Source of the DNA: Micromonospora orduensis
GTDB lineage: Bacteria > Actinomycetota > Actinomycetes > Mycobacteriales > Micromonosporaceae
Assembly: GCF_006228125.1 (NCBI RefSeq)
Contig: NZ_VDFY01000190.1
Span: forward strand, 1 to 64,000
Direction: 5' to 3'
DNA: 64,000 nucleotides
The position numbers and the translations under genes are program-made. The notes under the pieces are model-generated. The model was not told the origin of the DNA. It ran no database searches and saw only the letters and a list, made by a program, of their open reading frames with translations. Within the stretch, counting starts at the first letter, position 1, and the number at the start of each line of letters is the position of its first letter. Positions 1 through 64,000 of this stretch are shown here, piece after piece.

Positions 1-1
1 C

Positions 2-544
2 TCCGCCACCCCGTCGACCCCCGCGGCCACCCCTTCCTCCGCCGACCCGGACGCCGCGTCGCCGGCCCGCAAGGCGGCCTCGGCCCCCCCGACCGACCCG
101 GCGCCCGTCGCCGGGCTGGACGAGGACCAGATGGAGAACGCCGAGGCGATCGTCCGCGCCGGGCGGGGGATGGGCGTGCCGCGTCGTGGCCTGGTCATCG
201 CGGTGGCCACCGCCATGCAGGAGAGCAACCTGTACAACGTGGCGAGCGGTGTGCTGCCCGAGTCGCAGAACTACCCGCACCAGGGCGTCGGCTGGGACCA
301 CGACTCGGTCGGGCTGTTCCAGCAGCGCTCCAGCAGCGGTTGGGGGCCGGTGGGTCGGCTGATGGACCCGGAGTTCGCCACCCGGCAGTTCCTCACCGCG
401 CTTGAGCAGGTGCCCGGCTGGGAGCGGATGCGGCTCACCGACGCCGCCCAGGCGGTGCAGGTCTCCGCGTACCCCGAGCACTACCAGAAGCACGAGTGGC
501 GGGCCGTCCGGGTCGTCGACGCCATCCTGCCGAGCGGGCGGTAG
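2..544 (+). CDS. Lysozyme-like (lytic transglycosylase-type) domain protein, C-terminal part
   Basis: Only the last 180 residues are in the window. The frame is open from base 2 without a start codon, so the gene begins upstream. The first 40 visible residues are an Ala/Pro/Ser/Thr-rich linker typical of a secreted or surface protein. The rest resembles a lysozyme-like fold: a helix ending in MQESN (visible residue Glu74 as candidate acid) followed by DSVGLFQQR at 101-109, like the ES...GLMQ layout of lytic transglycosylases. Such domains end many actinobacterial cell-wall proteins, some labelled M23 peptidases. Peptidoglycan cleavage is inferred. Confidence 0.6.
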   Translation, partial: SATPSTPAATPSSADPDAASPARKAASAPPTDPAPVAGLDEDQMENAEAIVRAGRGMGVPRRGLVIAVATAMQESNLYNVASGVLPESQNYPHQGVGWDHDSVGLFQQRSSSGWGPVGRLMDPEFATRQFLTALEQVPGWERMRLTDAAQAVQVSAYPEHYQKHEWRAVRVVDAILPSGR

Positions 545-569
545 CCTACCGACCACTATGGACGGTGAG

Positions 570-595
570 GGTTGAGCCTGTCGCGTCCCGGGTAC
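570..595 (+). promoter_or_regulatory. SigB/SigF-type promoter GGTT-N16-GGGTAC
   Basis: GGTT at 570-573 and GGGTAC at 590-595 with a 16-base spacer. This fits the known stress-sigma consensus (GNNT-N14-16-GGGTAC/T in Streptomyces, GTTT-N15-17-GGGTAT in mycobacteria). It would drive the 48-residue gene at 651 with a leader of roughly 45 bases. Confidence 0.5.
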
Positions 596-650
596 ATCCG
601 TTGCGGGTTCGGGGTACACATGACTGAGGGATCATCGACAGGAGGACGTT

Positions 651-797
651 ATGTCACTGATGCAGCGGATCAGCGCTTTTCTGAGATCGCCCAAGGGGCA
701 GCAGCTGGTCGACCGCGGTCGGCGCGAGATGGCCAAGCCCGCCAACCAGCAGAAGCTCAAGGGGTTGGCGTCGCGGTTCTCCAACCGTCGCCGCTGA
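651..797 (+). CDS. 48-residue basic conserved small protein
   Basis: An ATG at 651 follows GGAGG at 641-645 at good spacing and opens a 48-residue frame ending in TGA at 795-797. The product (MSLMQRISAFLRSPKGQQLV...) is rich in Arg/Lys, begins with a short amphipathic helix, and has no membrane segment. I recall similar 45-50 residue proteins in Micromonosporaceae and assign no function. A stress-type promoter lies upstream at 570-595. The frame stays open beyond the TGA into the EcsC gene at 858. Confidence 0.7.
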   Translation: MSLMQRISAFLRSPKGQQLVDRGRREMAKPANQQKLKGLASRFSNRRR

Positions 798-857
798 CCA
801 CCACGTCGGCCGTCCTGCCCGCCGTCCGCCACGTCGCCGGCCGGCCCGGCGGAGGCC

Positions 858-1526
858 GTGGAAGGCCCGCCGGCCCGACTCTGGGACCGGATGCGCGACG
901 ATCCGCAGTACGCCCCGGAGCATCTCGCCCTGGAGGCGGTACGCCGGCTCGGCCCGGAGGCCGCGCAGTGGGCCGGTCGCGCCCGCGCCGAGCAGCCCGG
1001 CATCCCGGCCGACGCGCTGGCCGACCAGGCGGCCCGCAAGTTCGTCAACCTGGCCCGCCTCTCCGGTGCGGTGTCCGGTGCGGCCGGGTTGCCCGGGGCC
1101 GTCCTCGACGTGGGTGTGCTGGCCTGGACGCAGGCGCGGATGGTGCTGCACATCGCCGCCGCGTACGACGTCGACCCGCTGCACACCGACCGGGCCACCG
1201 ACCTGCTGGTGCTCCAGCGGGTGCACAAGGTCGCCGAGAGTGCCCGCCTGGCACTCGGCGTCGCCGCCGGCCGCGAGCGCGCCGACGCGCTCTTCGGACT
1301 GGGCGGGCACCGCCCGCTCGGCCGGGTCATGCTGCAACTCAGCGTCCGGCTGGCCCGGATGGCCGGTGTGCGGGCGGCCAAGCGGATGGTCGCCAAGCTC
1401 GTGCCCGGCGCCGCGATCGTGCTGGGCACCTGGGCCAACTCGTCGGCCACCAAGGAACTCGCCGAGCGCTCCCGGGAGCTCTACCGGCCGCGCGGCGCGG
1501 CCCTGCCGGGCCCCCGGCAGGGCTGA
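858..1526 (+). CDS. EcsC family protein
   Basis: The 222-residue product matches the EcsC family (PF12787): an N-terminal WDRMRDDPQYAPEHLALEAV segment, a central hydrophobic Gly/Ala-rich part around residues 65-110, and a basic C-terminal helix region. EcsC of Bacillus sits beside an ABC exporter, but its biochemical role is unknown and no ABC genes are next to this one. The start is GTG at 858, the only start candidate in frame after the preceding TGA. GGAGG at 851-855 is unusually close. The gene ends 3 bases from the convergent SGNH gene. Confidence 0.75.
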   Translation: MEGPPARLWDRMRDDPQYAPEHLALEAVRRLGPEAAQWAGRARAEQPGIPADALADQAARKFVNLARLSGAVSGAAGLPGAVLDVGVLAWTQARMVLHIAAAYDVDPLHTDRATDLLVLQRVHKVAESARLALGVAAGRERADALFGLGGHRPLGRVMLQLSVRLARMAGVRAAKRMVAKLVPGAAIVLGTWANSSATKELAERSRELYRPRGAALPGPRQG

Positions 1527-1529
1527 GCG

Positions 1530-2381
1530 TCAGTCGGCGAGGCCGGAGGAGCGCCAGGTCACCTCGGCGAGCCGGCCCTGCCCGTCGACGTTCGGGTGGA
1601 ACCAGTCCAGCGGGTTCAGCATGTCCAGGGTGAACCGCACCCGGTGCACCGCGCCGCCGTCGTGCCGGCAGCGCGAGCCGTACGCCCGGCACGCCGCCAC
1701 CAACTCGCTGTTGTACGCGTCGATCCGGTCCCGCACCGCGGCCCGACGGCTTCGGTCGGCGGGCGCGGTCGACGTCGCGTTGGCCAACAGGGCCGGGCAG
1801 ACGCCGCGTCGCCAGGCGCGCGTCGCCCGCGCGTCGCCGTGCCCGACCTCCCAGAGCCGGTACAGGTCGGGGATGCTCACCACCAGCACCCGGGCCTTGG
1901 GGCGGCCGGTACGCAGTGCCCGCAGGCCGCGGTCGACGTCGGCCCGGAACTCGGCCACCGGTGTCATGGCGTCCACCCCGCCCCGGCAGACGTCGTTGGC
2001 GCCGATCAGCACGGTGACGTAGTCGGCGCGGTCGCGTACCGCGGCCTTCGCCTGCCCTTCCAGGGCGTCCGCGCGGGCGCCGGAACGGGCGTGGTTGTAC
2101 GCCCGGCCGCGGATCGACGGGTCCTGGTCGAGCAGTCGCCGGTAGTGGCTGCGCACCCGCAGGCCGTCCCCGGTCGACCAGGAGTTGCGCTCGCAGGAGG
2201 TGAGCACCAGGCAGGAGGCGAAGCCGGTGCTTATCGAGTCGCCGAGGGCGGCGATGCCGCCCGGTCCGCCGGGTTGCCCGGCGCTGCGGGTGGGGCGGGG
2301 CGCCGCCGAACCGCCTCCTTCGCAGGCCAACGCGACAAGCGCCGCGAGGCAGGCCAGGGTGGCGACCCAGCGTCGAGGCAT
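1530..2381 (-). CDS. SGNH/GDSL-type hydrolase, predicted lipoprotein
   Basis: 283 residues. The N terminus is a signal peptide with lipobox VALAC (Cys20), so the enzyme is probably anchored on the outer face of the membrane. The SGNH blocks are visible: GDSIS with nucleophile Ser49, the block III GAND motif near residue 127, and DWFHP with Asp259/His262 completing the triad. Expected activity is ester hydrolysis on lipids, acyl sugars or cell-wall esters; the substrate is unknown. ATG start with GGGAGA ahead of it. Convergent with EcsC. Confidence 0.85.
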   Translation of the reverse strand: MPRRWVATLACLAALVALACEGGGSAAPRPTRSAGQPGGPGGIAALGDSISTGFASCLVLTSCERNSWSTGDGLRVRSHYRRLLDQDPSIRGRAYNHARSGARADALEGQAKAAVRDRADYVTVLIGANDVCRGGVDAMTPVAEFRADVDRGLRALRTGRPKARVLVVSIPDLYRLWEVGHGDARATRAWRRGVCPALLANATSTAPADRSRRAAVRDRIDAYNSELVAACRAYGSRCRHDGGAVHRVRFTLDMLNPLDWFHPNVDGQGRLAEVTWRSSGLAD

Positions 2382-2513
2382 GACGTCTCCCGTTTCCGCA
2401 GCGCAGAGCGACAGTCCGGTAACTCTAAGCGTAGGACGTGGTTTGTCGGGAAGGTGCTGTCGGGTATGCGGCAGAGTGCCGGCGCCGGCATCGCTCGGCT
2501 GCTATGAGGCCGC

Positions 2514-2539
2514 CCGGTACGGCCCGAGCCCCGTACCGG
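2514..2539. repeat. 9-bp inverted repeat upstream of small membrane gene
   Basis: CCGGTACGG at 2514-2522 pairs perfectly with CCGTACCGG at 2531-2539 across an 8-base loop. It abuts the -35 element of the promoter at 2538-2562, so it could be an operator or a small hairpin. Confidence 0.4.
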
Positions 2540-2562
2540 TTAAGTCCCCCGATCGGGGGTAG
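2538..2562 (+). promoter_or_regulatory. SigB/SigF-type promoter GGTT-N15-GGGTAG overlapping a 14-bp palindrome
   Basis: GGTT at 2538-2541 and GGGTAG at 2557-2562 are 15 bases apart. The spacer and -10 overlap the perfect palindrome CCCCCGATCGGGGG at 2546-2559. The -10 ends 10 bases before the ATG at 2573, so the transcript would have almost no leader. Confidence 0.45.
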
Positions 2563-2572
2563 ATCGGGAGGT

Positions 2573-2836
2573 ATGACGAGATCGCAGCCCCGGCGTGCCC
2601 GCGGCACCGTCGGCCACGCGAACAGCGCGCTGAACCTCCGCCTCGCCCTCGCCACCTTCGGCCTGGTGATCATGGTGATCTTCGCGGTGCTGGCGTTCTG
2701 GGCCGGCATCGTCTGGCTCGGCGTGGTCTGCGCGATCCTCGCCGCCGTCGCCGTGGTCGACCTGGTCGTGATCCAGCGCCGCCGCGCCGCCCGCCGCCGC
2801 GAGGAGCCGGGCGTACGACACTCGCTGTTCGAGTGA
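2573..2836 (+). CDS. Small two-helix membrane protein
   Basis: 87 residues: a basic cytoplasmic N terminus, two hydrophobic segments at about residues 25-45 and 48-66, then a strongly basic tail ([11 protein letters not shown]). No known domain recognised. The ATG at 2573 has GGGAGG only one base upstream, too close for a normal Shine-Dalgarno site. The stress-type promoter 10 bases upstream suggests a nearly leaderless message. It is followed after 12 bases by the aldehyde dehydrogenase and may be cotranscribed with it. Confidence 0.65.
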   Translation: MTRSQPRRARGTVGHANSALNLRLALATFGLVIMVIFAVLAFWAGIVWLGVVCAILAAVAVVDLVVIQRRRAARRREEPGVRHSLFE

Positions 2837-2848
2837 CAGGAGGACGAG

Positions 2849-4261
2849 ATGCCCATCGCCACCACCAACCCCGCCACCGGTCAGGTGCTCAAGACCTACG
2901 AGGCGATGTCCACCGAACAGCTCGACGCCGCCATCGAGCGGACCGACCTCGCGTTCCGGCAGCTCCGGGCGACCACCGTCGAGCAGCGCGCCGGGTGGAT
3001 GAGGGCGGCGGCCGACCTGCTCGACGCCGAACGCGACGAGATCGCCCGGATCATGACCACGGAGATGGGCAAGACGTACGTGGCGGCGCAGGCCGAGGTG
3101 ACCAAGTGCGCCACGGCCGCCCGCTTCTACGCCGACAAGGCGTCGGCGTTCCTCGCCGACCAGCCGGCCGACGCCGACGCCGTCAAGGCGACCCGGGCGT
3201 TCATCCGCTACCAGCCGATCGGCGTGGTGCTCGCGGTGATGCCGTGGAACTTCCCGCTCTGGCAGGTGATGCGCTTCGCCGCGCCGGCGCTGATGGCCGG
3301 CAATACCGGCCTGCTCAAGCACGCCTCGAACGTGCCGCAGACCGCGCTTCTGCTGGAGGACGTGTTCCGGCGGGCCGGCTTCCCCGAGGGGGCGTTCACC
3401 GCCGTGCTGGTCGGCTCGGACGCCGTGGACCGCATCCTCAGCGACCCCCGGGTACGCGCCGCCACGCTCACCGGCAGCGAGACCGCCGGTCGGTCCATCG
3501 CGCAGATCGCCGGACGGGAACTGAAGAAGACAGTCCTCGAACTCGGCGGCAGCGACCCCTTCGTGGTGATGCCCTCGGCCGACGTGGACCGGGCCGCCGA
3601 GGTCGCCACCACTGCCCGCTGCCAGAACAACGGCCAGTCCTGCATCGCCGCCAAGCGGTTCATCGTGCACACCGACGTCTTCGACGCGTTCGCCGAGAAG
3701 TTCGCCGCGAACATGGCCGCGCTGCGCGTCGGCGACCCGATGGACCCGAACACCGACGTCGGCCCGCTGGCCAGCGAGCGGGGCCGCGACGAGGTGCACG
3801 CCCAGGTGCGGGACGCGGTCGACAACGGCGCGACCGTGCTCTGCGGCGGTGAGCTGCCCGGCGGCGACGGCTGGTTCTACCCGCCGACCGTGGTCACCGA
3901 CCTCACCCCGCAAATGCGGATGTGGTCCGAGGAGGTCTTCGGCCCGGTCGCCGGCCTGTACCGGGTGTCGTCGTACTCCGAGGCGATCGAGGTCGCCAAC
4001 GGCACCAGCTTCGGGCTCGGCTCGAACGCCTGGACGCGGGACCCGGCCGAGCAGGAACGCTTCGCCACCGACCTGGACGCCGGGAACGTCTTCATCAACG
4101 GGATGACCACCTCGTACCCGGAGCTGCCGTTCGGCGGTGTGAAGAACTCCGGCTACGGGCGGGAACTGTCCGAACTGGGCATGCGGGAGTTCTGCAACAT
4201 CAAGACGGTCTGGGTGGGCGAGGGTGCGGCTTCCGCCGGCGCCGGCGCGCACGCCGAGTAG
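2849..4261 (+). CDS. NAD(P)+-dependent succinate-semialdehyde dehydrogenase family protein
   Basis: 470 residues, normal for the aldehyde dehydrogenase superfamily. The catalytic Cys265 lies in NNGQSCIAAKR and the general base Glu231 in LELGGSDPF. The substrate-side features resemble GabD1-type succinate-semialdehyde dehydrogenases, which oxidise the semialdehyde to succinate in 4-aminobutyrate breakdown. Other short-chain aldehydes cannot be excluded. ATG start with AGGAGGACGAG at ideal spacing. No transaminase gene is nearby, so the pathway link is inference. Confidence 0.85.
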   Translation: MPIATTNPATGQVLKTYEAMSTEQLDAAIERTDLAFRQLRATTVEQRAGWMRAAADLLDAERDEIARIMTTEMGKTYVAAQAEVTKCATAARFYADKASAFLADQPADADAVKATRAFIRYQPIGVVLAVMPWNFPLWQVMRFAAPALMAGNTGLLKHASNVPQTALLLEDVFRRAGFPEGAFTAVLVGSDAVDRILSDPRVRAATLTGSETAGRSIAQIAGRELKKTVLELGGSDPFVVMPSADVDRAAEVATTARCQNNGQSCIAAKRFIVHTDVFDAFAEKFAANMAALRVGDPMDPNTDVGPLASERGRDEVHAQVRDAVDNGATVLCGGELPGGDGWFYPPTVVTDLTPQMRMWSEEVFGPVAGLYRVSSYSEAIEVANGTSFGLGSNAWTRDPAEQERFATDLDAGNVFINGMTTSYPELPFGGVKNSGYGRELSELGMREFCNIKTVWVGEGAASAGAGAHAE

Positions 4262-4313
4262 CTTCCCGCGCGGCACGCATCACCGGACGCCGTGATGGGT
4301 AGGAAGTGCGCCC

Positions 4314-5279
4314 ATGACGTCGTTCGGGTTCCACGCCTCGCATGAACAGATCGGTCCGCGCGCCCTGCTGGAGGCGGTGATGCACGCCGAGCGGGCCGGC
4401 TTCGACGCCGCCATGTGCTCGGACCACTTCTCCCCGTGGAGCGCCCGGCAGGGCGAGTCCGGCTTCGCCTGGTCCTGGCTGGGCGCGGCCCTGCAGGCCA
4501 CCGGCATGCCGTTCGGCGTGGTCAACGCACCTGGGCAGCGGTACCACCCGGCGATCATCGCGCAGGCGATCGGCACCCTCGGCGCCATGTACCCGGGTCG
4601 GTTCTGGGCGGCGCTGGGCACCGGTGAGGCCAGCAACGAGCACATCACCGGCGACGCGTGGCCGCGCAAGGACGTCCGCGCCGCCCGCCTGCGCGAGTGC
4701 GTGGACGTGATCCGCGCCCTCCTCGCCGGCGAGGAGGTCAGTCACGACGGCCTGGTCCGGGTGGACCGGGCCCGGCTGTGGACCCGCCCCGAGGAGCCAC
4801 CCGCGCTGGTCGGCGCCGCCGTCAGCGTGGCCACCGCCCGTTGGTGCGCCGAGTGGGCCGACGGCCTGATCACCGTCAACGCCCCGGTGGCGCACCTGCG
4901 CGAGATGATCGACGCGTACCGGGACGCCGGTGGCCGTGGGTCCCTGCACCTCCAGGTGCACGTCTCCTGGGCACCGGAGCAGGCGCAGGCCGAGGCCCTC
5001 GCGTACGACCAGTGGCGCAGCAACGTCTTCGCCCCGCCGGTCTGCTGGGACCTGGAGACCGTCGAGCACTTCGACGTGGTCTCCGCCGACGTGCCGGCGC
5101 AGCGGGTCGCCGAGGTGGTGAACGTCTCCGCCGACCTGGGCCGACACGTCGGTTGGCTCCAGGAGTACCTGGAGCTCGGCTTCGACCAGATCGCCCTGCA
5201 CCACGTCGGGCAGGAGCAGCGCGCGTTCATCGACGCGTTCGGCGCCGAAGTGCTGCCGAAGCTGCGCCCGGGCGGCTGA
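4314..5279 (+). CDS. TIGR03885-type LLM class flavin-dependent oxidoreductase
   Basis: 321 residues with the luciferase-like TIM-barrel pattern: MTSFGFHASHEQ at the start, the MCSDHFSPW segment near residue 40, and ALGTGEASNEHITGD near 100. These match the TIGR03885 group of non-F420 flavin monooxygenase relatives in actinobacteria. FMN use and substrate are not readable from the sequence. It lies 52 bases after the aldehyde dehydrogenase on the same strand, so an oxidative operon is possible but unproven. Confidence 0.8.
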   Translation: MTSFGFHASHEQIGPRALLEAVMHAERAGFDAAMCSDHFSPWSARQGESGFAWSWLGAALQATGMPFGVVNAPGQRYHPAIIAQAIGTLGAMYPGRFWAALGTGEASNEHITGDAWPRKDVRAARLRECVDVIRALLAGEEVSHDGLVRVDRARLWTRPEEPPALVGAAVSVATARWCAEWADGLITVNAPVAHLREMIDAYRDAGGRGSLHLQVHVSWAPEQAQAEALAYDQWRSNVFAPPVCWDLETVEHFDVVSADVPAQRVAEVVNVSADLGRHVGWLQEYLELGFDQIALHHVGQEQRAFIDAFGAEVLPKLRPGG

Positions 5280-5303
5280 TCCGGGCGCGCCTGCGCGTGC
5301 CCC

Positions 5304-5309
5304 TAGGCT
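5304..5309 (+). promoter_or_regulatory. -10 element TAGGCT, leaderless promoter
   Basis: TAGGCT ends 8 bases before the ATG at 5318, and no Shine-Dalgarno sequence precedes that ATG. Transcription starting about 7 bases after the -10 would begin at or next to the start codon. Confidence 0.45.
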
Positions 5310-5317
5310 CGTACCCC

Positions 5318-6889
5318 ATGGAAAGCCTGTTTCCGGTCGTCGTGTTCCTGGCGATCGCCACCCTGGGCGCCGCGCTGGCCCGCCGGTTCGGCCTGCTCGC
5401 GCCGATCGTGCTGGTCGTCCTCGGCCTGGCGCTGTCGTTCGTGCCGGGCTTCCCGCAGGTCGAGCTCGACCCCGAGCTGGTGCTCGTCGGCATCCTGCCG
5501 CCGCTGCTCTACGTCGCCGCGTTGGAGACGTCGGTGCCGGCGTTCAAGACCAACATCAGGCCCATCCTGCTGCTCGCCGTCGGTCTGGTGCTGTTCACCG
5601 CGTTCGTGGTCGGGTTCGTGCTGCACCTGTTGCTGCCGCAGCTGCCGTTCGCGATCTGCCTGGCCCTCGGCGCGGTGGTCGCCCCGCCGGACGCGGTGGC
5701 CGCCACGGCGGTCGCCCGCCGGGTCGGCCTGCCCCGCCGGGTGGTCACCATCCTGGAGGGCGAGAGCCTGGTCAACGACGCCACCGCGCTGGTGCTGCTG
5801 CGGGTCGCGACGCTGGCCACCATCGGCTCGGCGGTCGGCACCACCGAGGTCGCGGTCGAGGTGCTGCGGGCCACCGGCGGCGGCATCCTGATCGGGGCGC
5901 TCGGCGCGCTGGTCTTCGGTTTCCTGCACCGGCGGATCACCGACCCGCTGCTGGACAACGCGCTGTCGCTGATCATCCCGTTCGCGGTGGTGTTCACCGC
6001 CGAGCACCTGCACGCCTCCGGTGTGGTCGCGGTGGTCGTCACCGGCCTGGTGCTCGGGCACAAGCTGCCCCAGCTGCTGTCGGCGGCGTCCCGGTTGCAG
6101 GTCGGCGCGTTCTGGCGGCTGGTCCGCTTCCTGCTGGAGGGCCTGGTCTTCCTGCTGGTCGGGCTCCAGCTGCGGGAGGTGCTCCGCGACCTGGACGAAC
6201 CGGTCGGCTCGCTCGTCCTGACCACCTTCGCGGTGCTCGCCGCCGTCTTCCTGACCCGGTTCGTCTGGCTCTTCCCGGCCACCTACCTGGCCCGGCTGGT
6301 CCCGCGGGTTCGCCGCCGGGATGTCCGGCCGTCGCCCAAGTTCCCGATCATCATCGGCTGGGCCGGGATGCGCGGTGTGGTGACCCTGGCCGCCGCCCTC
6401 GCCCTGCCGCTCACCCTGGCCGACGGTGAGCCGTACCCGAGGGCTCTGTTCATCTGGCTGGCCTTCGCGGTGATCGTCTTCACGCTTGTCGGTCAGGGCG
6501 CCACGCTACCGCTTGTCGCCCGCCGGTTGAAGCTGCCGCAGGACGACCCCGTGCAGGACGCGCTGTCCGCCGCCGGTGTGCAGCAGCAGGCCAGCCGGGC
6601 AGCCCGGGAACGCCTCGACGAGCTGGCCGACAGTGCCCCGGAGGCGGTGGTGGACCGGCTGCGCCGGGCGTCGGAGGACCGCACCAACATGGCCTGGGAG
6701 CGGCTCGGAGGGGCCGAGCGGGAGACTCCGTCGCAGGCGTACGGTCGGTTGCGACAAGAGATGATCGACGCCGAGCGGGAGGTGTTCCGGGCCGCCCGGG
6801 ACTCCGGTCGGATCCCTGAGGAGGTGCTGGTGCAGGCCTATCGTGACCTGGACCTGGAAGAGTCGTTGCTGCGGGAGGTCGAGAAGTGA
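5318..6889 (+). CDS. Na+/H+ antiporter, CPA1 family
   Basis: 523 residues with about 12 membrane helices in the first 410, then a cytoplasmic tail of roughly 110 residues rich in charged helices. Family landmarks are PPDAVAATAVARR and ESLVNDATALVLL, where the ND pair forms the ion-binding core. It should exchange cytoplasmic Na+ for external H+ or the reverse, supporting pH and sodium homeostasis. The start at 5318 gives the expected first helix (FPVVVFLAIATLGAALA). It overlaps the next gene as GTGA. Confidence 0.88.
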   Translation: MESLFPVVVFLAIATLGAALARRFGLLAPIVLVVLGLALSFVPGFPQVELDPELVLVGILPPLLYVAALETSVPAFKTNIRPILLLAVGLVLFTAFVVGFVLHLLLPQLPFAICLALGAVVAPPDAVAATAVARRVGLPRRVVTILEGESLVNDATALVLLRVATLATIGSAVGTTEVAVEVLRATGGGILIGALGALVFGFLHRRITDPLLDNALSLIIPFAVVFTAEHLHASGVVAVVVTGLVLGHKLPQLLSAASRLQVGAFWRLVRFLLEGLVFLLVGLQLREVLRDLDEPVGSLVLTTFAVLAAVFLTRFVWLFPATYLARLVPRVRRRDVRPSPKFPIIIGWAGMRGVVTLAAALALPLTLADGEPYPRALFIWLAFAVIVFTLVGQGATLPLVARRLKLPQDDPVQDALSAAGVQQQASRAARERLDELADSAPEAVVDRLRRASEDRTNMAWERLGGAERETPSQAYGRLRQEMIDAEREVFRAARDSGRIPEEVLVQAYRDLDLEESLLREVEK

Positions 6890-7143
6890 GCTGCCAGCAC
6901 CTGGCCGAGGCCGGCGCCGCCGAGCCGCGCACCCCCGACGAGTGCGCGGACTGCGTCGCCATCGGCGAGACGTACTGGGTGCACCTGCGCACCTGCCTGA
7001 CCTGCGGGCAGGTCGGCTGCTGCGACTCGTCGCCCAACCAGCACGCCAGCAAGCACTACGCGTCCACCGGTCACCCGGTGATCCGTTCGGCGCAGCCCGG
7101 CGAGGCCTGGCGCTGGTGCTACGTCGACGAGGAGATCGGCTGA
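6886..7143 (+). CDS. UBP-type zinc finger protein
   Basis: 85 residues with the ZnF-UBP pattern: Cys3/His5, CxxC at DECADC, CLTCGQVGCCDSS, then H...H in NQHASKHYASTGHP. In eukaryotes this fold binds the free C terminus of ubiquitin. Stand-alone bacterial copies occur in actinobacteria and their ligand is unknown. The GTG start overlaps the stop of the antiporter gene, so the two are probably translationally coupled, perhaps linking the finger to antiporter control. Its last 25 bases overlap the convergent MFS gene. Confidence 0.82.
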   Translation: MSCQHLAEAGAAEPRTPDECADCVAIGETYWVHLRTCLTCGQVGCCDSSPNQHASKHYASTGHPVIRSAQPGEAWRWCYVDEEIG

Positions 7144-8393
7144 TCGCTGACCGCTGCTGATCCGGCGCGTGTCGCCAGGGCCCGCCGGGCGAGCGGCGGC
7201 ACGGCCAGACCGGTGACGGCGAGCAGCCCGGCCAGGACCAGCCAGCCGGTCGGGCCGCCGTCGAGGATCAGCCAGGTCAGTAGGGCCGGCCCCGCCGCGC
7301 GGGCCAGCCCGGTCAGCAGTCCGTCGACCCCCTGGTAGGCGCCGAGGGCATCCGGGGCGGCCAGGTCGTACGCCAGCGCCGCCCCGGACGCGCCGTGCCA
7401 CAGGTCGCCGACGGTGTAGATCACGGTGGCACCGAGCAGCAGAATGATCGCCAGCGCGGTGGGTACGGCGTCGGTCGCGGCCCAGAGCAGCATCCCGGCC
7501 GCGAGCACGAGCCCGGCGCGGCGCATCGTCCGCGCCGCCGGCAGCGCCCGCCGCGCGCCACGATTCAGCCGTACCGCGAGCAGCACGGTGAGCAGCGTGT
7601 TGACCAGGAGCACGGCGGAGACCGTCACCGGCGGCGCGTCGGTGCGGGTCACCACCCACAGCGGCAGCACCAACGTCAGCGCCACCCAGTGCAGGGAGAG
7701 CACCGCCGAGGCCCCGGCGACCGCGAGGAACGGCCCGTCGCGCAGCGCCCGACCAGCTCGCGGCCGGACCGCCCGCCGGGCCGGCGGGTACGCCGGCAGT
7801 CGCATGATCAGCGCCGCCGAGACCAGGTAGGTCACGACGTTGCCGAGCACCAGCATCCGGTACGCCCACCGGGTGTCCGCCACCAGCGCGAACCCGCCCA
7901 GCGCCGCGCCGACCGCCACGCCCAGGTTGGCCACCGCGCGCAGGGTGGCGAAGGCGTGCACCCGGCCCCGCGGACCGCCGACGGCGGCTACCAACGCGGC
8001 GCGGACCGCCAGGTTGCCGGAGACCAGCAGCGCGTCCAGCGTGGCCACCAGGAGGAAGGCCGGAAATGAGCCGACCAGCAGGTACGTGGCCGCGACGGCG
8101 GCCTGCGCCAGTTGCAGCACCGCCCGCAGGCTCCGGGGGTCACACCGGTCGGCCAGCCCGCCGATCGGCACGCTGGCGGTCAGCCCGACCAGACCGGCGG
8201 CGGTGAGCCCCAGCCCCACCTCGGTGGGGGTCAACCCGACGACGCGGGTGAGGTAGAGCGCCGCGCCGGTCACCCACAGCCCGGTGCCGACAGTATTGGC
8301 GAGAGTGGCAAGCGACAGGGTGCGCAGCCGACCGGGCGGCGGCAGCGGCGACAACGACCGCCAGCGGCCGAGAATCGCAGCCGTGATGCCCAC
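7119..8393 (-). CDS. MFS transporter
   Basis: 424 residues with 12 predicted membrane helices. The loop between helices 2 and 3 reads PIGGLADRCDPRSLRA, the major facilitator motif A position. Drug- or metabolite-efflux type is likely, substrate unknown. The start is GTG at 8393 (VGITAAILGRW). The stop lies inside the 3' end of the convergent zinc-finger gene. Confidence 0.8.
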   Translation of the reverse strand: MGITAAILGRWRSLSPLPPPGRLRTLSLATLANTVGTGLWVTGAALYLTRVVGLTPTEVGLGLTAAGLVGLTASVPIGGLADRCDPRSLRAVLQLAQAAVAATYLLVGSFPAFLLVATLDALLVSGNLAVRAALVAAVGGPRGRVHAFATLRAVANLGVAVGAALGGFALVADTRWAYRMLVLGNVVTYLVSAALIMRLPAYPPARRAVRPRAGRALRDGPFLAVAGASAVLSLHWVALTLVLPLWVVTRTDAPPVTVSAVLLVNTLLTVLLAVRLNRGARRALPAARTMRRAGLVLAAGMLLWAATDAVPTALAIILLLGATVIYTVGDLWHGASGAALAYDLAAPDALGAYQGVDGLLTGLARAAGPALLTWLILDGGPTGWLVLAGLLAVTGLAVPPLARRALATRAGSAAVSDQPISSST

Positions 8394-8460
8394 ACATCGA
8401 ACCTAGAGGCGACGCCCGCCCGTCGATGCCCCACGCGGAGCGGCCTTCGTCACAGCGTGG

Positions 8461-8499
8461 CCTCCTGGTGGCCGCCCGTGACGGGCGGCCACCAGGAGG
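8461..8499 (-). terminator. Strong hairpin terminator of the GH9 gene
   Basis: Perfect 17-bp arms (8461-8477 and 8483-8499) flank GTGAC, 4 bases beyond the cellulase stop codon. No T-run follows, as is common in high-GC actinobacteria. Confidence 0.75.
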
Positions 8500-8503
8500 G
8501 GAG

Positions 8504-11113
8504 TCAGCTCAGCGAGCAGGCCGCCCCGTTGACCGTGACCAGACCCGGGTCAGGATTGGCGCCGCCGGCCGTCGTCGCGTTGAAGCCGAACGTCACCGTG
8601 CCGCCGGGTGCGATCCTGGCGTTGTACGACTCGTTGCGCGTGGTCACCGTCGCGCCGGACTGGGTGACCTTCGCCAGCCACGCCTCGCGGACCCGCTGGT
8701 CGCCGGTGAACGCGAAGCGCACGCTCCAGCCGTTGACGGCCGTGGTACCGGTGTTGCGCACGGTCACCTGCGCGGTGAACCCGGTGCCGCCCTGCCAGGC
8801 GCCGTAGTTGGTGTAGTCCACCGAGCAGGTGGTGGCCGGCACCGCCCCGGCGTCACCCTGGTCGGCCAGGAACGAGGCGATCCACGCCAGCGCCGAGTTC
8901 CAGTTGATCGCCACCTCGTTTGTCGCGTACGAGTTGATGTCGTCGACGTAGCAGAACTGTGGCGCGCAGCCGGCCAGCAGCTGCGCCGCGAACGGGTCCT
9001 GGAGGGCGGCGTTCGCGCCACCGGCGAGGGAACCGGCGGGCGGGCGGGGCAGGCTCGGGTCGAGCTGGTGGCCGAAGATGCGGCTGTGCTGGTTCTGCGC
9101 CGCGTGCTCGCCCCACCCGGTGACGTAGGAGATGTTCAGGGCGTTGCGACCGAAGATGTAGTCCATCGCCTGCACCGCCCCGTCCCGGTAGGCCGGGTTG
9201 CGGGTCAGGTCGAACGCGGTGGCCAGCACCACGGCGTTGTTGATGATGTTGCTGTTGCCGCCCCAGAAGTAGCTGTTGGCGTCACCGGGCATCGGCAGCC
9301 CGTACGCCTGGCGGCGCAGCTCGGAGAGGTACGCGTCGGCGGCGGTGGTGACCGAGGCGCGGACCCGGGTCAGATCGGCGGCGGGCAGCCCGTTCGGCAC
9401 GGTGGCCAGGTCGAGGCGGCCCAGCGCGGCGACGCTCTGCCAGCCGAAGCCACGGGCGTCGAACACGTCGCCGGTGTGGTGCGGCGAGGCGGTCAGGTCG
9501 GACAGGTAGGTCTGCGCCCCGGTGGTGAGGTACAGCTCGGCCGCCGCCCAGTAGAACTCGTCGGTGACGTTGCTGTCGTCGTACGCGCCGCCGCCGGTGC
9601 CGTCGGTCGGGCTGGCGTACACCGCGGGGTGGGCCCTGGCCGCGGCGTAGGCCGTCTTCGCGGCGGTGGCGCAGCGACCGGCGAACGCCGCGTCGTACGG
9701 CGCGAAGAGCCGCGCGCACTGGGCGGCGGTGGCGGCCAGGTTGAGGGTGGCCGCGGTCGACGGCGGGTGCAGCTCGCGCGGCTGCGGGTCGTCCTGCGGG
9801 GCGAGCGGAAGCCCGGTCCAGTTCTGGTCGTGGATCTTGTGGTGGACCATACCGGCGAGCGGCTTGCCGGCCGGCACCTGCATGCGCAGCAGGAACTCCA
9901 ACTCCCAGCGGGCCTCGTCGAGGATGTCCGGCACGGCGTTGCCGCGCTCGGGCACCCGCAGCGTGCTGTCGGCGAGCCGGGCTCCGCCAGCCGCGGTGGC
10001 GGCCGTCTTGGTCCGCTCGAAGGTGTTCAACAGCTGGTAGGTGGCGATGCCGCCGTTGACCACGTACTTGCCGTGGTCGCCGGCGTCGTACCAGCCGCCG
10101 CGTACGTCCAGCGAGTAGTCGCAGACACCCGGCTGGCAGGGCACGTTGGTGTCGCCCTTGTTGGGCGCGACGCCGAGGTGACCGGCGGGGCGGGCGTACT
10201 CGTCGCCGATCAGGCCCCCGTCGATGGCGATGCCGCTGCGCTGGGCGTAGAAGAACTGCAACGAGTCCGAGCGCAGCTGGTCGTAGAGCGTGCCGGAGAT
10301 GTCGAACGGGCGGCTGGTCTCCCCGTCCACGGTGAGCGTCAGCCCGGTCCCGGGGGTGCGGTAGCCGGAGAAGTCGACGGTCTGCACGTTCTGTCCGGAG
10401 GCGGCGTCGACACCCCGGGCGGTGGTGGTGCCGCTGGCCACCACGGTGCCGGCGGCCGAGCGCAACTGCCAGGGCAGCGGCCCGGTGGCGTCGGTGACCA
10501 CTGTGGCGTTCTTCGGCCCGCCGGGCAGGTAGCCGACCTGGTTGACGCGGACCCGCGGCCCGGTGTCCGGCACGTACGGCTCGGGCGGCTCGCCGCCGCG
10601 CAGCGAGACGTCGTCCAGGCAGATGGTCTGCGTCTCGGGGGAGCCGCCGACCTGGAAGATCAGTTGGGCGTTCGGGTTGTCGTCCGGGACGGTGAAGGTC
10701 TGCTCGACGCGCTGGGCGGTGCCGGTGGCGGTGGCGTCCACGGCGGCGTACGTGGTGTACGGGGCGCTGCCGAGCTGGAGCACGGCCTTGACCGCCGCGC
10801 CGGGGGTGGCGGAGACGGCGAAGCCGAGGGTGTACTCGGCGCCGGCGATCAGCGGTACGCCGTCCTGGCCGATGCCGGCGTCCCAGGGGTTGGCGAGCCG
10901 GCCTGCGACAGTGGTGCAGAGCCGCCCGTCGGTGACCGCGAGCGCGCCGGTGCCGAAGGAGAACCAGGGGCTGACGCCGGCGCTGAAGTCGCCGTTGTCG
11001 ATCTGTTCGGGGGCGTCCGGTGGGGGGTCGGCGTGGGCCGCGCCGGCGCCCGCGCCGGTGAGGGCGAGGGCGGTCGCCGCGGCCAGCAGGAGGCGGCGTC
11101 GGGGTGTCGTCAC
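8504..11113 (-). CDS. Secreted GH9 endoglucanase with N-terminal CBM and C-terminal CBM2
   Basis: 869 residues. Residues 1-28 are a signal peptide with RRR before the hydrophobic core (Sec or Tat). Residues about 35-175 form a CBM4/9-type carbohydrate-binding module ([12 protein letters not shown]...CLDDVSL). Residues about 185-275 are the cellulase N-terminal Ig-like domain ([12 protein letters not shown]). Residues about 280-760 are the GH9 barrel with [13 protein letters not shown] near the nucleophile Asp and [11 protein letters not shown] holding the acid Glu. The last 105 residues are a CBM2. It hydrolyses cellulose outside the cell. A CebR/CelR-type operator lies 46 bases before the GTG start. 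Confidence 0.93.
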
Positions 11114-11158
11114 GGGGAGTCCTTCCGGGACCGGGGGTGGGACGGTGGTGGTGGCAGG

Positions 11159-11178
11159 ACCTGGGAGCGCTCCCAGGT
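11159..11178. promoter_or_regulatory. CebR/CelR-type operator (20-bp perfect palindrome)
   Basis: The core TGGGAGCGCTCCCA at 11162-11175 is identical to the CelR/CebR box known from Thermobifida and Streptomyces cellulase promoters. Here it extends to a 20-bp perfect palindrome. It sits upstream of the GH9 gene, so cellobiose or cello-oligosaccharides probably relieve repression. The LacI-family repressor itself is not in the window. Confidence 0.85.
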
Positions 11179-11349
11179 GTCGGCTCGATGTTTCCAGTGG
11201 CGATCCGCCGTGTCAATTGATCTGACTGGATGGGTTTTGCCGTGCAACATGGGCAACGTCGCGGTGACGTGCCGACCCCGAGACGTGAGATTGACCGCGC
11301 CACGCGCCGCCGTCCTGATCTCCTAGAGACAACTGCGCCCTTCGCCTGG

Positions 11350-11355
11350 CAGGCT
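11350..11355 (+). promoter_or_regulatory. -10 element CAGGCT, leaderless promoter
   Basis: CAGGCT ends 7 bases before the ATG of the PP2C gene at 11363. There is no Shine-Dalgarno sequence in the gap. Confidence 0.4.
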
Positions 11356-11362
11356 GCCTCCC

Positions 11363-12088
11363 ATGACCCTGAAGCTGCGTTCCGTGGGAACGAGCGACCG
11401 TGGGCTGATCCGCAGCGGAAACCAGGACGCCCTGCACGCCGGGACCTGGCTCGTCGCCGTCGCCGACGGCATGGGCGGGATGGCCGCCGGTGACCTCGCC
11501 AGCGCGCTCACCATCGACGCGGTCGCCCCGCTCGACGTGGAGACGCCCGAGGACGCCCTGGTGGCCGCGCTCCAGGGCGGCATAGCCCTGGCCACCGCGA
11601 GGATCCGGCAGGCGGTCGCCGAGGATCCCGAGCGTCAGGGCATGGGCACCACACTGACCGCCCTGCTCTTCGCCCGTACCGGCAGCTGCCTGGCCCTCGC
11701 CCACGTCGGCGACTCGCGGGCGTACCTGTTCCGCGAGGGCGTGCTCAAGCAGGTCACCCGGGACGACACATTCGTCCAGCTGCTGGTGGAGCAGGGCGTG
11801 ATCACCGCGGACCAGGCCAGCAGTCATCCGCGCCGGGCGGTCGTCACCCAGGCGTTGCAGGGCGAGGAGGTCTCCCCGTCGTACGCCACGATGGTGCCCC
11901 GCGCCGGTGACCGGTGGCTGCTGTGCAGCGACGGCCTCTCCAACGTGGTCCGCCCGGACACGCTCGCCGAGGTGCTCGCCGACCATCCGGACCGGGCCGC
12001 CTGCGTGGGCAAGCTCATCGACCTGGCGCTGCACGCCGGCGCACCGGACAACGTCACAGTGGTGGTGGCCGACGTGGTGCAGGAGTGA
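11363..12088 (+). CDS. PP2C-family Ser/Thr protein phosphatase
   Basis: 241 residues carrying the metal-site motifs of the PPM/PP2C family: GNQDALH (residues 20-26), VADGMGGMAAGD, HVGDSRAYLF, CSDGLSN and DNVTVVV near the C terminus. It is a stand-alone cytosolic phosphatase domain of normal length, like PstP without its membrane tail. It should remove phosphate from Ser/Thr of proteins phosphorylated by Hanks-type kinases, none of which is nearby. It converges on HrpB with a 9-base gap. Confidence 0.9.
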   Translation: MTLKLRSVGTSDRGLIRSGNQDALHAGTWLVAVADGMGGMAAGDLASALTIDAVAPLDVETPEDALVAALQGGIALATARIRQAVAEDPERQGMGTTLTALLFARTGSCLALAHVGDSRAYLFREGVLKQVTRDDTFVQLLVEQGVITADQASSHPRRAVVTQALQGEEVSPSYATMVPRAGDRWLLCSDGLSNVVRPDTLAEVLADHPDRAACVGKLIDLALHAGAPDNVTVVVADVVQE

Positions 12089-12097
12089 CAGGCGCCC

Positions 12098-14671
12098 TCA
12101 GCGCCGGCGTGGCGTGACCCGGCGGGTGGGCGTCGCCGTGCCCGGGTCCTCCGGCCACGGATGCCGGGGATAGCGTCCGCGCAGCTCCGAGCGCACCTGC
12201 GGGTAGCCGGTGCGCCAGAACGAGGCCAGATCGGCGGTGACCGCGACCGGCCGTCCGGCGGGGGAGAGCAGGTGCAGCAGCACCGGCACCCGGCCGTCGG
12301 CGATGCGCGGAGCCGCCGGCCAGCCGAACGTCTCCTGGAGTTTCACCGCCAGCACCGGCGCCGCCGGGTCGGTGTAGTCGACCCGGATCCGTGAGCCGCT
12401 GGGCACCTCGATCCGCTCGGGGGCCAGCTCGTCCAGCCGGGCCGCCTGCCGCCAGGGCAACAGCCGGCGCAGCGCCGAGGCCACGTCCACCCGGGCCAGG
12501 TCCGCGCGCCGCCGGGCGGCGGCCAGTTCCGGGCCGAGCCAGGTGGGGGCGGCGTCGAGCAGTGCCTCGTCGCCGACGTCCGGCCACTCGGCGCCGAGGT
12601 GGTGCCTGCTGAACGCCAGCCGCTCGCGCAGGGACCGGGCGGCCGGCGTCCAGGACAGCAGGCTGACCCCCTCCTGGCGCAGGCCGTTCAGCAGCGCCCC
12701 GGTCAGCTCGGCGCGTTCCGGGCGGTCGAGCCGGCGCTGGAGCAGCTCGATGGCACCCAGCCGGGTCACCTCCCGGGCCACCACGTCCCCGTCGGACCAG
12801 CCGACCTCCCGCCGGGTGGACAGCAGCGGGCCGGCCGCGTCCCGGGCGGTCGCCTCGTCCACCGGCGCGGCTCGGCGGATCCGTGCCGACGGCGCGCCGG
12901 GGGTGCGGTCCGCGACGGCGACCGCCAGCCAGTCGGAGCCGACCAGCGCCGACCCGGCCGCCAGCTCCGCGGCGGTTCCGCCGGTCATGAGGTACGCCGA
13001 GCCGCCCGGTCGCCGCGCCCGCGCCAGCCGTTCCGGGTACGCCAGACCGACCAGCAGCCCCGCGGCGAGATCGTCGGTGAGCCCGGCGGAGTCGGCCCGT
13101 CCGCCGGCCGTGCCCCGTGGACCGGCCAGGCCGTGGCCCCCGGTCGGGGCGTCGACGGGCAGCGCGGCGCGCAGCCGTCGTACCTCGGTGCGCCAGCGGG
13201 CGGTCGCTCCCGGGTCGGCGCCGGCACGCAGGCGGCGCCAACCGGCGACCAGGTCGTCGCCGGGGCCGGCGGCGCTCTCCTCGGCGAGCAGGGCCACCAC
13301 CTCGGCGGCACGGTCCGGGCCGACCCGGCCCGCGCCGTCGAGCAGCGCCCGCGCCAGCCGTGGGTGCGCGCCGGCGGCGGCGATCGCCCGTCCGCGCGCG
13401 GTGATCCGGCCGTCGGCGTCGACCGCGCCCAGGGTGACCAGGGTGTCCCGGGCCACCGTCATCGCCGCCGCCGGAGGCGCGTCGGGCAGCGCCAACCCGA
13501 CGCCGTCCGGCTGGCCCCAGGCGGCCAGCTCCAGCGCGAAGCCGGTCAGGTCGGCGGTGGCGATCTCCGGCTCGGCGCGGGCGGGCAGCCGTTCGTGGGT
13601 CGCCGCGGACCAGCACCGGTAGACGGACCCGGGGGCCTCCCGGCCGGCCCGGCCGGCCCGCTGGGTGGCGGCGGCCCGGGAGACGGGCACGGTGACCAGC
13701 GCGCCCAGCCCTCGGGCCAGGTCGACGCGGGGCACCCGGGACAGCCCGGCGTCCACCACGACCCGCACGCCCGGGACGGTCAGGCTGGTCTCGGCCAGGG
13801 CGGTGGACAGCACGACGCGTCGCCGGTCGGCCGGACGCAGGGCGGCGTCCTGCTCACTGCCGCGCTGACGGCCGTGCAGGGGCAGGAGCGCGACGGTGTC
13901 CCGCAGATCGGCGAGCCGGCCGCTGACGGCCGCGATCTCGCCGGCGCCGGGCAGGAAGACCAGCACGTCGCCGTCGTGCTCGCGCAGTGCCCGCCGTACG
14001 GTGGCCGCCACGTGGTCGAGCAGGGCCCGGTCGACCGGTCCCGCTCCGGGGGGCGCGACCGGCCGTGGCGGTGGCGCCCAGATCCGCCGCACCGGGTGCA
14101 GCGCCGACTCGGCCCGGACGACCGGGGCGGGGGCGTCCCCGCCGAGCAGCGCGGCGAACCGGTCGGTGTCCGGGGTGGCGGACATGGCCAGCAGCCACAG
14201 GTCCGGCCGGAGGGTGGCCCGGGCCTCCACAGTGAACGCCAGCGCCAGGTCGGCGTCGAGGTGCCGCTCGTGGCACTCGTCGAGCAGCACGGCACCCGTA
14301 CCGGGCAGCTCCGGGTCCTGGTGCAGGCGGCGGACCAGCAGGCCGGTCGTGACCACCTCCACGCGGGTGGACGGGCCGACCCGGCGCTCGCCGCGGACCG
14401 CGTAGCCGACGCGTTCGCCGACCCGCTCGCCGAGCAGCTCGGCCATCCGCCGGGCGGCGGCGCGGGCCGCCACCCGACGCGGTTGCGCGATCACCACCCG
14501 ACCGGTGACCCGGTCGGCCACGGCCAGCGGCGCGAGCGTGGTCTTGCCGGTGCCGGGCGGCGCGACCAGCACCCCGGCGCCGGCCGCGTCGAGTGCCGCG
14601 ACCAGCGCCGGCAGCACCGGGCGGACCGGCAGGTCCACTGTTACGTCGGAGAGCACGGCCCAGTCTCGCAC
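12098..14671 (-). CDS. hrpB: ATP-dependent helicase HrpB
   Basis: 857 residues from GTG at 14671. Walker A is APPGTGKTTL near residue 35, the DEAH-type box reads DECHER, motif III SATPD, and motif VI lies near QRAGRAGREAPG. The C-terminal half has the HrpB-specific domain. HrpB proteins are DExH-type RNA/DNA helicases of unclear role. I chose 14671 because it lies just after the stop of the upstream DUF397 gene; longer versions would overlap that gene. Length fits the family (about 800-860). Confidence 0.9.
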   Translation of the reverse strand: MRDWAVLSDVTVDLPVRPVLPALVAALDAAGAGVLVAPPGTGKTTLAPLAVADRVTGRVVIAQPRRVAARAAARRMAELLGERVGERVGYAVRGERRVGPSTRVEVVTTGLLVRRLHQDPELPGTGAVLLDECHERHLDADLALAFTVEARATLRPDLWLLAMSATPDTDRFAALLGGDAPAPVVRAESALHPVRRIWAPPPRPVAPPGAGPVDRALLDHVAATVRRALREHDGDVLVFLPGAGEIAAVSGRLADLRDTVALLPLHGRQRGSEQDAALRPADRRRVVLSTALAETSLTVPGVRVVVDAGLSRVPRVDLARGLGALVTVPVSRAAATQRAGRAGREAPGSVYRCWSAATHERLPARAEPEIATADLTGFALELAAWGQPDGVGLALPDAPPAAAMTVARDTLVTLGAVDADGRITARGRAIAAAGAHPRLARALLDGAGRVGPDRAAEVVALLAEESAAGPGDDLVAGWRRLRAGADPGATARWRTEVRRLRAALPVDAPTGGHGLAGPRGTAGGRADSAGLTDDLAAGLLVGLAYPERLARARRPGGSAYLMTGGTAAELAAGSALVGSDWLAVAVADRTPGAPSARIRRAAPVDEATARDAAGPLLSTRREVGWSDGDVVAREVTRLGAIELLQRRLDRPERAELTGALLNGLRQEGVSLLSWTPAARSLRERLAFSRHHLGAEWPDVGDEALLDAAPTWLGPELAAARRRADLARVDVASALRRLLPWRQAARLDELAPERIEVPSGSRIRVDYTDPAAPVLAVKLQETFGWPAAPRIADGRVPVLLHLLSPAGRPVAVTADLASFWRTGYPQVRSELRGRYPRHPWPEDPGTATPTRRVTPRRR

Positions 14672-14684
14672 CGGCTCGCTTGAC

Positions 14685-14885
14685 TCACCGGCGGCGGACG
14701 CCGCCCACGCCGCGCAGGAAGCTCCGCCAGGCAGGCGCCGCGAACGCGAGGACCGGACCGGAGCGGTCCTTGCTGTCCCGGACGGCGGCCTGACCGTCGA
14801 CTGTCGCGACCTCCACGCAGTTGCCGTTGCCACTGCTGCGCGTGCTGGTGCGCCAGTCCGCCCCGGTCCGGTCGTACGCCGTCAT
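14685..14885 (-). CDS. DUF397 domain protein
   Basis: 66 residues starting MTAYDRTGADWRTS, with the family signature TRSSGNGNCVEVA and the end LAFAAPAWRSFLR. DUF397 proteins pair with XRE/DUF5753 regulators in actinomycetes (the BldB/Scr1-type regulators); the adjacent gene 14927-15793 is exactly such a regulator. The ATG at 14885 has GAGAGG 8 bases upstream. An alternative GTG at 14930 would overlap the regulator stop as GTGA and add 15 residues. HrpB follows after 13 bases. Confidence 0.85.
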   Translation of the reverse strand: MTAYDRTGADWRTSTRSSGNGNCVEVATVDGQAAVRDSKDRSGPVLAFAAPAWRSFLRGVGGVRRR

Positions 14886-14926
14886 CCGCGGTGCCTCTCG
14901 TCTGCGTCGGCGTGCCGCAGACGCGG

Positions 14927-15793
14927 TCACGCAAAGTTACGAGAAGCCTGCTCCAAGCGGGTCAACGACGCCGTCGGATCGAGCGCCATCCGGCACAGCT
15001 CCTCGTGCAGAAGGCTATACCCGAGCACTTGATCGGCATCCTCCAGAGCCAGTCCCATCGTGAGGTTATCCAGGTAAACCACGGACGCGTCGGCGGCGTC
15101 GGCGAAGTTGAGGATCACGTACGGGGTGCTCATCGCCGGGTGCCCGCCGGCAGCGAACGGAAGTACCTGGATTGTCACGTTGGGTAGTTGAGCGATTCGA
15201 TTCATGTGGGCCACCTGTTCGGCCATCACCGCGGCGCCGCCGACCGGGCGCAGCAGGACCGCCTCGTTGAGCACGACCGACAGGTGGACGGGGTCGTCAC
15301 GGCGTAGCACCTCCTGCCGGTGCAGCCGGGCGGCGACCTTGCGCTCCAGGCCGTCCTCGCCCGCGGTGCGCCGGTAGATCTCCCGCGCGTACGCCTCGGT
15401 CTGCAGGAGCCCGGGCACCGACTCGGCCTCGTACGTGCGCAGCGCCGCCGCCTCGGCCTCCAGCCCCACGTAGAACTCGAACCACTCGGGCAGCACGTCG
15501 CTGTAGTTCTGCCACCAGCCGCGCTGCTGGGCGCCGCGGGCGATCTCGATCAACGCCTCGGCGTCCGCGCCGGTCACCTGGTAGAGGGCCAGAGCCGCGC
15601 GGACGTCGCGTGGCTTGATGCCGATCTGCGCGGTCTCGATCCGGGAGAGGTTGCTCTTGGACATGTCGAGCTGCCGGGCCGCCACATCGAGGGTCATCCC
15701 CGCGCGTTCCCGAAGCTGGCGGAGTTCCCGAGCGATGCGTCGACGGCGCACGGTCGGGCTGGCGGTGGGTCGGATGGCGGGGGTGGCGGTCAC
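14927..15793 (-). CDS. XRE-family regulator with DUF5753 domain
   Basis: 288 residues. An XRE helix-turn-helix covers about residues 18-75 (LRQLRERAGMTLDVAARQL...SKSNLSRIETAQ). A DUF5753 domain fills the rest, with the hallmark VPGLLQTEAYARE near residue 125. Proteins of this type bind DNA and act with a DUF397 partner, here the downstream neighbour. The GTG start has a CAGACT -10 element 6 bases upstream (15800-15805), suggesting a leaderless message. A 7-bp inverted repeat at 15841-15866 could be its operator. Confidence 0.9.
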   Translation of the reverse strand: MTATPAIRPTASPTVRRRRIARELRQLRERAGMTLDVAARQLDMSKSNLSRIETAQIGIKPRDVRAALALYQVTGADAEALIEIARGAQQRGWWQNYSDVLPEWFEFYVGLEAEAAALRTYEAESVPGLLQTEAYAREIYRRTAGEDGLERKVAARLHRQEVLRRDDPVHLSVVLNEAVLLRPVGGAAVMAEQVAHMNRIAQLPNVTIQVLPFAAGGHPAMSTPYVILNFADAADASVVYLDNLTMGLALEDADQVLGYSLLHEELCRMALDPTASLTRLEQASRNFA

Positions 15794-15799
15794 CGTCCG

Positions 15800-15805
15800 A
15801 GTCTG
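15800..15805 (-). promoter_or_regulatory. -10 element CAGACT, leaderless promoter
   Basis: On the minus strand CAGACT ends 6 bases before the GTG start of the XRE gene. No Shine-Dalgarno sequence is present. Confidence 0.4.
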
Positions 15806-15840
15806 ACATGGCGAGATCCGCAGGTCGCGCCTGTACGGAG

Positions 15841-15866
15841 TGCAACTTTCAAATCTGGGAGTTGCA
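15841..15866. promoter_or_regulatory. Inverted repeat TGCAACT-N12-AGTTGCA
   Basis: Perfect 7-bp arms (15841-15847 and 15860-15866) in the divergent gap between the XRE regulator and the GPP34 gene. The gap is locally AT-rich. A plausible operator for the adjacent XRE protein; binding is inferred from position only. Confidence 0.4.
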
Positions 15867-15938
15867 TTGCAGTAGCTCTCGGTGCATCCTTTCCCCGGTT
15901 GCGATCACTGTGGACATACACCCTTCCGGGAGGACCGT

Positions 15939-16565
15939 TTGCTCATCGCCGACGAGTTCTTCCTGATCGCTCACAACGACAGTCGTGGCAAGGCCAAACT
16001 GCACCCCGCGGCGACCGGCCTCGGGTTGGCGGCGGGCCTTCTCGGTGAGCTGATCCTGTATGGACACCTCACGGTCTCCGCCGGGCAGGTGAGCGTCGTC
16101 GACAGGCGTCCTCCCGCCGACGCGCTGGCACACACCGTCCTCGACCAGCTGATCGGCGAGTCCCACCACCAGGCCGTGAACACCTGGCTCAGCTTCCTGT
16201 CGCAGAGCGCGACGAGCTCGGTGGGGGAGCGGCTGGCCCGCGCCGGGGTGCTCCGCCGCCGGGAGAGCCGCCGACTGCTGCGGACGTCGGTCACCTACCT
16301 GCCGATCGACCTCAACGCGGTGGCCTGGCCGGCCACCCGGTTGCGGGCGCTGCTGGAGCGACCGGACCCGCCGAGCGTGCCGGACGCGCTGCTGCTCGGG
16401 CTGGTCGTGGCGGCTGGGCTGACCCGTGAGGTGCTGTGGAGCGCCGGCCCCCGCGCCCACCACCGGTTGAACGTTCTCATCCCCGCGCTGCCGGCGCCCC
16501 TGAAGGAACTCGTCGGGCACACCGAGGCCGCCGTCGGCGCCGCGGTGCTGCGCGGCTTTCCGTGA
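15939..16565 (+). CDS. GPP34 (GOLPH3-like) family protein
   Basis: 208 residues beginning LLIADEFFLIAHND, the standard N terminus of the family (PF05719). Eukaryotic GOLPH3 binds phosphatidylinositol 4-phosphate on Golgi membranes; the role of the many actinobacterial paralogues is unknown. I start it at TTG 15939 because GGGAGG at 15928-15933 is correctly placed and the product then begins exactly at the conserved segment. An upstream ATG at 15882 would add 19 unrelated residues. Confidence 0.88.
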   Translation: MLIADEFFLIAHNDSRGKAKLHPAATGLGLAAGLLGELILYGHLTVSAGQVSVVDRRPPADALAHTVLDQLIGESHHQAVNTWLSFLSQSATSSVGERLARAGVLRRRESRRLLRTSVTYLPIDLNAVAWPATRLRALLERPDPPSVPDALLLGLVVAAGLTREVLWSAGPRAHHRLNVLIPALPAPLKELVGHTEAAVGAAVLRGFP

Positions 16566-16613
16566 CCCACCCGGTAACCCCCTTCCCCTCCCCTCGACAA
16601 CCGGAGTAGTCGT

Positions 16614-18128
16614 ATGCCCCCGACATCGACAGTCGACCGACCCAGCAACGTCTCCGAAGCCCTCGCCCGGGGTCGCCTCGGCGTCCCCTCGGTCATCTTC
16701 TTCGTGCTCTCGGCGGCCGCGCCGCTGACCGTGGTCGCCGGTGTGGTCACCACCGGCTACGGCGTCATCGGTGTGACCGGCATCCCGTTGGCCTTCCTCG
16801 TGGTCGCCGCGGTGCTCGGCCTGTTCTCGGTCGGCTACGTGGCGATGTCGCGCCGGGTGGAGAACGCCGGCGCCTTCTACGCCTACATCTCCCGTGGCCT
16901 CGGCCGGCCGGCGGGTGTGGGTGCCGCCTGGGTGGCGCTCCTCGCGTACAACGCGTTGCAGGTCGGGCTGTACGGGACCATCGGCGTCGCCGCCGAGCCG
17001 GTGCTCGACCGGATCTTCGGCGGCCACCCGCACTGGTCGATCGTCGCCCTGGTGGCGTGGGCGCTGGTCGGCCTGCTCGGCCTGCTCCGGGTCGACATCA
17101 ACGGCCTCGTGCTGGCCGCCTTGCTGGTCGCCGAGATCGTGGTGATCCTCGTCTTCGACATCGGTCAGCTCGGCAACCCGGCCGACGGTCAGGTCAGCTT
17201 CGCCGCCCTGTCGCCGGACAATCTCTTCGTGCCGGGCGTGGGCGCCGTGCTGGTGCTGGCGATCCTCGGGTTCGTGGGCTTCGAGTCCGCGGTGGTCTTC
17301 AGCGAGGAGAGCAAGGACCCGAAGCGGACCGTGCCGCTGGCCACGTACCTGTCGGTGGCGATCATCGCCGGGCTGTACGCGCTGTCGTCCTGGACGATGA
17401 CTGTCGCCGTCGGACCGGACCGGATCGTCGCCGAGGCCGGCGAGCAGAGCGTGGGCCTGATCTTCAACCTGGCTGCCGCGCAGCTCGGCGACACCGCGGT
17501 CACCATCGGCCAGGTGCTCTTCCTGACCTCGGTGCTGGCCGCGATGATCTCCTTCCACAACACCACGGCGCGCTACACGTTCGCCCTGGGCCGCGAACGG
17601 GTGCTGCCGGCGGTGTTCGGGCAGACCTCGCCGCGCTCCGGCGCGCCCAGGGCCGCCTCGCTGGCGCAGAGCGCCCTCGGCCTGCTCGTCATCCTGCTGT
17701 ACGCGGCGAACGGCTGGGACCCGGTGGTCCAGCTGTTCTTCTGGGGCGGCACCACCGGCGGCTTCGGCGTGCTGCTGCTGATCGCCACCACCTCGGTGGC
17801 GGTGATCGCCTACTTCGCCCGCTCCGGCGGCGCCGGCGAGAACGTCTGGCGGCGGGCCATCGCCCCCGGCCTGGCGACAATCGCCCTCCTCGTGATCATC
17901 TGGCTGGCCGTGTCGAACTTCGCGAACCTGCTCGGCGTCGAGCCGGACTCCACCCTGCGCTGGGCGCTGCCGGCCGTGTACCCGGTGGCGGCCGCGCTGG
18001 GCGTGATCTGGGCGCTGGTGCTGCGCGGCAGCCGCCCGGACACGTACGCCCGGATCGGGCTCGGCGCGGCGAGCGCCGCCGCCGCCGTGAAGGCGGACGC
18101 GCCGGCCAGCGTGCAGGTGACGCGGTGA
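16614..18128 (+). CDS. APC family amino acid permease
   Basis: 504 residues with about 12 membrane helices. The first helix region FFVLSAAAPLTVVAGV followed by GYVAMSRRVENAGAFYAYISRGLG matches the APC superfamily (helix 1 and the loop after helix 2). It probably imports an amino acid or amine by H+ or Na+ symport. A cytoplasmic tail follows the last helix. Its stop overlaps the GNAT start as GTGA, so the two are coupled. Confidence 0.88.
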   Translation: MPPTSTVDRPSNVSEALARGRLGVPSVIFFVLSAAAPLTVVAGVVTTGYGVIGVTGIPLAFLVVAAVLGLFSVGYVAMSRRVENAGAFYAYISRGLGRPAGVGAAWVALLAYNALQVGLYGTIGVAAEPVLDRIFGGHPHWSIVALVAWALVGLLGLLRVDINGLVLAALLVAEIVVILVFDIGQLGNPADGQVSFAALSPDNLFVPGVGAVLVLAILGFVGFESAVVFSEESKDPKRTVPLATYLSVAIIAGLYALSSWTMTVAVGPDRIVAEAGEQSVGLIFNLAAAQLGDTAVTIGQVLFLTSVLAAMISFHNTTARYTFALGRERVLPAVFGQTSPRSGAPRAASLAQSALGLLVILLYAANGWDPVVQLFFWGGTTGGFGVLLLIATTSVAVIAYFARSGGAGENVWRRAIAPGLATIALLVIIWLAVSNFANLLGVEPDSTLRWALPAVYPVAAALGVIWALVLRGSRPDTYARIGLGAASAAAAVKADAPASVQVTR

Positions 18129-18715
18129 GCGTGCACATCGACCGGCTCGAGCCGGAGGACACCGCGCTCGTTGCCGGCCGGATCGCCGAGGCGTTCACCG
18201 CCCTGGAGGTGACGTCCTGGCTGGTGCCCGACGCGAGCAAGCGTGAGGCCGTCCTGGCCGGGAACTTCGAGATCCTGGTCGGGCACGCGATGCGCCACGG
18301 CATGGTGTACGCCACCGCCGACCGCACCTCGGTCGCGGTGTGGTTCCCGTCGGTCGGCGAGCAGCCTCCGGCGCCGGAGGACTACGACGCCCGGCTCGCC
18401 GCCGCGTGCGGCGAGTGGACCGACCGGTTCCGCCACCTCGACGACCTGTTCGCGGCGAACCACCCGCATCCCGACCACCACCACCTGGCATTCCTGGCGA
18501 CGCGGCCGGATCGGCAGGGGCACGGGCTGGGCACCGCGCTGCTGGAGCACCACCACGCGTGGCTGGACGCCAACGCGATGCCGGCGTACCTGGAGGCGAG
18601 CAGTCCGCGCAGCCGGGACCTGTACGCGAAGCACGGTTACCGGGCCGGTGAGCCGTTCCGGGTGCCCGACGGCACGCCGTTCTGGCCGATGTGGCGCGAG
18701 CCGGCCGGTAGCTGA
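18125..18715 (+). CDS. GNAT family N-acetyltransferase
   Basis: 196 residues with the acetyl-CoA site RPDRQGHGLGTALLEHH around residue 135 (the R/Q-x-x-G-x-G/A motif A) and a late YAKHGYRAGEPFRV strand-helix. The GTG start overlaps the permease stop, so it is translationally coupled to it and may acetylate what the permease imports. The acceptor is unknown. A strong hairpin follows 41 bases downstream. Confidence 0.85.
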   Translation: MSVHIDRLEPEDTALVAGRIAEAFTALEVTSWLVPDASKREAVLAGNFEILVGHAMRHGMVYATADRTSVAVWFPSVGEQPPAPEDYDARLAAACGEWTDRFRHLDDLFAANHPHPDHHHLAFLATRPDRQGHGLGTALLEHHHAWLDANAMPAYLEASSPRSRDLYAKHGYRAGEPFRVPDGTPFWPMWREPAGS

Positions 18716-18756
18716 CCGACTTGTCACGTCCGCGTGACACGTACCGCGTGTGACGC

Positions 18757-18794
18757 GAAGAGGGGCCGGGTCCATCTGGACCCGGCCCCTCTTC
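18757..18794. terminator. Bidirectional hairpin terminator
   Basis: Perfect 18-bp arms (18757-18774 and 18777-18794) between the convergent GNAT and sigma-factor genes. No T-run on either side. Confidence 0.8.
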
Positions 18795-18804
18795 GTCAGG
18801 GGGT

Positions 18805-19629
18805 CTAGTACGTGCCGTCGAGCTGGCCGCGCAGCTTGGTCAGCGCCCGGGCCAGCAGTCGGGAGACGTGCATCTGCGACACACCGATCTGGTCGGCGAT
18901 CTGCGACTGGGTCAGGTTGCCGTAGAACCGCAGCGTGAGGATCTTCTGCTCGCGCTCGTCGAGGGTGGCCAGCGCGGGGCCGAGGGCGACCCGCAGCTCG
19001 GCCAGCTCGAACTCGTTGTCCTCGCCGCCGAGCATGTCGCCCAGCTCGGTGGCCCGGTCGCCGTCCCCCGTCGGGGTGGACAGCGACACCGCGTTGTACG
19101 CGCGGGCGCCCTCCAGGCCCTCCAGGACCTCTTCCTCGGTGAGCTTGAGGTGGGCGGCGATGTCGGCGACCGTCGGCGAGCGGCCGAGGGTCTGCAGCAG
19201 CGAGCTGTTGGCGTCCGAGATGGCCAGCCGCAGCTCCTGGAGGCGGCGCGGCACCCGGATGTCCCAGGTGCGGTCGCGGAAGTGCCGCTTGAGCTCACCG
19301 ATGATGGTGGGGATGGCGTACCCGGCGAAGTCGACGCCGCGCGTCGGGTCGAACTTGTCGATTGCCTTGATGAGGCCGACGGCGGCGGTCTGGGCCAGGT
19401 CGTCGGTCGGCTCGCCCCGCCCGCTGTAGCGGTGGGCGAGGTGGTTCGCCAGGGGCAGCCAGGCCTCGATCGCCCGGTCGCGCAGCGCGGCGCGGGACGG
19501 GTGGTTGGCCGGCAGCGCCGCCATGGCGTTGAGCAGATCGGCGGCGCTGTCGGTGAGCGCGCGCGGGTCCAGCTTGGTGGTGCTCCGGACAGCGGTGCTC
19601 GGCTGCTCGGTGATCGTTGGCGCGGTCAT
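18805..19629 (-). CDS. RNA polymerase sigma factor, SigB/SigF/SigG subfamily
   Basis: 274 residues with sigma70 regions 2 to 4: region 2 at about 45-115 (HRYSGRGEPTDDLAQTA, then AIDKFDPTRGVDFAGYAIPT), region 3 around 125-190, and region 4 at the end with the helix-turn-helix LTQSQIADQIGVSQMHVSRL. This is the stress/differentiation subfamily, which recognises GTTT...GGGTA promoters and is usually held by an anti-sigma factor, none of which is adjacent. The ATG at 19629 has GGGAGG seven bases upstream. Several matching promoters occur in this window. Confidence 0.93.
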   Translation of the reverse strand: MTAPTITEQPSTAVRSTTKLDPRALTDSAADLLNAMAALPANHPSRAALRDRAIEAWLPLANHLAHRYSGRGEPTDDLAQTAAVGLIKAIDKFDPTRGVDFAGYAIPTIIGELKRHFRDRTWDIRVPRRLQELRLAISDANSSLLQTLGRSPTVADIAAHLKLTEEEVLEGLEGARAYNAVSLSTPTGDGDRATELGDMLGGEDNEFELAELRVALGPALATLDEREQKILTLRFYGNLTQSQIADQIGVSQMHVSRLLARALTKLRGQLDGTY

Positions 19630-19995
19630 GGGTGGTCCTCCCTGCACCTCGTCCGCGGACAAAAGACGTGACGCTTTTTGGTTTAGCTTCGTATGGGCCG
19701 TTCGGGACTCACCTTAGCCTGATCGTCTCGCCGAAATCTAGCCGAAAGGCTGATGTACTTATGTGATTTTCACTCATGAAAAGCCCATATCGGGCGGAAC
19801 TCCTGGGGAGTGTGAGGTCTCTTACCTGTTTCCGACCGGCCGGTCGCCCACCGCCGCCGAGCCGATCGGTCGACCCCGACCACCGGACGGTCAACAGGAA
19901 ATCCGACAACGGGGCAGGAGTGTCGCCTATCCGTCGTTGTCCCGCCGGTGGGACCGGCCGTAGCGTCGCCTGTACACACCCGGTTCGGAGGCACC
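19630..19995. other. 366-bp divergent intergenic region, locally AT-rich
   Basis: No convincing reading frame. The part nearest the sigma gene is unusually AT-rich for this genome. On the minus strand TAAGGT (19711-19716) is a weak -10 candidate for the sigma gene. GTGATTTTCAC at 19763-19773 is a small dyad. I found no GTTT...GGGTA promoter for the sigma gene itself. The right end holds the GGAGG of the next gene. Confidence 0.4.
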
Positions 19996-20751
19996 ATGCT
20001 CGATCCAGCCGCTCCCCAGCTCGTCGTGAACAGTCGCACGCTCTACTTCAGCTGGCTGCCGGCGGATCCGGACGCGGTCGCCGCCCTGGTCCCGGTGGGG
20101 CTGTGCCCCCGCCCCGACCGCCAGGTGTTCCTCAACCAGTACGTCGTCGATGACGAGACGCAGACCTCCGGCTTCGGCGCGTACTCGCTGACGTACCTCG
20201 GTGTGTCGCTGGCCGGCGCGGACGCGCCCGGAGGGCTCAACCCGGGCGGCTGGTGGACCCACTACGTGGCCTCCAGCCGGCGCGTGCGGGAGTACGCCGC
20301 CGCCCGTGGCGCCCCGACGTTCGCCGGTCGCACCCGCATCGAGGTCGACGGCGAGGACCTGTGCTCCGAGACCGAGATCGACGGTGTGCCGCTGGTCCGG
20401 GCGCGCTGCCGGGTGGGCGAGACCGGGCATGTGATCAGCAGCGGGCACCACCGCTACTTCACCCGGCGCGACGGTCAGCTCCTCAGCTCGGTCTACCCGT
20501 TCGTGGCCGAGCCGGTCGCGCCGTTCGAGATCGAGTCGGTGGAGTTCCTCCAGCCCGGGCACCCGCTGTACGCGCTACGACCGGACAACCCGCTGACCAT
20601 CGGCTTCGGCTACTTCTCCCCGCGCTCCTCGTTCGCGTACCCCGGTGGCCTGACCGTGCACCCGGGCTCGGCCAGCATGCCGGAGCAGGCCCGGACGGTT
20701 CACCAGGTGCCCGCCAGTCTGGCCCGCAGCGGCCGGCCGTCCGGGTCGTAG
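19996..20751 (+). CDS. Putative acetoacetate decarboxylase-like (ADC/DUF2071-type) protein
   Basis: 251 residues from the ATG at 19996, which has GGAGG at ideal distance. Segments such as VVDDETQTSGFGAYSLTYL, GRTRIEVDGEDLCSETEIDG and a late YPGGLTVHPG strand resemble the beta-rich ADC/DUF2071 fold. I cannot confirm the catalytic lysine, so enzyme activity is not claimed. The last 17 codons overlap the 3' end of the convergent phospholipase gene. The tail after EQARTV looks non-native, so a stop may have been lost. Confidence 0.5.
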   Translation: MLDPAAPQLVVNSRTLYFSWLPADPDAVAALVPVGLCPRPDRQVFLNQYVVDDETQTSGFGAYSLTYLGVSLAGADAPGGLNPGGWWTHYVASSRRVREYAAARGAPTFAGRTRIEVDGEDLCSETEIDGVPLVRARCRVGETGHVISSGHHRYFTRRDGQLLSSVYPFVAEPVAPFEIESVEFLQPGHPLYALRPDNPLTIGFGYFSPRSSFAYPGGLTVHPGSASMPEQARTVHQVPASLARSGRPSGS

Positions 20752-22289
20752 ACCAACCGGTACGCCGGCAGCGCCCAGGCGCGGGTGTACCACGGCAGCC
20801 GCTCGGGTCGGTGCGGACGCAGCCGCCCGGACGGGCGTTCACCCGCCTGGCCGCCGTCGTACCACTGTTGCAGGGCGTCGGCGGCGGCCGTGATCGCCGC
20901 GACGGCGTCGGCCGGGTCGAGCAGGTCGGCGTCGTCACGGCCGTCCGGGTCGCGGTCCAGGTGCTCGCGCCAGAGCCGCAGTCGCAGGTCCCGGGCGAAG
21001 ACCCGCGCCCCGTCGCCCTGCCCGGCCGGGTCGGTGGGCTCCCGCTCGTCGCGGGTGTCGTCCAGCACGGCGCAGGACAGCTCACTGTCGTGCGTCCAGG
21101 ACCGGCGGTTGAAGTTGTCGCTGCCGACGCTGGCCCAGACGTCGTCGACCACGCAGACCTTGGCGTGTACGTAGACCGGGTCGCCGGCGTGGTTCTCCAC
21201 GTCGAACACGTGCACCCGGTCCGGTGCGGCCCGCTCGCACAGCGACAGCGCCTGCTCGCGGCCGACCATGTTCGGCGGCAGCGCCAGCCTGCCGTCCACG
21301 TCCGGGTGCCGGGGTACGACGGCGACCAGGTGCAGCTCGGGGTTGTCCCGCAGCGCCTGCGCGAACAGGTCGGCGACCTCGGTCGACCAGAGGTACTGGT
21401 CCTCCAGGTAGATGAGCCGGCGTGCCCGGCGGACCGCCTTGGTGTAGCCCCGGGCCACGGTCCGCTCGCCGTCGGGCGCGAACGAGTAGCGGGGCCGCAC
21501 GGCGGGGTAGGTGCGCAGCACCTGGATGTGGTGCGGCCCGCACTCGGGCGGGTCGGCGGGCTGCTCGGGCAGCGGGTCGGGCCGCAGGTCCGCGCCGCGC
21601 AGCCGGTCCCGCGCGTACGCCATCGGGTTCTCCGAGTCCAGGGGCATCGGGTCGGTCCAGCGTTCCCGGAAGACGGTGTCCAGGGCGCCGACCACCGGCC
21701 CGCGCACCGCGAGCTGCACGTCGTGCCAGGGCGGGTTCGGGCCGTACCGGGGGGACATCTGCACCGGCTGCGGGTCGCCGTGGTGGGCGGCGTCGTCGCG
21801 GCGGCTGTGGCACAGGTCGATCCCGCCGGCGAACGCGATGTCCCGCTCCGGGGCGCCCGGGTGCCGCAGCACCACCAGCTTCTGGTGGTGCGAGCCGCCG
21901 CGGCGGACCCGCTGGTCGAGCAGCACCTCGCCGCCGGCCGCGGAGATGGCCTCGCTGAGGTTGCGGTTCTCCGCCTCGCTGTAGGCCAGCACGTCGAGGT
22001 GGGAGCGCCAGATCAGGCCCTTGACCACGACGCCACGCTGCGCGGCCTGGGCGAAGAGCTGCGCCACGGTGGGGCCGTCAGGGCGCAGCCGTTGGTCGGG
22101 GTCGCCCCGCCAGTCGGTGAAGAAGAGGTGGTCGCCGGCGGTCAGCGCCTCCACCTCCTCGACCAGCCGGTCGAAGTACGCCGCGCCGTGAATCAACGGC
22201 TCGGCGAGGTTTCCGCTGGTCCAGACGGGTAACTCAGAGACCGGGTTGGCCCGTTCCCGCGCGGTGAGGAACCACTCTTGCAACGGCAC
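20700..22289 (-). CDS. Phospholipase D family protein
   Basis: 529 residues, a two-domain PLD architecture. The second HKD motif is canonical (HAKVCVVDD...VGSDNFNRRS near residue 395). The first reads HHQKLVVLRH, with Arg where the HKD Asp is usual. The two halves pair to form one active site that transfers or hydrolyses phosphatidyl groups; cardiolipin-synthase-like activity is equally possible. No signal peptide is visible. GTG start at 22289. The 3' end overlaps the ADC-like gene by 52 bases. Confidence 0.82.
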   Translation of the reverse strand: MPLQEWFLTARERANPVSELPVWTSGNLAEPLIHGAAYFDRLVEEVEALTAGDHLFFTDWRGDPDQRLRPDGPTVAQLFAQAAQRGVVVKGLIWRSHLDVLAYSEAENRNLSEAISAAGGEVLLDQRVRRGGSHHQKLVVLRHPGAPERDIAFAGGIDLCHSRRDDAAHHGDPQPVQMSPRYGPNPPWHDVQLAVRGPVVGALDTVFRERWTDPMPLDSENPMAYARDRLRGADLRPDPLPEQPADPPECGPHHIQVLRTYPAVRPRYSFAPDGERTVARGYTKAVRRARRLIYLEDQYLWSTEVADLFAQALRDNPELHLVAVVPRHPDVDGRLALPPNMVGREQALSLCERAAPDRVHVFDVENHAGDPVYVHAKVCVVDDVWASVGSDNFNRRSWTHDSELSCAVLDDTRDEREPTDPAGQGDGARVFARDLRLRLWREHLDRDPDGRDDADLLDPADAVAAITAAADALQQWYDGGQAGERPSGRLRPHRPERLPWYTRAWALPAYRLVYDPDGRPLRARLAGTW

Positions 22290-22419
22290 CGTCCAGCCCC
22301 CCGGAGGTCGACAACGTCCTCACGGTAGGACCCCGGACGCGGGTCCGCATGCCAGGTCAGCCGACCGGTGACCTGGATGACCCCACGTGAGCAGCGACAA
22401 CAGCCGAGGAGGCCACACC

Positions 22420-22548
22420 ATGCCCCGCGAGACGACCAACCCCGTGACCGAGCACCGCGAGCCGGCGGTGGAGAGCGAGCGGGGGGCGCTGGTAGCGGTG
22501 TTGGTGATGGTGATCCTGGGCGTCGCCGGTATTTTCGCGGTCTCGTAA
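22420..22548 (+). CDS. 42-residue single-helix membrane protein
   Basis: An ATG at 22420 follows GGAGG with 7-base spacing and opens a 43-codon frame ending in TAA. The product has a polar, acidic N-terminal half (MPRETTNPVTEHREPAVESE) and one hydrophobic helix from about residue 23 to the end. No family is recognised. The good ribosome site and clear topology make it likely to be real; function unknown. Confidence 0.6.
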   Translation: MPRETTNPVTEHREPAVESERGALVAVLVMVILGVAGIFAVS

Positions 22549-22616
22549 GACGGCGCTGCGGCTCCCGAGCAGAAAGTGCACGATCGGCGGACTGAATCCT
22601 CCTAGCTCAGACGTTC

Positions 22617-22645
22617 TTGACTCGGACGTTATTGGGTCGTACGGT
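22617..22645 (+). promoter_or_regulatory. Vegetative promoter TTGACT-N17-TACGGT (leaderless)
   Basis: A near-consensus -35 (TTGACT, 22617-22622) and -10 (TACGGT, 22640-22645) with an exact 17-base spacer. The -10 ends 7 bases before GTG 22653, which predicts a leaderless transcript and fixes the start of the MBL gene. Confidence 0.65.
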
Positions 22646-22652
22646 TTCGGGC

Positions 22653-23510
22653 GTGGTTATCTCGCCTTCCTCGTACTGGACAGGGCGGCCGCCGGAGGCG
22701 ACTCCGCCGGCCGACATGGCGCTGTACCGTCTGCCCACCGGCACCTATACGACGCGAGCGGTGTTTGCCGTGACCGGAGGGTCCATCCGGGAGAAGCGGG
22801 ATTTCGCGGCCACCGCCGTGCTCATCTCCCACCCGAAGGGCGACCTGCTCATCGACGCCGGGTTCGGGGAGCACGTGGCGGAGCACATCACGATGCTGGC
22901 GCGGATGGAGCGTGCTCCGTACCGGCTCGACCGGACCGCGGCGCAGCAACTCGACGCGGCCGGCTATGACCGGTCCCGGCTTCTGGGCGTGCTCGTCACG
23001 CACGTGCACTGGGATCACGTCAGCGGCCTGGACTCCCTGCGGGTGCCGGTGTGGATCAACGAGGCCGAGATCCGCTACGGCGCCGACGACTCGCACGGCA
23101 GGGTGTTCCGCGCGGTGTCGCAAGGTCTGGAGATCCGGGAGTACGCCTTCGACGGCCCGGAGCATCTCGGCTTTCCGGCGAGCTTCGACGTCTACGGAGA
23201 CGGCTCCGTGATCGTGGCCCTCGCCGCCGGGCACACCTCGGGTTCTGTCGTCGTGTTCGTCACGCTGCCCTCCGGGAAGCGGTATGCGTTCATCGGCGAC
23301 CTCACCTGGCAGATGGACGGCATCCGCCGTGGTGCGGAACGTCCGTGGTTGATGCGCCGCGTCGCCGATGTCGACGCCAAAACCGTCCGGGTCGGACTGC
23401 AGCGCAGCATCGCCCTCAGCCGCGTGTTGCAGGTCGTTCCGGCCCACGATGTCGCCGCCTACGACAGCATCCCGCTTCTGCCGTCCCGGTTCCCGAGCGT
23501 GACACTGTGA
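22653..23510 (+). CDS. MBL-fold metallo-hydrolase (lactonase-like)
   Basis: 285 residues from GTG 22653. The zinc ligands are visible: THVHWDHVSGLD (HxHxDH), AAGHTSGS with the next His, FIGDLTW with the bridging Asp, and VPAHD at the end. This pattern fits the beta-lactamase-fold lactonase and related hydrolases. The substrate could be an acyl lactone, but that is a guess. The start is chosen from the promoter geometry: TTG at 22617 lies inside the -35 element. It overlaps the MarR gene as GTGA. Confidence 0.83.
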   Translation: MVISPSSYWTGRPPEATPPADMALYRLPTGTYTTRAVFAVTGGSIREKRDFAATAVLISHPKGDLLIDAGFGEHVAEHITMLARMERAPYRLDRTAAQQLDAAGYDRSRLLGVLVTHVHWDHVSGLDSLRVPVWINEAEIRYGADDSHGRVFRAVSQGLEIREYAFDGPEHLGFPASFDVYGDGSVIVALAAGHTSGSVVVFVTLPSGKRYAFIGDLTWQMDGIRRGAERPWLMRRVADVDAKTVRVGLQRSIALSRVLQVVPAHDVAAYDSIPLLPSRFPSVTL

Positions 23511-23512
23511 CC

Positions 23513-24025
23513 ATGCCTGCCTCACCCGCCTCAAGCCGTTCCGATCCGACGATCGACGACGAGGCACCGCAGCGCCCCACTCTGGGACCGGGGCCCGACT
23601 CCGAACTCACGTGGCTGCTCCACCGGGCGGCCCAGCGGATGCACGCACTCGTCGGCGCGGAAGCAGAACGCCACGGCCTGTCGCTGCGCGACCACATCGT
23701 CCTCAGTGCTCTGCACAAGACCGCCGATCTCACCCAGGTCGAACTCGGGCAAGCCCTCGGCATGGACAAGACGACTCTTACTGCGGAGATCGACCGGCTC
23801 GAGCGCATGGAGCTCGTCTCACGGCGCGTCAACCCGCGAGACCGGCGGGCCCGCATCATCGCCGTCACCCCGAAGGGCGACGCGGCGCGGGCGGCTGTCG
23901 CCGCCGGCGCCGAAGCTCGGGAGGCCGACGCGGTCCGGCCCATCCCGGCGGCCGAGGTCGCACAGCTGCGACGGGCCCTCTACGTCATCATCGGCTCGGC
24001 CGAAGACCCGGGATCATGCATATGA
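23513..24025 (+). CDS. MarR family transcriptional regulator
   Basis: 170 residues with a winged helix: LTQVELGQALGMDKTTLTAEIDRLERMELVSRRVNPRDRRARII is the recognition helix plus wing. GTG 23507 overlaps the hydrolase stop, ATG 23513 follows two codons later; I list the ATG, though GTG is equally possible. It is coupled to the MBL gene and probably controls it in response to a small ligand. Its last 46 bases overlap the opposing GNAT remnant. Confidence 0.85.
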   Translation: MPASPASSRSDPTIDDEAPQRPTLGPGPDSELTWLLHRAAQRMHALVGAEAERHGLSLRDHIVLSALHKTADLTQVELGQALGMDKTTLTAEIDRLERMELVSRRVNPRDRRARIIAVTPKGDAARAAVAAGAEAREADAVRPIPAAEVAQLRRALYVIIGSAEDPGSCI

Positions 24026-24453
24026 ACGCTTCCCAGGACGTGGCCGACAGCAGGTGCTCTGTCAGGTAGGACGCGTTCGTAGCAGACCGAGTTGTCGGAG
24101 CCCACGTACGCGCCGTACAGCGGGATCTCGCGGTAGCCCTCGCGCTCGTAGAAGCGCATCGCGTCCGGCTGGGCCACGCCGGTCTCCAGCCGGATGGTCG
24201 TCCAACCTCGCTCGAGTGCGGCCTCCTCCAGCCCTCGGAGCAAGTCGGTCGCCAGTCCCGAGCCGCGGCGTGCCGGTACCACGTACATCCGCTTGATCTC
24301 GACGGTGACCGGGTCGAGGCGGCGCAGCGCGGCGCAGCCGAGCGGTTGGCCGGTGGCGTCGTCGACCGCGACCAGGAACAGGTCGATGTGGGCGTCGACC
24401 CGAAGACTGCGCAACGATGGGTCAACCCCGGACGTGTGCCGCGACCACGTCAC
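23980..24453 (-). pseudogene. GNAT acetyltransferase remnant, 5' end (and possibly 3' end) replaced
   Basis: The core is a clear GNAT domain (EIKRMYVVPARRGSGLATDLL, then RFYEREGYREIPLYG). The first 17 or so codons from GTG 24453 read antisense through the neighbouring XRE/DUF5753 gene, and the roughly 40 residues normally preceding FLVAVDD are missing. At the other end about 30 residues after CYERVL run antisense into MarR. I read this as a gene truncated by recombination near 24375-24400. The surviving frame is open, so a shortened protein is still possible. Confidence 0.6.
24375..24400. other. Probable deletion/recombination junction
   Basis: Left of this point the sequence codes for the inner part of a GNAT on the minus strand. 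Right of it codes for an XRE/DUF5753 protein starting at its recognition helix (VDPKTAQRWV). Both genes lack their 5' ends and the intergenic region between them is gone. No repeat or IS remnant is visible at the join. Confidence 0.5.
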
Positions 24454-25083
24454 CGTTCCCAGATCGCAACGCTGCTCGCTCGGGACGTAGGGGACCTTTG
24501 GCCGGACGTGCTTAAGCGCCGTGAACCATCATGGTTTCGTCAATGGGCCGAGATCGAGCACGAGGCCACCGTCATTCGATGGTTCGAGCTGGCCTGGGTG
24601 CCCGGTCTGCTACAGACCGAGGCGTACGCCAGGGCCACGCTTGAGATCGAATCCTTCAGCGCTGACGAAGTCGACGAGCTGACCGCGGCGCGGATGCAGC
24701 GGCAGGCCATCCTGCACCGGAAGCGGCCACCGCTCGTCGTCGTCGTGATGGACGAGTCGGTTTTGCGTCGGCGGGTGGGACCTACCAACACGGTTATGCG
24801 TGAGCAGTGCGAGCACATCGCCGTGTGCGCCGAGTTGGTGCAGATCCATGTGGTTCCGCGTGAGACTCCGATGTACCTCGGAATGGGCGGCCCGTTCATC
24901 CTCGCCGACGTGCTCGATGGTCCCCGGATGGCGCACCAAGACAGCCAGGTCAAGGCGCACATCACAGACAATGCAGCGGAAATTGCTACCCTCGAACGGC
25001 GATGGGCGCGCATAGTTGGTGATGCTCTACCTAGGACGCAGTCTCTCGATCTCATCAGGGAAGCGGCATCATCATGGACATGA
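24388..25083 (+). pseudogene. XRE/DUF5753 regulator, 5'-truncated
   Basis: The frame encodes a complete DUF5753 domain (LAWVPGLLQTEAYARATLE onward) preceded by only the end of its DNA-binding domain (VGVDPKTAQRWVNPGRVP). The first helices of the HTH are missing. Upstream the frame stays open but reads antisense through the GNAT remnant. GTG 24388 with AGGAACAGG before it could start a 231-residue fragment, so expression cannot be excluded; DNA binding should be lost. The stop overlaps the following DUF397 gene. Confidence 0.6.
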
Positions 25084-25274
25084 CCGGCGCGCGGTGGCGC
25101 AAGAGCACGAAGAGCGGTAGCAACGGCGGCGCGTGCGTCGAGGTCGCCGACAATCTCCCCGGTGTCGTCCTTGTTCGCGACACGAAGAACCGTGACGGCG
25201 GGACGCTGGCCTTCGGGCCGGTGCAATGGCAGGGCTTCGTCGACCTCGCGAAGGCTCTCGGCCCCGTCTCCTGA
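25074..25274 (+). CDS. DUF397 domain protein
   Basis: 66 residues: MDMTGARWRKSTKSGSNGGACVEVADN, then the VRDTKNRDGGTLAFGPVQW core. This is a full-length DUF397 protein. It overlaps the end of the truncated XRE/DUF5753 gene by 10 bases, the usual arrangement for these pairs. With its regulator broken it is probably an orphan of a partner pair; the intact pair at 14.7-15.8 kb may or may not recognise it. Confidence 0.88.
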   Translation: MDMTGARWRKSTKSGSNGGACVEVADNLPGVVLVRDTKNRDGGTLAFGPVQWQGFVDLAKALGPVS

Positions 25275-25287
25275 TCATTGCTACGCC

Positions 25288-25317
25288 AAAGGCCCCCGGA
25301 ACGATCCGGGGGCCTTT
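25288..25317 (+). terminator. Rho-independent terminator
   Basis: 13-bp perfect arms (25288-25300 and 25305-25317) around ACGA, with AAA on the left and TTT on the right. It lies 13 bases after the DUF397 stop and before the convergent pirin gene, so it can serve both. Confidence 0.85.
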
Positions 25318-25330
25318 CGCATGATCGGGA

Positions 25331-26317
25331 TCAGGGGCGCGGGCCCTGGCCGTTGGTGTGCGGGATGCGCTCGCTGGGGATGACGCCGAGTCGGCCGGCC
25401 TTGAAGTCCTCGAACGCCTGGAGCAGCTCGTCGCGGGTGTTCATCACGAACGGCCCGTACTGCGCCACCGGCTCCCGGATGGGCTGGCCGCCCATGATGT
25501 AGAGGTCGAGCGCCGGGGTGTTGCTGTCCTGCGTGGCGTTCGCGCTGAACCGCAGCGCGCTGCCCGGACCGTGCACCGCGAGCTGACCGGTGTGCACCGG
25601 ACGGCGTTCGGCGCCGACGGTGCCGCGCCCGCCGAGCACGTACACCAGGGCGTTGAAGTCGGGGTTCCAGGGCAGGTCGACCTGCGCGCCGGGCTGGACG
25701 GTGACGTGGCTGATGGTGATCGGCGTGAAGGTGGAGCCCGGCCCCTTGTGCCCGGCGACCTCACCGGCGATGACCCGGATGAGCGCGCCGCCGTCCTCGG
25801 TGGTGAGCAGCGCGGACTCCCGGCCCCGGATGTCCTGGTACTGGGGCGGGTTCATCTTGGCCTTGCGGGGCAGATTGACCCAGAGCTGCGTGCCGTGGAA
25901 GAGGCCACCGCTCGTGACCAGGTGCTCCGGCGGCGCCTCGATGTGCAGCAGACCACTGCCGGCGGTCATCCACTGGGTGTCGCCGTCGGTGATGGTGCCG
26001 CCGCCACCCTGCGAGTCCTGGTGGTCGAAGACGCCGTCGATGATGTACGTGACGGTCTCGAAGCCGCGGTGCGGGTGCCACGGGGTGCCCTTCGGCTCAC
26101 CCGGCGCATAGTCGACCTCGCCCATCTGGTCGAGGTGGATGAACGGGTCCAGGTCGGTCGTCGACACCCCGGCGAAGGCCCGGCGGACCGGGAAACCCTC
26201 GCCCTCGAAGCCGCTGGGCGCGGTGGTCACCGTGCGGACCGGGCGGAATCGGGTGGTCTCGTCGAGCTTGGGCAGGCGGGGCAGGACGAGGACGTTGTCA
26301 ACGGTGATCGCGGGCAT
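25331..26317 (-). CDS. Pirin family protein
   Basis: 328 residues with two cupin barrels. The N-terminal metal ligands are in PWHPHRGFETVTY and HIEAPPEH. The C-terminal pirin domain has TVQPGAQVDLPWNP and ends with GPFVMNTRDELLQAF. Bacterial pirins can act as quercetinases or as redox-sensing regulators; which applies here is open. ATG 26317 has AAGGAG at good spacing. It lies 11 bases after the MarR gene on the same strand and is very likely its main target. Confidence 0.9.
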   Translation of the reverse strand: MPAITVDNVLVLPRLPKLDETTRFRPVRTVTTAPSGFEGEGFPVRRAFAGVSTTDLDPFIHLDQMGEVDYAPGEPKGTPWHPHRGFETVTYIIDGVFDHQDSQGGGGTITDGDTQWMTAGSGLLHIEAPPEHLVTSGGLFHGTQLWVNLPRKAKMNPPQYQDIRGRESALLTTEDGGALIRVIAGEVAGHKGPGSTFTPITISHVTVQPGAQVDLPWNPDFNALVYVLGGRGTVGAERRPVHTGQLAVHGPGSALRFSANATQDSNTPALDLYIMGGQPIREPVAQYGPFVMNTRDELLQAFEDFKAGRLGVIPSERIPHTNGQGPRP

Positions 26318-26328
26318 CGCGGGGCTCC

Positions 26329-26811
26329 TTAGCGTGAGGCGTGGGTGTTCGACGTGGTCCCGGCCGCCCGCAGGCGGCGGCCGAGCCGGTCGAAGATCCG
26401 GGTGAGGCAGGCGACCTCGTCGTCGTCGAGGTCGTCCATCAGATGGGTACGCACCGACGTCAGATGATGGGGTGCGGCCTCGGACAGGGTGAGCAACCCG
26501 GCGGCGGTGAGCACGGCCTCGCTGCCGCGTCGGTCGTCCGGGCAGGGCTCCTTGCTGACCAGGCCGCGCCGCTGCATGGAGGAGATCTGGTACGTCAGTC
26601 GGCTCGGCGAGAAGATCAGTCGGCTGGCCAGCTCGCCCATGCGCAGCCGTTGGCCCGGCGCCTCGGAGAGCACGACCAGCACGTGGTAGTCGGCGAAGCT
26701 CAGGCCGCTGTCGACCCGTAGGTCCTCTTCCAACTGGGTGTAGAGACGCTGGCTGGCCTCGATGTAGGCGCGCCAGGCCGCCTCTCGGGTGCTGTCCAGG
26801 CTCTCTGTCAC
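26329..26811 (-). CDS. MarR family transcriptional regulator
   Basis: 160 residues. The winged helix spans about residues 40-100: LSFADYHVLVVLSEAPGQRLRMGELASRLIFSPSRLTYQISSMQRRGLV. The wing carries PDDRRGSEAVLT. It is first in a two-gene operon with pirin. An AT-rich island with partial dyad symmetry at 26831-26847 directly upstream is the likely autoregulatory operator. GTG start. MarR-pirin pairs are common and often respond to quinones, phenolics or oxidants. Confidence 0.9.
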   Translation of the reverse strand: MTESLDSTREAAWRAYIEASQRLYTQLEEDLRVDSGLSFADYHVLVVLSEAPGQRLRMGELASRLIFSPSRLTYQISSMQRRGLVSKEPCPDDRRGSEAVLTAAGLLTLSEAAPHHLTSVRTHLMDDLDDDEVACLTRIFDRLGRRLRAAGTTSNTHASR

Positions 26812-26830
26812 GTCCCCGACGGTAGCAGTC

Positions 26831-26847
26831 TTTCAAAATTTAAGTAA
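26831..26847. promoter_or_regulatory. AT-rich MarR operator candidate
   Basis: A 17-base stretch, nearly all A/T, in otherwise very GC-rich DNA, about 20 bases before the MarR start. TTCAAAATTTAA within it is an imperfect dyad similar in style to MarR/OhrR boxes. It probably overlaps the promoter. Confidence 0.45.
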
Positions 26848-26954
26848 TGCTTCCGGCCGTCGGCTGCGTCACAGGGAACGCTCGGTGGGAGGGGGCCGTG
26901 CAGCTTTGAAGGACGTGGACGGAAAACGGGCGGCGGGCGGGTCCGGCGATGTGC

Positions 26955-26960
26955 CAGACT
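26955..26960 (+). promoter_or_regulatory. -10 element CAGACT, leaderless promoter
   Basis: CAGACT ends 8 bases before GTG 26969 and supports that codon as the start of the GNAT gene. No Shine-Dalgarno sequence is present. Confidence 0.4.
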
Positions 26961-26968
26961 CCGCCCTC

Positions 26969-27502
26969 GTGGAACACGTGGAACTCGCCGCCGCCGACCT
27001 GCTGCTGCGCCCCTGGCGCGACGCGGACGCCCCCGCCGTCCGTGGCGCCCTGCGCGACCCGGCCATCGCCCAGTGGAACCCGCAGTCCGCCGGCCCGGTC
27101 GACGACGAGTACGCCCTGCTCTGGGTGCGCCGCCGGGCCGACTGGTCCGCCGGTGACCACGCCTCCCTGGCGGTCACCGCGGCGGACGGGGGTGAGCTGC
27201 TGGGCTCGGTGTCCCTGCACCACATCCACCACGGCGACGCGTCGATCGGCTACTGGACGGTGCCGGCGGCGCGCGGGCGCGGGGTGGCGGCATGCGCCGT
27301 CGTCCGGCTCACCGAGTGGGCGTTCACCGACCTGCGGCTGCACCGGGTGGAGCTGTGCCACGCGGTGGCCAACCCGGCCTCCTGCCGGGTCGCCGACCGG
27401 GCCGGCTACACCGCCGAGGGCACGCTGCGCGAGTCGTACCAGTACGGCGACGGGCGCCGCTACGACGAGCACCTGCACGCCCGCCTGGCCACCGACCGCT
27501 GA
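26969..27502 (+). CDS. GNAT family N-acetyltransferase (RimJ/RimL-like)
   Basis: 177 residues. The fold starts with LLLRPWRDADAPAVRGAL, has HHGDASIGYWTVPAARGRGVA with the acetyl-CoA loop, and ends with the RimJ/RimL-like segment VANPASCRVADRAGYTAEGTLRE. Likely acceptors are N-terminal amines of proteins or small molecules. GTG 26969 is preferred over GTG 26951 or 26978 because of the -10 element 8 bases upstream. Convergent with the FBP gene 11 bases away. Confidence 0.85.
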   Translation: MEHVELAAADLLLRPWRDADAPAVRGALRDPAIAQWNPQSAGPVDDEYALLWVRRRADWSAGDHASLAVTAADGGELLGSVSLHHIHHGDASIGYWTVPAARGRGVAACAVVRLTEWAFTDLRLHRVELCHAVANPASCRVADRAGYTAEGTLRESYQYGDGRRYDEHLHARLATDR

Positions 27503-27513
27503 TCAGTCGGCCG

Positions 27514-28002
27514 TCACTCAGTGATCTTGCGCAGGAACGCCGTGAGGTGGCTCCTCGTGCGCTCGATCTTCTCCGCCACGGTCAGGGTCTCGTAGACGCG
27601 AGGCCCGGCGTGCTTCTTGCCCCGCAGGTAGAGCGAGCAGGCCAGGTCGGAGCAGATGTACGCGCCCACGGAGTTGCCCTGCCGCCCATCGGCTCCGGCC
27701 TTGCGGGCGGTCATCAGCGAGACGCCGTCGCCGGTGTGCGTGGTCAGGCAGAGCGAGCACATGCTGCGTCGGACCCGCCCGGTCTGCTGGGGCGCGACGC
27801 GCAACGCCACGCCGACCAGTCCGTGGTCGGCCTCGGTGACGAGGTAGGCCCGCTGCGGCGCGGAGGGGTCCCGCCAGCCGAGGAAGTCGAGGTCGTCCCA
27901 GGGGCGGAATTCGAGGTCGTTGGGTACGGCCAGTCGCTTCGCCTCGCCCTGGGTCGTGTTGACGAAGGAGGCGCGGATGGCAGACTCGGTGGGGACCAAC
28001 AT
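27514..28002 (-). CDS. FBP domain protein (EF-G-binding, treble-clef zinc finger)
   Basis: 162 residues matching the FBP family: SIRASFVNTTQGEAKRLAVP at the N terminus and a C4 zinc knuckle made of CSLC and CSDLAC, followed by LYLRGKK. The family includes fusidic-acid-resistance proteins (FusB-like) that bind elongation factor G and free stalled ribosomes. The ATG at 28002 is preceded by TAGGCT at 7 bases with no Shine-Dalgarno sequence, so it is probably leaderless. Divergent from the TetR gene across a short shared regulatory region. Confidence 0.85.
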   Translation of the reverse strand: MLVPTESAIRASFVNTTQGEAKRLAVPNDLEFRPWDDLDFLGWRDPSAPQRAYLVTEADHGLVGVALRVAPQQTGRVRRSMCSLCLTTHTGDGVSLMTARKAGADGRQGNSVGAYICSDLACSLYLRGKKHAGPRVYETLTVAEKIERTRSHLTAFLRKITE

Positions 28003-28009
28003 AGGGTCT

Positions 28010-28015
28010 AGCCTA
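28010..28015 (-). promoter_or_regulatory. -10 element TAGGCT, leaderless promoter
   Basis: On the minus strand TAGGCT ends 7 bases before the ATG of the FBP gene. It overlaps the CCTAG half of the inverted repeat at 28012-28026. Confidence 0.45.
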
Positions 28016-28026
28016 GTCACCCTAGG
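28012..28026. promoter_or_regulatory. Candidate TetR operator CCTAG-N5-CTAGG
   Basis: A 5-bp inverted repeat between the divergent FBP and TetR genes, overlapping the FBP -10 element. Further CTAG copies flank it. Repressor bound here would block FBP transcription. Confidence 0.4.
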
Positions 28027-28050
28027 TAAAAAACTAGAGGAGTGTGGCGC

Positions 28051-28617
28051 ATGGCACGTGCGGGGGTGACCGCCGAGCGGCTGACCCTGGCCGCGGCGGA
28101 ACTGGCCGACGAGATCGGCATGGAGAACGTCACAGTCGCCGCGCTCGCCCGCCAGTTCGGCGTCAAGGACGCGAGCCTGTACTTCCACATCCGTAACGCA
28201 CACGACCTGCGGGTGCGGGTGGCCCTGCTGGCGCTTACCGAACTCGCCGACCGGGTCGCCTCGGCGCTGGCCGGTCGCGCCGGCAAGGACGCCCTGGTGG
28301 CCTTCGCCAACGCGTACCGCACCTACGCGAACGAGCACCCGGGCCGGTACGCGGCCATGCAGATCGACCTCGACCCCGAGACGGCAGCCGCCAGCGCCGG
28401 CGTCCGGCACGCGGAGATGACCCGGGCCATCCTGCGCGGCTACCGCCTGGCCGAGCCGGACCAGACCGACGCGGTACGGATGATGCACAGCACCTTCCAC
28501 GGTTTCGTGAGCCTGGAGAAGACAGGGGGATTCCGGCACACCCCGCGCAGCACCGACGACTCCTGGGCCCGCACCCTTGACGCCCTTGACGCCGTCCTGA
28601 GCAACTGGCCGGCATAG
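28051..28617 (+). CDS. TetR/AcrR family regulator
   Basis: 188 residues. The N-terminal HTH is ENVTVAALARQFGVKDASLYFHIRN; the rest is a TetR-like ligand domain ending with TFHGFVSLEKTGGF, typical of the WHG-type C-terminal group. ATG 28051 lies 10 bases after GAGGAG; the GTG at 28042 is too close to it. It probably represses itself and the divergent FBP gene, which would make FBP inducible, perhaps by an antibiotic. Confidence 0.87.
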   Translation: MARAGVTAERLTLAAAELADEIGMENVTVAALARQFGVKDASLYFHIRNAHDLRVRVALLALTELADRVASALAGRAGKDALVAFANAYRTYANEHPGRYAAMQIDLDPETAAASAGVRHAEMTRAILRGYRLAEPDQTDAVRMMHSTFHGFVSLEKTGGFRHTPRSTDDSWARTLDALDAVLSNWPA

Positions 28618-28620
28618 GCT
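28615..28620 (+). promoter_or_regulatory. -10 element TAGGCT, leaderless promoter
   Basis: TAGGCT begins at the TetR stop region and ends 6 bases before GTG 28627 of the DUF1684 gene. No ribosome site lies between. Confidence 0.4.
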
Positions 28621-28626
28621 CGGGGT

Positions 28627-29214
28627 GTGGACGATCTGGAACTGGCCGACTGGCGGGAGCGGGTGGCCCGGCTCTACCTCTCCGACGTCGACCTGGCCGG
28701 CTTCCGCGCCGGCCGCGACGACCTCTTCGCCACCCACCCGCAGAGCCCGATCCCACCCGCGGAGCGTCAGGGGTTCCCCGGAGTGCGCTACTACCCGCCC
28801 AACCCCGATGCCGTCGTGCAGGCGCCGCTGCGACCGGCCAGCGGAGAGCTGCGGGTCGACACCGGCGGGCCGGACGGCGTCGTCGCGTACCGCCGGATCG
28901 CGGTGGCCGAGACACCGTGGGGGCCGCTGACCCTCTGGTGGATCGAGGCGTACGGGGGTGGACTGTTCGTGCCGCTGCGTGACGCCACCTGCGGCTCCGA
29001 GACCTACGGCGGTGGGCGCTACCTCACCGACACCGTGAAGGGCACCTTCGGCCGGGGCGTCGAGCTGCTGCACGGCGACCGGGTCCGCCTGGACGCCAAC
29101 TACCTGTACAACCCGAGCTGCGCGTACGACGACCGCTGGGCCTGCCCGCTCGCGCCGCCGGAGAACCGCGTCGACGTGCCGCTGCGGGCCGGCGAACTGG
29201 CGTACCACGGCTGA
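28627..29214 (+). CDS. DUF1684 family protein
   Basis: 195 residues with the family hallmarks RLYLSDVDLAGFRAGRDDLF near the start, WWIEAYGGGLFVPLRDATCG in the middle and NPSCAYDDRWACPLAPPEN at the end. The family is widespread, cytosolic and of unknown activity. It follows TetR by 9 bases but has its own leaderless promoter. A hairpin terminator begins right at its stop. Confidence 0.88.
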   Translation: MDDLELADWRERVARLYLSDVDLAGFRAGRDDLFATHPQSPIPPAERQGFPGVRYYPPNPDAVVQAPLRPASGELRVDTGGPDGVVAYRRIAVAETPWGPLTLWWIEAYGGGLFVPLRDATCGSETYGGGRYLTDTVKGTFGRGVELLHGDRVRLDANYLYNPSCAYDDRWACPLAPPENRVDVPLRAGELAYHG

Positions 29215-29245
29215 CGGCCGCCCCGGCGTGGAGCCGGGACGGCCG
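29215..29245. terminator. Bidirectional hairpin terminator
   Basis: 13-base arms with one mismatch (29215-29227 and 29233-29245) around GTGGA, between the convergent DUF1684 and YflT-like genes. Confidence 0.65.
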
Positions 29246-29261
29246 ATCGGACCGTGACCAC

Positions 29262-29846
29262 TCAGGCGTTGGCGGGGCGGTTGCCCATCCCCATCCGACC
29301 CAGCAGCTGCCGGGCCTGGTCCGCGAGCTGCGCGTCGACGGTCACCGCGTACTGGCCGGCACGCAGCGAGCTGGCGGAGGTGAAGTCCCGCTGCCCACCC
29401 GTCATCGCGTGCGCGACAGCGCCGAACACGGCACCCCAGATCGCGCCGATGACGAGGCCGACCAGGATCACCGCCAGCCAGTTGCCGATCGTGAAGATGC
29501 CGAACAACAGGCCGATGAACAGCCCGAACCAGGCGCCGGTGCCGGCGCCGAGCAGGGCCGCCCGTCCGGTGGTCATCCGCCCCAGCACCGTCTCCACCAG
29601 GGTGAGGTTGGTGCCGATGATGGCGCTGTGCTCCACCGGGAAGCGGTTGTCGGCGAGATAGTCCACCACCCGCTGCGCGGACGGATAGTCCGGATAAGCG
29701 CCGATCGTAACGGTTGGTGGGCCGGTCTCCGGACCATTCCCGTCACCGGCTGGTGTCGCCAGGCGACCGGCCGGTCCGGTTGGAAGCAGGTCGCCACCCT
29801 GTGTGCCGGGCCGCCAGGCGGCGGCCGGACCCGAAGCTGACGTCAT
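29262..29846 (-). CDS. YflT-like general stress membrane protein
   Basis: 194 residues. After a Pro/Gly-rich N terminus comes a YflT-like domain (GAYPDYPSAQRVVDYLADNRFPVEHSAIIG, residues about 48-80), a Gly-rich double membrane segment (GAGTGAWFGLFIGLLFGIF...VGLVIGAIWGAVFG) and a C-terminal YAVTVDAQLADQARQLL stretch. YflT of Bacillus is SigB-induced. The second ATG (29846) is chosen because GGGAGG lies six bases before it. A GTTA-N15-GGGAAC element upstream resembles a stress promoter. Confidence 0.82.
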   Translation of the reverse strand: MTSASGPAAAWRPGTQGGDLLPTGPAGRLATPAGDGNGPETGPPTVTIGAYPDYPSAQRVVDYLADNRFPVEHSAIIGTNLTLVETVLGRMTTGRAALLGAGTGAWFGLFIGLLFGIFTIGNWLAVILVGLVIGAIWGAVFGAVAHAMTGGQRDFTSASSLRAGQYAVTVDAQLADQARQLLGRMGMGNRPANA

Positions 29847-29874
29847 GAGCATCCTCCCTCGGTCAACGTCCCGG

Positions 29875-29899
29875 GTTCCCGCCCACGCCGAGCGGTAAC
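29875..29899 (-). promoter_or_regulatory. Weak stress-type promoter GTTA-N15-GGGAAC
   Basis: Minus-strand GTTA and GGGAAC with a 15-base spacer, about 30 bases before the YflT-like start. The -10 departs from GGGTA at one base. The -35 half overlaps the dyad GCGGTA-N5-TACCGC (29892-29908). Confidence 0.3.
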
Positions 29900-29933
29900 G
29901 CCTACCGCCCGGCTGGCTGCCGTTGCGCCCGGG

Positions 29934-29958
29934 GAATGCGCGCGGGCCACTCGGGTAG
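29934..29958 (+). promoter_or_regulatory. Stress-type promoter GAAT-N15-GGGTAG
   Basis: Matches the looser GNNT-N14-16-GGGTA form. The -10 ends 8 bases before GTG 29967, the same tight spacing seen at 2573, 41876, 42919 and 46115. Confidence 0.35.
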
Positions 29959-29966
29959 CCAGTCGG

Positions 29967-31796
29967 GTGGAGAGCGGACAGATCAGCGACTACGGGTTCC
30001 TCGCCGACGGCCGCAGCGCGGCGCTCGTGGACACCTCGGGCTCGATCAACTGGTGGTGCCCGGGCCGGTTCGACGCCCCGTCGGTGTTCGGTCGACTGCT
30101 CGACGACGGTGCCGGGCACTGGGCTGTCCAACCGGCGATCGACTTCACCGTGCAGCGCCGCTACCTCGACGACGCTCTGGTGCTGCGCACCGAGTTCCGT
30201 ACCGCTCAGGGGGAGGTCGCGCTGACCGACGCGCTCGCCTTCGAGCCCGGCGCGCGCGGTCACGAGATCGGAGCGCGCTCGCCCCAGGTTCTGGTCCGCA
30301 GCCTGCGGGGGCTGTCCGGCGCGGTGCCGATGCGGGTGCTCTACCGGCCCCGCTTCGAGTACGGGCGCGCCATCGCGTACATGGTCGAGCGGGACGACAT
30401 GCTGGAGGCCATCGCCGGGGCCGCCCGGCTCACGCTGCGCAGCGACGTGCCGTTGAGCTGCGGCGACGGCGAGGCCACCGCGTCGTTCACCGTCGGCGCC
30501 GGCACGACGCACAACTTCTCCCTCGGGTACGCCCCGACCTACGACTCGCCCCTGCCGGAGGTGCCGGACGCCGACGAGGCCATCGCCGACACCGTCGCCG
30601 GCTGGCGGTCCTGGGCCGACCAGCACGACTACCAGGGCCTCTACCCGGAGCAGGTGCGGCGCAGCCGACTCGTGGTGCAGGGCATGACGTACGGCCCGAG
30701 CGGGGCGGTGGTGGCCTCGGTGACCACCTCGCTGCCGGAGGAACTCGGCGGGGACCGCAACTACGACTACCGCTACGTCTGGGTACGCGACTTCAGTCTC
30801 ACGCTGCGGGCGCTGTGGCGCTCGGCGTGCTTAGCCGAGGTGCAGCGGCAGTTCGCCTGGTTGGGTCGGGCGATGGGCCGGGTCGACGACGAACCGGTGC
30901 CCATCATGTACGGGGTGCTCGGCGAGCGGGACCTCACCGAGCATCGACTGGACCAGCTCGGCGGCTACCGCGACAGCCCACCGGTGATGATCGGCAACGA
31001 CGCGTGGCAGCAGCGGCAGACCGACATCTTCGGCGAGGCGATGGACGCCGCCTGGTTGATGCGCGACAAGCTCAAGCCGATGGACCCGGAGGTGCGGCAC
31101 GTCCTGCGGGTGCTCGCCGACCAGGCCGGACGGGTCTGGACGCTGCCCGACGCGGGGATGTGGGAGGAGCGCGGCGTCCAACACCACCACGTGTCCTCGA
31201 AGGTGCAGTGCTGGGTGGCCCTGGACCGGGCGGTCCGCTTCGGTGACCAGCTCGGCGGGCCGCAGGACGTGGCCCGCTGGGCGGCTGCCCGCGACCAGGT
31301 GCGCGCGGAGGTCCTTGAGCGGGGGTGGAGCGAGCGGCTCCAGTCGTACACCGGGAGTTTCGAGTCCGACGAGCTGGACGCGTCGGTGCTGGTGATGCCG
31401 TTGGTGGGTTTCCTGCGGGCCGACGACCCACGGATGCGCTCGACGATCCGCGCCGTGGAGCAGGGGCTGTCGCACGACGGGCTGCTGCGGCGCTGGGACG
31501 GCGACCCGGCGGGGTTCCTCATCTGCTCGTTCTGGCTGGTGTGCTGCCTGGCGCTTGCCGGTGAGCGGGACCGGGCACACGAGCTGTTCGGTGTGTTGGC
31601 GGGGCGGGTCAACGACCTCGGCCTGTTCGCCGAACAGATCGACCCGCTGACCGGGGAGCAGCTGGGCAACTTTCCCCAGGCGTTCTCGCACATCGGCCTG
31701 ATCAACGCCGCTGGTGTGCTGACCGACGTCGAGCGGGACCCGGTGGCACGGGGACTCGGCATGCCCCCCGCGCACTTCAGCCCGGTGCGTCCCTGA
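29967..31796 (+). CDS. Glycoside hydrolase family 15 protein (trehalase/glucoamylase type)
   Basis: 609 residues. The N-terminal beta-sandwich begins ISDYGFLADGRSAALVD, followed by an (alpha/alpha)6 barrel with the acid Glu in LPDAGMWEERG and the base Glu in GLFAEQIDPLTGE. This architecture matches actinobacterial GH15 trehalases, such as the mycobacterial enzyme, and also glucoamylases. No signal peptide, so it acts in the cytoplasm. Trehalose turnover would fit the stress-gene neighbourhood, but substrate specificity is inferred. Confidence 0.88.
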   Translation: MESGQISDYGFLADGRSAALVDTSGSINWWCPGRFDAPSVFGRLLDDGAGHWAVQPAIDFTVQRRYLDDALVLRTEFRTAQGEVALTDALAFEPGARGHEIGARSPQVLVRSLRGLSGAVPMRVLYRPRFEYGRAIAYMVERDDMLEAIAGAARLTLRSDVPLSCGDGEATASFTVGAGTTHNFSLGYAPTYDSPLPEVPDADEAIADTVAGWRSWADQHDYQGLYPEQVRRSRLVVQGMTYGPSGAVVASVTTSLPEELGGDRNYDYRYVWVRDFSLTLRALWRSACLAEVQRQFAWLGRAMGRVDDEPVPIMYGVLGERDLTEHRLDQLGGYRDSPPVMIGNDAWQQRQTDIFGEAMDAAWLMRDKLKPMDPEVRHVLRVLADQAGRVWTLPDAGMWEERGVQHHHVSSKVQCWVALDRAVRFGDQLGGPQDVARWAAARDQVRAEVLERGWSERLQSYTGSFESDELDASVLVMPLVGFLRADDPRMRSTIRAVEQGLSHDGLLRRWDGDPAGFLICSFWLVCCLALAGERDRAHELFGVLAGRVNDLGLFAEQIDPLTGEQLGNFPQAFSHIGLINAAGVLTDVERDPVARGLGMPPAHFSPVRP

Positions 31797-31851
31797 CCTG
31801 TGCTCTCGCGCGGGGCGCCCCCGTCGCCGGGCGGGCGGCCGGGGCGCGGGG

Positions 31852-31857
31852 GACAAT
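31852..31857 (+). promoter_or_regulatory. -10 element GACAAT, leaderless promoter
   Basis: GACAAT ends 6 bases before the ATG at 31864. No ribosome site in the gap. Confidence 0.35.
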
Positions 31858-31863
31858 GGCGGC

Positions 31864-32364
31864 ATGCGGCTGGTGCTCACGGCGGACACCCACCTACCGA
31901 AGCGGGCCCGGGACCTGCCCGAGCCGCTGTGGACGGCGATCGAGGCGGCGGACGTGGTGGTGCACGCCGGCGACTGGGTCGACGAGGCGCTGCTCGACGC
32001 GATGCTCGCGCGGTCGCGGCGGCTGATCGGCGTGTACGGCAACAACGACGGCCCGGCGCTGCGCGCCCGGCTGCCCGAGGTCGCCCGCGTGGACCTCGAC
32101 GGCCTGCGGGTCGCCGTGGTGCACGAGACCGGGCCCCGGACCGGGCGCGAGCAGCGCTGCGCGGCGGGCTACCCCGACGTCGACCTGCTGGTCTTCGGGC
32201 ACTCGCACATCCCCTGGGACACCGAGGCGCCTGGCGGTCTGCGCCTGCTCAACCCCGGCTCACCCACCGACCGCCGCTCCCAACCGCACGCCACCTACCT
32301 GGAAGCCGAGATCACCGAAGGTCGCCTGACCAGCGTGCGCCTGCACCGCCTGCCCCGCCCGTGA
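31864..32364 (+). CDS. YfcE-type metallophosphoesterase
   Basis: 166 residues with the compact calcineurin-like metal site: TADTHLPKRA (Asp/His), HAGDWVD, YGNNDGP, VVHETGP and GHSHIPW. Length and motifs fit the YfcE/MJ0936 phosphodiesterase group. It should hydrolyse small phosphodiesters using two metal ions; the physiological substrate is unknown. It converges on DUF3072 across an unusual inverted repeat. Confidence 0.9.
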   Translation: MRLVLTADTHLPKRARDLPEPLWTAIEAADVVVHAGDWVDEALLDAMLARSRRLIGVYGNNDGPALRARLPEVARVDLDGLRVAVVHETGPRTGREQRCAAGYPDVDLLVFGHSHIPWDTEAPGGLRLLNPGSPTDRRSQPHATYLEAEITEGRLTSVRLHRLPRP

Positions 32365-32378
32365 CGACACACACCCCA

Positions 32379-32450
32379 GCGATCGTGCGCTCGCCGCTGC
32401 CGTTCCGTGCCCTGTCGGCCGGTCTGGCGTGACAGCAGGCGCACGATCGC
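32379..32450. repeat. Intergenic inverted repeat with 12-bp perfect arms
   Basis: GCGATCGTGCGC (32379-32390) and its reverse complement (32439-32450) flank 48 bases between the convergent YfcE and DUF3072 genes. Arms this long around so large a loop suggest a mobile or genome-dispersed palindromic element rather than a simple terminator. Confidence 0.6.
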
Positions 32451-32466
32451 CGGAGTGGGGGAGGGG

Positions 32467-32682
32467 CTACCGGCCTCGGCCGGTCTCGGCCTGGAGCTCG
32501 TCGATCCGCTTGGACGCCTCGGCCTTGGTGAGGTCGTCCGGAAGATGCTCGTCGGCCTCACGGGCGAGCGTCCTCAGGTAGGACTCCTGTGCGGCGGTGG
32601 GTGGCTCGTCGCCGGTGACCCACTCGTCCGGGTCCTTGATCGCGCCGCGCGGGTCGGCCTGCTCGTTGCTGCGGTCCGTCAT
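32467..32682 (-). CDS. DUF3072 family protein
   Basis: 71 residues, very acidic and helical: KDPDEWVTGDEPPTAAQ, then YLRTLAREADEHLP and LTKAEASKRIDELQ. The last part resembles a small helical module seen at the ends of DNA-related proteins. ATG 32682 lies 8 bases after GAGAGGG; an ATG at 32688 is closer to it. Function unknown. A GCAT-N16-GGGTAG element upstream is a weak stress-promoter candidate. Confidence 0.82.
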   Translation of the reverse strand: MTDRSNEQADPRGAIKDPDEWVTGDEPPTAAQESYLRTLAREADEHLPDDLTKAEASKRIDELQAETGRGR

Positions 32683-32751
32683 CGTCATCACCCTCTCTTC
32701 GAACAGGTGTGCCACTACCCCGATCATCCGTGGTTCATGCCACCCGCCGCC

Positions 32752-32757
32752 TACGAT
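32752..32757 (+). promoter_or_regulatory. -10 element TACGAT, leaderless promoter
   Basis: TACGAT ends 6 bases before the ATG at 32764. No Shine-Dalgarno sequence. Confidence 0.45.
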
Positions 32758-32763
32758 CAGCCG

Positions 32764-33708
32764 ATGAGTGTGACGGTTGTGGGTGCGGGCATCGCGGGCG
32801 TGGCCTGCGCACTGGAGCTGACCCGTGCCGGGGTGCCGGTACGGCTGCGCGAGCGGGGGCACGTCTGCGGCGGCCGGATGGCCAGCAAACGCTTCGCCGG
32901 CCGCCCCGCCGACATCGGCGCCGCGTACTTCACCGTCAGCGACCCGGACTTCGGGGTCGTCGTCGATCGGTGGCGCTCCGCCGGCCTGGTCCGGGAGTGG
33001 ACCGACACCTTCCAGGCGTACGACCGGCAGGGGCGCCACGACGTGCCCGGTCCGATGCGCTTCGCCGCGCCGCGCGGGCTCCGCTCGCTGGTCGAGGACC
33101 TGGCCGCCCCGCTGCCACTGACCGTCGACCGGCTGGTGCTCAGCGTCGAGGCCGGGCCTGTCGTGGACGGCGAGGCGTCCGCCGCCGCCGTCCTGGCCAT
33201 GCCCGGCCCGCAGGCCGCGCTGCTGCTCGACCCGGCCCTCGCCGACGCCACCCGGGCCGTGCAGGCGCAGAGCTGGTCACCTGCGCTCGCCGCCGTGCTG
33301 CGCTTCCCGAGCCGCCGCTGGCCCGACTTCGGCGGCGCGTTCGTCAACGACCACCAGGTGCTCAGCCTCGTCTGCGACGACGGCGACCGGCGCGGCGACG
33401 GGGCGCCGGTGCTCGTCGCGCACACCGTGCCGGCGTTCGCCAGCGGTCACCTCGCCCAGCCCACCGGGGCCGGGCCGGCGATCGCGCAGGCCGTACGGGA
33501 CCTGCTGGGGCTGCCCGAGCAGGCCACCGACGTGCACGTGCACAGGTGGACGTACGCGGCCCCGACCGGCGCCGCCGGCGGCGACACCTTCCACCTGGAC
33601 GCCGACGGGATCGGCCTGGCCGGTGACGCCTTCGGCAAGCCCCGGGTGCAGAGCGCCTGGCGCTCCGGACGGGACCTCGGCCGCGCGCTGGCCGCCCGCC
33701 TCGCCTGA
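32764..33708 (+). CDS. NAD(P)/FAD-dependent oxidoreductase (renalase-like)
   Basis: 314 residues. The Rossmann motif VVGAGIAGVACALELTRAG at residues 4-22, GGRMASKRF near 40 and LAGDAFGKPRVQSAWRSG near the C terminus fit the renalase-like amine-oxidase fold. Bacterial relatives repair off-pathway dihydro forms of NAD(P)H. That role is plausible but unproven here. Start at 32764 is supported by the N-terminal beta strand beginning at residue 3 and by the leaderless promoter. Confidence 0.85.
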   Translation: MSVTVVGAGIAGVACALELTRAGVPVRLRERGHVCGGRMASKRFAGRPADIGAAYFTVSDPDFGVVVDRWRSAGLVREWTDTFQAYDRQGRHDVPGPMRFAAPRGLRSLVEDLAAPLPLTVDRLVLSVEAGPVVDGEASAAAVLAMPGPQAALLLDPALADATRAVQAQSWSPALAAVLRFPSRRWPDFGGAFVNDHQVLSLVCDDGDRRGDGAPVLVAHTVPAFASGHLAQPTGAGPAIAQAVRDLLGLPEQATDVHVHRWTYAAPTGAAGGDTFHLDADGIGLAGDAFGKPRVQSAWRSGRDLGRALAARLA

Positions 33709-33723
33709 CGGGTCGTCGCCCGC

Positions 33724-35022
33724 TTAGCCGTGTCCGGCGGCGGCGACGGGCTGGGCGGAGGCGTCCCGTTCGGCCGGATCGGACGTCCGTTCGCCCTCGC
33801 GGTCCAGCAGCTGCATGACCGGGGTCGCCGTGACGCCGTGCACCACCACCGACACGAGCACCACCAGCCCGACCGTGGCCCAGAGCAGTTCCGCCTGCGG
33901 AAAGTCGGCCTTCGTGGTGGCGTACGCGAGGTAGTAGAACGAGCCCACCCCACGGATGCCGAACAGCGAGATCACCCAGTGCTCGGCCGAGCGGCCCGGC
34001 GCCCCACGCAGCGACAGCCAGCCCGTCAACGGCCGGATCAGGAACACCAGCGCCAACCCGACCGCCGCCGCCGACCAGGTCAACGGGGCGAGCAGGCCGC
34101 CCACGATCGCGCCGCCGAGCAGGAGCAGCAACACCAGCGTGAGCAGTCGTTCGATCTGTTCGGCGAAGTCGTGCAGCACCGCGTGGAACTCGTGGGTCCG
34201 CTCCGCCGCCCGGATCGCCCGGGCTGCCACGAACACCGCCAGGAAGCCGTACCCGCCGACCACCTCCACCAGGCCGTACGCCAGGAAGGTGGCGGCCAAC
34301 GCGAGGAAACCCTCGGCGTGCCGGGCCAGCCGCAGCTTGCTGGGCGCCCGGAAGAAGAGCTTGCCGAGCAGCCAGCCGATGAGCAGGCCGCCACCGACAC
34401 CGACGGACACCTTCCACAGCACGTCCACGGTGAACCATGTCGCCAGCCAGTCGCCCGGGGCGAGGCTCGTCGAGGCGATGGCGATGGCCGCGTAGACGAA
34501 CGGGAACGCCAGCCCGTCGTTGAGGCCGGCCTCGGAGGTCAACGCGAAGCGGACCTCGTCCTCGGAGTCCTCGACATCGGTCGGTTCGCCGACCTGCACG
34601 TCGGCGGCGAGCACCGGGTCGGTCGGGGCCAGCGCCGCGCCCAGCAGCAGCGCCGCCGCCGGCACCAGGCCCGCCCACCACCAGCCGAGCAACGCGACCG
34701 CCGCGATGCACAGCGGCATCGCGATGGCCAGCAGCCGCCAGGTCGACGACCAGCGGACCCAGCTCAACGGGCGGTCGATCTTGAGGCCGGCGCCCATCAG
34801 GGCGACGATCACGCCGATCTCGGTCAGGTGGGTGGTAAGCGTCGGATGGGCCAGCGGGTCCGGTGTGGGCAGACCCACCGGCAGCAGGAAGACCAGCATG
34901 CCGAGGGCCAGAAAGGCGATCGGCATGGACAGTGGACGCTGCTCCAACACCCGGGGCAGGATGCCCGCGAGCAGAGCGCCAAGGCCCACCAGCGCGAACG
35001 CCACGTCTACCGGCTCCACCAT
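33724..35022 (-). CDS. Cation:proton antiporter, CPA1 family
   Basis: 432 residues with 11-13 membrane helices. APTDPVLAADVQVGEPTD and TSEAGLNDGLAFPFVY carry the conserved acidic pair of the family. It is a second proton antiporter besides the one at 5.3 kb and belongs to a different subgroup. GGAGGG sits just before ATG 35022; a GTG four codons earlier lies inside that ribosome site and is unlikely. Convergent with the renalase-like gene. Confidence 0.87.
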   Translation of the reverse strand: MVEPVDVAFALVGLGALLAGILPRVLEQRPLSMPIAFLALGMLVFLLPVGLPTPDPLAHPTLTTHLTEIGVIVALMGAGLKIDRPLSWVRWSSTWRLLAIAMPLCIAAVALLGWWWAGLVPAAALLLGAALAPTDPVLAADVQVGEPTDVEDSEDEVRFALTSEAGLNDGLAFPFVYAAIAIASTSLAPGDWLATWFTVDVLWKVSVGVGGGLLIGWLLGKLFFRAPSKLRLARHAEGFLALAATFLAYGLVEVVGGYGFLAVFVAARAIRAAERTHEFHAVLHDFAEQIERLLTLVLLLLLGGAIVGGLLAPLTWSAAAVGLALVFLIRPLTGWLSLRGAPGRSAEHWVISLFGIRGVGSFYYLAYATTKADFPQAELLWATVGLVVLVSVVVHGVTATPVMQLLDREGERTSDPAERDASAQPVAAAGHG

Positions 35023-35125
35023 GCCACCCTCCACCCGCGCCCACGGGTTGCGGGCAGGTGGTGACAGACCATGCCCCGCCGGAACTCCGGCTATGCGTAC
35101 GCGCCCCGACCAACCCGAGTGGGCT

Positions 35126-35803
35126 TCACCTCGCCTGGGTCAGGGGAGAGTCGGACAGCTCGGCGAGCAGGGCGGCCGGGTCGTCGTACACCGCCACCGC
35201 CCCGGCGCCGGCCAGCTCACCGCGGCTGGTGCCGCCGCAGGTCAGGCCCACACACGGGATGTCGAGCTTGCCGGCCGCCGCGACGTCCCACACCGAGTCG
35301 CCGACGAAGACCACCCGCTCGGCGGCCAGCCCGGACTGCTCCAGTGCGGCGACCAGGATGTCCGGGGCCGGCTTGCTCTGCTCCGCGTCCGCCGAGGAGG
35401 TGACCGTGTCCACGACGTCGTCGGCGCCCAGCGCCCGGCGTAGCGCGCCGACCTCGTGCTCCGACGCGCTGGTGGCCAGCACCACCCGCAGGCCCCGCTC
35501 GGCGCAGGCGCGCAGCAGGTCCGCCGCCCGGGGCAGCGGTGTGAGGCGTTCCCAGTACTCGGCGTACAGGGTGTCGTGCGCGTCGCGCAGCTTCGTGTCG
35601 GCGTCGCGGTCGCGCTCCGGGCCCAGCAGATGATCGAGGAGCTTGTCCGCGCCCATCCCGATCGACCGGTGCACGGTCGCCATCGGCACCGGATGGTCGG
35701 TCTGGCGCAGCGCCTCCCACCAGGACACGGTGTGCAGGTAGGTGGTGTCGACGAGGGTGCCGTCGACGTCGAAGAGGACGCCCGCGGGGCGGTCAGTGGC
35801 CAT
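35126..35803 (-). CDS. HAD family hydrolase (beta-phosphoglucomutase/phosphatase type)
   Basis: 225 residues. Nucleophile Asp in LFDVDGTLVDT (residues 10-20), ATSASEHEV as motif II, SKPAPDIL with the Lys of motif III and FVGDSVWDV as motif IV. The helical cap between motifs I and II is the C1 type of beta-phosphoglucomutases and phosphoglycolate phosphatases. A GAAT-N16-GGGTAG promoter ends 10 bases before the start. Confidence 0.88.
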   Translation of the reverse strand: MATDRPAGVLFDVDGTLVDTTYLHTVSWWEALRQTDHPVPMATVHRSIGMGADKLLDHLLGPERDRDADTKLRDAHDTLYAEYWERLTPLPRAADLLRACAERGLRVVLATSASEHEVGALRRALGADDVVDTVTSSADAEQSKPAPDILVAALEQSGLAAERVVFVGDSVWDVAAAGKLDIPCVGLTCGGTSRGELAGAGAVAVYDDPAALLAELSDSPLTQAR

Positions 35804-35813
35804 GCGCGTCCCC

Positions 35814-35839
35814 CTACCCGCTGCGGGGTCGGCTGATTC
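35814..35839 (-). promoter_or_regulatory. Stress-type promoter GAAT-N16-GGGTAG
   Basis: Minus-strand GAAT and GGGTAG with a 16-base spacer; the -10 ends 10 bases before the HAD start. It fits GNNT-N14-16-GGGTA rather than the stricter GTTT form. Confidence 0.35.
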
Positions 35840-35857
35840 GTGCGGACGCCCGCTACG

Positions 35858-37996
35858 TCAGCGGCGCTCGACGGCCGGAACGAGGATCTCGAACCAGACC
35901 GTGGAGCCGCGGACCGTCGGATCGGTGCCCCAGGCGTCGCTGAGCTGCTCGATCAGCCCGAGACCGCGACCCCGACTGCTCAACGTGTCGGTGCGGGTAC
36001 GGGTCACGGTCCCCCGGGTGCCGGTGTCGGCGACCGAGACCAGCAGCCGCTCCGGGCTGAGGTCGATCTCCACCCGGGCGGCGGTGCCGGCGTGCAGGAG
36101 GGCGTTGGTGGTCAACTCGCTCGTGCAGAGCACCGCCGCGCCGATCACCGACTCGGGCACCTGCCACTCGGTGAGCTGGCCGGTCATCCAGTGCCGGACC
36201 CGGCTCGGCGCGGTCGGCTCCGCCGGCACCTCCATGCTCGCCGATCGGCTCGGCTTGAGCGCGTGCTCGACCGCCAGGACGGCCACGTCGTCCTCGGTGC
36301 CACCGGGCACGGCGGCGGTGGCCACCGCGCACAGCGCGCGCGGATCACTGCTGCCGGCCTTCGCGAGCGCGTCGACGAGGGAGTCCAGCCCGGCGGTGAG
36401 GCTCTGCCGACGGCGCTCCACCACACCGTCGCTGAAGAGCAGCAGGGTGTCGCCGGGACGGAACGGCACGGTGGCGGTGACCGGCCGGCCGCCGAGCCCC
36501 AGCGGAGGGCCGGCCGGCAGGTCCACGTACTCGGCGCGGGAACGGCCGTCCGGGTCGCTGCGGCGGATCAGCGGGGCCGGATGACCGGCGCTGGCGAGGG
36601 TGACCTGCCGGCGGTCCGCGTCGACGACCCCGAACACCACGGTGACGAACAGTTCGTCGGTACCGGCCTCCGCGCCCAGGCTGGTCACCAGCCGGTCCAG
36701 TCCGGCCAGCACCGCGTCCGGGGCCGGGTCGGCCAGGGCCAGCGCCCGCAGGGCCGCGCGGACCTGTCCCATCCGTGCCGCCGCCTGCACGTCGTGCCCG
36801 GCGACGTCGCCCAGCACCACGCCGAGGTCGCCGGTGGGCAGCAGGAACGCGTCGTAGAAGTCCCCGCCCGCGGCGTTGCCGTCCACCCCCGGGTCGTAGC
36901 GGGCCGCGATCCGCAGTCGGGGCAGGTCCGGCAGGTGCGCCGGCAACATGCTGCGTTGCAGCAACTGGGCGGTGCCGTGCTGGGTCTCGAAGCGACGGGC
37001 CCGCTCGGCCGCCTGGCCGATCAGCTCGCAGGAGGCGGCCAGCAACGCCCGCTCAGCGGCCGACCAGGCATGTGTCGCCTGAAAGCCGACCGCCAGCCCG
37101 CCACGCACCACCGAGGTGCCCAGCGGCAGGGCCGCCATCGACCGGATCTTCTGATCGTGGCGGTCGACCGCGGTCTCCCGCAGCGGCTGCCCGTCCCGCA
37201 GGAACGACGGATCACCGGCCCGCGCCACCCGCACCACCGGGGCCGACCAGTCCGCCGGTACGCGCCGCCACAGCGGCGGGAGACGCTCGTCGGCCTCGTC
37301 CATCAGCTCGCCGCGTACCCGGCGCACGGTCCGCCAACCGCCGCCGCCCTCGTCGACAGCGAACGCCACCTGGTCGGCGTCGAAGGTGTTGATCGTGTGC
37401 CGCAGCGCCACCCGGGCCACGTCGTCGAGGGTGAGCGTGCCGGCGAGCGCGGCGGCCACCTCGCTGAGGCTCTGCAACTGCTCGGTGACGTGGGTGGTCT
37501 CGGCGGCCACCGTCAACATGCCGACGATCCGCCCGGCGCTGTCCCGCACCGGCGAGTAACCCCGGGTGAAGACCGCCTGCTCCGCCACGGCGGAGTGCTC
37601 CCGCACCAGGGGGACTGTCGACTCCTTCTCCAGGAACGACACGCCCTGCCGGTAGGTCCGCTCGATCACCTCACCGACGCCGGGCAGCGCCCAGACCTCC
37701 GCGTACACCTCGGCGGCCGGGCGGCCGAGGGCGCCGGGGTGTCTACTGCCCAGCAGCTCGGCGTACCCGGCGTTGTAGAGCAGCACGAGGTCGTCGCCGT
37801 ACGCCAGTGCCATAGGCATCGGTGAGGCGAGGATCAGCTCGACCACGGCCCGGACCGACGGGTCCCATGCCTCGGGTGGGCCCAGCGGGGTGCCGGCCCA
37901 GTCGTGGGCGAGCACGCCGGCGTCCGCCCCCGCTTCCGTGGATGCGCCGGGGACCGGAGTTGCTGGCGTGGGGACTCGCCCGACCGTTCCTGGCAT
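35858..37996 (-). CDS. PAS-GAF-SpoIIE phosphatase-HATPase fusion (RsbU/RsbW-like)
   Basis: 712 residues. A PAS domain at about 45-155, a GAF domain at about 165-325, a PPM/SpoIIE phosphatase at about 345-560 (GGDFYDAF, GDVAGHDVQ, DGVVERR, DDVAVL) and an RsbW-like HATPase at about 575-705 (SELTTNALLHAG, VADTGTRG, RGRGLGLI). Proteins of this plan dephosphorylate anti-sigma-factor antagonists and may also act as the anti-sigma kinase. It is a good candidate regulator of the SigB/SigF-type sigma factor encoded at 18.8-19.6 kb. Confidence 0.92.
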   Translation of the reverse strand: MPGTVGRVPTPATPVPGASTEAGADAGVLAHDWAGTPLGPPEAWDPSVRAVVELILASPMPMALAYGDDLVLLYNAGYAELLGSRHPGALGRPAAEVYAEVWALPGVGEVIERTYRQGVSFLEKESTVPLVREHSAVAEQAVFTRGYSPVRDSAGRIVGMLTVAAETTHVTEQLQSLSEVAAALAGTLTLDDVARVALRHTINTFDADQVAFAVDEGGGGWRTVRRVRGELMDEADERLPPLWRRVPADWSAPVVRVARAGDPSFLRDGQPLRETAVDRHDQKIRSMAALPLGTSVVRGGLAVGFQATHAWSAAERALLAASCELIGQAAERARRFETQHGTAQLLQRSMLPAHLPDLPRLRIAARYDPGVDGNAAGGDFYDAFLLPTGDLGVVLGDVAGHDVQAAARMGQVRAALRALALADPAPDAVLAGLDRLVTSLGAEAGTDELFVTVVFGVVDADRRQVTLASAGHPAPLIRRSDPDGRSRAEYVDLPAGPPLGLGGRPVTATVPFRPGDTLLLFSDGVVERRRQSLTAGLDSLVDALAKAGSSDPRALCAVATAAVPGGTEDDVAVLAVEHALKPSRSASMEVPAEPTAPSRVRHWMTGQLTEWQVPESVIGAAVLCTSELTTNALLHAGTAARVEIDLSPERLLVSVADTGTRGTVTRTRTDTLSSRGRGLGLIEQLSDAWGTDPTVRGSTVWFEILVPAVERR

Positions 37997-38002
37997 GTCC
38001 GC

Positions 38003-38008
38003 AGCCTA
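38003..38008 (-). promoter_or_regulatory. -10 element TAGGCT, leaderless promoter
   Basis: Minus-strand TAGGCT ends 6 bases before the ATG of the SpoIIE-type phosphatase gene. No ribosome site. Confidence 0.45.
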
Positions 38009-38134
38009 TCCGGCCCCGCGAGAACGGCATCCGATCATGGCGGCGGGTCGTCGTGGGCTCCGCCGTGGTGACTGTTCGGCCAGTTCAGGGCCCTTCTCCT
38101 ATGGCTTGTCGGAAAAAACTCCGCGAGCCGCGCG

Positions 38135-38159
38135 GACTGCCGCACCCCCGGCCGGGTAT
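38135..38159 (+). promoter_or_regulatory. Stress-type promoter GACT-N15-GGGTAT
   Basis: GACT at 38135-38138 and GGGTAT at 38154-38159. The -10 matches the stress consensus exactly, the -35 only its GNNT form. It lies 35 bases before the channel gene, which has its own GGAGG. Confidence 0.35.
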
Positions 38160-38194
38160 GCGCCCGGCGCAGTCCATGCGACAGGAGGGACGTC

Positions 38195-39004
38195 ATGCTG
38201 AAAACCCTCGCGGTCCGGCAGGCCGACATCGGCGATGCCATCGCCGACACCTGGAGGTCGGTGCTGCTCTTCATCCCGAAGGCAGTGGCCTTCATCGTCA
38301 TCCTCGTGGTCGGCTGGCTCATCGCCAGAGCCGTCCTCAAGATCGTGGATACGGTGCTAGAACGGGTGCGCTTCGACGAAGCGGTCGAACGCGGAGGCAT
38401 CAAACGGGCCCTGGAGAGAACGAAGTACGACGCCAGCGACATTCTGGCCAGACTGGCGTACTACGCGGTACTGCTGTTCACTCTGCAGTTCGCCTTCGGA
38501 GTCTGGGGTCCCAACGCGATCAGTGACCTGATCAGCGGCGTGGTGGCCTGGCTGCCGCGGGCCTTCATCGCGATCGTCATCGTGGTGGTGGCGGCCGCGA
38601 TCGCCAACGCCGTCCGGGATCTGGTCACCGGGGCGCTGGGCGGGCTCTCGTACGGCAAGGTCCTGGCCGACCTGACGGCGATCTTCATCATCGCCCTCGG
38701 CGTGATCGCCGCGCTGAACCAGGTGGGCATCGCCACGACGGTGACCACCCCGGTGCTGATCGCGGTGCTCGCCACGGTGGCCGGCATCCTGATCGTCGGT
38801 GTCGGTGGTGGTCTGGTGAAGCCGATGCAGAAGCGCTGGGACGGCTGGCTGGACCGGGCTGCGAGGGAAGCCCGGGCGGTGCAGCAGCAGCGTCAGGCCA
38901 CGGCGGCCGGGCGTAGCGACATGGAGCGGCAGATGGCCGACCGTGGCGGCGACCGCACCCAGGCCATGCCCCGGGTCGACGAGGCCCAGCAGTACCGCTC
39001 GTAG
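38195..39004 (+). CDS. Mechanosensitive-channel-like membrane protein (TM_helix family)
   Basis: 269 residues with four hydrophobic helices (about 25-50, 88-110, 118-140 and 158-210). The first reads IPKAVAFIVILVVGWLIARAVLKIVD, typical of the conserved TM-helix repeats of small MscS-like proteins. The C-terminal 60 residues are charged and cytoplasmic. It lacks the full MscS beta domain, so osmotic gating is a guess. ACAGGAGGGACGTC precedes the ATG. Confidence 0.8.
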   Translation: MLKTLAVRQADIGDAIADTWRSVLLFIPKAVAFIVILVVGWLIARAVLKIVDTVLERVRFDEAVERGGIKRALERTKYDASDILARLAYYAVLLFTLQFAFGVWGPNAISDLISGVVAWLPRAFIAIVIVVVAAAIANAVRDLVTGALGGLSYGKVLADLTAIFIIALGVIAALNQVGIATTVTTPVLIAVLATVAGILIVGVGGGLVKPMQKRWDGWLDRAAREARAVQQQRQATAAGRSDMERQMADRGGDRTQAMPRVDEAQQYRS

Positions 39005-39034
39005 GTGACGCGCCGGCAGGCTCGGAACCGAAGA

Positions 39035-39068
39035 AGGGGGCGTTCGCGCTGCGGCGCGGACGCCCCCT
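39035..39068. terminator. Bidirectional hairpin terminator
   Basis: 15-bp stem (39035-39049 with 39054-39068, one G-T wobble) and a TGCG loop between the convergent channel-like and 117-residue genes. Confidence 0.75.
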
Positions 39069-39077
39069 GCCTGCGGC

Positions 39078-39431
39078 TCAGGCCCCGTCGAGCGATCGGG
39101 CCAGCGCGCAGACGGCGAGCAGTCGGGCGAGCGGCCACTCCGGCTCACTCCAGTCCACCGGGCCGCGCGGCGGGGTCCACCCGTGCTCCAGAGCCGCCTC
39201 GCGCAGGCCCTCGGCGTAGCCGGCGAGGGACGCGGCCGTGAGGGGCTGCCGGTCGCCGTCGAGGCTGTCCCGTACGGCCGCGGCGTGCTGGTCGACGAGG
39301 GCGAGCAGCCCGGGGCGGGTGGCGGCCGCGGCGAGCCCGACGGTGCCCACGGAGACGGTGAGGGCGGCCAGGGTGGACCGCGCCGAGTCGACGGCGGTAC
39401 GGGAGGCGACCCGGGTGAACGGCACACGCAT
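39078..39431 (-). CDS. Small actinobacterial protein (possibly DUF6401)
   Basis: 117 residues: RTAVDSARSTLAALTVSVGTVGLAAAA, RPGLLALVDQHAAAVRDSLDGD, GPVDWSEPEWPLARLLAVCALA. This resembles the group I know as DUF6401, found in actinomycetes with no defined role; the assignment is tentative. The ATG at 39431 has TAGCCT 8 bases upstream and no ribosome site. Confidence 0.6.
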   Translation of the reverse strand: MRVPFTRVASRTAVDSARSTLAALTVSVGTVGLAAAATRPGLLALVDQHAAAVRDSLDGDRQPLTAASLAGYAEGLREAALEHGWTPPRGPVDWSEPEWPLARLLAVCALARSLDGA

Positions 39432-39439
39432 GGTGACCG

Positions 39440-39445
39440 AGGCTA
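39440..39445 (-). promoter_or_regulatory. -10 element TAGCCT, leaderless promoter
   Basis: Minus-strand TAGCCT ends 8 bases before the ATG at 39431. Confidence 0.35.
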
Positions 39446-39587
39446 ACCGACAGGTGAGCGGGCCGGCCTCGGCCGCTCGGCGGTGTCGGCCACGCCACCG
39501 GACGACCCCGGGCTGGCCGCGAGGGTTGATCCGGCACAGACGGGGCAGCAGGAGAACCACGGCACACACCAGAGCGCGGAGGCACCG

Positions 39588-40037
39588 ATGGGACAGCGAG
39601 CGGACGCGCCGGACGAGCGGCACCGCCGGCCGGACGGGGTGAGCGACGAGACGGTCGCCGCCCTGGGCAAGCTCAGCGAGGCGCTGGAGTGCGTGGAGAG
39701 GGCCCGGGGGCACCTGTACTCGCTGCACCAGCTGATCGGGCACGCCGACCTGATGCTCGACGAGGCCGTGGAGCGGTTCCGCGCGGCCGGGCACCAGCAG
39801 CTCGCCGACCGGATCGCCACCGAGCTGGTGGGCCGCAACGTCATCGCCGGGCGGTGGACGTTCCAGATCGTCGAGGACTTCGACGACGGCTACCACGCGC
39901 TGTTCCGGGAGCTGGACCAGCAGGCCCGGGACGAGTTGGTGGGTGGGCGGCGGCACCTCTACGAGGCCGAGATGAAGGAGCGCCGCCGCAGCCGGGGCAG
40001 GCCGGGGCACGAGGCCCGGCCGGCAAGCGGCGGCTAG
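39588..40037 (+). CDS. Conserved hypothetical helical protein
   Basis: 149 residues from ATG 39588, which has GGAGG at good spacing. The middle is highly ordered and helical: ALGKLSEALECVERARGHLYSLHQLIGHADLMLDEAVERFR, then GRWTFQIVEDFDDGYHALFRELDQQARDELVGGRRHLYEAEMKERRR. I recall similar proteins in Micromonosporaceae without assigned function. The Ferritin-like spacing of Glu/His residues is suggestive but not enough to claim metal binding. Its end overlaps the opposing small gene by 4 bases. Confidence 0.7.
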   Translation: MGQRADAPDERHRRPDGVSDETVAALGKLSEALECVERARGHLYSLHQLIGHADLMLDEAVERFRAAGHQQLADRIATELVGRNVIAGRWTFQIVEDFDDGYHALFRELDQQARDELVGGRRHLYEAEMKERRRSRGRPGHEARPASGG

Positions 40038-40243
40038 TCGCCGGTCGCGCCGGTGGGCCGGCGCCGTGTCGCGTCGTCAGCGATGATCACGGTGGCCACC
40101 ATCAGCGCGACGCAGAGGCTGAACAGCCAGGAGTCGTCGGAGACGAGTCGGGCCGAGACCGGCGCCTGGAGCGCGGCGAGCAGGAAGCCGAGCCAGGCGA
40201 GCCGGCGCTGACGCGTGGAGAGGATTCCGGAGCCTTGATGCAT
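40034..40243 (-). CDS. Small two-helix membrane protein, hypothetical
   Basis: 69 residues from ATG 40243. Two hydrophobic segments (LAWLGFLLAALQAPVSA and WLFSLCVALMVATVIIA) and a basic end. No Shine-Dalgarno sequence; an AAGAAT element ends 6 bases before the ATG and could be a leaderless -10. No family recognised. Moderately likely to be real from its topology and snug fit between neighbours. Confidence 0.5.
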   Translation of the reverse strand: MHQGSGILSTRQRRLAWLGFLLAALQAPVSARLVSDDSWLFSLCVALMVATVIIADDATRRRPTGATGD

Positions 40244-40387
40244 TCCGAAATTCTTACGCGAATCAACCGGGTTGCCGTCCTCCGATCGGCCGATTCTGGA
40301 TGAGCTGTCCGTTTTCTCGACCGTCCGGACACCACTTCTTGTCGCGGGAGGCCCGTGGCCGGCGATGACGGTAAGGTGCGCCTGCGG

Positions 40388-40393
40388 CAGGAT
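40388..40393 (+). promoter_or_regulatory. -10 element CAGGAT, leaderless promoter
   Basis: CAGGAT ends 8 bases before GTG 40402 of the MFS gene. No ribosome site. Confidence 0.4.
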
Positions 40394-40401
40394 GCTGTCC
40401 C

Positions 40402-41661
40402 GTGCCCACTGCGCCCGCGCCCCGCGCGTCACTGCTGCTGCTGGCCTACCTTGCGTTCGTCAGTCTCGGCCTGCCGGACGGGCTGCTCGGCGTCGGCTGG
40501 CCCTCGATCCGGGCGGACTTCGACGTGCCGACCAAGGCGGTGGGGTTGCTGCTCACCGCCGGCACCGTCGGCTACCTGACCTCCAGCGTGCTGGCCGGGT
40601 TCACGCTCGCCCGGGTCGGGGTGGGCGCGCTGCTCGCCGGCAGCACCCTGCTGGCCAGCCTGGCGCTGACCGGCTACACGGTGAGCCCGGGGCTCGCCGT
40701 GATCGTCGGCTGCGCGCTGCTGCTCGGGCTGGGCTCCGGCGCGATCGACTCCGGGCTCAACGCGTACGCCGCCGGGGCGTTCGGCCCGCGACACATGAAC
40801 TGGATGCACGCGTTCTTCGGCCTGGGTGTGGCGATCGGCCCGCTGATCATGACCGGTGCGTTGAGCGCCGGGCTGGCCTGGCGCTGGGGGTACGGCATCG
40901 TGGCCGCCGCCCAACTCGCCCTCGCCACCGCGTTCGCGCTCACCGTGCGCGCCTGGCGCCGCGCACCCACCGATCCGGGCGCCGCGCCGGCGCCGACCAC
41001 ACCGGCGGTCCGCGTGCCGGTACGCGCCACGCTGCGGTTGCCGGCGGTCTGGTCGGGGACGGTCGGCTTCGCGCTGTACGTGGCGATCGAGGTGTCCGCC
41101 GGGCTGTGGGCGTTCCTGCTGCTCACCGAGGGGCGCGGGCTCAGCGGCGCGGTCGCCGGCGGCTGCGTGTCCGCGTACTGGGGGAGTCTCTTCGTGGGCC
41201 GGGTGGTGCAGGGCGTGGTGGCCGAGCGGCTGGGCACCCGACTCGTGCTGCGCGCCAGCCTGGCCGGGATGGTCGTCGGGGCGGCGCTGATCGCCGTACC
41301 CGGGTCGGCGGCCCTGGCCGTCGTCGGCCTGGTCGTGGTCGGCTTCGCCGCCGCGCCGGTGTTCCCGCTGCTCACCCTCACCACCGCCGACCGGGTCGGC
41401 GCGGCCCACGCGGACCGCGCCATCGGCCTCCAGATCGGCGCCGCCGGGCTGGGCGCCGCGCTCGTCCCCGGTGTGCTCGGCGTCCTGATCGACGCCCTGT
41501 CGGTGCAGGTGCTCGGCCCGGCCCTGGTGGTGCTCGCGGTGGCGCTGTTCGTGCTGTACGAGCTGGGTGCCCGCCGTCCCACCCGGCCGGTCGGACGCCC
41601 CGGGCCCGAGTCGGCTCAGCCGTTGTCCGGTCCGGTACGGCCGGTGGTGGAGGGACGGTAG
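40402..41661 (+). CDS. MFS transporter
   Basis: 419 residues with 12 membrane helices. The N terminus ASLLLLAYLAFVSLGLPDGLLGVGWPSI and the central AYAAGAFGPRHMNWMHAFFGLGVAIGPL resemble the sugar- or metabolite-type FucP/YbjJ branch more than the drug exporters. Substrate unknown. GTG start set by the -10 element. The last 46 bases overlap the opposing 86-residue gene. Confidence 0.82.
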   Translation: MPTAPAPRASLLLLAYLAFVSLGLPDGLLGVGWPSIRADFDVPTKAVGLLLTAGTVGYLTSSVLAGFTLARVGVGALLAGSTLLASLALTGYTVSPGLAVIVGCALLLGLGSGAIDSGLNAYAAGAFGPRHMNWMHAFFGLGVAIGPLIMTGALSAGLAWRWGYGIVAAAQLALATAFALTVRAWRRAPTDPGAAPAPTTPAVRVPVRATLRLPAVWSGTVGFALYVAIEVSAGLWAFLLLTEGRGLSGAVAGGCVSAYWGSLFVGRVVQGVVAERLGTRLVLRASLAGMVVGAALIAVPGSAALAVVGLVVVGFAAAPVFPLLTLTTADRVGAAHADRAIGLQIGAAGLGAALVPGVLGVLIDALSVQVLGPALVVLAVALFVLYELGARRPTRPVGRPGPESAQPLSGPVRPVVEGR

Positions 41662-41876
41662 GCGCGCTCCGGGTCGGTCGGCTCCCGGCCGGCGCCCCGG
41701 GCCTGCCCGGCGCGGTCCGCCGCCGCCGGTCCGTGCCCGAACGCGGCCTCCTCGCCGGCGTCGTTGCCGGTCACGTCGTCGGCCTGCCCGTCGAGGCTGG
41801 AGCCCGACACGGCGCGTTCCAACTCCTCCAGCGGGAGTCGTTCCTCGTCCCGCCACACCCTGTTGTCGTCGGTCAT
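41616..41876 (-). CDS. 86-residue acidic hypothetical protein
   Basis: MTDDNRVWRDEERLPLEELE opens an almost entirely hydrophilic, probably disordered protein. Such proteins are common among actinobacterial stress-induced genes. No family is named. The start at 41876 is supported by a perfect GTTT-N15-GGGTAC promoter whose -10 ends 10 bases upstream. It overlaps the 3' end of the convergent MFS gene by 46 bases. Confidence 0.6.
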   Translation of the reverse strand: MTDDNRVWRDEERLPLEELERAVSGSSLDGQADDVTGNDAGEEAAFGHGPAAADRAGQARGAGREPTDPERAYRPSTTGRTGPDNG

Positions 41877-41886
41877 GCCCTCAGCC

Positions 41887-41911
41887 GTACCCGGGCGCGA
41901 TGATCGCAAAC
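41887..41911 (-). promoter_or_regulatory. SigB/SigF-type promoter GTTT-N15-GGGTAC
   Basis: A perfect match on the minus strand: GTTT (41908-41911), 15 bases, GGGTAC (41887-41892), 10 bases before the ATG at 41876. Confidence 0.65.
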
Positions 41912-41938
41912 GGCGCCGCGCGGGCGGGCTCGGACACG

Positions 41939-41971
41939 GCGATGGCCGCCGGGAACTCCGGCGGCCATCGC
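41939..41971 (-). terminator. Hairpin terminator of the SRPBCC gene
   Basis: 14-bp perfect arms (41939-41952 and 41958-41971) around GAACT, 17 bases beyond the SRPBCC stop. Confidence 0.75.
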
Positions 41972-41988
41972 GTGGGTGCTACTCGGGG

Positions 41989-42450
41989 TCACGGCTGCGG
42001 GCGGTCCACCGACCCGCGCCAGGCGCCGGTCTCCTGACCGCGCCGCTCGATGAAGGTCTTGAACCGCTCCAGGTCGCCCTTGGCCCGCCGGTCGACGATG
42101 CCGAGCTTGTCGCCGGCCTGCTCGACCACCCCGTGCGGCTCGAACTCGAGCTGGAGGGTGACCCGGGTCTTGTCCTCGTCCAGGCGGTGGAAGGTCACCA
42201 CACCGGCCTGCTGCGTACCGCCTGTGGAACGCCAGGCCACCCGCTCGTCGGGCAGCTGCTCGGTGATCTCGGCGTCGAACTCCCGCTTCACCCCGGCGAT
42301 GTCCACCGTCCAGTGGGTCATCGTGTCGGAGAGCTGCCGGACCTCCTGCACACCCTCCATGAACTGGGGGAACTCCTCGAACTGCGTCCACTGGTCGTAG
42401 GCGGTGCGGACGGGTACGGCAACGTCGACGTGTTCGGTAACGCCACTCAT
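41989..42450 (-). CDS. SRPBCC family protein (polyketide cyclase/dehydrase-like)
   Basis: 153 residues: VTEHVDVAVPVRTAYDQWTQFEEFPQFMEGVQEVRQ is the N-terminal strand-helix of the START-like fold, and the long C-terminal helix contains KGDLERFKTFIERRG. These small helix-grip proteins bind hydrophobic ligands. Known examples range from lipid carriers to cyclases; this subgroup often sits among stress genes. ATG with AAGGAGG at good spacing. Confidence 0.88.
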   Translation of the reverse strand: MSGVTEHVDVAVPVRTAYDQWTQFEEFPQFMEGVQEVRQLSDTMTHWTVDIAGVKREFDAEITEQLPDERVAWRSTGGTQQAGVVTFHRLDEDKTRVTLQLEFEPHGVVEQAGDKLGIVDRRAKGDLERFKTFIERRGQETGAWRGSVDRPQP

Positions 42451-42502
42451 CTGGGGAACCTCCTTCGGCCGGTGAGCGCGCGGATCGGGGGCGATCCCTG
42501 CC

Positions 42503-42919
42503 TCACCAGCGGGTTGTCTCGTTCTTGTGGCCGAGCGCGGCCCACACCTCGGAGACGGTCTGGTACTCGGTGCCCTCGGGCAACCGCTCCAGGGCCGCCA
42601 CGATGTCGTCCGGCGCCTCGTTCTCGCGGGCGCTGGCGATGAGGACGAGGCGGTCGCCCGGCAGGGCGCTCATCGAGATGAATCGGCCGAGCCGGCTGCG
42701 CTGCTCGACATCCGTGGAACTCATCCCCTGCGGGGTGCCGGTGCGCAGGTCGCCGGCCGGGGCGGTCGTCGTCTCCGGCTGGTCCTCGCCCGCCGGTTCC
42801 GGGACCCGCGACTCGTCGACCCGAGAGCCGCCGGTCCCCGGCCCCTGTACGAGGCCGCTGACCTCCTGGCTCATCTGCTCGTCAATCCTCGGTCCGTGCT
42901 TGCTGTTGCCACGCTCCAT
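42503..42919 (-). CDS. DUF2795 domain protein
   Basis: 138 residues. It starts MERGNSKHGPRIDEQMSQEV, the usual opening of actinobacterial DUF2795 proteins, continues with a long acidic disordered stretch and ends with the DUF2795 domain (SMSALPGDRLVLIASARENEAPDDIVAALERLPEG). Function unknown. Start at 42919 is supported by the N-terminal signature and by a GTTT-N15-GGGTAG promoter ending 10 bases upstream. Confidence 0.83.
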   Translation of the reverse strand: MERGNSKHGPRIDEQMSQEVSGLVQGPGTGGSRVDESRVPEPAGEDQPETTTAPAGDLRTGTPQGMSSTDVEQRSRLGRFISMSALPGDRLVLIASARENEAPDDIVAALERLPEGTEYQTVSEVWAALGHKNETTRW

Positions 42920-42929
42920 GCCTTCTGCG

Positions 42930-42954
42930 CTACCCGACGCCAGGGCCGGTAAAC
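42930..42954 (-). promoter_or_regulatory. SigB/SigF-type promoter GTTT-N15-GGGTAG
   Basis: Minus-strand GTTT (42951-42954) and GGGTAG (42930-42935), 10 bases before the DUF2795 start, the same layout as at 41887-41911. Confidence 0.6.
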
Positions 42955-43005
42955 CGGAACCCGACCACGAAGCGGCCCCCGGACCGGACATCCGGGCACG
43001 GCGGT

Positions 43006-43992
43006 TCAGTCGTCGGCGGGCTTGCGGGGCGGCAGCACCGGTTCCTCCGGGTCCGGGTCGCCGGCCTGCAACTGCCGCCCCCGCTGCACCTCGGCGTTGA
43101 TCTGCACGCCCAGCATCAGCGCCGAGTTCGACAGGTAGAGCCAGACGAGGAAGGCGATGGCCGCGCCCAGGCTGCCGTATGTCGCGTCGTACGAGGCGAA
43201 GTTGGCCACGTACAGACCGAAGCCGAAGGAGACCAGCGCCCAGGAGACGAGCGCCACCGCGCCGCCCGGGGTGAGCCAGCGGAACCGGGGCTGGCGCACG
43301 TTCGGGGCGATCCAGAACAGCAGCGACAGCAGCGCCATCATGATCATGGCGAGGACCGGCCACTTCGCCACGCTCCACACCGTGCGGGCCAGGCCACCGG
43401 CGTTGACCAGGTCGCCGACCGCGTCGGTGACCGGGCCGCTGACGATCAGCCCGAGGGCGACCACCGCGAGGAGCACCAACGTGATCGCGGCCAGACCGAT
43501 CTGCAGCGGCCGCAGCTTCCACACCGCCCGGCCCTCGGTCACCCCGTAGATGGCGTTCGAGGCCCGCGTGAACGCCCCGATGAAGCCCGACGCCGACCAC
43601 AGCGCACCGAGCAGACCGAAACTCAGCAGCAGCTTGGGATTGCTCTGCTCGACCACCACCGACCGGATCACCCCGACCACGCCACCCTCGTCGTCGGTCA
43701 GCACCGACCCGGCGCCCACCTGGTCGGCGAGGTCGACCACCGTGTCGACGGTCTGTTCGCCGGAGGACACCAGGCCGACCAGGGCCACCACCACGATGGC
43801 GGACGGGAAGAGCGCCAGAACGCCGTAGTACGTCAACGCGGCGGCCCAGTCCGAGCAGTTGTCGGTGACGAAGTTCCGCACGCTGCGGACCAGCACGCCA
43901 CGCCAGGTCCGCCAGTTGAGCTGGCGCACCCGCCGGGGCAGCCGCGCGCCGGAGGCGCCGCCGAGGGTCGTACCCGACTCAGTGGTCGTCAT
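43006..43992 (-). CDS. YihY/virulence factor BrkB family membrane protein
   Basis: 328 residues with six membrane helices. The N-terminal NCSDWAAALTYYGVLALFPSAIVVVALVG is the hallmark of the family; the last helices contain SWALVSFGFGLYVANFASYDATYGSLGAAIAFLVWLYLSN. The protein was once called RNase BN but is now seen as an inner-membrane protein of unknown transport role. A GTTT-N16-GGGTAC promoter lies about 60 bases upstream. Confidence 0.9.
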   Translation of the reverse strand: MTTTESGTTLGGASGARLPRRVRQLNWRTWRGVLVRSVRNFVTDNCSDWAAALTYYGVLALFPSAIVVVALVGLVSSGEQTVDTVVDLADQVGAGSVLTDDEGGVVGVIRSVVVEQSNPKLLLSFGLLGALWSASGFIGAFTRASNAIYGVTEGRAVWKLRPLQIGLAAITLVLLAVVALGLIVSGPVTDAVGDLVNAGGLARTVWSVAKWPVLAMIMMALLSLLFWIAPNVRQPRFRWLTPGGAVALVSWALVSFGFGLYVANFASYDATYGSLGAAIAFLVWLYLSNSALMLGVQINAEVQRGRQLQAGDPDPEEPVLPPRKPADD

Positions 43993-44053
43993 GCCGCTCC
44001 CATGTGCGCCCGGCCGCCGGATGACCGGTCGTCCGGTCGGGCCTGGCCGGCCG

Positions 44054-44079
44054 GTACCCCAGCCGGGAAATCGGCAAAC
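44054..44079 (-). promoter_or_regulatory. SigB/SigF-type promoter GTTT-N16-GGGTAC
   Basis: Minus-strand GTTT (44076-44079) and GGGTAC (44054-44059) driving YihY. Its -35 is one half of the inverted repeat CAAACC-N8-GGTTTG (44075-44094), whose other half is the -35 for ChaB. Confidence 0.65.
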
Positions 44080-44089
44080 CCGCCCGGCG

Positions 44090-44114
44090 GTTTGCCCGCG
44101 GGCGTCAGGGGAAC
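44090..44114 (+). promoter_or_regulatory. Stress-type promoter GTTT-N15-GGGAAC
   Basis: GTTT (44090-44093) and GGGAAC (44109-44114), back to back with the YihY promoter. The -10 has A for T at the fourth position. It lies 35 bases before ChaB. Confidence 0.4.
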
Positions 44115-44149
44115 GGCAGGGGAATCTGACCGACACGGAGGAGGACGAG

Positions 44150-44551
44150 ATGCCCGGGCGCGAGGACATGCCCAGCACGCTGCGACGCTCCCCGGACAAG
44201 GCGCAGCGCACCTGGGAGAAGACGCACGACTCGGCGGTGCAGACCTACGGCGAGGGGGAGCGGTCGCACCGCACCGCCTTCGCGGCGGTGAAGCACGAGT
44301 TCGAGAAGGTGGGCGACCACTGGGAGCCCAAGGGCCGCAAGGGCCCGAGCGACGCCCAGGCGGCAGGCGGTGGACCGGAACGCCGCGCGCCCACCGCGGG
44401 CGGGGTGGACGCCAACGCCAGCAAGGACCACCTGATGTCGGTGGCCCGTAAGCTGGACGTGCCCGGCCGGTCCAGCATGACCAAGCCGGAGCTGGTCAAG
44501 GCCATCGAGAAGGCCAACGACCGCGCGACCCGCAAGGCCCGCGGCGACTGA
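44150..44551 (+). CDS. ChaB domain protein with C-terminal SAP-like module
   Basis: 133 residues. The ChaB domain covers MPSTLRRSPDKAQRTWEKTHDSAVQTYGEGERSHRTAFAAVKHEFEKVGDHWE. After a linker, the end SKDHLMSVARKLDVPGRSSMTKPELVKAIEKAN is an SAP/Rho-N-like nucleic-acid-binding helix pair. ChaB was named as a regulator of a Ca2+/H+ antiporter, but a DNA- or RNA-associated stress role fits the SAP module. ATG 44150 has GGAGGAGGACGAG upstream. Confidence 0.88.
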   Translation: MPGREDMPSTLRRSPDKAQRTWEKTHDSAVQTYGEGERSHRTAFAAVKHEFEKVGDHWEPKGRKGPSDAQAAGGGPERRAPTAGGVDANASKDHLMSVARKLDVPGRSSMTKPELVKAIEKANDRATRKARGD

Positions 44552-44567
44552 CCACCCACGACGGTAC

Positions 44568-44604
44568 GCACGGGCGGACGCGGCACACCCGCGTCCGCCC
44601 GTGC
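44568..44604. terminator. Bidirectional hairpin terminator
   Basis: 16-bp perfect arms (44568-44583 and 44589-44604) around CACAC between the convergent ChaB and aldehyde dehydrogenase genes. Confidence 0.8.
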
Positions 44605-44608
44605 CTCG

Positions 44609-46042
44609 TCACCAGTGCCCGCCGGCCGGCGCCTCGATGTGCACCGCCTTGGTGGCCGTGAACTCGTCCAGCAGCTCCGGGCCGTAGCCGAAGCCCTGCC
44701 CGCTGGCACCGCGTGGATGCGCGGCGCCGCCCGGCGCCCCGCCGAACACCGAGTTGATCTTCACCGTGCCCACCGGCAGCTCCCGCCACGCCCGCTGCGC
44801 GTGGCTCATCGAGGCGGTGAGCACCGTGGCGGCCAGCCCGTACGGGGAGTCCGCCGCGCAGCGCAGCGCCTCCTCGTACGAGTCGACGACCACCACCGGG
44901 GCGACCGGCCCGAACGTCTCCTCCCGCACCAGCGGCATGTCGTGCCGGCAGTCGGTGACCACGGTGGCGGGGTAGAACGCCCCCGGCCCGTCCGGCACCT
45001 CCCCGCCGACGCGTACCCGCGCACCCGCGGCCACGGCGGCCGCAACCTGCCCGTGCACGTGGTCCCGGTGCCGCCGGTCGACAAGCGGACCGAGCTCGGT
45101 GTCCGGGTTCCGCCCCGGTCCGGTCCGCAGCGCGCCCGCCCGTCGCACAAGCGCCGCCACGAAGTCCTCGGCCACGTCCCGGTGCGCGTAGATGCGTTCC
45201 ACCGCGACGCAGATCTGCCCGGCGTTGGCGAACGCGCCGAGCGCCGCCTGCTCCGCCGCCCACTCCGGATCCACGCCCGCGTCGACCACGAGGGGGTCGC
45301 TGCCACCGTTCTCCAGCAGCACCTTCGCGCCGGTGCCGGCCGCCGCCGCGGCGATGGCCCGTCCGGTCGCCGTGGAGCCCACGTGCGCCACCACGTCGAC
45401 CTCCTGGGCGGCCAGCGCCGCACCGACCTGCGGACCGCCGGTGAGCAGCGACAGCACCCCGGCCGGCAGCGCCCCGTCCAGCGCCCGCGCCAGCAGCCAA
45501 CCCGTCGCCGGCGTCCGCTCGCTGGGCTTGTAGAGCACCACGTTGCCGGTGACCAGGGCCGCGCCGAGCAGCCCACAGGAGACCGCCACCGGGTCGTTCC
45601 ACGGGGTGATCGCGGCCACCACGCCGCGCGGCTGCGGAGTCATGAAGTCCAGCGCGTCCCCCGCGCCGTTGAGCGTCCGTCCGCCGCGCAGCGGGGCCAG
45701 CTCCGCGTACTGTCGCAGGGTGCCGATGCCCGCCTCGACGCCGCCGCGGGCGTCCGCCAGGGGTTTGCCCATCTCCGCCGTGACCACCGCCGCCAACTCG
45801 TCGGTGGCCGCGGCGACCGCGTCCGCGGCCCGGTGCAGCGCCGCCGCCCGTGCGGCCGGCGCGGTCGCCGCCCACTCCGCCGCCGCGCCGCGCGCCGCCT
45901 GTGCCGCCTTGCCGACCTCGTCGGCCGTGGCCACCGGCGCCGTGCTGACCGGCGAACCGTCCGCCGGGTCGTGCACGACCAGCTCACCGCCGTCGCCGCC
46001 CGCACCCCACACCCCGCCCACCAGCTGCGCAATCGTGTACAT
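44609..46042 (-). CDS. Aldehyde dehydrogenase family protein
   Basis: 477 residues. The catalytic Cys is in NAGQICVAVERIY and the general base in LLENGGSDPLVV, where Asn replaces the common Leu after Glu. NAD-binding elements TPWNDPVAV and VGSTATGRAI are present. The substrate is not evident. ATG 46042 begins MYTIAQLVGGVW, the expected first strand. It is divergent from the FAD enzyme at 46115; the shared 72-base gap carries two opposed stress-type promoters, so the pair is probably co-induced. Confidence 0.87.
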   Translation of the reverse strand: MYTIAQLVGGVWGAGGDGGELVVHDPADGSPVSTAPVATADEVGKAAQAARGAAAEWAATAPAARAAALHRAADAVAAATDELAAVVTAEMGKPLADARGGVEAGIGTLRQYAELAPLRGGRTLNGAGDALDFMTPQPRGVVAAITPWNDPVAVSCGLLGAALVTGNVVLYKPSERTPATGWLLARALDGALPAGVLSLLTGGPQVGAALAAQEVDVVAHVGSTATGRAIAAAAAGTGAKVLLENGGSDPLVVDAGVDPEWAAEQAALGAFANAGQICVAVERIYAHRDVAEDFVAALVRRAGALRTGPGRNPDTELGPLVDRRHRDHVHGQVAAAVAAGARVRVGGEVPDGPGAFYPATVVTDCRHDMPLVREETFGPVAPVVVVDSYEEALRCAADSPYGLAATVLTASMSHAQRAWRELPVGTVKINSVFGGAPGGAAHPRGASGQGFGYGPELLDEFTATKAVHIEAPAGGHW

Positions 46043-46052
46043 GCGGCGCTGG

Positions 46053-46077
46053 ATGCCCCGGCCCGGGCGAGGCAAAC
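46053..46077 (-). promoter_or_regulatory. Stress-type promoter GTTT-N15-GGGCAT
   Basis: Minus-strand GTTT (46074-46077) and GGGCAT (46053-46058), one base off GGGTAT, 10 bases before the ALDH start. Its -35 is half of the palindrome AAACGCGTTT. Confidence 0.45.
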
Positions 46078-46079
46078 GC

Positions 46080-46105
46080 GTTTCGCCCGGTTGCGCGCCG
46101 GGTAG
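46080..46105 (+). promoter_or_regulatory. SigB/SigF-type promoter GTTT-N16-GGGTAG
   Basis: GTTT (46080-46083), 16 bases, GGGTAG (46100-46105), ending 9 bases before the ATG at 46115. The -35 is the other half of the palindrome AAACGCGTTT at 46074-46083. Confidence 0.6.
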
Positions 46106-46114
46106 CCGGATCGG

Positions 46115-47722
46115 ATGACTACCACCGGCGCGCAGAGCGCGGACGCCGTCGTCGTCGGGGCCGGTCACAATGGCCTGGTCGCGGCCAACCTGCTGGCCGA
46201 CGCCGGATGGGACGTGGTGGTGCTGGAGGCCACCGCCGTGCCCGGTGGCGCCGTCCGCTCCGCCGAGGTGACCGCGCCCGGCTACCTCAGCGACCTCTAC
46301 AGCTCCTTCTACCCCCTGGGGTACGCCTCGCCGGTGCTGCGCGGGCTCGACCTGGGCCGGCATGGCCTGTCCTGGCGGCACGCCCCGGACGTGCTGGCGC
46401 ACCTGCTGCCCGACGGACGGGCCGCGGTGATCAACCGGGATCCGGACGTCACCGCCGCCTCTCTGGAGCAGTTCGCCCCGGGCGACGGCAAGCGCTGGCT
46501 CAACGCGTACACCGACTGGCTCGACGTGGCCGAGCCGATGCTGGACACCATCACCGCACCGTTCCCGCCGGTACGCGGCGGGCTGGGTCTGTTGCGCCGG
46601 CTGCGGATCGCCGGCGCGCTACGGCTGGCCCGTCGGCTCGTGGTGCCGGTGCGCAAGCTCGGCGACGAACTCTTCGACGGCCCCGGCGGGCCGGCGCTGC
46701 TGGCCGGCTGCGCCCTGCACACCGACCTGTCCCCGGAGGAGGCCGGCTCCGGGGTGTACGGGTGGCTGCTGGCCATGCTCGGGCAGCAGGTCGGCTGGCC
46801 GGTGCCCGACGGCGGCGCGCAGCGGATCACCGACGCGCTCGTCGCCCGCCTCCAGGAGCGCGGCGGGGCGATCCTCTACGGCGCCCAGGTCGACCGGGTG
46901 CTCACCGCCCGAGGTCGGGCGATGGGCGTCCGTACCGTCGGCGGGGCGCTGTGGCGGGCCCGGCGGGCCGTGCTCGCCGACGTCCCGGCCCCCGCGCTCT
47001 ACCTCGACCTGGTCGGCGCGGCGGCGCTGCCGTCCCGGCTGGTCGAGGACCTGGCGCACTTCCGGTGGGACGGCTCGACGCTCAAGGTGGACTGGGCGCT
47101 CTCCGCGCCGGTGCCGTGGACGAACCGGCAGGTCGCCGGCGCGGGCACCGTGCACCTCGGCGCGGACCTGGACGGGCTCACCCACTACGCCGGCGAGCTG
47201 GCCCGGGGCGAGCTGCCCCGCGACCCGTTCCTGCTGGTGGGGCAGATGTCGGTGGCCGACCCGAGTCACTCCCCGCCGGGCACCGAGTCGTTGTGGGCGT
47301 ACACCCACCTGCCGTTCCGGCGGGACTGGCGGGCCGACGACGTCGTCGGGCACGTGCAGCGGATGGAGGACGTGTTGGAGGCGGCGGCTCCGGGCTTCCG
47401 GCAGCTGATCGTGGGCCGGCACGTGGCCGGGCCGGCCGACCTGGAGAAGCAGAACCCGAGCCTGGTCGGCGGTGCGATCGGTGGTGGCACGGCCGCCGCG
47501 TACCAGCAGCTGTTCCTGCGTCCGATCCCAGGCCTGGGCCGGGCGGACACCCCGGTGGACCGGCTCTTCCTGGCCAGTTCGTCGGCGCACCCCGGTGGCG
47601 GGGTGCACGGCGCACCCGGCGCGAACGCTGCCCGCGCGGCGCTGGCCCGCGACCGCGCGCTCACCGGCCGCGCCTACGCGGCAGCCATCGCGAAAGCCCA
47701 CCAGGCGGTCTACCCCACCTGA
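46115..47722 (+). CDS. FAD-dependent oxidoreductase, phytoene-desaturase/PYROXD2-like
   Basis: 535 residues. FAD binding at residues 10-40 (DAVVVGAGHNGLVAANLLADAG, then VVLEATAVPGGAVRS). The C terminus has LFLASSSAHPGGGVHGAPGANAARAAL, typical of the phytoene-desaturase-like clan. No carotenoid genes are adjacent, so a desaturase role is not supported; PYROXD2-like proteins act on unknown substrates. No ribosome site; a stress-type promoter ends 9 bases before the ATG. Ends at a large inverted repeat. Confidence 0.87.
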   Translation: MTTTGAQSADAVVVGAGHNGLVAANLLADAGWDVVVLEATAVPGGAVRSAEVTAPGYLSDLYSSFYPLGYASPVLRGLDLGRHGLSWRHAPDVLAHLLPDGRAAVINRDPDVTAASLEQFAPGDGKRWLNAYTDWLDVAEPMLDTITAPFPPVRGGLGLLRRLRIAGALRLARRLVVPVRKLGDELFDGPGGPALLAGCALHTDLSPEEAGSGVYGWLLAMLGQQVGWPVPDGGAQRITDALVARLQERGGAILYGAQVDRVLTARGRAMGVRTVGGALWRARRAVLADVPAPALYLDLVGAAALPSRLVEDLAHFRWDGSTLKVDWALSAPVPWTNRQVAGAGTVHLGADLDGLTHYAGELARGELPRDPFLLVGQMSVADPSHSPPGTESLWAYTHLPFRRDWRADDVVGHVQRMEDVLEAAAPGFRQLIVGRHVAGPADLEKQNPSLVGGAIGGGTAAAYQQLFLRPIPGLGRADTPVDRLFLASSSAHPGGGVHGAPGANAARAALARDRALTGRAYAAAIAKAHQAVYPT

Positions 47723-47742
47723 CCCGCCCCCGCCCCGGCCTC

Positions 47743-47802
47743 GGTGATCAAGAGGTTCGCGTCAGATTTCGGCGTGCTGATGACGCAAACCTCTTGATCA
47801 CC
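47743..47802. repeat. Intergenic inverted repeat with 22-bp arms
   Basis: The arms (47743-47764 and 47781-47802) start with GGTGATCAAGAGGTT and pair at 21 of 22 positions across a 16-base loop. It lies between convergent genes and could stop transcription both ways. From memory, very similar GTGATCAAGAGG sequences are scattered through Micromonospora intergenic DNA, which suggests a dispersed palindromic element. Confidence 0.65.
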
Positions 47803-47829
47803 CGCGAGATGAGGGGTGGGTGGAGTGGG

Positions 47830-48597
47830 TCAGCGGGTGATGTTGCGGTGCTTGTTGCGGAGGCGGAACGGCATCAGGGCGCTCTCGATCTTGGTGGCGG
47901 TGGTCATCTTCGACTCGCCGTCGCGCCGCTCCTCGAAGCGGATCGGCACCTCCAGGATGGTGTGCCCCAGCTTGGTCGCCAGGTAGTGCATCTCCACCTG
48001 GAAGCTGTAGCCGTTGGACTGCACCCGGTCCAGGCCGATGTCCCGCAGGGCGTCCGCCCGCCAGATCTTGAAGCCGGCCGTCAGGTCCCGGATCCGCACC
48101 CGCAGCAGGGTGTGCACGTACAGGTTCGCCCAGCCGCTGAGCGCCCGGCGGTACAGCGGCCAGTTCTCGTCCAGCTCGCCACCGGGCACGTACCGGGAAC
48201 CGATCACCACGCCGGCCTGGGTGGAGAGCAGGGCGCCCAGCATCCCCGGCAGCGCCTCCGGCGGGTGCGACAGGTCGGCGTCCATCTGGGCCACGTACTC
48301 GGCGCCACCGTCGAGGGCACGCCCGATCCCGTCCACGTAGGCCCGGCCCAGGCCCTCCTTGCCGGCCCGGTGCACCACCTCGATCCGATCCGGGTGCTCG
48401 ATGGCCAACTTGTCGGCCACCTCGCCGGTGCCGTCGGGGGAGTTGTCGTCGGCGACGAGGATGCGCAGCCCCGGCAGCGGCAGCGCGAGCAGCCGCTCGA
48501 CCAGCGCCGGGAGGTTGCCCGCCTCGTTGTAGGTGGGCACCACGACGGTCAGGCGTGCGTCCCGCCACGGCGACGGCAGCTGCACGGGCTCGATCAT
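47830..48597 (-). CDS. Polyprenol-phosphate mannosyltransferase (Dpm1/Ppm1-like, GT2)
   Basis: 255 residues of GT2 fold without membrane helices: TVVVPTYNEAGNLPALVERLL, ILVADDNSPDGT, and the DxD motif in QMDADLSHPPE. This is the Dpm1 type, which makes polyprenyl-phosphate mannose from GDP-mannose for lipoglycan and protein O-mannosylation outside the cell. ATG 48597 has GAGGA at good distance; ATG 48606 is directly adjacent to that site and less likely. Confidence 0.9.
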   Translation of the reverse strand: MIEPVQLPSPWRDARLTVVVPTYNEAGNLPALVERLLALPLPGLRILVADDNSPDGTGEVADKLAIEHPDRIEVVHRAGKEGLGRAYVDGIGRALDGGAEYVAQMDADLSHPPEALPGMLGALLSTQAGVVIGSRYVPGGELDENWPLYRRALSGWANLYVHTLLRVRIRDLTAGFKIWRADALRDIGLDRVQSNGYSFQVEMHYLATKLGHTILEVPIRFEERRDGESKMTTATKIESALMPFRLRNKHRNITR

Positions 48598-48729
48598 GTC
48601 GGACATCCTCGGTTTGCGGACAGGGCTACCTGAGAGGGTATCCAGTTGTCGCGCCCGAGTGGAAAACGCTCCCCTTCCGGGCGTTGCGGGCGAGGTCATC
48701 CCAATGGCGGCGGGTGCCCACAGCGCGGG

Positions 48730-49737
48730 TCAACGCAGTCGCCGGGCCACGGCGGTGAGGGCCAGCGCCACACCGGCGAGCGCGACTCCGGACAGCTCCG
48801 GCTTGTGGGTGCCGACCCACAGCGCCGCCGAGCGGTCGCGCGCCCGGTCCACGAACACGCCCGCCGCGCCCCGGTCCCGGTCCTCGTCGCCGGGGTGGTC
48901 CAGGTTGTCCCGCCACGTGCCGGGGTCTATCTTCTCGCCGGTCTGCTGGCTGTCGTACCCGTCGCGGGCCAGCTTCCGGTCGAGCAGCCCGGGGATCAGG
49001 ATGTCGCCGAGGCGGGCACGCCAGGTCGGACCGCCGACGTTTAGTTCCCGGGGGCCGTGGTCGGCGGCCCAGACGATCGCGCGGGCGGCCACCTCCGGCG
49101 CGAAGATCGGCGGCACCGGCTGCGGATGCCGGGGCAACCGGGTACGCACCCAGGAGAACTGTGGCGTGTTCACCGCGGGCAGCTGCACCATCGACAGCTT
49201 CACCCCCGGGCAGTCGTGCAGCAGCTCGGCCCGCAGGGAGTCGTTGAACCCCTGGACGGCGTGCTTGCTCGCGCAGTACGCCGACTGCAACGGGATCCCC
49301 CGGTACGCCAGCGCGGAGCCCACCTGCACGATCGCGCCCCGGCCGTGCGCGCGCATGTGCCGCAGCGCGGCGAGGGTGCCGTGCACCGTGCCCAGGTAGG
49401 TGACCTCGGTGACCCGGCGGAACTCGCGGGCCGGGATCTCCCACGCCGGTGCGAACACCGACACCATGGCGTTGTTGATCCACACGTCGATGCCGCCCCA
49501 GCGGTGCACGACGTCGTCGGCGGCCTGCTGCACCGCGCCCGCGTCCGCCACGTCGACCCGGTAGACGCGCACGTCGGCGGCACCGCGCAGCCGGCAGTCC
49601 CGCTCGGCGGCGGCCAGCCCGGCCTCGCCCCGGGCCAGCAACGCCAACCGGGCGCCCCGGGCCGCGTACGCCTGCGCCACCGCCCGGCCCACGCCGGCGC
49701 TCGCGCCGGTCACCACCACGGTCTGCGTCACGGTCAC
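48730..49737 (-). CDS. Short-chain dehydrogenase with C-terminal extension
   Basis: 335 residues. NAD(P) motif TGASAGVG at 11-18, NNAMVSVFAP near 90, catalytic YCASK near 157. After the SDR core (about 250 residues) there is an extra 80-residue tail containing a late hydrophobic segment (LSGVALAGVALALTAVARRL) that could anchor the protein in the membrane. The GTG start overlaps the SRPBCC stop as GTGA, so they are coupled. Confidence 0.87.
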   Translation of the reverse strand: MTVTQTVVVTGASAGVGRAVAQAYAARGARLALLARGEAGLAAAERDCRLRGAADVRVYRVDVADAGAVQQAADDVVHRWGGIDVWINNAMVSVFAPAWEIPAREFRRVTEVTYLGTVHGTLAALRHMRAHGRGAIVQVGSALAYRGIPLQSAYCASKHAVQGFNDSLRAELLHDCPGVKLSMVQLPAVNTPQFSWVRTRLPRHPQPVPPIFAPEVAARAIVWAADHGPRELNVGGPTWRARLGDILIPGLLDRKLARDGYDSQQTGEKIDPGTWRDNLDHPGDEDRDRGAAGVFVDRARDRSAALWVGTHKPELSGVALAGVALALTAVARRLR

Positions 49738-50174
49738 CCCTTCTGCCGGGTGGCGATGTCGGACAGCCGGTTCAGCGTCTCCCGGTTACGCAGGTGCAGC
49801 ACCAGGTCGTTGGCCTTGTTGCGGATCCAGCGCAGCGGGCCGGCGGCGAAGTCCTCCCCGAGCCGGACCCGGGTGGCGCCGTCGCCCACGGGTTCCAGGG
49901 TGAACGACACGATCGCCTCGCCGGCCGGCCACAGACCGGCCCGCAGCACGAGCCGGCGCGGTGGTTCGCAGGCCAGCACCGTGGAGGCGTCCTGCAACGA
50001 GAACGGCCACGGGCCGGCCCGGTGGTGCAGCTGAGTGCCCACTCTCGGCCACGCGTCGTCGACGTCCCGCATGTGTGCCGTGCCGACCACCCAGTCGCTG
50101 TACGTCCACCCGTCGGCCAGCACGTCGAAAACCTGCTGCGGGGGAGCTTCGATCACTTTCTCCACAATCGCCAC
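49734..50174 (-). CDS. SRPBCC family protein
   Basis: 146 residues starting VAIVEKVIEAPPQQVFDVLADGWTYSDWVVGTAHMRDVD. It ends with the long helix region PLRWIRNKANDLVLHLRNRETLNRLSDIATRQ. The helix-grip fold suggests binding of a hydrophobic ligand. GTG 50174 has GGGAG 4-5 bases upstream. Coupled to the SDR, so the pair may bind and reduce the same ligand. Divergent from the heptose operon. Confidence 0.85.
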   Translation of the reverse strand: MAIVEKVIEAPPQQVFDVLADGWTYSDWVVGTAHMRDVDDAWPRVGTQLHHRAGPWPFSLQDASTVLACEPPRRLVLRAGLWPAGEAIVSFTLEPVGDGATRVRLGEDFAAGPLRWIRNKANDLVLHLRNRETLNRLSDIATRQKG

Positions 50175-50373
50175 TGGACTCCCGTACCCACGCGGCGGTG
50201 GGGCTAACGACCTGCGGGTTAGCTTCTCCGGGGCGGCGGGTAAGGCGGACGCGGGGCACCGCTTGCGGCGCTGGCCCACCGCGTCCACGGCGACGTTTAC
50301 TCCTCGGGGCGCAGGGAACCCGCCGCCTGTGCGACAGGACCAGGAGGATCCGGATCAGCGCAGGTCAGCCCGG

Positions 50374-52002
50374 GTGTACGCCCGCGCTGGCCAGGCCTGG
50401 TCCGGGCCCGTCGGGAGCCCCTGCGGGGTCCTGTACGACGCCGTGCTGCTCGACCGGGACGGCACCCTGATCGAGGACGTGCCGTACAACGGTGATCCGG
50501 AGAAGGTGCGGCCGGTGCCGGGCGCGCGGGTGGCGCTGGACCGGTTGCGGGCGGCCGGCCTGCGACTGGCGGTCGTGACCAACCAGTCGGGTCTGGCCCG
50601 TGGCTACTTCACCGAGGAGCAGATGCGGGCGGTGCACGCCCGCGTCGAGGAGCTGCTGGGCCGCTTCGACGCGTGGTTGGTCTGCCCGCACGACGACGCC
50701 GACGGGTGCGACTGCCGTAAACCGGCGCCGGGTCTGGTGCACGCCGCCGCCCGACAGCTGGGCACGAGCGCGTCACGGTGCGTCATGGTCGGCGACATCG
50801 GCCGGGACGTCGCCGCCGCGCTGGCCGCCGGCGCGGCGGGGGTGCTGGTGCCCACACCGGTGACCCGGCCGGAGGAGGTCGCCGCCGCCGGGTGGGTGGC
50901 CGCCGATCTGCCCTCGGCGGCGCGGGAGATCCTGCGCCGCCAGGAGGCGGTACGCCCCGAGCCGGCCGGTGCGCGGGTCGGGACGGCGTTGGTGGTGCGG
51001 TCAGACTCGGCCGGGGACGTGCTGGTCACCGGGCCGGCGATCCGGGCGGTGGCGGCGAGCGCGCAGCGGGTGGTGCTGCTGTGCGGGCCGCGGGGCCGAG
51101 CCGCCGCCGAGCTGCTGCCCGGCGTCGACGAGATCATCGAACACCCGCTGCCGTGGATCGACCCGACTCCGGCGCCGGTCGACCCGGCGGCCGTGCGCGA
51201 CCTGACCGCGCGCCTCGCCGCCGTCGGCGCCGACCAGGCAGTGGTGTTCACCTCCTTCCACCAGTCGGCCCTGCCCCTGGCGCTGCTGCTGCGGATGGCC
51301 GAGATCGGCCGAATCGCGGCGATCAGCGACGACTACCCGGGCTCCCTGCTGGACGTACGCCACCGGGTGCCGGTGGGCGTCCCCGAACCCGAACGCGCGC
51401 TCTCCCTCGCCGCCGCCGCCGGCCACCGGCTGCCCGACGGCGACGAACCCGTGCTCCGGCTCCGGCCGGATGCCCTGCCCCCGCGCCCGGCCGGTCTCGG
51501 CGACCCCGGGTACGTGGTGCTGCATCCCGGCTCGGCCGCGTCGAGCCGGGCCTGCCCGCCCGAACTGGCGACCCGGATCGCCGGCGCGCTGAGCGCGGCC
51601 GGACACCGGGTGCTGGTCACCGGCAGCCCCGACGAGCGCGCGGTCACCGCCCGCGTCGCGGCGGCCGGCGGCATCGACCTGGGTGGCCGGACCGATCTGG
51701 CCGGCCTCGCCGCGATCGTGGCGGACGCCGGCGCGGTGGTGGTCGGCAACACCGGCCCCGCGCACCTCGCCGCCGCCGCCGGGGTTCCGGTGGTGAGCCT
51801 GTTCGCGCCGACCGTCCCGTTCGGACAGTGGGGGCCGTACCGGGTGCCGACCGTCCGACTCGGGGACGCCGCCGCGCCCTGCCGGGACACCCGGGCCGCC
51901 AGCTGCCCGGTCCCCGGACACCCGTGCCTGAGCGACGTGGAGCCGGCCGAGGTGGTCGAGGCGCTGCGGGCGTTCGCCGTCACCGGTGGTGGCGGCCGAT
52001 GA
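50374..52002 (+). CDS. Fusion of GmhB-type heptose-bisphosphate phosphatase and GT9 heptosyltransferase
   Basis: About 542 residues from GTG 50374 (start uncertain; other in-frame starts lie upstream). Residues about 22-190 are a HAD-IIIA GmhB domain: VLLDRDGTLIED, VTNQSGLARG, the zinc loop CPHDDADGCDCRKP, and MVGDIGRDV. Residues about 205-540 are a GT9 ADP-heptose transferase: ALVVRSDSAGDVLVTGPAIRAV, VLHPGSAASSRACPPE, GNTGPAHLAAAAGVPVV. GmhB removes the 1-phosphate before ADP transfer; GT9 uses the resulting sugar nucleotide. Joining the two on one chain is unusual. The stop overlaps the next start as ATGA. Confidence 0.85.
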   Translation: MYARAGQAWSGPVGSPCGVLYDAVLLDRDGTLIEDVPYNGDPEKVRPVPGARVALDRLRAAGLRLAVVTNQSGLARGYFTEEQMRAVHARVEELLGRFDAWLVCPHDDADGCDCRKPAPGLVHAAARQLGTSASRCVMVGDIGRDVAAALAAGAAGVLVPTPVTRPEEVAAAGWVAADLPSAAREILRRQEAVRPEPAGARVGTALVVRSDSAGDVLVTGPAIRAVAASAQRVVLLCGPRGRAAAELLPGVDEIIEHPLPWIDPTPAPVDPAAVRDLTARLAAVGADQAVVFTSFHQSALPLALLLRMAEIGRIAAISDDYPGSLLDVRHRVPVGVPEPERALSLAAAAGHRLPDGDEPVLRLRPDALPPRPAGLGDPGYVVLHPGSAASSRACPPELATRIAGALSAAGHRVLVTGSPDERAVTARVAAAGGIDLGGRTDLAGLAAIVADAGAVVVGNTGPAHLAAAAGVPVVSLFAPTVPFGQWGPYRVPTVRLGDAAAPCRDTRAASCPVPGHPCLSDVEPAEVVEALRAFAVTGGGGR

Positions 52003-52973
52003 ACGTCCTGCTCTGGCACGTGCACGGCTCCTGGACCACGTCGTTCGTGCACGGCAGTCACCGCTACCTCATCCCCACCACACCCGACCGGGGTCCCTAC
52101 GGCCTCGGCCGGGCCCGCACCTACCCGTGGCCGGACACCGCCATCGAGGTCAGCCCCGACGAGCTGCCCGGCACCGACGTCGACCTGGTCATCCTGCAAC
52201 GGCCCGAGGAGATCGACCTGGCCGAACAGTGGCTGGGCCGCCGCCCCGGCCGGGACGTCCCCGCCATCTACGTCGAGCACAACACCCCCAAGGGCGACGT
52301 GCCGAACACGCGCCACCCGATGGCCGGCCGTGACGACCTGCTCATCGCCCACGTCACCGGCTTCAACCAGATCTTCTGGGACACCGGCGCCAGCCGCACC
52401 ACAGTGGTCGACCACGGCATCGTCGCCCCCGCCGTGTCCTACACCGGCGAGCTGGACCGGCTCGCCGTCGTGATCAACGAGCCGGTGCGCCGGGGGCGGG
52501 TCACCGGCACCGACCTGCTGCCCCGCTTCGCCGAGATCGCGCCGCTGGACGTGTTCGGCATGGGCGTCGCCGGCCTCGCCGACCACCTGGGCCTGAGCGC
52601 CGACCGGCTCACCAGCCACGACGACGTACCCCAGGACCGGATGCACGCCGAACTGGCCCGGCGGCGCGCGTACCTGCACCTGTGCCGCTGGACCTCGCTC
52701 GGGCTCAGCCTCATCGAGGCCATGGCGATCGGCATGCCGGTCGTCGCGCTCGCCACCACCGAGGCGGTGACGGCCGTACCCCCGGCGGCGGGGGCACTCG
52801 CCACCCGGACGGACACCCTGCTCGACGCCGCCCGCCGGTTCATCGCCGAACCGGAGGCCGCGCGTCAGGCCGGCGCGGTGGCACGGACCGCCGCACGGGA
52901 CAGATACGGCCTCGACCGTTTCCTCGCTGACTGGGACCGGCTGCTGGAGGAGGAAGTATGCGGATCGCGATGA
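51999..52973 (+). CDS. Glycosyltransferase (GT4-like)
   Basis: 324 residues. MNVLLWHVHGSWTTSFVHGSHRYLIP starts a GT-B N-terminal domain; LHLCRWTSLGLSLIEAMAIGMPVVAL is the donor-site acidic motif of GT4. The acceptor is unknown. ATG 51999 overlaps the preceding stop and the 3' end overlaps the next gene by 16 bases, so it is fully embedded in the operon and should act on the same glycan. Confidence 0.85.
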   Translation: MNVLLWHVHGSWTTSFVHGSHRYLIPTTPDRGPYGLGRARTYPWPDTAIEVSPDELPGTDVDLVILQRPEEIDLAEQWLGRRPGRDVPAIYVEHNTPKGDVPNTRHPMAGRDDLLIAHVTGFNQIFWDTGASRTTVVDHGIVAPAVSYTGELDRLAVVINEPVRRGRVTGTDLLPRFAEIAPLDVFGMGVAGLADHLGLSADRLTSHDDVPQDRMHAELARRRAYLHLCRWTSLGLSLIEAMAIGMPVVALATTEAVTAVPPAAGALATRTDTLLDAARRFIAEPEAARQAGAVARTAARDRYGLDRFLADWDRLLEEEVCGSR

Positions 52974-54175
52974 TCTCGGAGCACGCCAGCCCGCTCGCCA
53001 TCCTCGGAGGCGAGGACGCCGGCGGCCAGAACACGCACGTCGCGGAGCTGTCCGCCGCGCTCGCCGCCGCCGGCCACGAGGTGCGGGTCTACACCCGCCG
53101 CGACGCGCTCGACCTGCCGGTGACGGTCCGCAGCCCGGACGGGTACGACGTGGTGCACGTACCCGCCGGGCCTGCCGAGCCGGTGGCCAAGGACGCGTTG
53201 CTGCCGCACATGCGGGAGTTCAGCCGCTGGCTGGTCGATCGGTGGCGGGGCGGCGACTGGACGCCCGAGGTGATCCACGCGCACTTCTGGATGAGCGGTC
53301 TCGCCGCGTTGACCGCCGGGCGGCAGACCGGGGTGCCGGTGGTGCAGACGTACCACGCGTTGGGCACCGTGAAGCGCCGCTACCAGGGCGTACAGGACAC
53401 CAGCCCGGCCCGGCGGATCGCCTACGAGCGGGAGTTGGGCCGCTCGGTGGACCGGGTGGTCGCGCAGTGCCGCGACGAGGTCGGCGAGCTGGTCCGGATG
53501 GGGGTGCCCCGGTCCCGGATGACTGTGGTGCCCTCCGGCGTCAACCTCACCACGTTCGCCCCGCTCGGACCGGCCGCCGACCGGGAGCCCGGCCGGGCCC
53601 GGATCCTGACCGTCGGTCGGTTGGTCGAGCGCAAGGGCTTCCAGACGGTCGTGCGCGCGATGGCGCTGGTGCCCGACGCCGAGTGCGTGGTGGTCGGCGG
53701 CCCGCCCGAGGGGCTGCTGGAGACCGACCCGTACGCCCGGCGGCTGCGGGCGCTCGCCGAGACGTGCGGGGTGGCTGACCGGGTGCACCTGGTCGGCGCG
53801 GTGCCCCGGGAGGAGATAGGCCGCTGGTACCGCTCGGCGGACCTGCTCGTCGCCGCACCCTGGTACGAGCCGTTCGGCCTGACCCCGCTGGAGGCGATGG
53901 CCTGCGGGGTGCCGGTCGTCGGCACCGCCGTGGGCGGCATCCGGGACACCGTTGTCGACGGGACGACCGGGGACCTCGTACCGGCGCGGGACCCGCGGGC
54001 GCTGGCCACCGCGATCCAGGGGCTGCTCGACGACCGGATCCGGCGCTTCGCGTACGCCACGGCGGCGCGCGAGCGGGCCCGGTCGCGGTACTCGTGGGCG
54101 GCCACCGCGGAGCGGCTGGCGGAGGTCTACGGCGAGGTGGTCGCGGTGCGCCGGCCGACCCGGGTGGTGGCCTGA
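52958..54175 (+). CDS. GT4 glycosyltransferase
   Basis: 405 residues of GT-B type: MRIAMISEHASPLAILGGEDAGGQNTHV at the start, a central RILTVGRLVERKGFQTVVRAM, and EPFGLTPLEAMACGVPVVGT with the E-x7-E donor motif. The N-terminal GGxNxHV layout resembles MshA and sucrose-phosphate synthase relatives. ATG 52958 has GGAGGAAGT in front. It probably adds a hexose to a glycan that also receives heptose. Confidence 0.9.
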   Translation: MRIAMISEHASPLAILGGEDAGGQNTHVAELSAALAAAGHEVRVYTRRDALDLPVTVRSPDGYDVVHVPAGPAEPVAKDALLPHMREFSRWLVDRWRGGDWTPEVIHAHFWMSGLAALTAGRQTGVPVVQTYHALGTVKRRYQGVQDTSPARRIAYERELGRSVDRVVAQCRDEVGELVRMGVPRSRMTVVPSGVNLTTFAPLGPAADREPGRARILTVGRLVERKGFQTVVRAMALVPDAECVVVGGPPEGLLETDPYARRLRALAETCGVADRVHLVGAVPREEIGRWYRSADLLVAAPWYEPFGLTPLEAMACGVPVVGTAVGGIRDTVVDGTTGDLVPARDPRALATAIQGLLDDRIRRFAYATAARERARSRYSWAATAERLAEVYGEVVAVRRPTRVVA

Positions 54176-54831
54176 TGCCGACCGGCAGCCTGCTGGACAC
54201 CCACCTGACGAACCTGGCCGCGGCGCTGGTGCCGTACCGGCTCTGCGAGCCGCAGTTGGCGCGTTGGGGCGCCGAGTTGGCCCACCGGCTGGTGGCCGGC
54301 GGCCGGTTGCTGGTCGCCGGCAACGGCGGTAGCGCCGCCGAGGCCCAGCACCTGACCGCCGAGTTGGTGGGCAAGCTGCACCACGACCGGCAGCCGTTGT
54401 CGGCCATCGCCCTGCACGCCGAGACGAGTGCGGTCACCGCCATCGCCAACGACTACGGCTACACCGACGTGTACGCCCGGCAGGTCCGCGCGCACGGGCG
54501 GCCCGGCGACGTCCTGCTGCTGCTGAGCACCAGCGGCGCCAGCGAGAACCTGCTCACCGCAGCGCGGGCCGGCCGCGAGGCCGGCCTCACCACGTGGGCG
54601 CTCACCGGGCCGACGCCCAACGCCCTCGCCGAGGCGTGCGACGAGGTGCTGGCCGTGTCGTCGACCGACACCCAGGTCGTCCAGGAGCTGCACCTCGTCA
54701 CGAGCCACCTGATCTGCGAGTACCTCGAACAGGAACTGCCCGCGTCGGCCGTCACCGGGTCGTCGTCTCCGGTTCAGGCAGGGGTCGAGGTGGTGCTCGA
54801 CGGCGGGGCCGGACAGCAGGTCGACGCGTGA
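54175..54831 (+). CDS. gmhA: Sedoheptulose 7-phosphate isomerase GmhA
   Basis: 218 residues, an SIS domain. GNGGSAAEAQHLTAELVGK (residues 44-62) holds metal ligands His and Glu; STSGASENLL is the phosphate loop; TQVVQELHLVTSHLICEYLE holds the second Gln/His pair. GmhA converts sedoheptulose 7-phosphate to D-glycero-D-manno-heptose 7-phosphate, the first step to ADP-heptose. Start overlaps the previous stop as TGATG. The extra C-terminal 20 residues are low-complexity. Confidence 0.92.
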   Translation: MPTGSLLDTHLTNLAAALVPYRLCEPQLARWGAELAHRLVAGGRLLVAGNGGSAAEAQHLTAELVGKLHHDRQPLSAIALHAETSAVTAIANDYGYTDVYARQVRAHGRPGDVLLLLSTSGASENLLTAARAGREAGLTTWALTGPTPNALAEACDEVLAVSSTDTQVVQELHLVTSHLICEYLEQELPASAVTGSSSPVQAGVEVVLDGGAGQQVDA

Positions 54832-54847
54832 GGATGAGGAGGAAGGC

Positions 54848-56296
54848 GTGAGGGGACCCGTGGTGGTGGTCGGGGACACCCTGCTCGACCGGGACGTGGA
54901 AGGGGTGGTGAACCGGCTCTGCCCGGACTCGCCGGTGCCGGTGCTCGACGAGACGGTGGCCACCGACCGGCCCGGTGGCGCCGGTCTGGCGGCGGTGTTC
55001 GCCGCCGCGCAGGGCGCCGAGGTGGTGCTGGTGACCGCCCTCGCCGACGACGCCGGTGGCGCCCGCCTGAGTGCCCTGCTCGCCGCCGCCGGCGTGCGGG
55101 TGTACCCGCTGCCCCTGTCCGGGGCGACGCCGGAGAAGATCCGGCTGCGGGCCCGGGGCCGGGTGCTGCTGCGCCACGACCGCGGTGGTGTGCCCGGTGA
55201 GCCGGGTCAGCCCTCCGAGGAGGTGTTGCGCGTGATCGGCGCGGCGTCGGCGGTGCTGGTCAGCGACTACGGCCGGGGGGTGGCCCGGCAGCCCGCGCTG
55301 CGCGACGCCCTGGCCGCCACCCGCGCGCCTGTGGTGTGGGATCCGCATCCGCGTGGCCCGGCCGCGGTGCCCGGCGTCCACCTGGCCACCCCGAACGAGT
55401 CCGAGGTGCGGGAGCTGGTCCCGGCGCTGCCCGGGACGTCCCGGTTGGCCGCCGCGTCCCGGGGCGCGCAGGGGCTGCGCCGGCGCTGGCGGGCCGGGGC
55501 GGTCGCGGTGACCCTGGGCGGGGACGGTGCGCTGCTCTGCCACGCCGGGTCCACGCCGCTGGTGGTGCCCACCCCGGGCAGCGCCGAGGGGGACACCTGC
55601 GGCGCCGGCGACCGGTTCGCGGCAGCCGCCAGCCTCGCCCTGGCCCAGGGCGCGCTGGTCTCCGAGGCGGTGCAGGCGGCCGTCGCGGAGGCGTCCGCGT
55701 ACGTGGCCGGTGGGGGAGTTGCCGCCGCCCTGCCGTCACCGGCTGGCACGCGCAGCCAGCCGGTACGTGCCGGCGTGCCCGGCCCCGGCGGTGACCGGGT
55801 GGGTGTCGCCCCCGTCGCCGCGCTGCTGGCCGAGGTCCGTGCCGCGGGCGGCACGGTGGTGGCGACCGGGGGCTGCTTCGACCTGCTGCACGCCGGGCAC
55901 GTGGCGACTCTCCAGGCCGCCCGGCAGCTCGGCGACTGCCTGATCGTGTGCCTCAACTCCGACGCCAGTGTGGCCGGGTTGAAGGGGCCGGACCGGCCGG
56001 TCATGTCCGAGGGGGATCGGGCGCGGCTGCTCGCGGCGCTGAGCTGCGTCGACGCGGTCATGATCTTCGACGAGTCGACCCCGGAGGCGGCGTTGTCGTG
56101 GCTGCGGCCGGACATCTGGGTCAAGGGCGGGGACTACGCCACCGGGGGCGGGGACGCGGCGGGTCTGCCCGAGGCGGAGGTCCTGCGTCGGTGGGGCGGC
56201 AACACGGTGGTGGTGCCCTACCTGGACGGTCGGTCCACGACCGACATGATCGCCCGTTCGGTCGCGCCGGTGTCGACACCGGAGCGGGTCCGATGA
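54848..56296 (+). CDS. hldE: Bifunctional heptose 7-phosphate kinase / heptose 1-phosphate adenylyltransferase HldE
   Basis: 482 residues. Residues 1-310 are a PfkB/ribokinase kinase: VVGDTLLDRDVEG, RPGGAGLAAVFAA, and the GAGD catalytic motif in EGDTCGAGDRFAAA. Residues 325-480 are a nucleotidyltransferase: GCFDLLHAGHVATL with HxGH, then VKGGDY. Both active sites look intact, so it can make heptose 1,7-bisphosphate and, after GmhB, ADP-heptose. GTG start with GAGGAGGAAGGC. Confidence 0.93.
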   Translation: MRGPVVVVGDTLLDRDVEGVVNRLCPDSPVPVLDETVATDRPGGAGLAAVFAAAQGAEVVLVTALADDAGGARLSALLAAAGVRVYPLPLSGATPEKIRLRARGRVLLRHDRGGVPGEPGQPSEEVLRVIGAASAVLVSDYGRGVARQPALRDALAATRAPVVWDPHPRGPAAVPGVHLATPNESEVRELVPALPGTSRLAAASRGAQGLRRRWRAGAVAVTLGGDGALLCHAGSTPLVVPTPGSAEGDTCGAGDRFAAAASLALAQGALVSEAVQAAVAEASAYVAGGGVAAALPSPAGTRSQPVRAGVPGPGGDRVGVAPVAALLAEVRAAGGTVVATGGCFDLLHAGHVATLQAARQLGDCLIVCLNSDASVAGLKGPDRPVMSEGDRARLLAALSCVDAVMIFDESTPEAALSWLRPDIWVKGGDYATGGGDAAGLPEAEVLRRWGGNTVVVPYLDGRSTTDMIARSVAPVSTPERVR

Positions 56297-56982
56297 CCGC
56301 CACGGGTCCGAGCGTCCTGGTCACCGGCGGCTCCAGCGGGCTCGGCGCGGCGGTGGTCGCCGCGGTTGCCGCCGCCGGCGGCCGGCCGCTCGTGCTGGAC
56401 CGGCAGCCGCCGGTCGACGGTGTGTCCTGGACCGAGTGCGATCTGGCCGACACCCGGGCCGCCGAGGTCGCCACCCGGCACCTCGCCGAGCAGGCCGGCG
56501 GCCTGGACGCGGTGGTCACGGCCGCCGGCATGGACGTGCCGGGCCGGCTCGCCGACGTGCCGGGCGAGACCTGGGACCGGATCGTGGCCGTCGACCTGCT
56601 CGCGACGGCGGCCGTGATCCGGGCCGCGCTGCCGTTCCTGTTGACGTCCCGGGGCCGCGTCGTCACGGTCGCCTCCACCCTGGGCGTCAAGGCGGTCAGT
56701 GACGCCACCGCGTACTGCGCCGCGAAGTTCGGCGTGGTGGGCTTCACCCGAGCCCTGGCCGCCGAACTCGCCGGCCAGGTCGGCGTGACCCTGCTCATTC
56801 CCGGCGGAATGCGGACGGCGTTCTTCGACGAGCGTGACCCGCAGTACAGGCCGGGGCCGGACGCCATCCTCAACGACCCCGCCGACACCGCCGCCGCGAT
56901 CATGTTCGCGCTCAACCAGCCGGCCGGGTGCGCGGTACGGGAACTGGTGGTCTGCGCCGAGCAGGAGACGTCGTACCCGTGA
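56293..56982 (+). CDS. Classical short-chain dehydrogenase
   Basis: 229 residues: LVTGGSSGLGAAVVAAVA at 9-26, AAGMDVPGR and the catalytic YCAAK near residue 138. It is a classical SDR, too short and lacking the GGAGFIGS start of extended SDRs, so it is not the HldD epimerase. It may oxidise or reduce a sugar or lipid in the same pathway. Coupled at both ends (ATGA before, GTGA after). Confidence 0.85.
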   Translation: MTATGPSVLVTGGSSGLGAAVVAAVAAAGGRPLVLDRQPPVDGVSWTECDLADTRAAEVATRHLAEQAGGLDAVVTAAGMDVPGRLADVPGETWDRIVAVDLLATAAVIRAALPFLLTSRGRVVTVASTLGVKAVSDATAYCAAKFGVVGFTRALAAELAGQVGVTLLIPGGMRTAFFDERDPQYRPGPDAILNDPADTAAAIMFALNQPAGCAVRELVVCAEQETSYP

Positions 56983-57932
56983 TCCTGGTCCTGCGGGCCC
57001 TCGGCGTCGGCGACCTGGTCACCGCCGTGCCGGCGCTGCGGGCGTTGCGGGCCGCGTACCCCGGTCGGGAGCTGGCGCTCGCCGCGCCGGCCTGGCTGGC
57101 CCCGTTGGTCGACCTGGTCGGCGGCGTCGACCGGCTGGTGGACACCACAGGTCTGGACCGGCCGGTGCGGGTCGGGTCGGCGCCGCGGGTCGCCGTCAAC
57201 CTGCACGGGCGCGGCCCGGGATCGCACCGGTTGCTGGCCGCGATCCGGCCCGGTCGGCTGCTCGCCTTCGCGAACCGGGACGCCGGCTTCTCCGCCGGCC
57301 CGCGGTGGGTCGAGCGGGAGCACGAGGTGGACCGCTGGTGCCGGCTGCTGTCCTGGTACGACATCCCGGCCGACCGCGCCGACCTCGGCTTGCGCCGGCC
57401 CGAGCCGGCGGGCCTGCCCACGGGGGCCACCCTGCTGCATCCGGGCAGCAAGATCCCCGCGAAGCGCTGGCCGGCGGACCGGTTCGCGGCGCTGGCCCGC
57501 ACTCTCACCGACCAGGGGCACCGGGTGCTGCTCACCGGATCGGCCGACGAACGGGCGCTGGCCGTGCGGGTGGCCGACGACGCCGGACTGCCGTCCGAGG
57601 CCGTGCTCGCCGGCCGGACCGACCTCGGCGCGCTGGCCGCGCTGGTGGCCGACGCCCGCCTGGTGGTCTGCGGGGACACCGGGGTGGCCCACCTCGCCAC
57701 CGGGTACGGCACCCCGTCGGTGGTGCTGTTCGGGCCGGTGCCGCCGGCGCTCTGGGGGCCACCACGGGACCGCCCCCGGCACCGCGTGCTCTGGGTCGGC
57801 GAGGCGGATTGGCCCAGCTGGGACGGGGTAGGAAGCCACCCGACGTTGGCGGCCCTGCGCCTCCACGAGGTGCTGGCCGCCGTGGCCGAGGTGGAACGGG
57901 TGGTGCGGGTCTCCGGTGCGATTGCGGCGTAG
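56979..57932 (+). CDS. GT9 family glycosyltransferase (heptosyltransferase-like)
   Basis: 317 residues. VILVLRALGVGDLVTAVPALRALRAAYPGRELAL is the GT9 N terminus; LLHPGSKIPAKRWPADRFAALA and VVCGDTGVAHLATGYGTPSVVLFGP form the ADP-heptose site. It is a second GT9 besides the fused one, so at least two heptose residues or two acceptors are likely. GTG 56979 overlaps the SDR stop. The end overlaps the topoisomerase start by 17 bases. Confidence 0.9.
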   Translation: MILVLRALGVGDLVTAVPALRALRAAYPGRELALAAPAWLAPLVDLVGGVDRLVDTTGLDRPVRVGSAPRVAVNLHGRGPGSHRLLAAIRPGRLLAFANRDAGFSAGPRWVEREHEVDRWCRLLSWYDIPADRADLGLRRPEPAGLPTGATLLHPGSKIPAKRWPADRFAALARTLTDQGHRVLLTGSADERALAVRVADDAGLPSEAVLAGRTDLGALAALVADARLVVCGDTGVAHLATGYGTPSVVLFGPVPPALWGPPRDRPRHRVLWVGEADWPSWDGVGSHPTLAALRLHEVLAAVAEVERVVRVSGAIAA

Positions 57933-58899
57933 CGATCCGGGCCGGCCGGGATACCGGCGTCGCCGGCGCGGCAGGGGCTGGCTCTTCCTCGACCCGGCCG
58001 GCGACCCGGTCAAGGACACCGCCGTCCTGGCCCGGCTGCGGGAGCTGGTCATCCCGCCGGCGTGGCAGGACGTCTGGATCGCGCCGTACCCCAACGGGCA
58101 CATCCAGGCGACCGGCATCGACGCGGCCGGCCGCAAGCAGTACCTCTACCACCCCCGGTGGCGCGAGAAGCAGGACGAGGCGAAGTTCGACCACATGCTG
58201 GAGGTGGCGCGGCGGCTGCCGGCGCTGCGCGAGCGGGTGGATCGGGACCTGGACGGTCGCGGACTGGGTCGGGACCGGGTGCTGGCCACGGTGGCCCGGC
58301 TGCTGGACATGGGGATGTTCCGGGTCGGCAGCGACCAGTACGCGGCCGGCGACGACCCGACGTTCGGGGTGTCCACCCTGCGCCCCGAGCACGCCCGGTC
58401 CCGGGGCGGCTGCGTGGTCTTCGAGTTCCCCGCCAAGGGCGGCATCGAGCAGGTCCGCCGCATCGAGGACCCGGAGCTGTGCCAGGTGCTGGTCAACCTG
58501 CGGCGTCGCCGCCGGCGGGCGGACCGGCTGTTCGGCTACTGGGACGGCCGGGAGTGGCGCGACGTGCGCAGCGACGAGGTCAACGGCTACCTGCGCGACG
58601 CCAGCGGCGGGGAGATGACGGCCAAGGACTTCCGCACCTGGCACGCCACAGTGCTCGCCGCGACCGAGTTGGCGATCGTCGGCCTGGCCCGTTCGGTGAC
58701 CGCGCGCCGCAGGGCGGTGGCGGCCGTGATGCGCGAGGTGGCGGACCTGCTGGGCAACACCCCCACGGTGGCCCGCACGTCGTACGTGGACCCTCGGGTC
58801 GTCGACCTCTACCACGACGGGGTGGTGGTGCCTGTCGACCCGGACGCGCCGCGCGAGGAGGCCGAACGGGTCGTGTTGGCGGTGCTGGAGAAGGCCTGA
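57916..58899 (+). CDS. Type IB DNA topoisomerase (poxvirus-like)
   Basis: 327 residues. The N-terminal domain has LRELVIPPAWQDVWIAPYPNGHIQATGIDAAGRKQYLYHPRW. Catalytic residues are visible: Arg in MGMFRVGSDQYA, Lys in VFEFPAKGG, His in AKDFRTWHATVLAA, and the nucleophile Tyr in ARTSYVDPRVVDLY. It relaxes both positive and negative supercoils through a 3'-phosphotyrosine intermediate. GTG 57916 lies within the end of the GT9 gene, so it is in the same operon. A hairpin follows. Confidence 0.93.
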   Translation: MRLRRSDPGRPGYRRRRRGRGWLFLDPAGDPVKDTAVLARLRELVIPPAWQDVWIAPYPNGHIQATGIDAAGRKQYLYHPRWREKQDEAKFDHMLEVARRLPALRERVDRDLDGRGLGRDRVLATVARLLDMGMFRVGSDQYAAGDDPTFGVSTLRPEHARSRGGCVVFEFPAKGGIEQVRRIEDPELCQVLVNLRRRRRRADRLFGYWDGREWRDVRSDEVNGYLRDASGGEMTAKDFRTWHATVLAATELAIVGLARSVTARRRAVAAVMREVADLLGNTPTVARTSYVDPRVVDLYHDGVVVPVDPDAPREEAERVVLAVLEKA

Positions 58900-58934
58900 G
58901 CGGCCCGCCGACGATCCTGGGACCACCGGGCGGC

Positions 58935-58959
58935 CGCCCGCCGCGAATGGCGGCGGGCG
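58935..58959. terminator. Hairpin terminator after the operon
   Basis: 10-bp perfect arms (58935-58944 and 58950-58959) around GAATG, between the convergent topoisomerase and AraC genes. Confidence 0.6.
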
Positions 58960-59014
58960 CCTCGCCACGGCCCCCCGATAGCGGCCCACCGGGCGACGGT
59001 CGGCCGCTGCGCTG

Positions 59015-60049
59015 TCAGTCTGCCGGAGACGAGGTGACCATGGATGCCGGGTGGTTGACGATCCGTGCCGGATCGCAGGTGGACTCCCGGTACGCCTGCG
59101 GGCTGGTGCCGTACGCCGCCCGGAACACCCGGCTGAAGTGGGCCTTGTCGGGAAAACCCCAGCGCGCGGCGATGACCTGCACGGGCTGGGTGCGCAGGGC
59201 CGGGTCGGCCAGGTCGCGCCGACACCTGGCCAACCGCAGGTCGCGGATGTACGACGCCACGGTCGTCTCCTCGGCCTCGAACAGCCGGTGCAACGAGCGC
59301 AACGAGATGTGGTGGGCGTCCGCGACGACCCGTGGGCTGAGCGCCGGGTCGCCGACGTGGCGGTGGACGTACGCCTGCACCTGGGTGACCAGCGCCCGGC
59401 GGCGTACCTCGGTCGGCACCGCGTCCTCGGCGACCAGGTGGCGGCCGAGCATGGTGGTGACCAGGTCCAGTCCGACCGCGCCGAGGCGGGCGGCGTCTGC
59501 GGCGTGATACTGCTCCGGGTGCCCGCTGATCTGGAGCAGGAACTGCGCCAGCAGCCCTCCGATCCCCTCGCGGCCGGACATCTTGCCGCCGAAGAGCGTG
59601 GCCATCCGCTCCGGCGGCAGCGGCAGCGCGGCGTGCGGGATCATCGCGATGACCGAGGTTGCCTGGCCCTGCTCCGGTTCGGTGGCGTGGTGGCCGACGT
59701 CGTGCGGCCGGGACCCGTCGTAGAAGGTGAACTCGCCGGCGCGGATCTCGCTGCGTCGGCCGTCCTGACTGGACGTTCCGACGCCGTCGGTGGTGAGAGC
59801 GAGCACGTAGAGCTCCGGGTCCGACTGGCGGATGAGCTTCGGAGTTCGGGTGGCGTCCAGCGACGGGTAGTGATACTTGATCACCTGGATCGGGCCGAGG
59901 TCGAGGAAGTCGGCCCGGGCGGCGAAGTCGTCGGCGTGTGCGGACCGGATCCGCATCGGTGCCGAGGTGCGCGCGACCAGGTCCAACCACATGCCGAACC
60001 GCTCAGCCGGTGGCAGGACCGTGGTGTCGACGGTGTCCCTGTGCAGCAT
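59015..60049 (-). CDS. AraC family transcriptional regulator
   Basis: 344 residues. The N-terminal 200 residues are an AraC-binding-like cupin domain (GEFTFYDGSRPHDV near 115). The C-terminal 100 residues are two HTHs: LSPRVVADAHHISLRSLHRLFEAE and WGFPDKAHFSRVFRAAYGTSPQAYRE. This is the AraC_binding_2 group (NimR/FeaR-like). It lies 9 bases after the TetR gene on the same strand, so both regulators are probably cotranscribed. Confidence 0.9.
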   Translation of the reverse strand: MLHRDTVDTTVLPPAERFGMWLDLVARTSAPMRIRSAHADDFAARADFLDLGPIQVIKYHYPSLDATRTPKLIRQSDPELYVLALTTDGVGTSSQDGRRSEIRAGEFTFYDGSRPHDVGHHATEPEQGQATSVIAMIPHAALPLPPERMATLFGGKMSGREGIGGLLAQFLLQISGHPEQYHAADAARLGAVGLDLVTTMLGRHLVAEDAVPTEVRRRALVTQVQAYVHRHVGDPALSPRVVADAHHISLRSLHRLFEAEETTVASYIRDLRLARCRRDLADPALRTQPVQVIAARWGFPDKAHFSRVFRAAYGTSPQAYRESTCDPARIVNHPASMVTSSPAD

Positions 60050-60058
60050 CCGGTCCCC

Positions 60059-60820
60059 TCAGGACGCTCGTCGACGCACGAGTGCCTCGATGCCGTCCAG
60101 GATCCGGTCGAGGCCGAAGGTGAACTCGTCGTCGGGGTCGTCGTCCTGGTTGAGGACGCCGGAGGTCAGCACGCGGTGCAGTGCCGGGAAGCGCGCGGGG
60201 TCGATGAGTCGGGCCACGGTACGACCGTACGCGGGCATCAACTCGCCGGGTTCGACGCCGGCGGCCCGGCTGCCCTCGGCGATCTGGGCGGTAAGCGTGG
60301 CCTCGTTGCGGACGTAGCCGGTGATCAGCAGGATCACCGACATCTTCTCGCTCTCGGCCAGGTGGGTGTCGTCGAGGCAGCGCAGCCCGGCCTCCAGCCA
60401 GCCGAGCTGCTGGGGGGTGATCGGCGGGCCGGTGATCGGCACGTGCAGCAGCCAGGTCCGTTGCCGCAGCACGTCGCGTTCGGCCCGGGCCCAGCGGGTC
60501 AGTCCGGCGCGCCATCCGTCGCCGGGGGCGGCCGGGCCGGGCGGTGGGCCGTAGCCCGCGTCGACCATGAGCAGGAGCAGTTCGTCCTTCGAGCCGATGT
60601 GGCGGTAGAGGGCCATGGTGGCGGCGCCCAGCTCCTTGGCGACCCGGCTCATCGAGACGGCCGTCAGCCCGTCGGCGTCGGCCACCCGGACGGCGGCGTC
60701 GACGATGCCGGGCACGCTCAACCCGGGTCGGGGCCCCTTGGGTGGCCGCTCGCGTAGCCCCCAGGCGCTCTCGATGGCCGGGGGGAGCGCCGGCCCGCTG
60801 TCGTCTTTCTTCGCCGCCAC
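60059..60820 (-). CDS. TetR/AcrR family regulator with TetR_C_1 domain
   Basis: 253 residues. HTH: GLTAVSMSRVAKELGAATMALYRHIGSKDELL. The C-terminal domain has the TetR-class pattern (WLLHVPITGPPITPQQLGWLEAGLRCL). GTG 60820 has AAGGAGGACAT immediately upstream. It is divergent from an MFS pump across the 44-bp dyad at 60847-60890, the classic arrangement of drug-efflux control. Confidence 0.92.
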   Translation of the reverse strand: MAAKKDDSGPALPPAIESAWGLRERPPKGPRPGLSVPGIVDAAVRVADADGLTAVSMSRVAKELGAATMALYRHIGSKDELLLLMVDAGYGPPPGPAAPGDGWRAGLTRWARAERDVLRQRTWLLHVPITGPPITPQQLGWLEAGLRCLDDTHLAESEKMSVILLITGYVRNEATLTAQIAEGSRAAGVEPGELMPAYGRTVARLIDPARFPALHRVLTSGVLNQDDDPDDEFTFGLDRILDGIEALVRRRAS

Positions 60821-60846
60821 ATGTCCTCCTTGCCTCACCATCCTAG

Positions 60847-60890
60847 TTCTGCGTATGGTCTACGCATAAAAGCGTACGCCATACGCAGAA
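60847..60890. promoter_or_regulatory. 44-bp operator dyad between TetR and MFS genes
   Basis: Outer arms TTCTGCGTATGG (60847-60858) and CCATACGCAGAA (60879-60890) match perfectly. An inner pair TACGC (60861-60865) and GCGTA (60872-60876) surrounds an AT-rich centre. Nested symmetry suits two TetR dimers binding the divergent promoters. Confidence 0.8.
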
Positions 60891-60901
60891 GGGATCTGAT
60901 C

Positions 60902-62482
60902 ATGACGACGACGATCACACCCGCACCGAGGGCGGGCCGACGGGAGTGGATCGGGTTCACGGTGCTGATGCTGCCCCTGCTCCTGGTCTCGATGGACGTG
61001 TCGGTGCTCTACTTCGCCGTCCCGTTCATCAGCGAGGAGCTGCGCCCCTCCGCCACCCAGCAGCTCTGGATCTTCGACATCTACGGCTTCGTGCTGGCCG
61101 GGCTGCTGATCACGATGGGCGCTCTCGGCGACCGGATCGGCCGGCGCCGACTGCTGCTGCTCGGCGCCACCGCGTTCGGCGCGGCGTCCCTGCTCGCCGC
61201 GTACGCCCACAGCGCCGAGACACTGATCGCCGCGCGTGCCGTGCTCGGCATCGGCGGAGCCACCCTGATGCCCTCCACCCTCGCCCTGGTGCGCAACATG
61301 TTCCACGACGCCCGGCAGCGGGGCACCGCGATCGGCATCTGGACCGCCACGCTCACCGGCGGCATCGCGATCGGCCCGGTGCTCAGCGGCGTCCTGCTGG
61401 AGCACTTCTGGTGGGGCTCGATCTTCCTCATCAACATCCCGGCGATGCTGATGCTGCTCCTGCTCGCCCCGGTCCTGGTGCCCGAGTTCCGCAACCCGGC
61501 CGCCGGGCCGTTCGACCTGGTGAGCGCGGTGCTGTCGCTCGGTGCTCTGCTGCCGGTGATCTACGGCATCAAGGAGATGGCCCGCGACGGCGTCGACGCG
61601 ACGCGGGTGCTGGCCGTCGTCGCCGGCCTGCTGGTCGCGGCGCTGTTCCTGCGCCGGCAGCGGACCCGGCCGTACCCGATGATCGACCTGGCGCTGTTTC
61701 GCCGACACGGCTTCGGCGGGTCGCTCGCGGTCAACCTGCTGGCGATGTTCGCGCTTGTCGGCTTCGCCATCTTCACCACCCAGCACCTCCAGCTGGTGCT
61801 CGGCATGAGCCCGCTGCGGGCGGCACTGTGGAGCCTCGTGCCGTCGCTCGCGGTCGGCGGTGTCGCTCCGGCCGCCGCCGCGCTCGCCCAGCGGGTCGAG
61901 CGGGCGTACCTGATCGGCGCGGGTTTCGGGATCGCCGTGCTCGGCTTCGTGGTGCTGACCCGGGTCACACCGGACTCGCCCCTGTGGTTGCTGCTGGCCG
62001 GCGCCAGCGTCTACGCGGGCGGCCTGGTGATGGTGATGTCCCTCGTCACCGAGCTGGTCCTCGGCGCGGCGCCGCCGGAGCAGGCCGGCGTCGCCTCCGC
62101 GCTTACCGAGTCCAGCAGCGAGCTGGGCGGCGCGCTGGGAATGGCGATCCTGGGCAGCGTGGGCGCGGCGGTCTACCGGCGCGAGGTCCTCGACGGTCTG
62201 CCCGCCGACCTGCCGGAGGGCGCCCGGGACACGGCTCGGGAGACGTTGGGCGGTGCGCTCGCCGTGGCCAAGGGGCTGCCCGGGGAGGTGGGCGACGCGG
62301 TGCTGCACGCCGCCCGGTACGCGTTCACCGACGGGCTGCACCTGGCCGCGTACGCCGCCATGGCGGCGATGCTGCTGGGCGCGGCGACCGCGCTGCTGGC
62401 GCTGCGCGGCGTGCGGCCGGCCGACCCGGCGGCGACGACCGCCGAGCCGACCGGTACGCCGATGTCGTCCGTCAGTCGGTGA
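60902..62482 (+). CDS. DHA2-family MFS multidrug efflux pump (SmvA/LfrA-like)
   Basis: 526 residues with 14 helices. MDVSVLYFAVPFISEELRPSATQQLWIFDIYGFVLAGLLITMGALGDRIGRRRLLLLG holds motif D1 and motif A; the start of helix 5 reads GIWTATLTGGIAIGPVLSGVLLEHFWWGSIF (motif C). This is close to SmvA and LfrA pumps for quaternary ammonium compounds, dyes and fluoroquinolones; substrate range here is inferred. Controlled by the adjacent TetR dyad. Ends inside the opposing hypothetical gene. Confidence 0.92.
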   Translation: MTTTITPAPRAGRREWIGFTVLMLPLLLVSMDVSVLYFAVPFISEELRPSATQQLWIFDIYGFVLAGLLITMGALGDRIGRRRLLLLGATAFGAASLLAAYAHSAETLIAARAVLGIGGATLMPSTLALVRNMFHDARQRGTAIGIWTATLTGGIAIGPVLSGVLLEHFWWGSIFLINIPAMLMLLLLAPVLVPEFRNPAAGPFDLVSAVLSLGALLPVIYGIKEMARDGVDATRVLAVVAGLLVAALFLRRQRTRPYPMIDLALFRRHGFGGSLAVNLLAMFALVGFAIFTTQHLQLVLGMSPLRAALWSLVPSLAVGGVAPAAAALAQRVERAYLIGAGFGIAVLGFVVLTRVTPDSPLWLLLAGASVYAGGLVMVMSLVTELVLGAAPPEQAGVASALTESSSELGGALGMAILGSVGAAVYRREVLDGLPADLPEGARDTARETLGGALAVAKGLPGEVGDAVLHAARYAFTDGLHLAAYAAMAAMLLGAATALLALRGVRPADPAATTAEPTGTPMSSVSR

Positions 62483-62975
62483 GCACGTGCGCCAGCCGGT
62501 CCCGGAAGCGCCGCTCGGAGTCGCTGACCGTCTCGCCGCCCAGGCCCAGCAACCCACCGCTGGACGCGGCGCCCACCACCTGCTCGGCGATGGTGACCAG
62601 CCAGTGCTTGTACGCGCCGGCCTCGCCCTCGCCGACCCGGGCGGCCAGCAGCGCGGCGGCCTCGCCGGCCCGCAGCAGCACGTCGTCGATCATGGCCCGC
62701 GGGTCGGCGGGCGCGATGACCGGCAGTTCCTCGCCGGTCTCCGGGTCGCCGACCCGGGTCACGATCTCGCCGGCCACGGCGGCGACCAGCGGGCTGGCCG
62801 ACTCCCGTCCGGCGGCGATCGTCTCCAGCCCGGCCGCGGTCTCCGCCATGGTCCGGCGGGTGCCGTCGGACTCGGCGGCGCTCGCGGCGGTCAGCACCGA
62901 CTGCGGCAGACCGACGAGCAGCCCCCACTCCTCGTCGGAGAAACCAAAACCGGTGTACGCCGGCTGCTCGATCAC
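62472..62975 (-). CDS. Conserved hypothetical protein
   Basis: 167 residues: FSDEEWGLLVGLPQSVLTAASAAESDGTRRTMAETAAGLETIAAGR, then AYKHWLVTIAEQVVGAASSGGLLGLGGETVSDSERRFRDRLAHVL. It appears as an all-helical soluble protein related to a group I have seen in actinobacteria, without assigned function. The GTG start lies 52 bases after RecQ on the same strand. It overlaps the MFS gene's 3' end by 11 bases. Confidence 0.75.
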   Translation of the reverse strand: MIEQPAYTGFGFSDEEWGLLVGLPQSVLTAASAAESDGTRRTMAETAAGLETIAAGRESASPLVAAVAGEIVTRVGDPETGEELPVIAPADPRAMIDDVLLRAGEAAALLAARVGEGEAGAYKHWLVTIAEQVVGAASSGGLLGLGGETVSDSERRFRDRLAHVLTD

Positions 62976-63027
62976 GGCAACGCCCCTTCCGCCCTGCTCT
63001 GTGTGGTCAATCGGTGCCCGGGTCAGG

Positions 63028-64000
63028 CTAGTCCAGCGTCAGCAGGCCCTGTTCGGACACCACGCGCACGGACAACGTCTTGTACCCGACCTCGTCGAAC
63101 AGAACCGTCATCTTGTCGTCCTCGTACCCGAGCACCATGCCGTGCCCCCACTCCGGGTGGCGGACCTGGCTGTGCACCGGGAACGGCCCGACCGCGCCCT
63201 GGTCGGCGACGCTGGTGCCGTTGTGGCAGTTGTCGCAGTGCGCGCAGACCTTCGTCATCTGCTCGCCGAAGTAGGCCAGCAGGGTCTGCCCCCGGCAGGC
63301 GGTGGTCTCGGCGAAGGCCCGCATCATGTCGGTCCGCGAGCGGGTGACCGTCTGCTGCCGTTCCGCCTCGGCCAGTGCCGCGGCGGCGGCGTCGGTCGGG
63401 TTGGGGGAGTAGCGGGGCGCGGCGATGCGCTGGCGGGCGCGCGGCTCGGCGGCGCCGACCTGCTCCAGCAACGAGAGGTACTGCCCCAGCTTGCGCGGCC
63501 CGAGCCCGGTGGCCTCGCGCAGCTCGGTCTTCGTGGCCGGCTTGCGGCGCAGCAGCGCGGCGAGGTCGCGCAGTTCGGTTTCGTCGGGCAGACCGCCGCT
63601 GAAGAACCGTTGCAGGCCCACGTCCTCGGCCTGCCAGAGCAGCAGCACCCGGGCCGGCTCGCCGTCGCGGCCCGCCCGGCCGATCTCCTGGAAGTAGCTG
63701 TCCGGTGAGTCGGGCAGCGCCATGTGCACCACCCAGGCGATGTCCGGCTTGTCGATGCCCATGCCGAACGCCGAGGTGGCCACCATGATCGGCACCTGGT
63801 CCGCGAGGAACGCCTCGTGCAGCTCCGCACGCGGACCGGCGGCCATCCCACCGTGGTAGAACTGCGCCGGGAAACCCGCGTCGGTCAACCGGGTGGCCAG
63901 CTCCTCGGCCGCACGGCGGGTCGGCACGTAGATGATCCCCGGCCGACCCTCGTCACGCAGCAGGGTCATCAGGCGTCGCCACCGGTAGTCCTCGGTGGGG
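63028..64000 (-). CDS. recQ: RecQ-type ATP-dependent DNA helicase, C-terminal part (start beyond window)
   Basis: The frame is open to the window edge, so about 323 C-terminal residues are present. Helicase domain 2 has IIYVPTRRAAEELATRL, YHGGMAAGPR, FGMGIDKPDIAWVVH and the motif VI EIGRAGRDGEPA. The zinc-binding domain follows (CRGQTLLAYFGEQMTKVCAHCDNC). HRDC is absent. Instead the end reads HSQVRHPEWGHGMVLGYEDDKMTVLFDEVGYKTL, resembling the small tudor-like C-terminal module of PcrA/UvrD. It unwinds DNA 3' to 5' in repair. Confidence 0.9.
   Translation of the reverse strand, partial: PTEDYRWRRLMTLLRDEGRPGIIYVPTRRAAEELATRLTDAGFPAQFYHGGMAAGPRAELHEAFLADQVPIMVATSAFGMGIDKPDIAWVVHMALPDSPDSYFQEIGRAGRDGEPARVLLLWQAEDVGLQRFFSGGLPDETELRDLAALLRRKPATKTELREATGLGPRKLGQYLSLLEQVGAAEPRARQRIAAPRYSPNPTDAAAAALAEAERQQTVTRSRTDMMRAFAETTACRGQTLLAYFGEQMTKVCAHCDNCHNGTSVADQGAVGPFPVHSQVRHPEWGHGMVLGYEDDKMTVLFDEVGYKTLSVRVVSEQGLLTLD

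Follow-up and report, generated by a model that had tools for sequence, protein, structure and literature searches.

A heptose-nucleotide operon of Micromonospora orduensis as the putative, reduced Micromonosporaceae form of the actinobacterial cwg operon

In the window analysed here, a stretch of 64,000 nucleotides from Micromonospora orduensis, an operon of seven genes was delineated on the + strand (~50374-57932), whose neighbouring ends overlap or almost touch. As judged from gene order and sequence identity, this operon is the Micromonosporaceae form, a reduced variant, of the actinobacterial cwg operon, whose Streptomyces version probably makes a wall glycan in response to antibiotic stress, and because of this orthology we consider it likely that its product is a heptose-containing glycan of the cell envelope. 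The genes of the operon, in order, were as follows.

50374..52002, + strand: GmhB (heptose 1,7-bisphosphate 7-phosphatase, HAD-IIIA) fused to GT9; orthologue of cwgD and cwgE; motifs DRDGT and CPH..CxCRK; GT9 with the GD aspartate and NTG instead of DTG
51999..52973, + strand: GT4a, GT-B fold glycosyltransferase; SCO6184 position; single-copy locus marker
52958..54175, + strand: GT4b, MshA/sucrose-phosphate-synthase-like GT4; cwgG orthologue; E-x7-E motif
54175..54831, + strand: GmhA, sedoheptulose 7-phosphate isomerase; cwgH orthologue; sole genome copy
54848..56296, + strand: HldE, heptose 7-phosphate kinase / heptose 1-phosphate nucleotidyltransferase; cwgI orthologue; GRSTT motif
56293..56982, + strand: classical SDR oxidoreductase, hldE-linked; not in the Streptomyces cwg operon
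56979..57932, + strand: GT9b, heptosyltransferase-like; cwgJ orthologue; GD aspartate and DTGxxH

Three further features lie around it.

44609..46042, - strand: aldehyde dehydrogenase; accompanies the locus repeatedly, in several families; Cys and Glu unchanged in 20 homologues
50300..50367, + strand: conserved non-coding block 5' of the operon in Micromonospora, from alignment
57916..58899, + strand: DNA topoisomerase IB; overlaps the operon and is conserved beside it, probably outside the heptose pathway

All genes named in the initial annotation were found in this interval on the + strand, including the two GT4 enzymes, which were confirmed by family assignment, but the SDR inside the operon had been overlooked. 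The family calls for all operon genes were backed by Pfam and NCBIfam, the NCBIfam equivalog scores being clear yet below the curated cut-offs, which were set on Gram-negative enzymes; a PHROGs search gave no useful match. The GTG start of the first gene at 50374 is uncertain, and the onset of its GmhB domain is near 50431.

By comparison with solved structures, GmhA aligned with phosphoheptose isomerases, the GmhB domain with D,D-heptose 1,7-bisphosphate phosphatases, and HldE with heptose 7-phosphate kinase and cytidylyltransferase-type nucleotidyltransferases. The zinc ligands H, E, Q and H of GmhA (ligand set from PMC5387315) were intact relative to structures and homologues, the GmhB domain keeps DxDGT, CxH...CxC and GD, and HldE keeps GAGD in its kinase half and GGCFDLLHAGH, KGGDY and GRSTT in its nucleotidyltransferase half. 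Catalytic residues of GmhA, GmhB, HldE, both GT9s, the GT4s and the SDR were almost invariant in 69-87 homologues; the intact motifs originally reported for the heptose enzymes were thus borne out, inactivating changes in key residues were searched for in the same homologues and not found, and the operon enzymes are presumably active. GmhA and GmhB each occur once in the genome, both within the operon, and HldE occurs twice. The claim that the pathway yields ADP-heptose stood as regards its completeness and active sites, but the nucleotide need not be ADP alone, since HldE bears the arginine of the STTR5-type motif (F/L)XXGRSTT (GRSTT is present in the window copy with Y at the F/L position, and the arginine in 71 of 81 HldE homologues). 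Arginine at this place marks nucleotidyltransferases that also accept CTP or UTP (PMC11573728), and HldE may make CDP- or UDP-heptose besides ADP-heptose.

To locate the cwg operon, to which a phosphoheptose isomerase in the literature had pointed, 296 Streptomyces-group genomes were probed with the promoter sequence published for S. coelicolor cwg (PMC6767563, Table 1); 6 matched at ≤2 mismatches, 1 of them exactly (reversed control pattern: 0). The 12 genes 3' of the exact match encode a dehydratase, carbamoyltransferase, GT2, GmhB, GT9, GT4, GT4, GmhA, HldE, GT9, GT2 and GT2. SCO numbers were assigned to them by gene order and promoter, and the order agrees with the published labels for SCO6183 (cwgE, putative heptosyl transferase; PMC5882110) and for SCO6186, SCO6187 and SCO6188 (phosphoheptose isomerase, bifunctional enzyme and transferase, respectively; PMC5839063). 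Seven of these genes have orthologues in the window operon, which are arranged alike and 55-61% identical, so that the operon shares GmhB, GT9, GT4, GT4, GmhA, HldE and GT9 with the S. coelicolor cwg operon (SCO6179-6190; Hong et al. 2002; PMC6767563). In an HldE tree the window copy grouped with the cwg HldE with moderate support (81/86), and the second HldE of the genome was placed elsewhere. In contrast to cwg, the window operon has its GmhB and GT9 fused, contains an extra SDR, which was not found in that Streptomyces operon, and is without the nucleotide-sugar dehydratase, the carbamoyltransferase and the three GT2 genes; since these five genes are missing, its product would not be identical to the Streptomyces product. 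Streptomyces cwg is vancomycin-induced and partly sigma-E dependent (PMC6767563), whereas no sigma-E-like promoter (AAC-N16-19-GTC) was matched over the 330 bases that precede the operon in Micromonospora. The non-coding block at ~50300-50367, strongly conserved across Micromonospora, gave neither an Rfam match nor a sigma-E-like match, and is possibly a promoter or leader.

A survey of actinobacteria, which the initial annotation had suggested, located the locus, among named genomes, throughout Micromonosporaceae as well as in Streptosporangiaceae and Pseudonocardiaceae, and this conservation rules out a horizontal oddity of one genome. The Actinoplanes-type layout comprises a divergent aldehyde dehydrogenase, a carbamoyltransferase, GT2, GmhB-GT9, GT4a, GT4b, GmhA, HldE, SDR, GT9b and topoisomerase IB, and some lineages have an additional nucleotide-sugar dehydratase-like gene or a UDP-glucose dehydrogenase. 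The window form is without the carbamoyltransferase and the membrane GT2 that are present in most relatives; the carbamoyltransferase of relatives has both Pfam domains, and none was detected elsewhere in the genome by a search whose control was positive. Since distantly related families share the fuller layout, it is simpler to suppose that both genes were lost in the Micromonospora line. Two cwg-type loci, one per type, occur in some genomes of the genus, and the second of them (L062, L095, L101, L108 and L114) has retained the carbamoyltransferase and GT2 and has an alpha/beta hydrolase gene behind it. A single 619-aa protein combines GT4b and GmhA in one actinobacterium (L042:9387-11246, - strand).

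The transferases were conserved in their own motifs. In GT9b, neither the GD aspartate nor DTGxxH varies among 84 homologues, and the same holds among 78 homologues for the E-x7-E motif of GT4b, which resembles MshA and sucrose-phosphate synthase. GT4a, modelled as a GT-B glycosyltransferase and having no close solved relative, had a single match in all 8 genomes examined and marks the locus cleanly. The description of two GT9 heptosyltransferases was upheld at the family level but not at the donor level, since in the GmhB-fused GT9 every aligned homologue of the subfamily (73/73) has Asn, giving NTG rather than the DTG seen in GT9b, and its donor may therefore differ from that of GT9b.

Taken together, GmhA, HldE and GmhB would make a heptose nucleotide and be coupled to this glycosyltransferase set, whose two GT9 and two GT4 enzymes would build a short heptose-containing oligosaccharide on the cytoplasmic side of the membrane; within the cell envelope, the oligosaccharide would finally belong to a wall glycan or glycolipid related to stress. 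We infer the heptose content of this product, its envelope site and the role of the SDR. Among the destinations listed initially (lipoglycan, wall polymer, glycoprotein or natural product), a cell-wall glycan appears best supported, by analogy with the Streptomyces orthologue, which is under sigma-E control and responds to vancomycin. The operon contains no flippase, no polymerase and no priming transferase, and does not account for how the product is exported and attached. The same lack of export and polymerisation genes would suit a diffusible small molecule, either a natural product or an intracellular heptose glycoside, as in septacidin biosynthesis, for which Streptomyces uses ADP-heptose, and the likeness of GT4b to enzymes that glycosylate small soluble acceptors points the same way; this is nevertheless unlikely, because many families keep the locus with its gene order nearly fixed, the Streptomyces orthologue is under envelope-stress control by sigma-E, and the locus is without any scaffold-building biosynthetic gene. 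Attachment of heptose to proteins, as by the E. coli autotransporter heptosyltransferases that use ADP-heptose, has a known precedent and would agree with the absence of lipid-carrier genes from the operon, but it appears very improbable, since the 4-5 different glycosyltransferases and the carbamoyltransferase of most relatives point to an oligosaccharide and the locus encodes no evident substrate protein.

Activated heptose is familiar chiefly from the Gram-negative outer membrane. The operon shares with the LPS inner-core (L,D-heptose) pathway the four steps from sedoheptulose 7-phosphate to nucleotide sugar as well as GT9 transferases, but has no HldD and no LPS context, and its transferases belong to distant subfamilies. 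The lack of HldD noted in the initial annotation, together with its proposal to search the remaining genome, could be extended to the whole of the 100% complete assembly, in which the best HldD-family match reached 114 bits against a cut-off of 274.6; likewise, no HldD was found at E 1e-55 in 296 actinobacterial genomes, for which the E. coli and Caulobacter controls were positive. The missing HldD and the missing LPS context rule out an LPS-type use. Direct use of D,D-heptose, also proposed initially, is likely but not certain, given that the operon also holds a conserved SDR.

This SDR (229 residues) has TGxxxGxG, Ser and YxxxK intact and is 98% identical to its M. parastrephiae counterpart; as a classical SDR, it was rejected as an HldD homologue at the family level. 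Its profile matched 22 of 296 genomes (E ≤1e-45). The strong matches (E ≤1.6e-74), 20 in number, all begin 20-197 bases 3' of the HldE domain on the same strand, and the remaining 2 lie within 3 kb of an hldE. Asp36 is invariant in 87 homologues, and presumably reflects NAD as cofactor. The structure model (pLDDT 87) resembles ordinary classical SDRs, including aldohexose and sorbitol dehydrogenases. We infer that the probable role of the SDR is oxidation or epimerisation, either of the heptose or of the glycoside as it grows. That it is specifically a non-orthologous replacement of HldD yielding L,D-heptose, which would be compatible with any destination of the sugar, is decidedly unlikely: its constant position behind HldE in the 20 strong-match genomes, the absence of HldD from all 296 genomes, the invariant catalytic residues and Asp36, and the use of NAD by HldD as well would fit such a role, but HldD is an extended SDR, the closest folds are ordinary alcohol and sugar dehydrogenases, and Streptomyces cwg has neither the SDR nor HldD, showing that the pathway can run without either. 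A broader proposal, which we put forward as tentative and rather doubtful, is that cwg-type operons in many actinomycetes make a heptose-based wall glycan, carbamoylated in most lineages, and that the hldE-linked classical SDR either takes the place of HldD or introduces a new modification of the heptose.

That actinobacteria synthesise heptose nucleotides has been published before: both septacidin biosynthesis (Tang et al. 2018) and the tridomain NDP-heptose synthetases (Tang et al. 2022) are cited as likewise proceeding from sedoheptulose 7-phosphate to a heptose nucleotide, whereas the window operon encodes GmhA apart from HldE, alongside enzymes that build a glycan. A literature search that covered few subscription papers found no paper joining cwg with heptose and no mention of the hldE-linked SDR or the reduced Micromonospora form, and gave nothing useful on heptose in Gram-positive walls; the full heptose pathway in cwg, the SDR linkage and the reduced form appear new within that search, which is not proof of novelty. 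The conserved cwg core is a full heptose-nucleotide pathway common to several actinobacterial families, whose product is directly testable by sugar analysis. It is relevant to the response of actinomycetes to antibiotics that target the wall, and to the question of which Gram-positive bacteria could release heptose nucleotides that activate ALPK1.

Several neighbouring genes were also recorded. A GT2 like polyprenol-phosphate mannose synthases (47830-48606, - strand) adjoins the operon in nearly all Micromonospora loci and may supply a lipid-linked sugar. Between the aldehyde dehydrogenase, which could act together with the SDR, and the operon lies a CrtI/CrtO-like FAD oxidoreductase (46115-47722, + strand), which is found at the locus in Micromonospora, Salinispora and Plantactinospora and not in Actinoplanes-type loci. 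The second hldE of the genome (591 aa) is on another contig (L033:5999-9762, contig C210), followed by a GT2 and a convergent GT9. That locus resembles the operon in combining HldE, GT2 and GT9, but belongs to a distinct HldE lineage and has no GmhA or GmhB beside it; it was also observed in another genome of the genus (L036).
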